From Paratrimastix pyriformis (Eukaryota > Preaxostyla > Paratrimastigidae), in NCBI GenBank assembly GCA_027972325.1, contig JAPMOS010000007.1, positions 496,501-560,500 of the forward strand: a stretch of DNA of 64,000 bases, written 5' to 3'. Position numbers and translations under genes: made by a program. Below are positions 1 through 64,000 of the stretch, in pieces. The notes under the pieces are model-generated. The model saw nothing but the letters and a program-made list of their open reading frames with translations. It ran no database searches and was not told where the DNA came from. The first letter of the stretch is position 1. The number at the start of each line of letters is the position of its first letter.

Positions 1-95
1 CTCGACTTGTTTTTGGGCATGGTGATGATGATGGCCTCCTCACCCGCCCTCCGCCGACCCCCTCCCTCCCTTTGCCCTCCCTCCCTTGCCCACCC

Positions 96-257
96 TCGCC
101 CTTCCATCCCCCGAAGACATTGTTGGTCATCTTTTTTCCTTTTTCAGCAGTGGGCACCACCAGGAAGGCCTTGTGGTCCGGGTGGGGCAGCACCGGGAAG
201 TCCACAATGAACTCGCTGCTCAGGCGGCGCACCTTGGCCCACTCCAGGTCGCCGGTA
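96..257 (-). pseudogene. Broken copy of the last BRCT-gene exon
   Basis: On the minus strand, 140-257 reads WAKVRRLSSEFIVDFPVLP followed by HPDHKAFLVV. This is nearly identical to the final BRCT domain of the gene at 9090-17901 (WAKV there is RAKV; ...SSEFIVDFLVLPHPDLKAFLV). Similarity continues into the flank: the ccatccc-cgaagacattgtt stretch at about 104-125 recurs at about 9038-9059. No other BRCT exon is visible next to it. After the conserved block the reading frame runs into unrelated sequence, so this looks like a truncated segmental copy and not a second gene. A longer paralogue extending left of the window is not excluded. Confidence 0.7.
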
Positions 258-430
258 CCAGCGGCACAGAATGAGGGCGATGAGCGGATGATACTGAGGC
301 CGGATGATGACGATGATGGTGAACCAGCCGACCTTTTGGCAAAGAAACGTGCGCAATAATAACGAGTCCTGGTTTTGTCAACACCCACTCAACCCCAACC
401 GGCGATGAGGGCGACGAGGTGCGTGGGGGA

Positions 431-433
<3 letters not shown>

Positions 434-461
<28 letters not shown>

Positions 462-462
462 A
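434..462. repeat. Homopolymer G tract
   Basis: About 28 consecutive G. Similar pure G or C runs recur in this window (1442-1458, 4830-4846, 17160-17180, 28596-28621, 51992-52026, 60164-60186), nearly all in introns or intergenic DNA. The exact length in any assembly is unreliable. Confidence 0.8.
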
Positions 463-660
463 TAAAACCTTTGTGGCGATTTCTTTCTGTGGTTCCTTAG
501 TTCGCCTCACACGAGGCTGCCGAGACTGACCGACACGTTTCGAAAATTTGTATCAAGTTTTAGTGGCTCCTCCCCTCTGGTTCGTTCTGCTGTCGTGTCG
601 TCAGTCCCGCCTGGTGAGACGTCTCGCGCTGCCTCGTAGGAGGCTCACTTGAGTCCAATG
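463..660. repeat. Dispersed repeat with GCCTC-N4-GAGGC hairpins
   Basis: This part of the 360-750 gap has no gene I can support. It holds a segment (taaaacctttgtg ... gcctcacacgaggctgc ... gagactgac) that recurs at about 39424-39512, just upstream of NUP93. A second, inverted copy of the hairpin core lies at about 632-645 (gcctcgtaggaggc). Each core can fold on itself (GCCTC pairing GAGGC). The function is unknown. The rest of 360-750 shows nothing recognisable. Confidence 0.55.
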
Positions 661-754
661 ACTTCGCCGCCGCCTTCTCCTCTGGCCCAGCTCTCTGAGA
701 CTGTTGGACAATCACACCCTCCGCCGCTATCGAGGTCAGTCCTATTCGCGAATT

Positions 755-1130
755 GAGTTGCCATTTTTTTCCCCATCATTAGGGATCGGGCTGATCATGC
801 CATGTCCAACCTGGCGGGATCCCGGCATCCCCGATCCAGGAGCTCACACCGTTCCCACTCCTCTCGGCCCCGCCGCTCCGCTGGTGTGGTGCGGGGGTGG
901 GCCGTCCCGGTGGTGGTGGTTCGCAGGGGAGGCCCGGCGTCTCCTGGGGCTGGGCCGTGGCCCCGGCGAGTTTCTCTCACCTGTTTGGCCCCGTCACGCC
1001 CGGCTCCGAATTGGGTTGCCCTTTTTATCCCGTCACTCGGGTTCGGGCTGATCATGACATGTCCAGCCTGGCGGGATCCCGGCATCCCCGATCCGGCTCA
1101 ACACTCCCACTCCCCTCGGCTCCACTGCTC
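755..1130. repeat. Direct duplication of a ~115 bp segment
   Basis: 755-870 and 1008-1130 are about 85-90% alike. Both run from attgagttgcc/attgggttgcc through gggctgatcatg, catgtcca-cctggcgggat and cccggcatccccgatcc into cactcc-ctcggc. The second copy passes directly into the minisatellite at 1109-1290. No convincing coding exon is seen in 660-1500. Confidence 0.7.
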
Positions 1131-1290
1131 CCACTCCCCTCGGCTCCACTGCTCCCGCTCTCCTCGGCGCTGCTCCCGCTCCCTCGGCCCCGCTGCTCCC
1201 GCTCCCCTCGGCCCCGCTGCTCCCCCCGCTCCCGCTCCCCTCGGCCCCGCTGCCCCCGCTGCTCGCGCTCCCCTCGGCCCCAGAGAGAAC
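1109..1290. repeat. Minisatellite, 12-24 bp CTCCCxCTCCCCTCGGC units
   Basis: Tandem units of the type cactcccctcggctccactgctcc / ccgctcccctcggccccgctg, drifting in length (12, 15, 24 bp). It lies upstream of the first exon I would assign to the gene at 1507. It may be 5' untranslated or intergenic sequence. Confidence 0.7.
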
Positions 1291-1506
1291 ATGCTGTTTA
1301 TTTGCGCTCCCACTCCCCTCGGCCCCGCGACTCCCAACCCGAGCGTACGGTCCGCCAGGCAACACCTCCGCCTCGCCAACCCCGGCAAGGATCACGGGAC
1401 TGATTGTGGCAGGTATACCCACTTTCATTCGCTCTCTGTCATCCCCCCCCCCCCCCCCCTCCCCCCTCCCCCCCCCTCCCCCCTCCCCACGCACACGCAC
1501 ACCTCA

Positions 1507-8908
<7,402 letters not shown>

Positions 8909-9089
8909 TACCGCCCTCAGCAGTGGCGCCATCACGGCAGCCGCTCCTCCCGGTGCTGCACCCCCCCGCCGCCCTGCCCCCCGGCTGTCCCGTCGCTGCA
9001 CGGGCTGCCCCCGATGGGCGGCCTCCCCTCTCCCCTTTCCATCCCGCGAAGACATTGTTAATGTGTCGGCTCTCGGCCTCCGCCCTTTT

Positions 9090-10174
9090 TCAGGGAGTGG
9101 GCCCGCGGGCGGGGAGGCGAGCCAAGGGATCATGGGGAAGGTATACCCCGGAGATCCACCTTCCCTCCTGGGATGGCTGGCTCGGGGGGAAGGAGGGGGG
9201 CGGAATGGGGCTGCCCGTTACTGCCAGGGCCGAGGCGGGGGCCTCGGGGGGCGGGGCCACCAGGAAGGCCTTGAGGTCGGGGTGGGGCAGCACCAGGAAG
9301 TCCACAATGAACTCGCTGCTCAGGCAGCGCACCTTGGCCCGCTCCAGGTCCCGGTACAGCGGCCCCGTCAGCGCACCCCGGTCCCGCTCCAGGAAGTGGT
9401 GCGTCAGCTCCTGGGGATGATTGGATGATGATGATGGTGAAGATGAATGGTGGTGAGTGATGATGATGATGACTGGATGATGTTGGATGGATGGACGGAT
9501 GGATGGATGGGTGATGGGTGACAATTGGATGGATGATGACACGGGTGTGGGTGAAGATGGGGGCAGGCACACGGGGGGGATGCAGACCGCCAGGTTCTGG
9601 GGAGGGTGGTGTAGACCTTCCCCCCGCCGGCCGTGATGAGATGCTCAAGCGACCCGGCGGCCTCCCGGCTGCCCTCAATGTACGCGCTCCACCTGATTCG
9701 AGGAGGATGAACGGGAGGAACACCACGGAAGGGGGTCGAACCCATGGGAAGACGGGTGGTGTGGATGGAACCATAAGATACCGGGAAGAATGATTCGTGA
9801 TGTCGACCGGACCCCCCCTCCTCCCTCCCCCGGAGAGATAGCGAGAGAGCGCAGCAGACCCGGCATAGGCCCGGCTCTTGTTGTGCTTGACGTAGCGGCG
9901 CCACCTGCGCGGGGCGGCGAACATATTCTGCATATTCTGCAGGTTGAGCTGGCCGGCCGGGGTGCTGTCGGCCGGGGTGGGCGGGATGGGGATCCGCTCG
10001 GTCCACTCGTATTCCGCCTCCGCCACCAGGCGCCCCGCACGGCTGCAGGCGGCCACGTACTCGGGCTGCAGAATCCACAGGCCACGGGACAGCGCGCACA
10101 GGACCTGGGGGCAGGCGTGGCGGGTGGCGTGGCGGGCGTGAACCAGTGGACTCGAAAGTGGTGGGTGTTGATGC

Positions 10175-10248
<74 letters not shown>

Positions 10249-13200
10249 CTGTGAGTGAAGGGGCGGTGGGAGGGAGGGACCTTCTCCGTCCTTGCAAGTT
10301 TCTTGGCGACCAGGTGTGTGCATCGGGGATCGAGCCGTGCCCCGTCCATCAGCACCTCGGCCCCCAGGGCCGTCAGGCCTCGCACCAGGTCGTCCCGCTC
10401 GGCCGTCTCGAAGCTGCTCAGCATGAAGAACTTACCCTGCGAAAAACCGCACGGCACGCACACAGACACACAGACACACCAGTCGATGGGTGGTGGGTGG
10501 GTGGGGGAGGGGGGGGGGATAGGAAAAAGCCGACGATGAGCTGGTTGGGAGATGGCTGGCTAGCTTGCTGTGTGTGTGTGTGCAGGTCCCCCCGTTCCTC
10601 CTCCCTCCCCCTCCTCCTCCCTCCTCCTCCCCTCCTCCCCTCCTCCCCCTCCTCCCTCCCCTCCCCTCCTCCCACCCTCCTCCCACCCTCCCCCTCCCCG
10701 TCCCCGTGTGCGTGGTGGGGATGGTGCGTGCGTGCGTGCGTGCGTGCGTGTGTGAGGGAGAGGGGGGGGAACCTCGGTCGTCTCGGGGCTCATCATCGGG
10801 TCGGCCGGCCCGCTGCAGGCCGCCCCGCCCAGGCCGCTGTTGCTGTTGGTGGGCATGCGGGGGTGGGCGGCAGCATGGTGCCGGGGGCGCCCACCTCGAG
10901 GGCCGGGGCGAGCAGGTCATCGCCCGAGGCGGCCAGCATGGCGTCCAGCGAGCCCATGGTCATCTGGGTGGCGTTGTCGGGCGGGGCCAGGCGCGAGGGG
11001 GGGTCTGGGGGCGGTGGTGGATGGGGAAGAGGGCGGGTTGAATGATGGGGAACAGAAACGCACGGAAGGGGGGGGGGGGGGGGGGGTGAGTCATCATCAC
11101 ATCGTCCAGTTATCATCATCAGCATCCAGTTATCATCATCATCATCCAATCATCAATCATCATCACCATCGGAGGGCGGGGTGGGGGTGGGGAAGACAGC
11201 AGGCGAGGCGGACTCGGCGGGTCGGGCTGGTACGTGACGGTCGGGACCCCGCGTGATGGTCCTGGGAGGCCTCCTGCGACGTCCGGGGATTGTCGGGGTG
11301 GGGTGGGGATGAAAGATGGGATGAGTTCGTGTACGTGAGAGGAGGAGGAGGAGGAGGAGGAGGAGGAGGAGGAGGAGGAGGAGGAGGAGGAGGAGGAGGA
11401 GGAGGAGGAGGAGGAGGAGGAGGAGGAGGAGGAGGAGGAGGAGGAGGAGAGGAGGAGGAGGAGAGGAGGAGGAGGAGGAGGAGGAGGAGGAGGAGGAGGA
11501 GAGGAGGAGGAGGAGGAGGGGGCGGTGGTGGTGGGGACGCGGACCCCGTCGATGGGCGAGCAGTTGGCGGGGCGACGGGGCTGCGCGGCATGGCGATGGC
11601 GAAGCTCTGTGGGTGGTGATGCGTCGTGCGGCCAAGCAGACTCGGCCGCCGCTGGGGGGGGGGGGGGGGGGGGTCGATCTGAATTGGGGGAATGGAAGAG
11701 GGGCGATCCACGATGACATGGATGGGGGCGCGGCGGCAGACCTTTTGGGAGGCGCGCCCTTCGGCAGGCGGCAGCGACTGGGGGGAGCCGCCACCCCCCC
11801 GTGCCGAGCGGGCCCCGCCACACAGGCCCCACATCAACACGACGAGGCGAGGGCGAAGGGCATGTGAATCAGAAAGAGGAATGGTGGTGGTGGTGGTGGC
11901 TGGGCATCAAGCGCTTCCCAGCAAGAGGACGCCCCCCCCCCCCTCAGCACCTTCCCGATCCCGCCACCCCACAGCCCCGATGGAGCACCACCCCGACGGA
12001 CCTCCTCCAGGCGGACGGACGGGTCGGCCGTGGGGGTGGTGGCCGCGGCGGCTGTGGGTGCCGGGGGCGACTTTGTCTCGGGCATGGCCGTGGGGTGCCT
12101 GAGCATCTTGCGGAGGCTCGAGGCCAGCTCGTCCGAGGCGGCAGTGATGGGGGATGCCGACCGGCCCGTGGCGAGAACCCCCGAGGAGGGTATGGGAGGC
12201 GGGGTGGCGGGGGTGGGGGTGGGGTGGGGTCGGCGGGGGGCGTCGCCCGGCGGGTGGCTCGCGGGACGCGGAGGGGGCCGGGCTGCCGGCGGGCGGGGGC
12301 GCGGGGGCCGGCGAGCAGTCGGGGATGGGGCCCGGGGCCGGCGGGGCGGGGCCGGGGGTGCTGGGCGGCTGGGGCAGGGGTGGGGCCAGGGGCTGCTGGG
12401 TGGCCGCCAGGGAGGCCGGCTGGGAGCAGTGGCCGGCCGAGGCGGCGGGGCCGGCGCCGTCGGCGGGCAGCAGGTATGGGGCCATCTCGGGGACGGTGCC
12501 CTGTGCCGCCGCCACACACAGCCCGTGGAGCGGGGATGGTGCCGGGGGGGTGAGTTCAGGATCTGGGTGGGTGGCGGGGGTTGGGAAGGGGAAGGTTCCG
12601 GAAGGACGGGGGGCGGCAGCGGCGGGGGCGGAGGGTGTGGGCAGCCCGACGGACGGCGCGCAGGGTTGCCCAGATCCACTCGTCCGTGAGGACGGGGATG
12701 CCCCGCGACCGGGCAAAGTCCACCTTCTGTCCGCCCATCGACCGCTTGGGGTTGACCAGCAGGTGGGTGTTCCGCTCGGAGAGGGTCTGCCAGGCCAGGA
12801 GTACCAGAGACAAGGGTACCGTAGACAGGGATGGGGCGCCATGAGAGGCCGCAACCAGACCCACCACCCATCTCGACTCCACACCCACCGGGGGTACCAT
12901 CCACACCCACCGGGGGTATCATCCACACCCACCGGGGGTACCATCCACTCCCACCCAGGGTCGCAGGGGGACAGGGGCGGGGGGCGGAGGGGAAGCAGCG
13001 GGGAAGGGAGGGGGCGACGGACGGGGGTGAAGGTGGCGCCCAGGATGCGCAGGGCGGCCCCGAGGCGGTCGCGCTCCTGGTTGGAGAAGTTGGTCGACTG
13101 CGCCCATCAGCACCAATCATCATCATCATCATCAGCATCATCATCATCAACCACCCGGTCCAGCAGGCACACACCAGACGCAGAGAGACGGAAAGGAACC

Positions 13201-14374
13201 GCGGGGTGGGTTGCAGTCGGCCAATGGTCCGCCAGGGAGGGTGGGCATGGACGGGCGGATGGACGGGGGCGGATGGATGGAGGGGCGGATGGACGGGGGC
13301 GGATGGATGGAGGGGCGGATGGATGGGCGGGGCCTGCCCGACGGACGGAGAAGCAGAGCTCGGGGAAGGGGGGCAGGGGCCCCGTCACGGCGAAGGGCCT
13401 GTAGAGCGGGCTCACCAGCGGGTCCAGTACCAGGCCGCGCTGAGGCGACAGACAAGTGCCGCCGCCGCAACCCACGCAGCAGCAAGCGCGGCGCCCGAAG
13501 GGATGCGATGAGGCAGGATCGTGAGCACGCGAATCGTGTCCATGTCCCGTGCCCGTGCCAATCATGTGTCATCATATGCTCCCATGTTATATGAGGTGTC
13601 ATCATGGGTGCCACGTGTCATACGCATGGGTGTCATCATCGCATGTGGTCATCGTGTGTCGTTTCATGCGTCATCCCGTGCTCAAATGTGTCGTGTGTTG
13701 CATCATGCGTCATCCTAGTCATCATGTCTTATACTGTGTCATCATGTCTTATACTGTGTCATCATGTGTTATCCGGTGTCATCATGCGTTATCCGGTGTC
13801 ATCATGCGTTAAGACGTGCCGTGTCATTGTGTGCGGAGCGGACCTGGATGGAGGCCGCCAGCCAGCGCCACGAGACCACCCGGCCGGGCGGGGCCTGCAG
13901 CGAGCCCGTCGGGGTGCCGTCCTGGGCCACAACACAGGTCGCCTCCTCCGGGGTGGGAGCAATCTGGGCCCCGTGGAAGGCAAGCGCCTCCCGGATCCGA
14001 TCGGCCTGCCCCCCCCGATCGTGATGCCCATCATCAGCATCCGTCAGCGCCATCACCACATCATGGGTCGTGACGAGCAACGTACCATCACCATCACCAC
14101 CCACTCACCCATCCTCATCACCAGCATCATCATCATCATCATCATCATCATCACCACCATCATCATCATCATCATCACCATCATCATCATCATCGCCAGC
14201 AGTCTCGACGCCATCCAACCCAACCCGGCCCGGGCCCCCACACCCCGTCCGACCCCGACGACGGACGTCATCCGGGGCGAACCCCACGAGGTGCACCTTG
14301 GTCGCGTGCAGGTCCAGCTTGGGTCCCGCGCCCCCGGCCGCCTTCAGCTCCCCGGGCCGGCGGGCGGCCGTGGC

Positions 14375-14406
<32 letters not shown>

Positions 14407-14598
14407 TGGTGGTGGGGCAGCTGCCGCGGGGGCCGCCTCGAGGGTGGCGGTGGGTGCGGGGGCCGCCGGGGGGCATGCGGGGGCGGCGGCCGGGTTGGAG
14501 GTCGCGTCGTCCGCGGCAGCGGCGGCAGCGGCGGCGGCGGCGGAGTACAAGCCGAGGAAGCCCACGTTGTGGACTGGACCCGCAAAAACCAGGCAGAT

Positions 14599-14645
<47 letters not shown>

Positions 14646-16449
14646 CAGAACACCAGAAACGGGTCCGGCCCGAGATATATGAGGAAGCCCGCGTTGTGGA
14701 CTGCCAGGCGGCAGGAGCACATAAACCCAAGAGCGGCGGCGTGTCCAGAGAGAACAGATGCCCGGGGCGGAGTATAACCGAGGGAACAGAGTTGAGGGTT
14801 GGTACTGCTGTGCCGTTGTGTGCTGTTGTGTGCTGTGTGTGTTATGGTGTGGTCTGATGCGGGTGAGGGTGGGCGGGGACCTTCACCAGGCGACCCGGGG
14901 GCGTCTGCGGGCCGCGAGGCATCGGGCAGGTCTTCGGGTGCTGCCGCCTGGTGCAGGGAGGCCATCCGAGTGGGCGCCCGCCGGATGGCTGCAGAGGGGA
15001 GGCGGGTGATGGTGGACGGAGGATGATGGAGGACGGGGGGATGGAGGTTGCCCAAATCTCGTCTCGCCGAAGGGGCACGAGGTGGATGGAGGGCCTGGGG
15101 GGCCTGGGGGGGCAGCAGGCAATCGTGGCGGACCGATGGGCTCGACCCTGAAGGGCTCCTCGGGGGCCCATGTCCCGGCCCGGGCGCACTCGAGCAGCCA
15201 GCGGGCCGTCACCAGCCGGGGCGGCGAGGGCCCCTCGCAGACCTCGCTCAGCTCGCGGGCGTCCCTGACACAGACACAGAGAGGTACACGTACACAGACA
15301 CAGAGAGGTACACAGACACAGAGAGGTACACAGACACAGAGAGGTACACAGACACAGAGAGGTACAGACACAGAGAGGTACACAGACACACAGACACACA
15401 GACACACAGAGAGGAACACAGACACATACAGACACATACAAAACAAGGCGGGTCGCGCCCAACCACAGCACAGGCGGCGCCGGACGTATGATGAAAGAAA
15501 ATTGGTGCTGGTGGCAGGGGGATGGGGGGTGCGAAGAGGTGGCGGGCTGACCAGCGATCGGATGCCTCGGGCAGGAGGACGTGTGTGACGTCGGCCCCGA
15601 AGACCCTGAGCCGGGTGGCCCCGCCCGCACGGAGCAGCCGCACCTGCAACCCCCCCCCCCCCCCCCCCCCACGCACCGCCCGGCCCACACCACACAGGCG
15701 CCCCACATACACACAGATGGCACAATCAACGGACGGACGGGGGCATCACATCATCGCCCGCAAGCGGACGAGATGGTGATGGCGCAGGTCACCCCCCATC
15801 CCCCTCCCCCCTCCCCCCACTCGCTCTCCGTTTGTGGGCAGACCACTTGGGCAGCCGTTGCCTGGTCGAACCCCGCCGCGACCCAGGCCAGGCACCGGTC
15901 CAGGTACAGGCCCTCCACCCACCCGCTCTCGGGCGCCGATCCCCCCGGGGCGGTGGCGACCGAGGTACCTGTCTGATCCCCCCCGGCAGCAGCAACGGCG
16001 GCGACGGGAGGCGGCGAGGCCGAACGCGACGATCCGGCCGCTGCCCCTGCCGTCGCGACGGGCGGCGGGCCCAGCGGTGGCGTGGGGGCCACGGCGGCCT
16101 CGAGGGCGATGGGCGGCGGCGAGTCGGAGCGGCGAGGCCGCGTTCGCCGTGCGGCCAATCGGCTGCTGCTGCTGCTGCCGCCGCCGCCCTCGCTGTTGGC
16201 GAGTCCCGCGCCCCCTGTCGGGGGGAGGTCGGCAGTGGGTACGGGTGGCACTGGGCGCGGCCCGTCGCCCTCGCCCTCGCCCTCGCCCTCGCCCTCGCCC
16301 TCGTCCGCCCCGCTGGCATCGGCAGGGGCGGCCCGCTTTCGGCGCGAGGGGGCAGCGACGGGCGGGGCGGTGGACAGGTTTGGAGAGCCAATGAGGTTCC
16401 CACCGCCGCCCAGTTGGAGTTGGGGCAGGGGAGGCGAGACGCTGGCCGC

Positions 16450-16492
<43 letters not shown>

Positions 16493-17145
16493 TGAGGCGG
16501 GGCAGCAGACTGGCCACCGGGGGTGCCGGGCTGGGCCTGCTGGGGCGGGGTGGCCGGGGCGAACGAGTTGTTGCTGGTGTCGCCCCGGGCCTCGAGCACC
16601 GTCATGTCGACCCGTTTCTGGTCGCCCGCATAGAAGCGGGCCGGCCCCAGGGCACTCGGAGGCTCCAGGCCTCCAGCAGCCGCCGCCGGGCGGGGTGCGC
16701 GCTGGCCGGGCTTGAGGGCGGGCGGGCCCGTGGGCTTGGCCACGAGGTATTTGGCCGGGTCGACACGGCCTGCGCCCAGAAAAGGAAGTGCGTGGTGAGG
16801 GGGGTGCAGGGGCGGAGGCGGGGGCAGGGGCGGGGTGCAGGGGCAGCGGGGCAGCGGGGCAGCGGGGCAGCGGGGCAGCGGGGCAGCGGGGCAGCGGGGC
16901 AGCGGGGCAGCGGGGCAGCGGGGCAGCGGGGCAGCGGGGCAGCGGGGCAGCGGGGCAGCGGGGCAGCGGGGCAGCGGGGCAGCGGAACGAGGGGCGGCGG
17001 GGCAGCGAGGGCAGCGGAACGGACCGAAGTACTTCTTGGTGCAGACGCGGAGCCACTCCATGCTGACCACGGGGATCCCCAGAGCAGCGCGTAGGTGCAC
17101 TTGGTCCCGTCGGGGTCTAGTGCCGGGGAATGGACACCGGTGGAT

Positions 17146-17176
<31 letters not shown>

Positions 17177-17901
17177 GGGGGCGGCGCCGGCTGACCTTGG
17201 CAACGAGGTGGGTGACGTCCTTGCGCAGGTCCGGGGTGTACGCCCCGAACGACTCCACCACGGATTTCACTTCCGCGCGCTCCTCTGGACGGGCGCATCG
17301 GGTGGAGGGAGAGCAGCCGAGTGGAAAGGGGAGAGCAGATGAGGGGGGGAGGACGGGGGGGGAGGACGGGGGGGGGGGGGGGGGGGGCGGACGAACCGAT
17401 GCTGAGGCCAGAAACGCAAATAATGCAGCCCACGAGCGGCGGGAGGAGGTACCTATCGCATGAATTCGGATTCGGAGAGAGTTAGGGGTGATGCACCGGG
17501 GTGACAGACTCCTCGATGGGCAGGTATTTCCTCTCGCGGACACAAGCCTCGAGCCACTCGGGGAGAACAACGGGGATGCGACGTTTCACGGCAGTCTACA
17601 GCAAGAAAAACCCATAACGCTTTGGAAGGGGGGTGTGGTGGGGATCCCGGACCGTGTACTTGGCCGAACCGGGCTCGGTCGCAATCAAGTGAGTCGTCGA
17701 GCTCGTGAGATCTTGGGAGTATGTTCCTCCGAGAGCCTTGACACCTCTTTCGAGAAATCGCTTGTCGATTGAGGCTCCCGTGGCAGTAATCAAACACCCC
17801 GCGAAAGGGGCGTCAGCCGATGGCACCGAGGGGTCGGGTCCAGTTCCACCCTTGGTGCGTGGTGGTGCCGCTTGCATATATACGACTGGGTGCGCAAACA
17901 T
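9090..17901 (-). CDS. Seven-BRCT-domain protein (TopBP1/Rad4-like)
   Basis: BRCT domains bind phosphopeptides in DNA-damage and replication-checkpoint scaffolds. Reading from ATG at 17901, I can follow seven. B1: AGCLITATGASIDKRFLERG, then an intron, then IPVVLPEWLEACVRERKYL (17830-17480). B2: VGCIICVSG, then GAYTPDLRKDVTHLVAK, then LGIPVVSMEWLRVC (17440-17030). B3: LRVFGADVTHVLLPEASD, then LVTARWLLECARAG (15650-15150). B4: KVHLVGFAPD, then ALAFHGAQIAPTPEEATCVV (14290-13840). B5: NQERDRLGAALRILGATFTP, then IPVLTDEWIWATL (13115-12650). B6: KFFMLSSFETAERDDLV, then LWILQPEYVAACSRAG (10425-10020). B7: EHLITAGGGKVYTTLP, then SSEFIVDFLVLPHPD (9620-9260). A Gln/Pro-rich linker with a (CAG)n polyQ lies between B2 and B3 (16750-15850). 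The stop is at 9090. Exon edges are only partly resolved. It is divergent from the GST gene. TopBP1 is the closest known architecture; PTIP-type proteins are the alternative. Confidence 0.8.
10166..10250. repeat. (ATG)n microsatellite in intron of B6
   Basis: About 28 tandem ATG (CAT on the coding strand) in the intron that splits the sixth BRCT domain. Similar trinucleotide tracts are at 14114-14200 (TCA), 13107-13150 and 9420-9480. Confidence 0.9.
11338..11520. repeat. (GGA)n microsatellite in BRCT-gene intron
   Basis: About 60 GGA units with a few interruptions. It gives long spurious Ser, Pro or Gly frames. Non-coding in the gene model. Confidence 0.9.
12885..12955. repeat. ~24 bp tandem repeat (acccaccgggggtaccatcc)
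   Basis: Three to four copies of cacccaccgggggta(c/t)catccac in an intron of the BRCT gene after the IPVLTDEW exon. A second, 30-bp repeat (ggatggacgggggcggatggatggaggggc) sits at 13245-13330 in the preceding intron, and a ~20-bp tcatcatg(t/c)-ttat repeat at 13690-13810. Confidence 0.8.
14599..14645. repeat. (CAG)n microsatellite in BRCT gene
   Basis: About 15 CAG units upstream of the B4 exon on the coding strand (CTG there). It is probably intronic, since the flanking minus-strand frame does not join to the BRCT exon cleanly. Confidence 0.7.
15268..15405. repeat. 18 bp minisatellite (gtacacagacacagagag)
   Basis: Six to seven copies of a gtacacagacacagagag unit with shorter 12-16 bp variants, filling the intron between the two B3 exons of the BRCT gene. 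Confidence 0.85.
16845..16985. repeat. (GCAGCGGG)n 8-bp repeat in BRCT-gene intron
   Basis: About 17 copies of the octamer gcagcggg between the B2 exon (17030) and the Gln/Pro-rich linker exon (about 16770). An 8-bp unit shifts frame each time, consistent with non-coding DNA. Confidence 0.85.
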
Positions 17902-18005
17902 GAAGGATAAATCGGGTTAGTTCGAGCAGAAAAAAAGACAGGAGAAAGACCAGAGCGTGTGCGGTTATCCCGGGGGCATAACGACATTTTTTTAAACTAG
18001 AAAAA
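17902..18005. promoter_or_regulatory. Divergent intergenic region, BRCT gene / GST
   Basis: Only 104 bp separate the two start codons, so both promoters must lie here. The sequence is locally A/T-richer (aaaaaaagacaggagaaag; catttttttaaactag just before the GST ATG). No classic TATA box is seen. Confidence 0.5.
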
Positions 18006-18810
18006 ATGGAAAGCAAGATTCACGCCCGCGAAGCTCCCGAAGCGGAAGGAGAGAAGCGCGCCCGCTCTGAGACGGATGCTCCTGCCCCTGTTCGCCCGCA
18101 TTTGATCTACTTCGAGGGCCGTGGCCGTGCCGAACCCACCCGGCTGCTGTTTGAGGAGTGCGGCGTTGAGTACACCGACGAGCGGATTCCAATGGAGGGA
18201 TGGACCGAAAAGAAGGAGCAGTATCCTTTTGGCCAGCTTCCGATCCTTCGTGTTGGGCAATTCGAAATTCCCCAGTCAACCGCAATTTTGCGCTATGCTG
18301 CCAAGCGCTTTGGCCACTCGCTCTTTCCGGGCAATGATGAGGCTCAAGCTCGTGCTGACGCCATGACAGAGGCGGCCGAGGTCTTTTGGCTTTTTTCCCC
18401 TTCTCATTCGCTCATCCCTCCAACTCCTAGGACTTCCTGAACAACATCGTCTACAAGTCCATTTCGGAAAAATCTTCAGCTGCTGATAAAGAGAAGATCG
18501 TGAAAGAAGAACTTCCCAAGTGGCTGAATTACTTCAAGAACCAGCTGGGAGAGCACCAGTTCTTCGTGGAGAACACCTTCTCCTACGCCGATCTTGCTGT
18601 CTATACCGTCCTCCACGAAATCGAGGCCTTCCACGCTGGTTCGCTGGCCCCCGTTGCCCCGCTGGCCCAATTCAAGGTTCGTCGTCTCGCGTTCGGGTCT
18701 CTATCTCCACCCAATCAACTCTCTCCCCGTCCCCGCGTACGCAGGACCGGATTGCCGCCCGCCCCAAGATTGCCGCCTGGCTGGCTCGCCGCCCCACCTC
18801 CTTCTGGTAA
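18006..18810 (+). CDS. Glutathione S-transferase, sigma class
   Basis: Conjugates glutathione to electrophiles; some sigma members are prostaglandin D synthases. Three exons join in frame to 228 residues: 18006-18380, 18431-18676 and 18745-18810. Introns of 50 and 68 bp begin gtcttt and gttcgt and end ctag and gcag. After a ~28-residue basic extension the N-domain reads LIYFEGRGRAEPTRLLFEE (catalytic Tyr of the YF-GRGRAE motif), with FGQLPILRVGQFEIPQSTAI giving the cis-Pro and the glutathione-binding QS. The all-helical C-domain includes FFVENTFSYADLAVYTVLHE. Length and motifs are normal for the family. An AATAAA-like signal (aataaat) lies about 50 bp after the stop. Confidence 0.93.
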
Positions 18811-18980
18811 GGCGGCTCGCGCATATCTTCGAACAGCATGTGAAACTAACGGCACTGTAATAAATTTGCAAATTTTTCGGAAGAGAGAACTCGCTAAACA
18901 TCGAGAATGATGAAGGTGATGCCCTTCGTCATTGCCGGCGCACAATAATAGAGAATGCTCGGGGGGGTCGTCGAGGGTCG

Positions 18981-20021
18981 CTATGCCCCCGGGGCACAGT
19001 GGCGCAGGACGAACGGTTTCTTGCCGAGGATGAAGTTCTTGTAGTCCCCAAGGAAACGGGTCGTGTAGGCCCACAGGAGGCCCAGTGCGTAGGGGTCGAC
19101 GCACTTGATCAGCAACCGCAGACCCCACGAGCACATGCCGGCATCGCGGCTGTACATGCAGGCCCGGCCGAGGGTCTTCCACACCAGCCGGGTGATCTGG
19201 ACCGTGGTCTGGGCCATATGCCCACTGAGTCGCAGCGAGGACAGCGGGTAGGTGTTTGAGAAGAGGCGCGTCTTGACCGGCCCGGGGTTGATCACCATCA
19301 CATCCACCCCGGAGAGCGCCGCCTCGGGGCCCAGGGCGCTCCCGAAGGAAGTCAGGAAGGCCTTCGAGGCCCCGTACATGGTCGTGAATGGCACCGGGAA
19401 GAAGGAGGACATCGAGCCGATCATGACAACCCCGCCCCGGCGACTGCGGCCGCCCAGCAGGGGCCGGGAGACGATGCGGGGGTAGAGGACGAAGAAAATA
19501 TGCATGTTCGCCAGGACATTGGTGTACAACAGACGAAGGCTGTTTTCTAAGAAATAGATTGGATTGGAAAAGGAGGATATGCGACGACGCCTCAGACCGG
19601 CACCAACGGCGCAATCTTGGAAGAGTGTGATGCCGGCGCACATGAAGAGAAGGGCCACATCGATGTCCTCGGTCATTTTCTTCACTTTATCCTCGAGCTC
19701 AGCTTGCGGAACACCGGCAAGATCGATGGGCAAGCAGCGAAAGTGGACTTTCTTCGTTGTCGCCATCGACTTGACGGTTTCCATGTGTGCATCAGGGTAG
19801 GCAATTGCGCAAATGTTAAACCCCTGTGACGCGGCCTTTGTGGCGAATTCGAGGCCAATCCCACTCGAAGCGCCCGTGACGACAGCCCATGGGCGATCAG
19901 TACACCCGGCTGCGTATTTCTTGTAGAGGTCTTGTTCGCGCCCCAAGAATGTCAGTAGATGTGGGATTGCGTAGGTCAAGACAGAAACGAGAAAAAGCAC
20001 CCCGCAACACTCGAGCAACAT
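18981..20021 (-). CDS. 3-ketoacyl-CoA reductase-like SDR (HSD17B12 type)
   Basis: Short-chain dehydrogenase of the ER fatty-acid elongation type, reducing 3-ketoacyl-CoA with NADPH. The N-terminus (LLECCGVLFLVSVLTYAIPH) is a membrane segment. The cofactor motif TGASSGIG is at about residue 49, and the catalytic Ser and YxxxK appear in MIGSMSSF and MYGASK. PGPVKTRL follows at the usual distance. Aligning to the family suggests a 57-bp in-frame intron at 19547-19603 (gtgccgg...ttag), removing a basic stretch and joining DCAV to ENSLRLLYTNVL. Without that splice the frame is still open. Steroid or 3-ketosphinganine reductase are alternatives. It ends 171 bp from the convergent GST stop. Confidence 0.8.
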   Translation of the reverse strand: MLLECCGVLFLVSVLTYAIPHLLTFLGREQDLYKKYAAGCTDRPWAVVTGASSGIGLEFATKAASQGFNICAIAYPDAHMETVKSMATTKKVHFRCLPIDLAGVPQAELEDKVKKMTEDIDVALLFMCAGITLFQDCAVGAGLRRRRISSFSNPIYFLENSLRLLYTNVLANMHIFFVLYPRIVSRPLLGGRSRRGGVVMIGSMSSFFPVPFTTMYGASKAFLTSFGSALGPEAALSGVDVMVINPGPVKTRLFSNTYPLSSLRLSGHMAQTTVQITRLVWKTLGRACMYSRDAGMCSWGLRLLIKCVDPYALGLLWAYTTRFLGDYKNFILGKKPFVLRHCAPGA

Positions 20022-20074
20022 GATTTGTTGAGCAGCTCACGCCCAGGACGACAGCCGCTCTGAAGCGAGAGCGC

Positions 20075-20080
20075 AAAAAA
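20075..20080 (-). terminator. Pol III terminator of tRNA-Val
   Basis: On the minus strand, TTTTTT two bases after the tRNA discriminator base (plus strand aaaaaa), the standard RNA polymerase III stop signal. Confidence 0.8.
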
Positions 20081-20082
20081 CG

Positions 20083-20156
20083 TGTCCGAGCTGGGATTCG
20101 AACCCAGGACCTCATGTGTGTGAGACATATGTGATAACCGACTACACCACCCGGAC
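20083..20156 (-). tRNA. tRNA-Val (anticodon CAC)
   Basis: A 74-nt cloverleaf without intron. The acceptor GTCCGGG pairs CTCGGAC (one G-U) and the discriminator is A. The D arm is GTG...CAC. The anticodon stem TATGT/ACATG holds loop CTCACAC, giving CAC. The T arm CTGGG TTCGAAT CCCAG includes the B box GGTTCGAATCC. CCA is not encoded, as in eukaryotes. It lies between the SDR and NAT9 genes, all on the minus strand. Confidence 0.95.
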
Positions 20157-20178
20157 AATATAACTTATTGAGTGCCGG

Positions 20179-20940
20179 TTAATCAGAGGGCGGTGCTAGT
20201 CGATGGAGCGGGGCCAGGACGTAGTCCGAGCCCGGCGAATGCAACCTCGAGGGCTCTTCGGCGCAATAGTGCATGTGGACTTCATGAAAGACCTCCACCC
20301 TGTTGAACTCCTCAAAGCCCAGCCGCCGAAACAGGGCCAAACTGGCCTGGTTGTGGTCAAGAATTTTGGCCACAAACCGCCGGACGCCCAGGTGTTCGTA
20401 TGCGTACCTACACGGGGGAGAGGGTCAAGAAGCGCGCTTCAGGACACACTGACTTCATGATTGCGGCCAACCCTTGCTGAGCGTGCCCCTGCCTTCGTTG
20501 CAGGGGGTCGGTGATCATGACATCAAGCTCAGCAGAACGCAACAGTTTGGGATTACCCTTCTCGGCATCATCATCGGAGAGCATCACAAGGCTGACATCT
20601 CCACAAGCAGAGGTGAGCGAATCGATGATGGCATCCTCTTCGGTAGAAATGGGCCGCCGATTTTGATCGTGGGGACACAAAATAAGCATCTTTTTTTCTT
20701 CCGTCCACCAGCCCTGCTGATTTTCGTACTCTTCTTCGAGGGTGAGAGGCTCACTGCAAGTTAATTCCTGGAGCTCAGGTGACTGCATCCATTGGTGAGC
20801 TCGGGGAACATGACAGGAAAGGTAGGGGAGCAAAAAAAGCCCAGATGTGCGAATCCACACCCGATCTGTTGCCCCGATCGACGCCTGCATCGAACCGTCA
20901 ACGCCACGGCCAATCAGGCTCAACTTTCTGTCGCGAACGT
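20179..20940 (-). CDS. NAT9: N-acetyltransferase 9-like GNAT protein
   Basis: NAT9 proteins are GNAT-fold acetyltransferases linked to tubulin. Recognisable blocks are HQWMQSPELQELTCSEPLTL (NAT9 signature around SEPLTLEEEY), DVMITDPLQRRQGHAQQGL (motif A, acetyl-CoA binding Q/RxxGxA loop) and ILDHNQASLALFRRLGFEEF (motif B). A 46-bp intron at 20408-20453 (gtcagtg...gtgtag) joins ...AAIMK to YAYEHLGVRRF in frame. No ATG is found in the first exon frame: RDRKLSLIGRGV, which fits the NAT9 N-terminus, is preceded by in-frame stops. The first few residues must therefore come from a small exon inside or beyond the divergent gene's 5' end, or the gene is damaged there. Confidence 0.8.
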
Positions 20941-20955
20941 TCGCTTTTCTTCATC

Positions 20956-23399
<2,444 letters not shown>

Positions 23400-23619
23400 C
23401 CGCCGCCCCCATTTCGAAGTGGCAGCTTCCGCGCCCACTTCCGCCGTTTTGTGACTGTATAACCTTCTCATGCCCGTTTTTTTTTTTTTTCTCCACTGCT
23501 TTGCGGACCTCACAATAATCATCCCGTTTGTGACGCACCGAACCGTCCGAAGACGAGGAGGAAGAAGAAAAATGTACAGTAGTTCGTCCGTTTCCCGTGG
23601 TCACAAAGAGCGTCCGACT

Positions 23620-24383
23620 TCAGCAGGCGTGCCGAGTGAACATGGGCTGCTTGGTGGGCGAACCCGGGGGTAATGGGGGCTTCTTTGGAGGTGAGCCGGT
23701 TGGAGGGTGTTCGGCATGACTCGTGGAGGGTGGTCGCTTCAGCCCCGGCAATGGAGTATTGGGCGGGACGGGAATGTCCGGTCGGTGGGCAGTCGGAGAA
23801 GGAGAAGAGGGCGCCGGGGTTGAGGTGGCGGCGGAAACGGGGCGGGTGTGAAGGAGCTTTGTGGGTGAGCCGGGGGGTGGGGAAGCCGTGGAGTTGGCGA
23901 AGGAGGAAGAAGATGGGTGGGGTCGGGCTCGACTTGGGGGAACCGGGGATGCGGGGGGGTGGGGAGTGGAGACGGGGTGTGGGACCGGGGTAGAGATCCG
24001 GGGGAGGGTTGGGACAGGGTCCAACGCCAGTGGTAATGTGGAAGGGACAGGAGTGGATCCTCCGAGGGAGGACCCCGTGGCTGGTGGAAGCTGGGCAGAC
24101 GACGGCACAGTATCACAAAGCGCTAAATAAATGTCAAGGTGAATAATCAGCGGCGGGTGCTGTCCGGGCAACCTTTTCTTTTTTTCTCGAGTTCCTCGCG
24201 AAATTTGTTCGCGAAGAAGGCATCAACGGCTGTCAGAAACTCATTTAGACAATAGATTTCTGCACGGCGTCGCTCCTGCTCGGTCGCAGTCATTCCAGTT
24301 GACATTTCCACGTGTCCGCGCCTGAGGGGTTGTTGTACAGGCTGTACTGGACCACGTTTGGTCCCAGGTGACGAGCCGCTCAT
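23620..24383 (-). CDS. Small unknown protein, helical N-terminus, Pro/Ser tail
   Basis: Two exons: ATG at 24383 to 24173, intron 24123-24172 (gttgccc...ttatttag, 50 bp), then to the stop at 23620. The splice keeps the frame (...EELEKKRK-ALCDTVPSSAQLPPA). The N-terminal part is an amphipathic helix (RRAEIYCLNEFLTAVDAFFA, then NKFREELEKK). The rest is Ser/Pro/Thr-rich with repeated PPGSPTK motifs, resembling proline-directed kinase sites. I do not recognise the family. It converges on the zinc-finger gene with a 220-bp gap. Confidence 0.65.
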
Positions 24384-24591
24384 TCTGGCTCAAATAACGG
24401 ATCAGCTAACAGAACACTTAGGGAAGGATCGACTGTTGCACTTCCGTCCGGTCCGGCGCCGGGCGGGCTCGTGCGGTGGTGCAGTCGTGTTAGTGCAGCC
24501 GTGTTTTCTTCTCCCCCACGTGTAAACGTGTGGGCACAAGAAAGAAGAGAGAAAGGCACTGCAACTCGAATTGAGACATTGACCAATCTTA

Positions 24592-26931
24592 TCACGCCAA
24601 TGGCAGCTGTTGCATCCAGGGGAACCGCTTGGCCAGCCTTGCTGCGTCTGTGTCGAGGCGTAGGTGAGGCGGGACTGGCCCAGTCAGCTCGAATCGTTTG
24701 AGGGAATCAAGACACCAACCACCCGAGAGGTTCTCCAACAGTGGGCAATCGAGGACCAGCGAGCGAAAAAGTACGTATTGGATGGTGAACCGCCTGAGAA
24801 GCGGGCAGGTCAGAATCAGGTCGCCGGTTGCGGTGAGGTCTTCCAATTTGAGCACCGCCAGCCGAGGCAGCCGACCAATGGCCACGGCGAGTTGGGGCCA
24901 GCCCGGGAACGACCCGCGGAGGGAGAGGCAACGCAAGTGGGCACCCAGGCCATCCAGCAGGCGAGCCGCGCTGAAATCTGGGTCGCCCTCCTTGCTTGGA
25001 GCCAGAGAATGGGAGATGATGGCGATGTTGAGCAGGGGCGGGGCTGGCCCAGGGCCAATGAGCTCCGACAAGGCGGCAAAGGTGGGTACATCAAGGTGAA
25101 GGGCCGCCAAGGCCGGGCAGCGAAGAGTCAGCCGCACCTCGCCCGGGGCGAGGTACAGGAGGGTGAGGGAACGCAGTCCGGGCGATTCCACCTCCAGGTC
25201 GACCGTGCCCTCTTGCGGGTCGCCCCAGTGGATGGTCGCCTCCAGCCGTTCCAGTTGTGCGGGCAGCCGGAGGGCCCTCACATGGCCGCGCCCGTTTGGC
25301 CGGACGGGAAAGACGGTTACGGCTGCTATGAGGCTCAGACGACACAATGACTCGGACCCCAGCAGGCGGGCCATGGTGGCCGGCTCCTTGACGTGGACTG
25401 CGGAGGCGAGATTGCGCAGCCGGGGCGATCCGGCCAGCAGCCGGGGCAGCCAGGCCGAGGCGAACTTGGTCCGTTTCGCGATGCCTCGCACCCGCAGCAG
25501 ATGGGGCGTGACAGTCCACCGGTGGACACACGGGTCGCCCGGCAGGCCCTCTAGACAGCGCAGCCGGGGACAGTCCATGATCAACTGAGCCAGATTCTGC
25601 CCCTCTTTGGCATTCTCCGGGAGGGCGAGCTCCTCGAGGCAGGGGCAGGCCAGATCCAAGGTAGCCCTGCCCAGGTTGATGCGGCGGACATCGAAACACA
25701 ACGTGCGCAGCCGCCGGCTGGCGATCCTCACAGCGAGGGTCCTGGGTGTCGTCAAAATGCAGGGCGAGGTGCTCCAGCCGGTCGAGCAAGCCTGGCGCCA
25801 GTTCGCCAAAGATGGCGTGGCAAGACACACCACTCAGGATCATGGTGAGGTTGGCCAGCTGGGGCAGCCCGTCCAGCGCGCCCAACAGCACGGGCGGCGC
25901 GACCCCCATCTGAAGCGTGACTGAGCGAAGGGTGGCCCTGTTCGCGGCCAGCAACCGGGCGTACGCATTGATGTTTGCAGGGCGATAGACTGCCAAAGCC
26001 AGCTGGAGGGTTTCCAGCCGGCAGAGGCCCACGTCAGCCAGGGCCTCGTCGGTCGAGAGGTCACCCGGCAGGAAGGAGAGCAGGCGGAGCTGGGTGAGGT
26101 GGGTGGCGAGGGGCCGCAGGAAGGCCGGCGGGGCCCAACCCAGCGCGAGCCGGCGCAACGAAGTCAGATTGCCCATGAAGGTCGAAATGGCGGCCGAATC
26201 CTCGGCGCCAACCTCGGGCATCATGGGGAGCTGGAGTTCCCTGAGGGTGCCCGCGAGCGGGGCAAGCAGCCGCAGGGGATGGAGAAAGGCGAACGAGGAC
26301 TGGGCAGCTCGAAGAAATTCAACACTTGAAGTCTCGGACAGGACCTGCCCAGGGCAGCCAGAAGGGGCTCAGCAAAGGCCTTCCACAGCTCGCCAAAGGT
26401 CTTTTCCAGTTGCAGGTTTTGGGGCCCCGGAACGCGCCGGCTGAGGATGGCATAGGGGTCCACCCCGAAGTGGAATTCCTCCAGCCCGTGCAAGTGGCGA
26501 ACGATTGATGGCAGAGCGGGCAGGACGGCCACTGGCGAGGGGACGTCGAGCACGGCCAGGCTGTCGTGGCCGGCGAAGGCCTCATCCACCCAGGCTGTGC
26601 AGGCGGCCTCAGTGCGGCCGGACCAGCATAGAGGCAGATTGCAATCAGTCAGCGTCAACTTGACGAGATTTTTGCAGGGTCGCACCAAGGCAGCCAAGGC
26701 AGCGGCGGTGGGGGTGGTGACCGCGGTGAGCAAAGGGTCAGCATCGGCACTCAAAGCAAAAGACAGCGTGCTTGGGACACCACGGACGGCCACGCGGGTT
26801 GAATGACAAAGTCCCAACAACAAAATATATGTGTTCAAGGGGAACTCGGATGCATCAACAAGGACCAGCAATAGTTCGGGGGGGAGATGAAGGAGGAGTG
26901 GGGGATCATTCTCTTGGATCTCCCGTTTTGC
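24592..26931 (-). CDS. Leucine-rich-repeat protein (5' end open, frame breaks)
   Basis: Leu-rich repeats run through the whole length, e.g. LVKLTLTDCNLPL, LPQLANLTMILSGVS, LRTLCFDVRRINLG and LRCLSLRGSFPGWPQLAVAI. The conserved start block LPPELLLVLVDASEFPL is visible at about 26894-26844, but no ATG precedes it in frame, so a short 5' exon is likely. Two frame changes occur. At about 26310 a 26-nt gt...ag segment could be excised in frame (CAA|gtgttg...gcccag|TCC), and at about 25740 there is no splice solution, so a one-base indel is likely. Either assembly errors or a decaying gene would explain this. The repeats suggest a protein-binding role, nothing more specific. Confidence 0.6.
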
Positions 26932-27116
26932 CTTCGTTATTTTAAGCCTAGATCTTTATCGCATGAGGAACAGGAAACAGAACAACGGACATCAGATGAT
27001 TGCCTGCCGACGCCAGCTCGAACCGAGTCAGCATAACCCTCAGGGATTGACATAGCATTTTGCTTGAAGCAGCTCCTTCGCCCGGCCCGCCGCCCGGAGC
27101 GTTGCTGGGGCAACGC

Positions 27117-30100
27117 ATGAACGATGACAATTTCCCGTTCCTGAAGATAACACATAATGCGGCACAACCATCATTTGCACAGGGCGCGTTTACCATTGAT
27201 GGCAAGCCCACCATATTGATCTCTGGGGTCTTCCATTACTTCCGGTGTCCCCGAGAAAGATGGGATCAAATTATACAGCAGATGTGCGCCTGCGGCTTAA
27301 ATGCGATCGTCTGTTTTTCCGTGGTTGTCCTCTTGGAGGATCACTCCCCCCTCCCCACTCAGGATGTCACCATCCCGTGGAATGTTCACGAGCCTGAAAA
27401 AGGAACTTATGATTTTTCGGGTCTGACTCGGTGCCTTGCCGTTCTCCTCAACACCGTCTGCTGCGTCTAGATAATCATGACTTGCGACATCTTTTCTCGC
27501 TGGCTGTCAAGGCCGGCCTATCAATTATTGTGCGTTTGGGGCCATATATCGGAACCACCATGAACAACGGAGGTCCGTCGGACCGGAGAATGACGATTCA
27601 GTCAACTGTCTTTTTTTTTTTTTTACTAACCTTGATCTGTCCCGGCCATCCCGGCGGCCCACTTGACGCGCAGGTTTTCCCTATTGGCTGTCGGCAGAGG
27701 ATGGGATTGAATTCCGGACGTTTAACCAACCCTTTATGCGGGAAGTTGCTCGATGGATCTACTTTCTGATTGACTATATAGCCGACTTCACCCCGGCCCG
27801 GCGGGGCCCGATCGTGATGGCCCACCTGGAACATGACCTGGAGCACCTCCCGGCAACGGAGGGCAAGTCGAAATATCTGCGCTGGGTGGCAGCCCTGTTC
27901 CACTCCATCCAGTGTCTCATGGGGCCCATCTGGAAGGTTGGCCTCGCTCACCCACCATGCCGACCCCCCCCCCCCCCCCACCCCCATCTCTCCGGGTCGC
28001 TGCATTGACCTTCCCTCCATCCCTCCCCCCCCATATCACCACCGACCCACCCACCACCGACCCACCACCCACCACCCACCCGGCAGGCCACATCGGACGG
28101 GACGCTGCCCCTGCTGGGGCTCGGGGACAGCTGGGTGGTGAGCACCCTCTTCGGCCACCCCACGGCCGCCCCGGGGGCCGTCAAGACCCTCTGCGAGCTC
28201 AACCGGTCCCAGGCGCCGCTATGCCCCCTCATCTGGTCTGCCTCTCCCCTCGCTCGGGTCGATCGGGGGCGGGGAGGTGGCAATAACCTCGTGTCTCAAC
28301 CCCCCCCCCGCCACCGCCGCAGGTCGGACTTCTTCGCGGGCTGGTTTCGGACGTGGGGCAACAACTCGGAGAAGCGGGCCATCACCCCGACCCACCTCGC
28401 CTACGGGGCGGCCCGGTTCCTGGCCGCCGGGGGCACGGCCCTCTCGGTGGCCCCCTTCTGCGGCGGCACGAACACCCACCGGGCCCTGAGCGGGTTCAAC
28501 GTGACCCAGACATTCGTCCGTGTGGTGGGTCGTGTCGTGCATGGGGGGGGGGGGTGGCCAATGCATCTGTTTCGCATCGTCGTCATCATCGTCCCACCCC
28601 CCCCCCCCCCCCCCCCCCCCCCGCATGCCCCTGTGGCAGGACAACAACGCCCCCATCTCGGAGCTGGGCGGCCTGACCACCTCCTACTTCCACCTGCAGC
28701 GTCTCAACCACATCCTGCGCGCACTGAGCCCCCTCCTCTGCACCGGCTACCGGGACGTCTGCCGCACCCCGGAGGGGCTGACCCTGTGGATCCGCTACGG
28801 CCGGGAGCCGGTCGACCCGGTGGTGGTGGAGGCCTCCCTGGAGGACGAGGAGGAGAAGATCCGGGCGCGCCGGTCGGCCGTGGCCATGCTCTCGGCCCGC
28901 CAGGGCGCCCCGGCCGGTGTCGGTGGTGTCGGCACGCTGGCCATGGGGGGCCGGCACCTTCCCACCCCGCCCGGGCTGATGGCCGCCTTCGAGGCCGCCC
29001 CCGCCGGCCACCCGCCTCCCGACCCTGCGGCCTCGCCCTCGCTCAGCTCGCGGGCCGGGGCGAGTCTCTTCCCCCCGGAGCAGCAGCCGCCGCGTGCCTC
29101 GGGCAGCGCCACGACGGGCAGCGGCAGTCTGGCCGCGGGGTCGGTCTCGCCCGACGGGACCCTGTCGCCCTGCCCCTCGCTGGCCTCGACCGGTTCCGTC
29201 CGCTCGCCCCTCTGGCCGCGGGGGGGCGCCGCCGCCGCCAGTAGCAGTAGCAACAGCGGGGGCATTTGCAAGAGCACAAGCTCGGAGGACCTCTTTCGGC
29301 CGGCCCGGCCCTGCGGCGGGACCAGGACGCCCCGCCCTCACCCGCCCGCCCGCCCGAGCCGCTCCGGCTGCCCCACATCCTGACCCCGCCCGTCCCGCTG
29401 GCCCTGCAGGTGCCCCTCTCCCCGGTGGACTCCTCCACGCAATCCGGCTGCCCCCTCAGCGCCACCACCGACTACTCGACCCGGCCCCCGCACCCGCAGC
29501 CCTTCCGGCTGCCCACCCCCGGGCTGCCCGAGACCGAGGAGGCCCACTCCGAGGTTGAGGAGCTGCCCCTTCCCCTGCCCACCCTCCAGCCCACCTCACC
29601 CGGCCCCGCCGCCGCTGCCGCCACCACCCACCCGACGGCCGCCACGGACCCCTTGGCCCCGGCCGCCCTGCCGCCCACCCCGGCCTCGCCGGCCCGCCCC
29701 CGGTCGCATTCCTGGGCCACCTCGGCCCCCTGCCCCGAGCCCAGCACCGCCCCCTGCACCCCCACCATGGGCCTGGGGGCTCGGGGACACCACCAGCGGT
29801 CCCTCTCGTCCGCCTCGGCCCTCCTGGTGGATGACGACAGGCAGCAGCAGCAGCCACCGCCCATGACCACCCTGCCGGAGCCCACCCCGGTGTCCCCCCA
29901 CCCCGCCTCCCCACCCCCGTCTCCACCGCCCCCGCCTCCACCGCCCCCGCCCGCCGGCCCCGAATCGCTGGTGGACGAGTCGCCCCACGCCTGGGTGGTC
30001 TTCCTGATCAACGATCAGCGGTACCCCTTCTCACGGATCTACAGCGGGCACCGGTTCACCCTGGCCCCGGCCTCGGTGCAGATCCTGGTGCGGGGGGTGG

Positions 30101-33100
30101 GCGTGGTCTACGACACGGCCCAGCTGGACCCGGCCGACGAGGTGGCCGTCAGGCCGATGGCATGCCCCATGTGGGGCGAGGCCGCTCTGCCCCCGGACGC
30201 GCCCACCGCCAGCCCGGCCCCCAAACCGGCGCCCGTGGTGGTGGCACCGTGTCCTCCACCCGCCCCGCCGCCGCCACCACCACCAACTCCTACGCCGCCG
30301 CCGCCACCAGCACCCACCATGCCCACCGTCACCACCACCACCCCCTCCACGTTCCCCGTCGCCACCCCCGCCCTCTCGTCGCTCCTGCTCCAGCCGAGCC
30401 CGCGCCTCCTCCACCGGCTGGGCCACCGCGCCCCCCAGCTGCTGCCGCCCCCCGGGGGTTACTCCTCCTCGTCGGCCTCTATGGCACCCACCTCGCCCAC
30501 CTCGCCCTCCACCAGCGACTCGTCCTCCTCGCGGCCGGTCTCGCTGGGCTCGTCCCACTCGGCCCTGACCCTGCCCTCCTGCATGGTCACCGGCTCCGGG
30601 ATCCCCGCGACCCCGCCCACCCGGGGCACGGCCCTAGAGCCGAGCGTCCTGACCGAGTCCGCCTCGGCCGGTGCTCTGCCCGTGCTCCCGGCCCCCGCCT
30701 CGCTGGCCAGCTCAGCCAGTTGCCTCCTGCCGACCGCAGTCGGGTTTGGCACCTCGCCCGGGACCCTCCTGCTGCCGCCCCCGCTGCCCCCGCCCAGCCC
30801 AGCCGGGGCCGCCGCCGCCGGCAGCAGCGCGGGCGGGATGCTGTCCTCCTGCTCCACCTGCAACCTCTCCGCCCTGCCCGGATCCCCCTCGGCCACCGCC
30901 CCCGCCCTCGCCGCCCGTGCGCCGCCCTCGCTGATGCTGCCCCCGGCCACGCCGGCCGCCCTGTGCCCCGTGGTGGGGTCCATCTCAGGCGAGCTGCCCA
31001 CCTTGGTGCCCAACACGGCCCTCTTCCCCCTCAGCCCCACGGCTGCCGCCTCCCCCACACAGACCACCAGCACCACCACCCCGATCACCCCAACCACCCC
31101 AACCAACGCCACAACCACTACCAGTAACAGCAGCGGCATGCAGGCGACGGTGAACCCGCCCTGCCCCCCTCCGTCCTCCACGCCCTCCACGCCCAGCTCG
31201 CCTGCGACGATGGTGCTGACCGGCCCGCCCTGCACCACCGCCACCACCACCACCACCACCCCGGGGGGCACCCACCCGCCCGCGGGGGTCCTCTCGCCCT
31301 CCTCGCCCTCCTCCTCGATCGCCTCGGGCCAGACGCGCCGCTCCCTGGGCGGGGCCCCCAGCGTGGCCAGCGGCGGGGGCACGCGGCGCCGCCGGATGCA
31401 GCGCAGCTGCAGTTTCCACGAGAATATGGAGGAGGCCGACGACCACCGGGCCGCCGCCCCCCCGTGCCACTGCGCCCACGCGCCGCCCTCCCCGCCGGCC
31501 TCGGCCATCCCGACCCCGGCCGCCCCCGCCCCCGCCCCCGCCACCACCCCGGCCCAGGCGACCGTGCCCAGCCTACTCTGGCAGCACTGCGAGGAGCCGC
31601 TCCCCGGGCGGCGCATCTCGGCCCGGATGGCGGTCACCCTGCGCACCCAGTCGCCCTCGCCCGGCCCCGAGCCCGCCGCCTGCCCCTGCCCCGCCTCGAC
31701 CGCCGCCCCGCCGGGCCACCCGCTGCCCCTCTCGCCGCGCACCCTGCTGGGCATGCTGCCCTCGATCCTGCCCCGACCCGTCTCGCCCCCGCACCGGTGC
31801 ACCTCCAACCCGTCCCACTCGAGCACCTCGCCCCAGCTGGCGCCCACACCCTCGCCCCCACCGCCCTCGCTGGCCTCGTTCAGCTCGCTGGCCGCCGCCC
31901 CCATCCAGCCGCGGCCTGTCTCGCCCCCACACCGGTCCACCACCACCACCACCACCGCCCCCGCCGCCGCCGCCGCCGCCGCGTACCACCCCCCGCTGCC
32001 GCACGCCACCAGCACACCGAGCGCTGTCACCAGCTGTGGCTCGCCCACCCTGGAGCCCTCGCCCTCGCCCACCCCGCCCTCGCTCTCCTCCCTGCTGCTG
32101 CGCCACGGGGGGGCCGCCGGCCCGGCCTCGCCCCACCTGCGGCCCCTGCCGCCCTCGAGCGCATCGGCCGGCAGCTCGTTCAGCTTCCAGGCCTCGCGGC
32201 GCTCCTCCGCCAGCAGCTCGCCCCAGATGACCCCCATCCCGTCGCCCGTGCCGCCGACCTCCCCGGCCGGGTCGCCCACCCCCCACCCGCCCGGCCTGCC
32301 CACGGGCTTCCTGCTCTCGCCCATCGCCCCGCCCCCGCCCCCCCAGGCCTGCACCCACTCGCCGACACTGCAGCTTCCGGCCCCGGCCCGGGCCGTCGCG
32401 CCCCAGCCCCGGCCCCAGCCCCGCCCCCAACACCGATTCCACCGCCACCACCCCGTCGGCCACCACCCCGACCCTGACCACCAACACCACCGCCAGCCCC
32501 ACGGCCCCCACCATCGCCACCGGGTTCACGGCCTACACAACGGGCGGCGGCGGGGGCAGCAGCAGCGCCGGGTCGTGCGCCTCCCTGTCGCCCCTCATGC
32601 CGCCCCGGCAGCCGACCTCGCCTCCCCGCCGTGCGAGCCTCTCCTCGACCGACACCCCGCCCATGCTGCGCCCCGGCCGGCTGTCCCCGGCCCCGGCCCC
32701 CCGCCGGGCCAGCACCTCCTCGCCGCCCCCGCCCCTGCGCCGGGCCAGCACCTCCTCCCCGCCCGACATCCACGCGCCCCTGCCCGAGATGCCCCACGGG
32801 CGCCCGGGGGTCTCCGCCTCGGCCTCGGCCCTGCTGGCCCCCTCGCCCTTCCTGTTCGCCGTGGCCCGGGTCCGGACCCTGCAGCCACAGACCCGGTCCG
32901 CAAGCAGATGCTCCCCCATCCGCCGCCACGTCGACCGGCATTTTGTTTGTCATTCACCATGCGTCTTGGCCCACCACAACCACCACAACCACCACAACCA
33001 CAACCACCACAACCACAACCACAACCACCACACAACCACAACCACAACCACCACACAGCCACAACCACAACCACCACGCCTCTGGCGACCCGATCCTTCC

Positions 33101-35881
33101 TCCTCCTCATTCACCACCCGGTCCTCTTCCTCCTCCTCCTCTTCCTCTTCTATACCCGCATCGCACAGCTCGCTGGAAGCCCCTCCGTCCACCCTCGAGC
33201 CCACCGCCACGGCCACCCCCTTCGCCCCCTTCGCCCCCCTGTCGAGCGGCGAGTCTGCCCCCGTCGCCGCCCTGCCCGCGGGCTGCTGCCCCGAGGCCGA
33301 GGCCAACCCCCTGGGCGCCGTCCGGTCGATCAGCTCCAAGAAGGCCCACCTCGAGGCTAGCAACGACCTGCCCCACCCCCCCGCGCCCGGCCCCCCCGCC
33401 GTCTCGGTGCAGGCGCTGTCGCCCCCCTACGGGCCCGCGGGCGAGACACCACCCTTTGCCCTGGCGCCCCTCGGCGGTTCGATAGTCGGCTCGTCGTCGG
33501 CATCGTCGTCCGGCTCCCGATCGCGCTCCTCCTCGCCCGCCCACGGCCCCGCCCGCCGGCCGCCGCCCTTCCTCAGCTCCCTGTCGGGGTCCCAGCTCAC
33601 CCTGGCCCCGAGCCCCTCCGTTGACAGCCTGCTGCGACAGCAACAAGAGCAGCAACAACAACAACAGGAGCATGCCCAGAAGCAGGGACAGCAGCAGCAG
33701 CAGCAGCAGTCGGAAGACCAGCAGCCCTTCCTGAGCGCCTTCTCGCGGGCCTCCTCGACCTCGGTGCTGCCCGCCCCGTTCCGCTCGGCCCAGAGCACTG
33801 TCAGCCTGTCGGCCGCCCTGCCCGTGCCCGTGCCGGCCCCGGCCAGCCTGGTCTCGCCCGCCCGCCGGTCGGTCTCCTCCGAGATGCGCCGCCCCCAGCC
33901 CCAGCCCCGGTCCATCTTCCAGGCCCACGGCGCCGCCCTGGCCACCTCCTGCTCGTGCCCCGTCTCGCCCATCGCTTCCCCGCCGCCCCCGCCGCAGCCC
34001 CAGCCGGAGCCCATCCTGCCCGTTCTGCCGACCATGGATGCCAACACGGCGGCGGCGGCGGCGGCGCCCTCGGTGGGCCCGGAGATGTCCTTCCTGCTGC
34101 CCCCCGGCTCGCCCACCGCCGAGCCGGCCCCCGTCCCGGGCTCGCCCCCCGGCAGCGCCTGGTGCCCGACCTCGCCCCAGCCACCCGGCTCGCCCCTCCC
34201 GCCAGCCTCGCCCCCGCCCCCGCCCCCCGACCTCCTGCTGGCCCCGGCCCGCCCGCCGGCCGCCCTGCTGCGGGATCTGCCCGAGCTGGTGGTCATCAAG
34301 GGCCCCGTCCCCGGCAACCAGCTCACCACCACCCGCGACACCACCGACTACTGCTGGTACGCAACCTACTTCGAGGTGCCCCCAGAGGCCGAGCACAGCC
34401 ACCTCGGTCCGTCCCTGACCCACCTACCCCACCTGCAGTGGCCTCCGCCGCTTGCCCGAAAAAAAAAAAAAATCTCGCGCCCTCCCTTCGAAATCCTCAT
34501 TCCGCGATCTCCCGGTGGGTATATTGGGGGTGTGGGTCTGGCCGGGCTCTCGGCGCCTCTGCTGTGTACCGGGCCTCATCCACCGCGCCCAGTCCTGACC
34601 TACTGTGCGGACGTTGTACATATCTACATCGACGGGGCCCTGCGCGGCAGCACGGTCATCTCCCGGCGCTCGCTGGCCTCGGGCCTGGCCCCCCAGCTGC
34701 ACGGCTCGCTGGCCGACGGGCGCCTCAACCGGCAGGCCTACAGCATGACCCTGCCGGCCGGCCTGCACCGCCTGGAGATCCTCTGCGTGAGCGTGGGCCT
34801 CTCGGGGGACGAGTTGTTCACCAACCAGAACCTGGCCCACCAGGGCCGGGGGCTCTGGGGCCCCCTGCAGTGGAACCGGCAGCCCCTGAGGCCCTTGATC
34901 AGGCCCCAGGCCCCGCACTTCTCGGAGGAGGTGCCGCCCTCGCCCGAGGGCCTCGAGCCCGGCTGGGTGATGCTGGCTGCCCTCCGGGGGGAGGCCCCCA
35001 TGGCCGCCGAGTCCGCCGCCGTCCTCAGGCCCCCGTCGCCCTCCGCCCCCCGGCTGGGCCCATACCAGCCCAGGCCACCATCATCCCCCGCAGTCGCGGC
35101 GCCCGCCCCTGAGCCGCCGCTGGGCCTGGTCTGGGCCGGGCCCCCGGCCAGTCTCCGGATGGGACCCTTCCCGCCCGGCCGGCCGCGCTGGTGGCGAACC
35201 CGCTTCCGGATCGGGCTGCCCGGGCCCCTCGAGGAAGGGGCCCCCCTGCGCCCGCTGCAATTCGGGCCACGGCCCCACCTGCAGGCCGTCCTCTCGTCCA
35301 TCCGGGCCGCCCTGGAGAGCTGCGGGCCCGTCGCCGCCCTGCCCCCGCAGTCCTGGCCCGTCCCCGGGGCCTGGCGGGGGCCCTGCTGTGACCCCATGAT
35401 GCCGCCGCTCTGCCTGGGGCTGGGCGAGGTGGGCTCCCCCGGGTCGGTGATCTCCGAGCTCGTGCCCTGCTCCTCGTACACCTCGGCCTCGGTCCTCCCG
35501 GGCCCGGCCCCCGGCCGGCCCGCCACGGCCTGGCTGGACGCGGCCTGCCCGGGCCTACAGCTCGACCTGCACGGGCTGGTCAAGGGCCTGTGCTGGGTCA
35601 ACGGACACTGCCTGGGCCGCTACTGGCTGTGGCCCCAGCGGCCCGTGGCCAACATTGACGCCTACGGGACCTTCCAGCCCCACGTGGAGGAGCTCGAGGC
35701 GGCCCGCGAGGAGGCCTGCCAGCGGTGCTACCACGTGCCCGGGCAGTGGGTCCGCTGGTCGCAGGGGCCCCGGGACGACGGGCCCGACCGGTGGAACGAG
35801 CTGGTCATCATGGACGAGTTCGGGGCCTGCCCGGCCGAGGTGGCCTTCATGGTGCGGCTCCTCATGCGCCGGGTCGCGTGA
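27117..35881 (+). CDS. Giant GH35 beta-galactosidase-like protein
   Basis: Exons: 27117-27308, 27363-27420, 27471-27572, 27674-27936, 28087-28235, 28323-28515, 28640-34406 and 34593-35881. The first six encode a GH35 TIM barrel: DGKPTILISGVFHYFRCPRE, GLNAI-DVTIPWNVHEPEKG, VRLGPYIGTTMNNGGFPYWL and LIWSDFFAGWFRTWG. At the two catalytic Glu positions the protein has Asp: LEHDLE where the family has VENEYG, and WSDFF where it has WTE(N/F)W. About 1,700 residues of Ser/Pro/Ala-rich sequence then follow. The protein resumes with the GH35 C-terminal beta-sandwich domains (RDTTDYCWYATYFEV, HIYIDGALRGST, KGLCWVNGHCLGRYWLWPQ). Two one-base frame changes inside exon 7 (near 29310 and 32395) have no splice explanation and may be sequence errors. 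No signal peptide is seen. Confidence 0.8.
33000..33085 (+). repeat. (CAACCA)n repeat in GH35 linker
   Basis: caaccacaaccaccacaaccac... encodes His/Asn/Thr/Gln runs within the long linker exon. The frame stays open across it. Confidence 0.8.
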
Positions 35882-37838
35882 GCTGCCCCCCCCAGCGGTT
35901 GGCTTCCCTCCCCCTCCATCCATCCATCCATCCATCCACCACCACTCCCTTTGTTGCCGACGATGAGACAGTTGTGTTCCGTCTTGTCGTACGCCCCTCC
36001 TGCTCTCGGTTCTCCCCCCCCCCCCCCCCCCCCCTCCCATCCCATCCCATCCCATCCCATCCCATCCCATCCCATCGCCTCCCCCTTCCCCTCCCCTCCG
36101 GCCATTGTGCATTTCTCGTTTTTCTTCGATTCCCGTTGTTTTTGCTGTGTGATCGTCCGTCATCTTGTTCTTGTTGTTGTTTTCGCGTCTTCCTGGCTTC
36201 GGCCGTTTGGAGTTTTCTCACGCCGCCTCCGATGCTGCCCCCTCTGCAGACGGGAGGCAGGACCTCCCCTCCTCCTTTGCGATCCGTCTCCCCCTTTTTG
36301 TTGGTTTCGTTTGTACGCCGCCTGTCGCCGTCTCAAGGCCGGCCACCGCCCGAGGGGCCCGTGCACCCCCCGTTTCACCTCGGTTCTCTTTACAGCCCCC
36401 TGTAGTTTTTCTTTTTTTGTATTTTGGCTTGGGGGGTCGGGGCCCCCCGCCCTCCCTTGTTCTTTCCACCAAGCAACCCACACCTCCACCCACCTCTTGA
36501 TTTTTCCTGTTGTGATGGCTCCGCTTCCGTTTTCCTCGGCCTCCACGTGTTGTTTGTGGTTTCATGTACGCGTTTAGCCCTCGGGGCCTGCCAACAGGAA
36601 TGGATCCCACCTTTTTTTTCCCGATCGGGGAATACCCTCTCCCGGCACCGCGGTTGAGGCGGTGGTAGACGAATGAAGGTCCTGACGTGGCTCAATCTTG
36701 CATCTCAGAATTCTCGCGAAGCGAGTCCCAAACGGGTCTCACATGGGTGATCCGCAAAGCGGAAAGCGTTCACGCAACAAAGAGACTTCCCGTCCACGGG
36801 GGGCTGTTGGGGGGGTCGAGGGGCTTCACGGTGGGGAGGGGCACTTGCACCGCCCTAGGGAGCTGGAGGCGAAGGGGACGGTTTTGGGGACGGAAACCGG
36901 TGTGGTCCTGGGAGGGTCCAGGAGGGGCAGGATGATACCCCAGGGTGCGGGAAGTTGCCGCGTGACCTACCGAAGGGGCCCAAGCATACGAGGGGTTTGG
37001 TGAGGAGGGGCGACACCCTGGTTTTCCCTCCGCCGCCTCTGCCTCTTTTTGCAGGGAAGCACGGCATGAGGTGCGCGGCAACCATGAGCGGCGGCAGGCG
37101 GAAGACCGACGGCAGACCGGCGAGAGCGGGGAGCCGCGCCCCCCCAGGTCGCGCCGCCTAGAGAGCGGCGGACGGATCGCGCACACGACGCACCACCCCG
37201 ACGACACCATCACCAGCTCCATCTTGCCCGGTCGAAGCGATCGGAGCAACGAAGTCCTATTGCCGTCGATCAGGAGTGACGGAGGCGAGAACAAACGAGA
37301 CCCGCAAAGAGCACGACGAAGAACCAGGAAGTCAGTGACCATTGACTATCTCCACCGAGCGCTCCCACAGAATTCGAGGGAGTCAATGCGGATCTGCGAT
37401 TCGCACGCTTAGTGGACGCGTGTGGCATGCGAGGACTCAGGAGAGTGACAGACTTGAATGTAATAATTCGAGTTTGAATTTCAACTTAGTCTGCGTGCCG
37501 TTGAGGTTGAACACGCTATCTCTCTCTCCTGGAACCCTCCCGACCACCGACTTGTCCCCATCAAAACCTGAGCTTCTAGGAAAAACGTGTTGGCCCGGGG
37601 ACGATGGGCAATTGTCGGAGAAGAACGACGAAGGAGGTGAGGAAGAAGGAAGGAAAAAACTATCTATATTATATATACATCCCCCCAAAAAATCGGGGGT
37701 CCGCTGTAGTGTCTCCCCAAGGTACTATTTTTCGTAAAAGACGGTAAGTCCAGCGTCACGGGTTAAAACCAAAAAAAATAGGTCACGTGCGTCCGATACC
37801 TGGGACCGAGCCTCGTTTGCGCGACCCACCTCACTCAA
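35882..37838. other. Intergenic region, no gene recognised
   Basis: 2 kb between the GH35 stop and the E2 start. It holds poly-C (36007-36034), a (CCCAT)n run (36035-36075), T-rich stretches (36405-36430, 36608-36620) and an A/T-richer segment near 37640-37800 that may contain the E2 promoter (ctatattatatatacatc at about 37663). Open frames exist on both strands (e.g. 36770-37342 minus), but none has recognisable motifs or a consistent splice pattern. Confidence 0.5.
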
Positions 37839-39345
<1,507 letters not shown>

Positions 39346-39419
39346 CGCTGGGCCTCAAGCGCTGGAGTGGCTGGGGATGAGGTGATATTTTGTGAAGTCG
39401 GGTTGGGAAATGGGGGAAA

Positions 39420-39515
39420 TGGGAGTAAAACCTTTTGTGAACTCTTCTCGATTGCGATTATCTAGTTAGCCTCCTACGAGGCTGCATTAACACGAGACTG
39501 ACTGACTGACGTGCG
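39420..39515. repeat. Second copy of the hairpin-bearing dispersed repeat
   Basis: gtaaaaccttttgtg ... tagttagcctcctacgaggctgcattaacacgagactgactgac matches 463-545. gcctcctacgaggc can form a hairpin. It ends about 65 bp before the NUP93 ATG, so it could be part of a promoter or a small non-coding RNA. Confidence 0.5.
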
Positions 39516-39578
39516 AAAGTTATTCCGGCGCGGGGTTCTCGGCTCAGGGCAGCATCCACCATTCGCCTCGGCACCTCG

Positions 39579-41132
39579 ATGTCCCTCCAACAGGCTCTCC
39601 AGCAGTCCCTCCAATTAATTCCAGAAGTTCACGCTCGATCCTTCCCGCCAATCCAGCGCGGTCTCTACCAAATTGGCGAACAAACCCGTTTGCTGGCGAA
39701 TAAGGTCGCACGGACCGGTGCCGTCGACCGGACCAAAGCGTCTGTTCTCAGTCGCGCCACGTGTCCCGTGTATAACCGTCAAAATAGGAGCTCTCTTCTT
39801 GCGAAGAAGGGGTTCGACCCTGAGCGCGCCGACCACGATCTTCAGGCGCTCTCTCGGACCAAACCATCCTTCGAGCCGTTGGAGCCTCTTGCGGAGACGG
39901 ACCTTGAAGGCCGTCTGCAACACGAACACGATATGATCATCCTCACGGCTATCGAGGAATCCAAGCAATTGGTCTGGCCGCGTCGTCCCACCTCCTTCCC
40001 ATCCCAGGGGTAACCTCCCCCCGCACGCAGACCATCCAAGATTTCGAGGACCACTTGAACCAATCCATGCTGGCGGAGTGGGAGACCTCCAAGCATGAAC
40101 TCCTTCAGATGTTGGGCCAGCGGACCGGCCTCTACACCGGCACCATCGCCGGGGGGCTGGAGACGGACCGTCTGTGGCTCGCGCTCACCACCCGTCCACC
40201 AACAGCTGCCCTTGTTGAATAGGGTCGGGGTCAGCCACTCCCATGCGCGGCCCGCTGCCCCTCTCGGCCACGGGTGCCGGTCTGCATCCCCCACGCGCCT
40301 CATCCCCCCCCCCCCCCATCCCCATCCCCATCCCCATCCCCATCCCCATCCGCACGCGTGCATCGTCATCATCATCATCATCCCCCCCAGCCCTGTCCCC
40401 GTCGATGGTCGCCTGTGCGGACATCATCACCCGGCTGACGGCCGACCGGTCCCAGCAGAAGCCCTTCCCCCTGTGCACGGAGCTGCTCCGCGAGGCCCAG
40501 CACCGGCCCGGGGTGGACCCGTCGGCCACCGCCCACGCGGGCTGGTCGACTCGTGGCGCATCGCCACGTCCATCCTCGCCCAGGCCGGCATGGGGTCCGC
40601 ACCACCACCATCTGCCTCTCCATCACTCCCACCCACAACACCCCACCCACAAACCACCCACCCACAAACCACCCACCCACAAACCACCCACCCACAACAC
40701 CCCACCCACCCACAAACCACCCACCCACAACACCCCACCCACAACACCCCACCCACAAACCACCCACCCACAAACCACCCACCCACTTCCCATGCGAGCG
40801 CTGACATCGTTGTCGCCACGCCCCCCCCCCCTCATCATCATCATCACATCACCCCACTGTCGCCATCATCCGGCGGGGGGCGGGGCAGGACGGATGCGCT
40901 GCCGCATATGTGCTTCAGCGAGGAGCGCCGGGACCCGGCCCTGCAGGAGCGCATGCTCACGGGCGCCCTCGGGTTCCTCGAGCAGCAGTCTGTATCCCCC
41001 CCCCCCCCCCCCCCCCCGGATCCACCCACCCTCCCGCTGGCTCGGCCGTTTTTATCCTGTTCCCATCGCCCTGCCTCCCTTCCACTCCGCCGCCGTCACC
41101 ACCAGGCGTCACGCCTCATTGTCCGGATCGAC

Positions 41133-41163
<31 letters not shown>

Positions 41164-44100
41164 ACATTTAGGTATGCCGCCTTCATCCGTCGCTCCGCTA
41201 CGGCGCCCATCCGCGGGGTCCGTATCCATCCCCCCCGTATCCATCCCCCCCCCCCCCCGTATCCATCCCCATCCCCTGGTTTCCATCCCGTCTGCCATCC
41301 CGTCTGCCATCCCCGCCCCTTTTCCATTCTTCACCGGCGCTCCCTCTTGCCCATGACGGTGGCTCCAACCAGCGGGCGAGCCGACCCTCCCTGCCTTGGT
41401 CAAGCAGTTCCTCCTCACGAGCCGCTCCGCCGGGGTCCGTCCTCGTCGACTCCTCCCAAGGCGGCTATCCACCCCCTCCCACCCCCCCCCCCCCCACCTG
41501 TTTCTTATGACGGGTCGCTCTCCCCCCGGGGAGCAGGCGGACGACCCCTGGGCGCTGGTCTTCTACTGCATGCGGTGCGGCGACTTTGGGGCGGCCCTGG
41601 AGCAGGCCCGGGCCCTGCTGCCCCACGAGGCCACATTCCTGCAGGCCCTCGAGGAGTCCGGCCACCCGCCCATCCGCCTGCTCACCCCCAATGATGAGTG
41701 GTGATGATGCTGGATGACAATTGGATGACAATCGGATGATGATCGGATGATGATCGGATGATGATCGGATGATGATCGGATGATGATCGGATGATGATCG
41801 GATGATGATCGGATGATGATCGGATGATGATCGGATGATGATCGGATGATGATCGGATGATGATCGGATTGGGTGGTGAGTGGATGATGATCGGATGATG
41901 ATCGGATGATGATCGGATTGGGTGGTGATGAGTGGATGATGAATGATGGAAATGATGGTGGTGATCAACTCGGCTGTTTTGTGATGCTGCTGGCGAATGT
42001 GGCTGTGGCGATGCAGGTACCGGGACACGACCGTCGGGGCTCGCCACCGCGCCCAGGAGCGGCTTCGGTCCTCGTGGGCCCGCCTCGTCCAGCGGCCCAC
42101 CGGGTCCGACTACCAGGTCGCCCACCCCTGCCCCTGCCCCTGCCCCTGCCCCTGCCCCTGCCCCTGCCCCTGCCCCTGCCCCTGCCCCTGCCCCTGCCCC
42201 TGCCCCTGCCCCTGCCCCTGCCCCTGCCCCTGCCCCTGCCCCTGCCCCTGCCCCTGCCCCTGCCCCTGCCCCTGCCCCTGCCCCTGCCCCTGCCCCTGCC
42301 CCTGCCCCTGCCCCTGCCCCTGTCTCTGAAGTCATCGCCGACTCGGATATGTGCCTGTAGTTCTCACCCCGGTTGTCCCGCACCTCCCCGGGTGACGCAC
42401 GCACACACGCACACACGCACACACGCACACACATGCAGATGGCCTGCCACCTGGCCGTGGGCCGGTGCGACCCGACGCACCTGATCAACTCGGTCTTCGC
42501 CACCTGGCAGGACTACGTCTGGCTCAAGGTCACTCAACCCCCACCCTGGATGTCTCACGCACCCCCCCCCCCCCCCCCCCCCCATGTCTCCGCCCGTTCC
42601 CATCTTCACTTGCCGCTGGCTGCTGCTGCTGGGGGATTGCGTGTGTGTCTGTGTCTGTGTCTGTGGCGGATCAGCTGCGGATGGTGGGCCCCGAGGCTGA
42701 GCACTCGCTGAGCAGCATCCAGGCCCAGGTGGCCAAGGAGTGGGCCCCCAGCGCGGCCCAGTACCCCTGGCCCTACTTCCAGATTATGCTGCTCACCCTC
42801 CAGTTCGAGCGAGTCCGTACCCATGCCCCCATGCCCCATGCAACCCATGCCCCATACCCCCATGCCCCCATGCAGGTTGTTCACCCTCCAGTTCGGGCGA
42901 GTCGTAGTACCCTGCACCCCCATGCATCCACCCTCTCCCCCCGCGCGCTGCTCCACGCCACCGCACCCATTTTGCTCATCATCGGGGGTGGGTGCCGGTC
43001 TGCCACGGCTCACCACAGGCGGTGCTGCACCTGAGCTCCATGCCGGAGCACCTGGCCGACGGGGTGCACTTCGCTCTGGCCCTGGCATACTACGGCCTCC
43101 TCCGCGAGCAGACCGACGGGGCGCCCACCCAGCAGGGTCTGCATGACCCCGATGGCTTCATGACCCGGGGGGATAGCCACGTCCCCCCCCCCCCTCATCT
43201 TCGTCTGGGCTCGCCGTGTTTCCTGTCGTCGGGGGGGATACCGGGGGTACAGGTGTGGAGCACCCCTCGGCGGCCCCCCGGGTGAACACGGCCCTGCTGG
43301 TGCGGCAGTACGTGCGCGCCTTTGCCCGGACCAACCCGCGCGAGTCGCTCCACTACTACCTGGCCCTCTCCCAGAACCTGTCCGTCCCCCCGTCCCCCCG
43401 TCCCCGTCCCTCCCTCCCCCTCCCCTCCCCTCCCCCCCCCTAGATGCCAAAGGAGTGCGTGGCGGGGGACAGCGGGCAGCCTTCCAGACCCTGATCTCAT
43501 CCACCGCCCTTCCACTCCCCCCCCACCCCCACCCCCCCCCCACCCCCACCCGGCTGCAGGGACACGGTTCGCCTGTCGCTGATCCGGGACCTGATTCTGG
43601 AGACCCGCGAGGCGGACGCCCTGCTGGGGTGCATCCAGGCCGATGGCAACCGGCAGACGGGCTACCTGGGCCGCTTCCTGGCCCCCCAGGACATGCAGGC
43701 CCTCACCACACACTGCGCCCTGTACTGCGAGGCCCACGGTCCGTCCCCTTCCTCCCTCTGTGTGGTGGCGGGGGGGGGCTGTGACGCCCCATCCCCATCG
43801 CACCCCGACCCATCGCACCTGCATATTTATGCAGGTCGGTACGCGGAGGCGGCGAAACTCTTCGATCTGGCCGGCGACCACGCCAAGGTGATCCGGGTCC
43901 TGGTCAACCAGCTCTGCCAGCACCTGCGCGGGTCCAGCTCCGAGCGGGCCTCCCTGCTGGCCATGGCGCTGGCCTTCCTGCAGATGTACCGCCGGATGGC
44001 CGTCTTTGCCCGGATGGAGCCGGGCCTCGAACACGCCTTCGTGGTGCTGGTCAACTTGGCCTCGTTCTTCGACTACTTCGCTGCCGGTCCGTGGTGCCTG

Positions 44101-44496
44101 CACCTCCAGTTTCCCCGCCTCATCACGCTGCTTCGCCCCCTCTGCACGAAAACAGGCCAGTGGGCAGAGGCGCTGGCCCTGATGCACGACCTTGGCCTGC
44201 TACCCCTGGACCCCAGCGCCAGCATCGAAGCCAAGGCGGACTCGTTCCGCCTGCTGGACGAGGCCATCCGACGCAACATGGCCGATGTCCTGCTGGCCAC
44301 GATGCAGTGCCTCTACAGCCTCTACGGATCCCTGAAGCCTCAGGTGATGGGCCCGGTGGCTCCCTCCCTGGAGCAACAGTTGGGAGAGCTGCGCAACCAG
44401 GCCCAGGCATTGGTCACGTTCGCTGGGGCCATCCAGGCACAGCTTCCCGGCGATACCAGTGCGCAGCTGGTGCGTATGGCCGTTTTGATGAATTAA
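39579..44496 (+). CDS. NUP93: Nucleoporin NUP93/Nic96
   Basis: Linker nucleoporin of the nuclear-pore inner ring (alpha-solenoid, binds the Nup205/188 and Nup62 complexes). About 13 exons. The N-terminus fits NUP93: [35 protein letters not shown] and [10 protein letters not shown], then an intron from 39972 (gtctgg...acgcag), then [20 protein letters not shown]. The family hallmark [20 protein letters not shown] is at about 41548-41607. Others are [20 protein letters not shown] (42447-42506), [11 protein letters not shown] (43088), REALQYF-like [11 protein letters not shown] (43342) and [20 protein letters not shown] (43837). The end is [11 protein letters not shown]-type, with the stop at 44494. 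Introns hold different minisatellites. Two or three small exons around 40400-41470 are placed only roughly. Confidence 0.9.
40625..40795. repeat. Intronic minisatellite (cacccacaaaccacc)
   Basis: Tandem 11-13 bp units of acccacaaaccacc / cccacaacacc in an early NUP93 intron. Confidence 0.85.
41735..41940. repeat. Intronic 11-bp repeat (gatgatgatcg)
   Basis: About 15 near-perfect copies of gatgatgatcg with two gattgggtggtga interruptions, in the NUP93 intron after the CMRCGD exon. The perfect periodicity without spacers is that of a slippage minisatellite. Confidence 0.9.
42119..42328. repeat. Intronic (CCCCTG)n hexamer array
   Basis: About 34 uninterrupted CCCCTG copies immediately after a NUP93 exon (donor gtcgcccacc at 42117). 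Confidence 0.95.
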
Positions 44497-44914
44497 ATGG
44501 GAGTTTTTCTTTTCTCCAAAGACGATCGCGGGATTGTTTTTCTTGTTTGTTTGAGATGGAGTAGTTGAGCCTGATGCGTGGGGGAACCAAATCAAGAGGG
44601 CCACCCACTCGCAGACTCACAAAATCCCAGCCAGCAACATCCCGGCTTTCTTCCGAGACACCTTCTACGCATCCATCCGCCCATACCCTGCCTTGAGGAA
44701 GCCAAGATAACCACACCTCGGCGCCAACCCCTCCCATTCCTGACATCTCCTCGCGCATTTTCTTCCTCCTATTTGTGATATTTTTTTTCCCCTCTCCTTC
44801 TTCTACTCATCCCGATCCCGACAACACGACGCATTCATCAAAAAAAAAAAAAAAGAGAGAGCTGTCCTTCATCCGGATGGCACTCCAGCCCTCGGGTTCT
44901 CTCTGCAATATCGT
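44497..44914. other. Intergenic region NUP93-FIBP
   Basis: 418 bp, A/T-richer than the genes. Possible NUP93 3' UTR at the left (ttttcttttctcc). An A14 run (44840-44853) lies upstream of the FIBP start. Nothing else recognised. Confidence 0.5.
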
Positions 44915-46728
44915 ATGATCACCGTCGTTTCACACCCTCATCTGGTTGATTTTTCCATTTTTCGATTATGGAACGATGGCGCGGACGAAGTCCAGGCGCT
45001 GAACGATCGGTTGCGGCACGAAAATCAACCCGAATGGGAATCAGCGCGGATCGAGGCTGCCCTCCGCTGTGAAATTTCGGACCAGTATCGTCTTTTCACA
45101 AACATGGAGCGTTTTTTCGATGAACCGCAACTCTTCTCCACACAGCCACTCTTTCCCCTGGATCCACAAACGGAGGCTACTCTGATCGAGGCGTATTACG
45201 AATTCAATGAGGATGTCTTCCGCGAGCTTCTTGGCAAAAAGTTGACCGCTCGGCTTCGCCGAGATCTAGAAGGAATCAGCACAAAGACTCGCGTCTCTTT
45301 GCGCAGTTGTCAACGTCAGGTCTGCCGATTCACCGCTCCGACTGCGCCCACATCTCCGCCGGCGCCGCTAGTTCGACAACCTCTCTCGAATATGCCGTAT
45401 CGTTGAAGAACTGACCGCCCCGGTCCCCGGGCAGGATCCCTGTTCCATTGCCGTGGCACTGAAGGCCCGAATGCACTTCTCGGCTGAGCTCGCAAAGTCT
45501 GCCCCCCCAACCCCTGTTCTTCTTCACCATGCGCATTGGACGACATTGGGGTGGGGGGTGGGGGATGGGGCAGTAAATACACCCAGGTGGCCCTGATCTG
45601 TGACCATCGCTACGAGACATTCAAGCGAAAATCCTTGGCCCAGGCCCCGTTCGGTGCCTACAGCGAGTGCGCCCGCGAGATGATTCGGATGTCTGCCCCG
45701 CCACCCTTTTGTGACCCTACTCACCGCCGTCTGTCATGTGTCTGCTCAACCCCCAGGTGGAGTTCCTACGGCAGTATCGACCCCGACGAGGCGCTGGTGG
45801 AGAAGGTCCGTTCGTCCGGCATTTTGCTTACTCACCCCATTCACTCCTGACTGCCGGGTGACGGATCGTAGTTGCATGAGATTAAGACCTTGCTGCACTC
45901 GGACCGGGAGGCGCTGGACGTTTTCTGTGTCCTGTCCACCGAGAAGATTCGAGGTCTGTCTCCTAGAGCATCACCTCCACCCCCCCCCCCCCCCCCCCGC
46001 TCACCACCGCTCACCACCGCTGTTCCGGCGCCCTGCTTTTGCACCCGCCCAGGCCTCGTGGATGTCCCCACGGCCACCAAGATCGCCAAGGTGAAGCTGC
46101 CCAGCCTCGTGAAGACCCTCCTCTCGATCGGGGTCGCCCTCTCCCAGGTCCGCGCGCGCGCCCGGACATTCTGCCCCTTCTTCTCTCTCTCTCCCCCTTC
46201 TTTTTCCCGACCGCCAAACTGACCTCGGGGTTACTCCGACCCGCACCACCCCACCGCGCCGGGCAGCCCAAGGACCACCGGGACTTTTTTGTGGAGATTG
46301 CCGACCGGCTCGGGGACCCATTCCGGCGGGCGCCTTTGGCCCCCTCGGAGGTGCTGATCCTTCTCGACGCGGTGACGATCGCCTTCCAGGCCGTCCCCGC
46401 CGTCCAGCGGTGTACCGAGCGGGAGCAGGCCGCCCTCCAGGAGCGGATCAGGCAGCAGGCCGCCCTCGCAGCCATCCAACAGACCCAGTTGCAGTGCGCG
46501 GCGCCAATATCACCCCTGGCGGATAGCGCATTGGCCGTTTTGAAGACGCCCAAACCGCCCAGGGTCTGTCGACGACGTCGTCTCGCCCACCCAAAGAGGT
46601 TCTAACTTTGTTGTTGCTTTTTTTGAACTGCGCAGTTCATCTCAATGGTCTCGGCCTGGCTGAAATACCTTTCAGTGATGAAGCACTGCCTCTCGCTCTT
46701 GTATCCCTTCATCCTATCGAGCCCCTAG
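44915..46728 (+). CDS. FIBP: FIBP homologue (acidic FGF intracellular-binding protein)
   Basis: Conserved eukaryotic protein; in animals it binds internalised FGF1 and signalling partners, and its ancestral role is unknown. Exon 1 (44915-45319) matches FIBP closely: a FIFRLWNDGAD-type start, FPLDPQTEATLIEAYYEFNE and RELLGKKL, then GISTKTRVSLRSCQRQ. Exon 2 from 45372 reads FDN..SRIVEELTAPVP. Further exons carry ICDHRYETFKRKSL, HEIKTLLHSDREALDVFCVL, PSLVKTLLSIGVALSQ, PKDHRDFFVEIADRLGDPF and EVLILLDAVTIAF. The last exon (about 46636-46728) is FISMVSAWLKYLSVMKHCLS. Introns begin gtctgcc, gtctgcc, gtctgcc, gtccgtt, gtctgtc, gtccgcg and gtctgtc. The exon around 45755-45810 is the least certain. Confidence 0.88.
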
Positions 46729-46951
46729 CCCACCTCTGCCTCCTCGATCATTATGTAAATATCCGGCCTCGCCGCGCGGAACAATGAGCAGAGATGATTT
46801 CACGCCCCTCAAGAAAATCGCCATCAGATTTTCTTCCGACAACCATGAACTTGAAACGGGAGAGAGAAACTAATAGAGGCCTGTCTCGAACAGGAGCCTG
46901 CCTGTTCACCCCGTTGTGTCGGAGCCTCCGCGCCTCCTTCCTCGCGTTCCT

Positions 46952-47887
46952 ATGCCCAGAGAGCACTCTTCCATCCTTCATCCCAAGTCCCGGGAGGCCA
47001 AATTCATGGGCCGAAAGGCCCATCATGATGGGAAGAAGGTGGCCATGCGCCTGGACAAGATTCACGAAAAGAAAAGTCCCTTGATCGATCTGATCCTGTT
47101 CTTCCAAGAGAAAATGACAGATGATGCCGAGACATACAGCCCCGAGAGCGTTTATCAATGGATTGAGGAGTCTGCGTTAGATTTAGGAATCCCAATCGTT
47201 CCAACCTGCCCCCTCAATAGATTTATTCACAGAAAGGACCCTGAACTTGCAGCATTCGAAGAGCTCCGCAAGAAGGGGAAAACTCAAGGCCGCGCCAAGT
47301 CTGTTTTGTGCCAGTCTTGCGAATTCCATTCCTGTCTTGCCCTGGCAGGGAAGAGTGTTTGCGTCTGCTTCGGACACAAGAGATTGAGCGGTTTCGCGCT
47401 GGATGGGATGCCCCGGATCTGGGGAAGAAAGACGTGGTCGCCCGCGTGAGGTCTGCCCTCTCTCTCCCATTCGCTCTCCTCCATCCCCACCCTGTCCATC
47501 TGGCGCCTGACCCTCCCTTGCCTCGAACTCGCTCCTTCCCAGCTGCACTGTCCCAACTTTTCCGACTGCCCAGCTTCCGAATTCTTCATCCAAATCCGTT
47601 TCTTTCCCAGATTATTTAATGGAGACGCTCGGCTGCTTCCATCTTTTATTCTCCGAAAATATGTGTCTGTCTTTCACAACCTGCTGTTGCTTCCTCATTT
47701 CATTTCGATCCGCGCACACTGCTCCTGAAGCGACCCCAACCCTCTGGGGCATGCTTGGGAAATTGTGAAAAACGAACAGCAACGAACTCAAGCGAAGGCC
47801 GAGGCTGCTGCGAGTGTTGAAGCGGCTCCGACTGCAACTGCCACCGAAGGTGGTGCGCCCATCGAAGGCGTGGAACCGACTGCGTAA
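46952..47887 (+). CDS. TMA16: TMA16-like ribosome-biogenesis factor
   Basis: TMA16 binds pre-60S ribosomal particles. Start ATG at 46952 (MPREHSSILHPKSREAKFMG, the basic HPxSRxA N-terminus). Then RLDKIHEKKSPLIDLILFFQ, YQWIEESALDLGIPI and ELAAFEELRKKG. Intron 1 (gtctgttttg...ctggcag, about 47299-47349) leads to EECLRLLRTQEIERFRAGWD, then APDLG. Intron 2 (gtctgccc...tttcccag) leads to LFNGDARLLPSFILRKY, equivalent to the D-LKxLPNIKxRKI end of human TMA16. A third intron (gtgtctg...gaacag) would add an acidic Ala-rich tail ending IEGVEPTA; this last exon is the least certain. Confidence 0.75.
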
Positions 47888-47954
47888 TTATTTTTTTTGC
47901 GCTGGGGTGATGTCATATGCATCTTTTTGGCATCGCAGAATCTTGAGGGAGTGA

Positions 47955-48556
47955 ATGCTTCCAGTTTCCCACCCAAAGCACGATGACACGACAGGGGCTG
48001 CTCCCACCGCGGTGTCAGGTTCCAACAACCCAACAACACATCAAATGGCCGACGTCGTTGCCTCGCTCGCGAAAGTTACGGGTTCTCAGTCCACCGAGCT
48101 CAGCATGGGCCACTGGATTAAATTCGGCGTCATTGCCCTCATCATCCAGGCCATCCCCTGCTTCTTCTTCACTTACATCCGCGAGATGAACCTCTTCGAC
48201 TTCCCCCTCTTTTATCTGGGTGCCATCGTGGTGGGTGCTGCCTTTTTGACCTACTCCTACGGCGAGACGGCCCGGGTCCACGCCAAGAAGCAGCGCATGC
48301 AGAAGATCTCTGGCGACCTGGAGAAGTCCTTCCCCTATGCCATTTTCTATGCCAACCTCATCTACTTGGTTTCTTTCATGGTTCTCCTCAAGCTCATTTC
48401 CTTCAACCACCTCATCCTGTCTGTACCATCCCGTTTGACGCACCCGCTTCCTCATCTGTTGCTTTCCTGGGTTACTTCATTAGCAACTCTGGTGCTTGCG
48501 TCCTCTTCGCCGGCCTGCTCACCAGCATGGTGTGCTCTTATAATCCTACTGCTTGA
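47955..48556 (+). CDS. SSR3: Translocon-associated protein gamma (TRAP gamma)
   Basis: Polytopic ER subunit of the TRAP complex that sits by the Sec61 channel. Four hydrophobic segments: WIKFGVIALIIQAIPCFFFT, FPLFYLGAIVVGAAFLTYSY, IFYANLIYLVSFMVLLKLIS, and ACVLFAGLLTSMV. A charged cytosolic loop with RVHAKKQRMQKISGDLEK lies between the second and third, as in the family. One intron at about 48420-48471 (gtctgta...cattag) joins HLIL to NSGACVLF and the protein ends SYNPTA. The first ATG is at 47955; an in-frame ATG at 48045 (MADVVASLAK) would give a length nearer the family norm. Confidence 0.85.
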
Positions 48557-48789
48557 ACCCCCCCAAATCGGCAGCTTGTTTTTGTTTGTAGTCACATCTC
48601 TTTGGAATAACATCCAAAATGCACAGAAAGTGTAACCCCATTTGCGAGGGCCTTGCTTTTTTTCGGAAAGCGAAAACAAGATCACAGCAAGAGGGGAGCG
48701 CCCGCACCGTGGTGGGTTATTGTGAACGAGGAGGGAGAAAAATGTTCGACTAGATACAAGCCATGATGAGCTCAAAAAAGAAAAAGAGT

Positions 48790-51700
48790 TTACAAAGCAT
48801 GCATGGAGGACTGCGCATCTTCACCCGCTCCGGTGGATGGGGAGGGGCTCAGGCCAGCGACGGGGGAAAAAGAAGGAGGGGGAGGGGGCGGAGAAGGTGT
48901 GGGAGCGATACTGGAGGTGTTGTTGTGTGGCGGCATGTCCAGCCCCATCATGCCGGTAGCCGGGGAGGGAGAGAGGAGGTGGTTCCCCAACATGGGTGAG
49001 AGGGACACACTGCCCATGCCCATGCCCACGCCCATGCCCATGCCCATGAAGGGAGAGAGGGACATACCCGAGGGGAGGCTCACCCCCAGCTGTGTGGTGG
49101 GGGTCGCGCTGCCCCCCTCGCCGCCCAGCAGGGGCGGTGGAGAGTACCGGGGCAGGGCGGCCGAGTCGAAGAACAGCTCGGCCGTGGGGGATGTGCTCAG
49201 GGGGTTGGCGCGGCTCTCCATCTCCTCGATGGTGGCCATGGCCATGGGCATGGACATGGGCACGGGCGACAGGTTGGCCGTCTCGCGCATGGGGGGCAGC
49301 TGCTCCGTGATGGGCGGGGTGGAGGCGCCCGCCTCACTCGTGGAGGGCCCCGCGGTGGCGGCCGAGGGGGCAGGGCGCCGGGTGGGGGACAGGGCCGCCA
49401 CGGGGGGGTAGCGGTGGAAATGGGGGAGGGAGGGCGAGGCCACCGGGACGGGCGTGGAGGAGGTGGGCGTGCTGGGTGGTGGCGGGGGCGGCGCCTCGGC
49501 GCCTTTGGTGGGCGGGGCGCCGGACGGGGGCGTGGGGGTGGTGGTGGAGGCGGGGCCGGCCAGGGGGGTGGTGGAGATCAGGGGTGTGGTTGACCGGCGC
49601 CCTTGCGGGGCGACGGGGGAGTGGCGCCAGGCGGCTGCCATCCCCGGCAGGGGCGACATGGGCGAGCGGCGGCCCAGCGGCGAGGGCGAGGGCACGGAGG
49701 AGCTGGACAGGGCGGGCGGCGGGTGGGGCCGCCCGCCGAAGAAGCTGGGTGGGGTCGAGCGCCCCGAGAGGGACGTGGGCCGGGGCGCGGGCGGGGCGCC
49801 GGCTTTGCTCGGGGTGGCGGGGGCCTCCGCGGTCGGGGGGGCCGAGGAGCGGCCCGAGGAGGAGGACGACAGCAGCGGGAGGAGCGGCCCGTGGGACGGC
49901 TGCAGGTCGGGCGAGGCCTCGATCACCTGGGCCAGCAGCGCCAGGCCCACGTCGCTCCGCTCGGCAAGCTCCAGGTGCTGCTGTCTGTTAGCGGCAGGGG
50001 AGGCGCCTGCTGCCGGCTGGCCGGCCTGGCTCCCCTCGTGGGGTGGCGGCCCGTAGGGGATCAGGCCGCCCTGCCACCCGCCGCTGTCCGAGGTGCCCAA
50101 CTCGCCGGCCAGCGAGCGGCGGGCCGGCCGGCCGGTCCGGGCCTCGTCGGTCCCGGGCGATGAGCGCAGCGGCCGGGGGTGGGCCCGGGCCACGGGCGGG
50201 GTGGAGGTGGGATTGTGGTCCGGGATGCCGCCGTCCTCGGGCTCCAGGGCGCCCCCGGCGGCCACCGCCAGGAAGCCCGTCGAGGGCGGCATGGGCGAGG
50301 GGGTGGGCGCGCCGCCCGAGGCGGCCCCGCCGCTGGTGGGCGTGGGCTGGGTGGGGGTCGGGTGCAGCATGGACCCGAGGGCCGCCAGATCGCCCTGCTC
50401 GCCGGCCGAGACGCCCGTGCTGGCGCGGCCCGAGGGGGTCATATCCCCGAACAGGGACGGGCTGACCAGCCGGCCGATCTGGGGCGAGGGGCTCTCGGGG
50501 GTGCCCATCAGGGACAGCGCCAGGATCGAGTCGTCGTCGGCCTGGTCGAGCCCCAGCAGGCCCACCCCCGAGCCGTCCGGGTGTGGGGTGCTGAAGAGGG
50601 CCCGCCGGGGCCGGGCGTGGGCGTGGGTGTGGGGCGGCAGGGGCGGCGTCAGCCCGGTGCTCATCATGGGGGCCGGCGGGGCCGAGGGCGGGGTGTGGTT
50701 GAACGAGCTCAGGGGGGAGCCGTACGGGGACATCCCCACGAGGCTCATGTTGGGCGACAGGAACCCGGCGTTGGGCGAGGCCGAGGGCGGGGGCGAGGCG
50801 TCGGCCGTCTCGCGGACGGCCGACGAGGGCAGCAGCGGGGTGGGGCCGCCCTCGGCCAGGGGGGTGCGCTGGGCCGGCCGGGGGGTCACCGTGTCGGGGG
50901 TCTGTGACTGCTGGCCCCCCCGGGCGGCCGATCGGGTCGGGGTGTGCAACAGGCTGTTGCCGCTGCTGCTGCTGGCGGCTGTCGGGGGCAGGGGCGATTT
51001 GGGGGGCGGGTGCGGCTGGCGCGCGGTGGTCGCCGTCGCGGGCTGGGCGGCGGCCCCGGCAATCAGCGGAAACTCGTCCGAAGGCTCGAGGCGCGGCTTG
51101 CCGTGGTGGTGCGGGTGGCCCTCGGGGTGGCTGCCGCCGGCCGCTGCCGCCGCCGCCGGGCTGGGCGGCTCCCCACCGCCACCGCCGACATCTTCTTCGT
51201 CGGCCTGCGTCTCATGGGGCCGCTTCCGGCGCGGACGCCCGCGGCCTCGCCCGGTGCTGCCCCCCCGGGCGCTGGTGCTGCCGGCAGCGGAGGCCCCGCG
51301 TGGCCGACGCCGGACGCGCCGCGTGGCGGGCGAGGCCGACTCGTCCGGGGAGGCGGCCGTGGAGTCGGAGAAGGGCGACTCGTCCCCGTGGGGCTCCTTG
51401 GGGCCCCCCTCGAGGGGCTGCGCCCAGTCGTTGTCCTCCCCGCTGCTGAGGGGCTCCACCGGGGGCAGATCAGACTCGCCCGCTGGGGGTGCCGAGGCGG
51501 CGGTGGCGGCGGGGTCCGCCCGGGGGTCCTCGTGGGCGAGCGCGGGATGGTGGCCGCCCTCGCCAACGGCCACCCGGCGGGGGCGGCCCCGAGGACGGCC
51601 CCGGCCACGCCCCCGCCGGGTGGCCACGGCCCCGCGGGCGCTCCCCGCAGAGGCGCGCGACTTGGCGAGGATATGTGGGGGGAGGGGAGGGAAGGCCGGG

Positions 51701-51990
51701 GTGGCGAGGCCCTGGGGGGCTGTGGAGGGTCCCGTGGCGGCGGCCGAGGAGAGCGGGGCGTTGGTGGAGGGGGAGAGGGTGCCCGCGGGGGTAGAGATGG
51801 GCCGGGGCGGGGGGAGGAAGGCCCTGCTGGGCGTGCGACGAGGCCGAGGGCGGCAGGGTGGATGTGGACGAGGGGAGCGAAGTCGGAGAGCGCGGGAGCG
51901 GCGCGGTGGTTGCTGCGGGGTGGGCGAGACAGGGTGTGTGTGTGTGGGGTGGGTGTGGGGGTGAGACAGGGGTGCCATCATCGATGAATC

Positions 51991-52027
<37 letters not shown>

Positions 52028-53369
52028 GGATCGACCGAGAACCGTCCACGGACCTTGTCCCTCATTTGGGGAAGGCCTTGACCTCGGGGAGGGCGGTCGG
52101 TGTGCCGGTCGCGACGGCAGGGGGCGCGGGCGGCGGCGGAGGCGGCGGGGCGAGGCCTCGGTCTTCATGAGGGGCCCCAACACGGGCGTCTTCATCATCT
52201 CGGGGCTCCCCGAATCGGGCTCGTCCGCCTCGGGCCCCTCGGCCCCCTCGCGCCGGGCCGTGCGCCGGTCGCTGTTCTCGGGCAGGAAGGACGAGTCCAG
52301 GGTGCCCGTGGCGTCGAGCTGCTGCATGGCCCGCTCGAAGAGGTCCCCTTCGACCAGAAGCGCAGCAGCGAGTTCATGGTTCTTGCAATCGTTCTGGGCG
52401 CTGCAGGAAGAGAAGAATATTGTGGGGGAGGGAGGGAGGGAGGGAGGGGGGGTGGATCAAATACGACCGGGTTGGTTTATAATAATTTAATATTAATATT
52501 TTGAAGAAGAAAAAAAACGAGAGATGAAGGGACGCTCGGGGGTTGAGCAGACCGTCCGGGGACCTCCTTGGAGATTCGGGCCCACTGGTTGAAGTGCTTC
52601 CGCCAGGCGACAATCAAAGAGATTTTTCCTCTTCGGTCCAGTTCTCCTTCTTAATGCGCGGGTTCAGGTGGTTGTGCCACCTGCCGGGGGGGGGGGGGGG
52701 GGGGGGGGGAAGAGGGTGTGGTGCCTGGGGGGGATGGAGGCGTACGAACCTTTCACGGCACTGTTTGTGGGAGCGGTTGGGGACGCGCTCGGCGATTTTC
52801 ATCCAGTCCTTGGTCCCACCGTTGGCCCCACATTCGGCAACAGCCTGCCGAAGCAGGGTGTCCTCCTGTGGCCGACAAGGATGACCATGGAGCATTACGT
52901 GTAAGAAGGCAGGCCGGTGACGGACCTCCTTTGTCCACTTGCCTTTTTTATGCTGATCGTCATCATCAACAGCCCTTTTCTCGGCCGGGAGCACAGCAGG
53001 CGACGATTTCCTAGATCACGCACACCGTTATTGCCGGACGATCGGACACGGGAACACAGACTCTTCAGGCAGTGGCGGTGGCGGTGGCGGTGGAGGCGGC
53101 GGTGGTGGCGGCGGTGGTGGCGGAGGCAATGGCTGGCGGGAGGTGGTGGACGGAGGGGATGATAGTGGCGCTGGGATGGCTCCGGGTGGGAAGGCTGGAC
53201 GTGGTGGCGCCCGAAAGGTGGGCATCATGTAAGGCGGCGGAATAAACGCAGCGAACCCCGGAGGGGGATAGTAAGCTTGGGGATAAGGAGAAGCGCCCAT
53301 TGGTGCCATAGGAAGAGCAACAGGGGGAGGATAGAAAGATGGTACTTGTGGGCGGTGCTGGGGCTGCAT
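48790..53369 (-). CDS. Two-repeat Myb protein with AT-hooks and long disordered tail
   Basis: Probable transcription factor. Exon 1 starts at 53369 (MQPQHRPQVPSFYPPPVALP) and is Pro-rich. A 39-bp intron (gtgtccg...gatctag) precedes KRAVDDDDQHKKGKWTKE. The Myb repeats follow across introns. Repeat 1 reads EDTLLRQAVAECG, KDWMKIAERVPNRSHKQCRE, then R(W). Repeat 2 reads HNHLNPRIKKENWTEEEKSL, then IVAWRKHFNQWARISKEVPG with RSAQ-DCKNH. Trp spacing is that of R2R3/CDC5-type Mybs. Further on are basic AT-hook-like blocks RRGRGRGRPRGRPRR and RGRGRPRRKRP (51620-51230), then about 750 residues of Ser/Pro/Thr-rich sequence ending at 48790. A poly-G intron at about 51985-52030 separates the region after PSPNEGQGPWTVLGRS; its borders are uncertain. 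Confidence 0.82.
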
Positions 53370-53518
53370 CAAAATGACTGTCCTGTTCCGATCGAAGCTG
53401 GGGAGGGCGGCGGTATGTGCCGCAACGGTTGCAGGACGGGGCCTATAAAGCCGTGACTCAGTAGGCTAAGTTTGCAACCGTTTCTCGATCTCCCTTGCTC
53501 GTGGGGGCGGGCATTCAA
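53370..53518. promoter_or_regulatory. Divergent promoter with Myb sites and TATA box
   Basis: 149 bp separate the Myb-gene ATG (53369, minus) and the EF-hand ATG (53519, plus). It contains gcaacggttgc (53422-53432, with CAACGG at 53423-53428) and gcaaccgttt (53474-53483), an inverted pair sharing AACGGTTGC. TATAAA lies between them at 53444-53449. CAACGG fits the YAACKG Myb consensus and the AACGG core of cell-cycle MSA elements. Feedback control of the Myb gene and co-control of the EF-hand gene are inference. Confidence 0.55.
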
Positions 53519-54803
53519 ATGGATTCTCTATCTGATGCCCAGGTATCTGATTTTGTGGATGTTTTTAATTTCTTGGACCGAAAGAAACACGGATCTATTG
53601 AAATTGATGACCTCCGGGAAGCCTGCGAAAATTTTCGGATTTCTGTTTCGCAAGAGCAACTCCGGAACACCATTGCTGATCTGGATGCCGATTGCAAAGG
53701 AGCGGTTTCTTTCCCGGCTTTCATTCTTATGATGGCCACGCGCCTTCAGGTCCCCTTCCCTCCTCTCCGGTGCCCTCCACCACCTTGCCGCCGTGGTAGC
53801 GAACAACTGTGCCAGAAATGGTTCAAGACGCATTTATCGTCCTAGACCACGCAAACCTGGGTTATTTCACCTTGGAAGAATTGAGACTGGTCTTCCGTCC
53901 CCCTGCGTGCCGGCGCACTTGGCTTATAATCATTAGCTTCTGATGGAAGTTGGCTACACAGTGACCAAGGGTGAGATTGCGGCCTTTGTGGATGCTGCTT
54001 GCCCCGGCCACGACGGTCGGATTACCGCCGAGGTCCGACCCCTCCCCACTCTCATTGTGCTGACCCCGACCCCCGGGTTTTCGACTTAGCGTCTTCAAGA
54101 GCTGGCGCGGCACAGCGGCATACAGATGGCCTCGTCGCCGCCTTCGTTTGATGGCATCGTCTCCCAACTGATGCGCCGCCAGCAAGAGCTGATCTCCGAG
54201 GCCGACCACCGCGCCGTCGCCGAGGGTGCCGTCGCCGGAGGGAATGCAGGCGCATCCACCGGGAATCGCAGTGTTGATGTTGCCGCCCGACGCCGCTGGA
54301 ATCATCTGGCCCACATCACCGGGGTGCATCTGCCAGCACAGAGCGGTGCCCTCCCAACAACGCCGCTCTCCCCGGCTGCGGTCCGGCCGCCTGCCCTGAG
54401 CACCCGAGCTCCGCCGCCCTTGCTTCGGGGTGGGTCGACGGGCACCGATCTGGCTGGCAACAGTGCCCAGCGAGCCACCGCCACGGAGGAGGCGCCTGAC
54501 GCTGCAGCCGTGTTGAGACGCACGCAGCTTCACCACATCCCGCGACCCTCTTCCGGTCGCCCGACCGTTGAGGCGACAATGACACTGGAGATACCTGCCA
54601 GACCCAAGAGAACAGGATACGAGAAGCCCGCCGAAAGGGCCACGCAACCTGTCATCCGACCAAGGACGGCAGCGCCGGCATCATGCAGGACTGGGACAAG
54701 CACGAAAGCCGAACATGCAACAACCACGACTCGGGAGGGACCACCGGGGAAGGGTGTATGGCGATCGGGTACAAGTCACAATGTACATGGCGGGCTCCGA
54801 TAG
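53519..54803 (+). CDS. EF-hand protein (centrin/calmodulin-like) with basic tail
   Basis: Exon 1 (53519-53749) holds two EF-hands, FNFLDRKKHGSIEIDDL and IADLDADCKGAVSFPAFILM; both lack the Glu at loop position 12. Exon 2 (after a gtccccttcc...gtggtag intron) carries FIVLDHANLGYFTLEELRL, a more canonical loop ending EE. Exon 3 (LLMEVGYTVTKGEIAAFVDA) has a fourth loop, ACPGHDGRITAE, again degenerate. Introns gtcttcc...cattag and gtccgac...cttag are consistent. The last exon adds about 230 Ala/Thr/Arg-rich residues to the stop at 54803. Most loops look poor for calcium, so a structural role like centrin or myosin light chain is possible. Confidence 0.8.
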
Positions 54804-54884
54804 CCCTTTTCGTGGAGCAACTCTGCGTGTCAGTTTATGGTTCCCCGGGCGAAAAAGATTCTCCCTTTTTTTTTTGACCAACAA

Positions 54885-57499
54885 ATGAACCCAAGCGAAG
54901 ACGTCTTCAGCCTGATTCCCGATGAAATCCTGTCTCTTATCTTCAGCAATCTCCCTCGTTCCGTTCATTCAGTTGTAAAGTCCGTGGTCCACTGTCTCTC
55001 ACTCGCCCCGACATTCGCACCTTAGAAAAGTGTCCCGACGTTTCCTGATTGTTGCTCTGCAGACGAAGCCAAAGGGATCCCATATTAATATCGCCTTTTT
55101 GGGACATGTTGACTGCGGCAAAGTCTGTTTTTTTCGTTGGAGCAATGCACATCCCATATCGTTGTCCGCTTGTTTCAGTCGACCATCGTCGGGCACCTTC
55201 TCACGAACTTGGGAGTGGTTGAGCCTGCTACTCTCGAGGAATACGCTCGTGGCGCCCGGGATATGGGCAAGGAGAGCTTCAAGTATGCCTGGGCGACTGA
55301 CCGCCTCACCCCGGAGCGCGAGCGGGGACTGACCATCCAGGGGGCTGCTACCCGGCGCTTCGAACTGGCCGAGGGGTTCGTCTGCAACCTGATCGACCTT
55401 CCGGGGCATCGCGATTTCACGAAGAACGCGCTCCGCCTCCTGTCGCTGGTCTGTGGCCTGGCCCGTCGACTCGACCCCGTCCCAACTGTCCGCAGGCCGA
55501 CGTGCATGTGCTGGTGGCGGCTGCCCCGATGGGCGAGTTCGAGGCCTCCGTCTCGGCGGGCGGGGCCATCCCCGTGCACACGCTGCTCTCGTACGCCACC
55601 AACATCCACCACCAGATGGCCACCCGCCGGGGCAGGTCTGTCCGACCCCCGGGGGGGTAATGATCCCCCGCCGACAGCACCGTCCCAACCTCCCCCACCT
55701 CGCTAGGCCTCCGCCCCTTGTGGTTGCCGTGAACAAGATGGACGACCGGTCCGTGGTCAACTCCCAGGCCCGCTTCCTCGAAATCCAGGAGGTCCGCCCC
55801 CGCGTCCCTTTCCTCCCGTCCGTCCGCCCCCCCCCCCTCCCCCCCCCGCCTCCGCTTCATTCGCATGTGGCTGCCCACCCTCTGCTCCGGTCCTGTTAGG
55901 AACTGGGCAAGGTGCTGGGACGGCTGCACCCGGCCAACCCGCTGAGCTCCGGGCCGCTGGACGAGCGCTGCATCCCGATGGTGCCCATCTCGGGCTGGCT
56001 GGGCGAGAACCTCACCGCCGTCCACCACCTGTGCCCCTGGTCGCCCCGCCCGCCCCGCCCCGTCCGATCCCGGCGCCGTCATTCGGCGCGATCACGGCCA
56101 CCCCCCCGACCGACCAGCTGGGCTGACTTTCGATGTCCTCGCCTCCCCCCTCGCCTCGCCTCGCCTCGCCTCGCCTCGCCTCGCTTCGCCTCGCCTCGCC
56201 TCGCTTCGCCTCGCCTCGCCTCGCTTCGCCTCGCTTCGCCTCGCTTCGCCTCGCCTCGCCTCGCCTCGCCTCGCCTCGCCTCGCCTCGCCTCGCCTCGCC
56301 TCGTCCGCCCCGCCCTGTCTCATCGTCATCACCACTCCCCCCCGACCGGCCGCTGGGCTGTATTGCCGTCGTCCATGCCTGCCCTGGCCTCGCCCGCCCC
56401 GCCCGCCTCGCCTCGCCCCGCCTCGCCCCGCCTCGCCTCGCCCCGCCTCGCCCTGCCGTGTCTGTGCAGGTACGAGGGCCCGTCGCTTGTGGATGCGATG
56501 CTCTCCCGGGCGGCCATGGTGGAGGCCAACCAGCCCGGGCCGCTGCTCCGGGCCCGCATGCTGCAGGCCACCGAGGCCCCCATGATGGACCAGCTCCGCT
56601 TCCAGGTGCTCGTCCGTCATCACCCCGGCACCCCCCCCCCCCCCCCGCCCCCTGCCGCCACTCCTCCACGCCACGCCCCCACCCACGGCCCGCCCTCGCC
56701 CAGGGCCACGTCAGTCCGCTGTTTCGCATGGGGGGCCCACATCCCACCCGCCGCCCGTCGCGACACCCCAGCTCCTCAACCAACATCCCACGTGTCCATC
56801 CCATCCCATCCCATCCCATCCCATCCCATCCCATCCCATCCACGTCCGTGTTCAGGTTAGGGCACCACCGGCCGGGCGCCGGTCATCCTGGGGCCGTCCG
56901 TTCGGGCGAACTCCACGTCGGACAGCGGATCCGCTTCGCCGGGTCTGCATTTCCCAAAAAAAAAAAACAAAACAAAAAAATACTACATTCATCCTCCCAT
57001 TCTGAGTGTGTTCATGAGGTCCCACCCGTGTCAAAAGCAAAACAGCAAACCGCCCAACCCCCGTGGTGGGATTCGGCGTTGGTGAGTGTGGGCCGTGCGC
57101 CTCGTCCCCCGTCTCGTCCTTCCCCCTCCACCACCTGACCACCTGACCACTCCACCCACACCCTCACCCCCACCCCACCCTCACCCCCACCCCACCCCCA
57201 CCACTCCACACACCCACGCCGCCCCTCCCACGCACCTCGGCCAGGCTCCGGGCCCCGTCTTCGATGCGCCAGCGGCCCTTCGAAGCCCATCGGATCTGCC
57301 GCGACACCGTCCTCGAGGCCCTGGCCCTCAACCAGGCGCCCCGGCGGCCGCCCAGGGGGCCCGGGTGCATATGCACGAGCGCAGCGGGCCCGCCAGGAAT
57401 GTCATCGCCCATTACCGCAACTCGGGCACCCTGCGGCAGTGCGTCGAGGTGGTGGGCCGGGTGGCCAGCATCCAGATCGATCGCAAGGTCCCTCCACCG

Positions 57500-57537
<38 letters not shown>

Positions 57538-60189
57538 ACCACCACCACCACCACCACCACCACCACCACCACCACCACCACCACCACCACCACCACCACC
57601 ACCACCACCACCACCACCACCACCACCACCACCACCACCACCACCACCACCACCACCACCACCACCACCACCACCACCACCACACCACCACCACCACCAC
57701 CACCACCACCACCACCACCACCACCACCACCACCACCACCACCACCACCACCACCACCACCATGACACACACCACCACCACCACCACCACCACCATGACA
57801 CACCACCACCACCACCACCACCACCACCACCACCACCACCACCACTCACCACACCACCACCACCACCACCACCCACCACCACCACCACCACCACCACCAC
57901 ACCACCACCACACCACCACCACCACCACACCACCACCACCACCACCACCACCCACCACCACCACCACCACCACCACCACCACCACCACCACCACCACCAC
58001 CACCACCACCACCACCCCACCACCACCACACCACCATGACACACACCACCACCACCACCACCACCACCACCACCACCATGACACACCACCACCACCACCA
58101 CCACCACCACCACCACCACCACCACCACCACCACCACCACCACCACCACCACCACCACCACCACCACCACACCACCACCACCACCACCACCACCACCACC
58201 ACCACCACCACCACCACCACCACCACCCACCACCACCACCACCACCACCACCACCACCACCTCACCACCACCACCACCACCATGACACACACCACCACCA
58301 CCACCACCACCACCATGACACACACCACCACCACCACCACCACCACCACCACCACCACCACCACCACCACCACCACCACCACCACCACCACCACCACCAC
58401 CACCACCACCACCACCACACCACCACCACCACCACCACCACCACCACCACCCACCACCACCACCACCACCACCACCCACCACCACCCACCACCACCACCA
58501 CCACCACCACCACCACCACCACCACCACCACCACCACCACCACCACCACCACCACCACCACCACCCCACCATGACACACACCACCACCACCACACACCAC
58601 CACCACCACCACCACCACCACCACCACCACCACCACCACCACCACCACCACCACCACGACACACACCACCACCACCACCACCACCACCACCACCACCACC
58701 ACCACCACCACCACCACCACCACCACCACCACCACCACCACCACCACCACCACCACCACCACCACCACCACCCACCACCACCACCACCACCACCACCACC
58801 ACCACCACCACCATGACACACACCACCACCACCACCACCACCACCACCAACACACACCACCACCCACCACCACCACCACCACCACCACCACCACCACCAC
58901 CACCACCACCTCACCACCACCACCACCACCACCACCACCACCACCACCACCACCCACCACCACCACCCACCACCACCTCACCACCACCACCACCACCACC
59001 ACCACCACCACCACCACCCCACCACCACCACCACCACCACCACCACCACCACCACCACCACCTCACCACCACCACCACCACCCACCACCACCATGACACA
59101 CACACCACCACCACCACCACCACCACCACCACCACCACCACCACCACCACCACCACCACCACCACCACCACCACCACCACCACCACCACCACCACCACCA
59201 CCACCACCATGACACACACCACCACCACCACCACCACCACCACCACCACCACCATGACACCACACACCACCACCACCACCACCACCACCACCACCACCAC
59301 CCACCACACCACCACCACCACCACCACCACCACCACCACCACCACCACCACCAACACCACCACCACCACCATGACACACACCACCACCATGACACACACC
59401 ACCATCACCACCACCACCACCATCACCACCGCCGCCGCCACCACCACCACCACCACCACCACCACCACCACCACCCCACCACCACCACCACCACCACCCC
59501 ATGACACACACCACCATGACACACACCACCACCATGACACACACCACCACCACCAGCATCCAGATCGATCACAAGGTCCCCCTCCATCACCATCCCCATC
59601 AGCACCACCCAGCATTACCACCGGCGGTAGCATCAGCATCATCAGCATCATCAGCGTCCAGATCGATCACAAGGTCCCCCTCCATCACCACCACCACCAC
59701 TCCATCACCACCACCACCACCACCACCACCACCCACCACCCACCACCCACCACCATCACCATCACCATCACCATCACCACACCCAGCATCACCATCACCA
59801 TCACCACACCCAGCATCACCACCGGCGGCAGCATCAGCATCATCAGCATCACCACCACACCCAGCATCACCACCACACCCAGCATCACCACCGGCATCAG
59901 CGTCGGCGGTCCTCCTCAAGGTCACCACCAGCATCGGGGGGGCACCATCACGATCGACAATGCAGCATCCATCAGGGGCATCAACACCGACGGGGATGAC
60001 CCGGTGCCGTTCATGATATTCCCCTCGCCCGCCCGCCCCCGCCCGCCCCTGTCATCTCCTCCCTGATGGCGGCAGGATGTCCCGGATGCCTACGAGGGGG
60101 AGCTCGCGGGCATCACCCTGGATGACGCCCAGATCCGCTTCGGCGGCTGCCTCAAGGGTCCGCCCCCCCCCCCCCCCCCCCCCCCACTC

Positions 60190-60241
<52 letters not shown>

Positions 60242-62401
60242 TCTACATATATAAATACCGAAAACAGGGACGACTTTTCGGGGAAGGAACTGAGGGTGGC
60301 CTTCCAAAATCTGTAAATCCCAGGGCTCTCCCCCGGCACCGACCCGACCCAAAGGCAGTTGGTATTTTAGTCCTCATGCCGTCGGACTTTGCCAACTTAG
60401 GGGCAACACGCCATTTGCCAGGGAGAGTGCAGCCGTCATCACACCCTATGTTCGGGACCGGCTTACCGCAGCACTGCGGGGACGTCCACAGGCCACAGTG
60501 GTATCCTGGAGAGCGCACCGTGTTGTTGGAGTGGGGTCCGGCCAGCTGTCCGAGCGGCTCGGTCACCGTGGACCAGCACTCGAGAGAACCCGTCGCAAGG
60601 CCGGGATGGTAGGGGCATACATCAGAGGGGATCGCCAACCTTGACCGGGCGGGCCATTGTGCTTCGGGTCTCCAAGCGGGTTCGGGCGGTGGTGGGCTAA
60701 GCTAAGCTTCAAGGGCAGGGGGCCAGAGAGCGCTACCATGTGTCGCACCGATTTCGCACCGATTTCGCAACGATTTCGCAACATTTTCGCAACAGTGTTG
60801 TCCGGACAACGATCGCACCTGAAGGTGGGGCCGGACGCAGCCTGCGCCACAGGCGCATGAGAGCCTACCAGGTCTACTAAGCCTACTGTGTCTTGCGGCA
60901 TTTCGGCTTTTCGGCCCTTCGGCCCCTCCGACCCCATCTTCACAAGTCCCCAGGGGTGGCCCTTATATACCCTACTTGGGAGGCACCCCAAAAAGTATGG
61001 GAGGCACAGGAAAAAATATGGGACCAAAATTAAAGTCCAAAAAATTCAAATGACCGGAGAGGGTCGGCGACCTTACCGTTCGCTGGAGGGACCCATAAAT
61101 CCACCAAACCGTGGTCGTGGTGGCCCCCAGGTCAACCCTTCCCCGGGGGGATAGCCACCAAGGTCGAAAATTTCAAACAGGCTCAGACGGGTCGGGGAAG
61201 GATGGCGCCTCAGCAGTCGTTCGGGCCACCTTGCCCTATCATCGCAGGGCGGTCGCGATCGACTCCAGGGCAACCCTTCCCCGGGGGGATAGCCACCAAG
61301 GTCGAAATTTCAAAGTGGTTGGCAAAGGCCGGCGACCTCACCGTTCGCTGGAGGGACCCATAAATCCAGCGAACCGTGGTCGGTACCGGCCGCCGATCGA
61401 CCCTTCCCCGGGGGGATAGCCACCAAGGTCAAAATTTCAAACAGGTCGGGGAAGCACGGCGACCTCACCGTTCGCTGGAGGGACCCATAAATCCAGCGAA
61501 CCGTGGTCGAGGTTGCCCGCCGATCGACCCTTCCCCGGGGGGATAGCCACCAAGGTCGAAATTTCGGAGTGGTTGGCAAAGGCCGGCGACCTCACCAGTC
61601 GTTCGGACCACCCTGCCATATCCCCGCAGGATGGTCGCGGTCGACTCCAGGTCAACCCTTCCCCGGGGAGATAGCCACCAGATTGAAAGCGTAACGAAGC
61701 GAGCTCGCCTGACTTGTCATCATCATCATCATCATCATCACCGAGTCATCATCATCATCGTCATCATCATCATCATCACCGAGTCATCATCCAATCTTCA
61801 TCATCATCCCCGTCGTAGTCTCGGAGTGGATCCACCGGCCTGCCTTCACCAAGTGGGAGCCGCTCCGCCTGGGCCCCGGCGACTGGCGCGTGCTCTTCCA
61901 CGCGGGGGCCGTGGCGGGCGCCGATCGGGACGCCACCCTGGGGTCGATCATGCCCTCGTCCCGCCCCGGATGGTCGAATACCCCCCCCCCCCCCCGCTGG
62001 TCTCCCCAACCCCTCGACTCCTCTGGCCTCCCTTACCCCCACTGGGTCTCCTCCTTGCCCCCTGCCTCTTACCCTCCTCCTGGTTCGACGCCCCCCCCCC
62101 CCCCCCCCTCTCGATCTCCCAACGGCGCACACGGTCCTGAAGGCGGAAGAGGTCGCCCCGCCCCGCGCCATGTCGCCCCTGTACACCTCCTTCATCGCCG
62201 AGGTCATGCTGAGCCCCGCCGGCAAGGGGTACACGTCCCGTCTGTATCACCCCATCCACCACCACCACCACCACCACCACCACCACTCCATCACCACCCC
62301 AAACCACCTCGTTTCGGGGATCGACTGACGGGACTTTCGTTCATCCCTTTCCGGCGCTCATCATTTTTTGAATTTTTCCGACCGGGGTTTCCGACCGGGG
62401 G

Positions 62402-62466
<65 letters not shown>

Positions 62467-63639
62467 GATGCTGATCAGCCCTGGCCCGGCGCGGCTTCCA
62501 AGTGGGCTTTGAGCCGCTGCTGCACGTGGCCGGGGGCCAGGCCACGGCCCAGGTGCTCGAGCTGATCTGCAAGAAGCCCCGACGGGGCGGGGCGCCCCTG
62601 GTCAGACCCGCCGGGGCCCGGGAGACCCCCCTGCCGCGGGGCTTTGAGAAACAGGCTGCCCAGTGGTACAGCGAGGGTCCGGATGGAGAGGGCTGCTCGG
62701 GGGGGGGGGGAGGGGAGGGAGGGGAGGGGAGGGAGGGGAGGGGGAGGGGAGGGGAGGGGGGAGGGGAGGGGAGGGGAGGGGGGGGAGGGGGGAGGGGGGA
62801 GGGGGAGGGGGGAGGGGGAGGGGGAGGGGAGGGGAGGGGAGGGGAGGGGGAGGGGAGGGGAGGGGTGGGGGGATGAGCGAGTGCGTGAATGGGTGTGTGT
62901 GGTGTCGGACGGACTGCCCCATCCCACCTTCCCCGCGTGGTTGGCCGGAACTCCTGCCGGTGGTGCTGCCGCCGCCGCCGCCGCCGCCGCCCTCTGCTGT
63001 TGTTGTCGTGGTGGCAGCCTTCCTGGACCTGTGCGAGCAGAGCACCCACGAGCGGTACGACATGGCCTAGTGGATCCCCCACCCCGCCGTGGCCGGCATG
63101 GGCGAGCGGGTCGTGGCCCGCTTCCAGCTCAAGTCCGTGCGCCCCCTCCCGCCGCCATCATCCCCCGACCGACCTGACCGTTCGTCATCCGTCCTCCTTC
63201 CCCAGACGGGCCCCTCTTCCTGGATCTGTACCGGCTAGGCACCGCCCGCCAGGCCGAGGGCGAGGGCGAGGCCGCGCCGTGCGGGGTGCGGACACCAACC
63301 AAGACGGCAACCTCGTCCCCTTCGGTCCGTCTCCATCCCTGTTCATCCACCCCCACTCCCCAGTCTTCCATCCCCGTCTCCATCCCCGTCTCCATCCCCG
63401 TCTCCATCCCCGTCTCCATCCCCGTCACCATCCCCGTCTCCATCCCCGTCACCATCCCTCGTCACTATCCCTCTCCGCCTCTATCGGGCGATCGCCGCTC
63501 ACTTTGGTTTTCCTGGTGGTGGGGGATCGGGTCTGGGGGATCGGATTTGGGGGGGGGATGCCCTGCTGCTGCAGGGGTCTTTGTGATGCGGGACGGGCGC
63601 GAGGTGGTGGGCCTGGGCAAGGTGATCGCCTTCGACTAA
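54885..63639 (+). CDS. F-box / EF1A-like GTPase fusion
   Basis: The N-terminus is an F-box: IPDEILSLIFSNLPRSVHSV in exon 1 (54885-54979), joined by a 46-bp intron (gtccgtgg...cttag) to KKVSRRFLIVALQ, the usual F-box end. It runs straight into an eEF1A-type G domain: KGSHINIAFLGHVDCGK|S (G1), AWATDRLTPERERGLTIQ (G2), NLIDLPGHRDF (G3), VAVNKMD (G4) and VPISGWLGENL (G5). Domain 2 includes VFRLGHHRPGAGHPGAVRSG, ELHVGQRIRFAG, ASIQIDRK and DVPDAYEGELAGITLDDAQI. Domain 3 includes YTSFIAEVMLSPAGKGYT, RRGFQVGFEPLLHVAGG and the terminal FVMRDGREVVGLGKVIAFD. Two introns are huge (57488-60075 and 60158-61817). The exon at 57250-57487 needs a frame change, and the domain 2 acceptor near 56850 is unclear. 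The GTPase motifs are complete. A role linking translation and ubiquitin ligases is speculation. Confidence 0.78.
56150..56310. repeat. Intronic (CGCCT)n pentamer array
   Basis: About 30 units of cgcct with interspersed cgctt variants in the GTPase-gene intron after the G5 exon. A shorter related stretch is at 56395-56455, and a (CCCAT)n run at 56798-56840. Confidence 0.85.
57488..59760. repeat. Giant (CCA)n-dominated array inside an intron
   Basis: About 2 kb of almost pure CCA (57510-59480), broken by higher-order inserts of the form accatgacacacacc (about ten, e.g. 57760, 57793, 58035, 58280, 58570, 58811, 59209, 59370, 59501, 59516). It fills most of the 2,588-bp intron between the ASIQIDRK and DVPDAYEG exons of the GTPase gene. 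Two extra copies of the exon-end sequence (catccagatcgatcacaaggtccc) lie at 59554-59580 and 59652-59680. 59580-60000 is a less pure CAC/ATC-rich region. The long His, Thr or Pro frames here are not coding. Confidence 0.9.
60185..60240. repeat. (ATC)n microsatellite, left flank of inserted element
   Basis: About 16 ATC units preceded by poly-C. It resumes as (TCATCA) at 61718-61800, so the element between appears to have landed inside one microsatellite. Confidence 0.85.
60241..61717. mobile_element. 1.48-kb inserted element of unknown class
   Basis: This segment differs from its surroundings: balanced base composition, no simple repeats, and short direct repeats such as accgatttcgca/acgatttcgca (60749-60795). 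TCA/ATC microsatellite flanks it on both sides. The left half holds only short open frames with no motif I recognise. Near 60960 is ccttatataccctac, TATA-like. The right third is a tandem array (61075-61690). It could be a non-autonomous transposon, a displaced intergenic spacer or a satellite island. No terminal inverted repeats or target duplication can be defined, because the target is itself repetitive. Confidence 0.4.
61060..61690. repeat. Five tandem units of 127-138 bp
   Basis: The anchor acccttccccggggggatagccacca occurs at 61136, 61274, 61401, 61528 and 61656 (the last with gggagata). Between anchors, units alternate between two types: gttcgctggagggacccataaatcca and cagtcgttcgg(g/a)ccaccctgcc. 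This gives a higher-order pattern of related subunits. Confidence 0.85.
62402..62466. repeat. (GAT)n microsatellite in GTPase-gene intron
   Basis: About 21 GAT units just before the exon ALARRGFQVGFEPLLHVAGG. Confidence 0.9.
62698..62875. repeat. (GGGGA)n-like purine tract
   Basis: About 175 bases of aggggaggg units on the plus strand: a pure purine tract in the intron after the ICKKPRRGGAPL exon. Such tracts can adopt G-quadruplex or triplex structure. Confidence 0.85.
63375..63465. repeat. 12-bp repeat (atccccgtctcc)
   Basis: Seven to eight copies of ccatccccgtctc/ccatccccgtcac in the last intron of the GTPase gene. Confidence 0.85.
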
Positions 63640-63821
63640 CGAGCAGGAGGAGGAGGCAGCCCTCCATGCCCCAAGAACCTCCCCCCTCCCCTCCCCTCAC
63701 CCCGTCAATCCCTCCCAACCTCCCAACCCGTCCGTTATACATGTAGCAGCCTGATGATGGACATCCGATTATTCCTCCAAGCAGACTGGATCCTCCTCCA
63801 CACACAGGGGGACAGGCAGGC

Positions 63822-64000
63822 TTAGTGGGGGGGCTGCAGGTTGTTCTTCTCGGGCTCGAGGAAGGTGGCGACCATGGCCCGCACCAGGGTGGCCAGCTCC
63901 TCGCGGGGGTTGCCCGGGTAGGGGGCGCACATCTCGCAGTAGAACTTCAACTTGGGCTCGGTGCCGCTGGTGCGCAGGGTGATGGTGGCCCCGTTCTCGA
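63822..64000 (-). CDS. PGM2: Phosphoglucomutase/phosphopentomutase PGM2, 3' end
   Basis: The gene enters from the right edge. The visible C-terminus is ATITLRTSGTEPKLKFYCEM, then CAPYPGNPREELATLVRAMV and FLEPEKNNLQPPH with stop at 63822-63824. RTSGTEPKLKFY is the phosphate-binding loop of domain 4 in alpha-D-phosphohexomutases, and the last residues follow human PGM2 (QPQKYNLQPKAD). It interconverts hexose or pentose 1- and 6(5)-phosphates in the cytosol. It converges on the GTPase gene with 182 bp between stops. Confidence 0.93.
   Translation of the reverse strand, partial: ENGATITLRTSGTEPKLKFYCEMCAPYPGNPREELATLVRAMVATFLEPEKNNLQPPH

Follow-up and report, generated by a model that had tools for sequence, protein, structure and literature searches.

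An F-box joined to an eEF1A-like GTPase in Paratrimastix pyriformis: a paralogue family with a possible role in SCF ubiquitin ligases

The specificity of an F-box protein comes from the domain behind the F-box, usually an LRR, WD40 or similar receptor domain. In a stretch of 64,000 nucleotides from the genome of P. pyriformis (contig JAPMOS010000007.1, labelled C463 below, positions 496,501–560,500; referred to here, at its full length, as the window), a candidate F-box is followed instead by a GTPase of the eEF1A type. This raises the questions of whether the two form one protein, whether the N-terminal element is a genuine F-box and what such a protein could do. An earlier note, made from the letters alone, had described the locus as an F-box–GTPase fusion, and in this it holds; it had overlooked that the gene belongs to a family of paralogues, that domains D2 and D3 follow the G domain and that the D2/D3 half of this copy is interrupted. 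The features of the window gene are the following.

54885..54979, + strand: exon 1, with the ATG at 54885, the first part of the F-box, MNPSEDVFSLIPDEILSLIFSNLPRSVHSVV, and a split codon (spliced alignment, Pfam)
54980..55025, + strand: intron 1, 46 bp, phase 2, GTCCGT...TTAG
55026..55122, + strand: exon 2, with the remainder of the F-box (KVSRRFLIVAL), a linker, the first strand and the P-loop GHVDCGK
55179..55448, + strand: exon 3, with G2 (ERERGLT) and G3 (DLPGHRDF) (spliced alignment)
55496..55635, + strand: exon 4, G domain (spliced alignment)
55707..55791, + strand: exon 5, with G4, NKMD, at 55732–55743 (sequence, spliced alignment)
55900..56039, + strand: exon 6, with G5, SGW, at 55990–55998 (sequence, spliced alignment)
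56470..56605, + strand: exon 7, last part of the G domain, 136 bases, identical to the paralogue C463:623k
56861..63639, + strand: D2 and D3, further exons between long simple repeats, ending with TAA at 63637–63639

The spliced product of exons 1 and 2, with a slash at the junction, reads MNPSEDVFSLIPDEILSLIFSNLPRSVHSVVK / KVSRRFLIVALQTKPKGSHINIAFLGHVDCGK; intron 1 restores the frame as the earlier note had proposed. The second intron (56 bp) separates GHVDCGK (55102–55122) from ST (55179–55184) and thereby splits the G1 motif. With ERERGLT at 55314–55334, DLPGH at 55395–55409, NKMD and SGW, all five G motifs are intact, as had been claimed, the last two lying outside the span originally noted (54885–55440). 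Most introns of exons 1–7 are short. A CCTCG array occupies 56137–56452 between two exons, and a tandem repeat with a 127-bp unit (2.6 copies, 61273–61596) lies in the region between the D2/D3 exons.

After GTCCGT, the next five donors of the gene are GTCTGT, GTCTGT, GTCTGT, GTCCGC and GTCGCC. Donors in the window gene and at two other loci (L012 and L021) are mostly GTCTGT, GTCCGT, GTCCGC and GTCTGC instead of GTRAGT, a pattern partly favoured by our own spliced aligner, which gives a small bonus to GTNCGT- and GTNTGT-like donors; the eRF3- and HBS1-like genes of P. pyriformis have mostly similar ones. The aligner worked from a profile built on the window product and three paralogues from NCBI. 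That it recovered the same seven exons in the window is a consistency check, as the window product was itself one row of the profile. C474 and C222, which had no row in this profile, were spliced in the same way. In the GTPase frame of the window, the stretch from the closest stop on the 5' side (54976) to the P-loop contains no ATG, so that translation from an ATG calls for an exon further upstream. In C463:623k and C90 this frame contains one ATG, which falls within intron 1, and in C222 a Met immediately precedes the P-loop; at these three loci translation may start later than exon 1.

PF00009 scores 45.9 bits on 55179–55445 alone, and G1–G5 motifs of the EF1A/HBS1/eRF3 type, including DxPGH, are present in the window sequence and in the family alignment, eEF1A being the nearest by sequence. 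C474 departs from the motifs in G1 (GGTDAGKS) and G4 (TKMD for NKMD), and GTP binding may therefore not be general in the family. The paralogue proteins P0001–P0003 have no Pfam D2/D3 match over the cut-off; the part of P0001 equivalent to window 56861..63639 is modelled as eEF1A D2/D3, giving a predicted fold of G, D2 and D3.

A search of the 56-Mb assembly yielded six more loci besides the window, all six with F-box, intron 1 and GTPase in the same order. Intron 1 splits the same codon in the same phase at all seven loci and is 43–54 bp long; at C474 it measures 54 bp and has no stop, so that a single open frame covers the F-box and the P-loop even without splicing. The F-box and G domain are unbroken at five of the seven loci (the window, C474, C463:623k, C90 and C222), the end of the G domain is broken twice in C463:598k, and C157 has nine breaks over the F-box and G domain. 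This last locus (L040, C157:445400–450400, annotated PAPYR_5246) is near-identical to C463:623k, and the differences are mostly indels, with 14 substitutions and 59 gaps in the two main alignments; homopolymers account for 39 of the gaps. Probably it is a redundant copy of C463:623k that was poorly polished and carries residual sequencing error, and the family is accordingly counted as six distinct members. Spliced at full length, C222 is clean with the two best-scoring of three guides, so an intact family member exists. C463:623k and C90 are unbroken only with their own NCBI models as guides and show one and two breaks, respectively, with the window guide; with the latter, C474 shows two and C463:598k three.

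In a G-domain tree of 25 rows, among which P0008, labelled archaeal, looks like a eukaryotic eEF1A, the six members form one clade (100/100), its stem 1.09 changes per column long, apart from the eEF1A, HBS1 and eRF3 of P. pyriformis. A weak branch (37/76) groups the clade with eEF1A, HBS1 and eRF3, with no supported position among the three. The tree fits a fusion that arose once and was then duplicated. A separate eEF1A gene of standard layout is present at C461; the family members instead carry the F-box in front. Window exon 4 is 97.9% identical to exon 4 of C463:598k, and window exon 1 is 68.4% and 66.3% identical to C463:623k and C463:598k; identities to these two copies run from 66% to 100%, with exon 3 left out and exon 2 compared with one copy only. 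Patchy exchange of exons (gene conversion) between the three neighbouring C463 copies is likely from these values. The NCBI gene models of the paralogues join the F-box to the GTPase in the same way as proposed here. One of them, P0003 (C90, L044), has an FkbM methyltransferase domain ahead of the F-box–GTPase; present in this model only, the methyltransferase was dropped as a part of the family, and P0003 is probably two merged genes, or may be a true triple fusion.

As assembled, the D2/D3 region of the window copy contains an in-frame TAG at 63068–63070, and its frame is broken near 56893, 57350 and 63284; two more breaks marked by the aligner (61965 and 63207) may be exon-edge artefacts. 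A 2.4-kb (CCA)n array (57494–59892) lies between D2 exons, and among the matches in the length range searched no NCBI protein model closely matches the locus. Whether this locus is a pseudogene in decay, so that only the paralogues matter, is nearly an even question on this evidence, with the balance slightly against, since exons 1–7 are open with plausible splice sites. The frame breaks were dropped as proof of a pseudogene, one-base homopolymer gaps of the kind counted between C157 and C463:623k being common noise in this assembly, which is Nanopore/PacBio based with later polishing according to PMC10703272. The in-frame TAG is less easily put down to such noise than the one-base gaps. The sequence leaves the F-box and G domain open in the window copy, but a full-length product may not be made from it.

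In the 321-residue window product, Pfam places F-box-like at residues 9–42 and GTP_EFTU from residue 50, which bears out the direct junction between F-box and eEF1A-like G domain described in the earlier note. The F-box scores in this product (18.1 and 17.2 bits) fall under the curated cut-offs of 24.3 and 20.5. With the N-terminal 56 residues alone, F-box-like reaches an E value of 1.1e-4 and F-box 20.9 bits against the cut-off of 20.5, with no further Pfam family at E ≤ 10, so that the F-box claimed at the start of the 54885 reading frame was recovered there, as well as at the six other loci. An F-box family is the top Pfam match for all six family N-termini and lies above a cut-off in four. 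The full-length P0002 and P0003 score below the cut-off, and the full-length P0001 gives no F-box match at E ≤ 1. Compared with an alignment of eight strong F-boxes from the same genome, the family profile gave a probability of 97.4 and a score of 52.1; as controls, 200 column-shuffled versions scored at most 21.2 and six G-domain slices at most 13.5.

The earlier note had named a fold lacking F-box helices as one of two results that would count against it. The AlphaFold models do not bring this result: three helices are rightly placed, at 13–22, 25–34 and 36–45 in P0001 and at 274–282, 286–295 and 297–306 in P0003, each set being followed by the first G-domain strand; but the pLDDT is low, with block means of only ∼45–69, and the models are of paralogues, without Skp1. 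A PDB search with the family F-box profile gave 12 rows at E ≤ 10, none significant. Its Skp2 match (E 1.1) was dropped as support for an F-box, the unrelated chains RBBP6 and eIF2B scoring the same or better. With the F-box plus the start of the G domain, the best 60 of 131 rows were GTPases, and a structure comparison with P0001 placed no F-box structure among the best 50 rows listed. In VIA-align, a fifth or more of the rows cover residues 46–773 only, so that this comparison speaks neither for nor against an F-box fold.

Could the helices be of F-box descent but have lost Skp1 binding, serving as a structural cap or a non-SCF docking site on a diverged translational GTPase? N-terminal extensions are carried by HBS1, eRF3 and Ski7. 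The weak F-box scores of the full-length proteins would agree with such a loss, as would Pfam matches of the N-termini that stop at profile position 31–35 of 43 or 47 and an invariant Lys-Lys (K32 K33) in helix 2. The same alignment of six N-termini, however, keeps F8, P12 D13 E14, I19, K33, S35 and R37 F38 L39 invariant in all six, together with R25 and others. For the F-box codons, dN/dS lies between 0.055 and 0.175 in four of 15 pairs, the other 11 having a saturated dS. In these four it is lower than in the G domain, a comparison that is weak because the C463 exon exchange distorts the G-domain value. We consider the loss of Skp1 binding rather unlikely. That a separate F-box gene adjoins an EF1A-like gene, the 'intron' only seeming to join them, is very improbable: with at least 107 F-box matches in the genome such neighbours are possible, and a GTPase-frame ATG occurs within intron 1 at C463:623k and C90, but order, spacing and phase are the same at all seven loci, the C474 frame is open unspliced, the window GTPase frame is without an ATG and the NCBI models make the same junction.

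A search of a protein collection with residues 1–66 gave nine candidates and two matches, both from P. pyriformis; its reach is short, because P0003, a true member, was missed. Matches numbered 60 for the window protein and, at E ≤ 1e-10, 54 for the family alignment, 62 proteins combined. They came from 7997 scored candidates, few ordinary eukaryotic eEF1As appear, and the fusion may also exist in oxymonads or other relatives. The P-loop comes before residue 46 in 53 of the 62, which leaves no room for an F-box of this type. Four are from P. pyriformis (P0001–P0003 and P0061), P0022 and P0024 are incomplete sequences, and the longer N-termini of P0026, P0027 and P0047 show no comparable motif over the 60 residues ahead of the P-loop. 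No F-box is entered in the precomputed Pfam column for any of the 62; as this includes P0001–P0003, the column is no test of F-box presence. An F-box joined to eEF1A, HBS1 or eRF3 was not found in titles and abstract starts among the literature matches listed, from which subscription journals are mostly absent. Among the proteins and literature searched, then, the combination of an F-box with a translational GTPase was not seen outside P. pyriformis, in agreement with the earlier claim within the short reach of these searches and the few ordinary eEF1As they include.

The family resembles eEF1A, HBS1 and eRF3 in its G motifs and, in a paralogue, in the predicted three-domain fold, but differs from them in the N-terminal F-box, the diverged D2/D3 and its own clade; the canonical eEF1A layout starts at the G domain, whereas all members of the family have an F-box ahead of it. 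As in SCF F-box proteins, an N-terminal F-box precedes a C-terminal candidate receptor domain, but this receptor is a translational GTPase and the short F-box match runs straight into the G domain. Lineage-specific F-box or BTB fusions of ARF-family GTPases are on record (PMC8358228), so adaptor–GTPase fusions are of a known kind. Those proteins likewise join a GTPase domain to a ubiquitin-ligase adaptor domain, but theirs belongs to the ARF family and is not a three-domain translational GTPase.

We think it likely that an F-box was fused once to a duplicated GTPase of the eEF1A/HBS1/eRF3 type, that the fusion was then multiplied and that its products act as SCF receptors. An SCF role is plausible because the genome contains Skp1-domain and cullin matches in addition to its F-box matches. 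Most probably, the N-terminal F-box would dock the protein on Skp1 of an SCF ubiquitin ligase, while substrates would be bound by the three-domain GTPase body. Only a few residues separate the last F-box helix from the first G-domain strand, which would bring the GTPase near to Skp1, and rearrangement of its domains between the GTP and GDP states could switch what is presented for ubiquitylation; the substrates may be proteins that partner eEF1A or the ribosome. Only tentatively do we go further and suggest a GTP-gated SCF adaptor, multiplied in one Preaxostyla flagellate, in which a repurposed decoding GTPase serves as the substrate module and the GTP cycle licenses ubiquitylation, with the ribosome or partners of eEF1A as possible sites. 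If true, this would be a new type of ubiquitin-ligase receptor. A translational GTPase behind an F-box, retained by six paralogues that have diverged, would tie ubiquitylation to a GTP switch and perhaps also to translation. Such a family is easily overlooked, three of the four gene models being named elongation factor 1-alpha and the F-box falling under automatic cut-offs.

Two further features flank the window gene. An EF-hand pair lies just upstream (53465–53845, + strand), and the C-terminal end of a phosphoglucomutase/phosphomannomutase is found at about 63826–64000 on the − strand.
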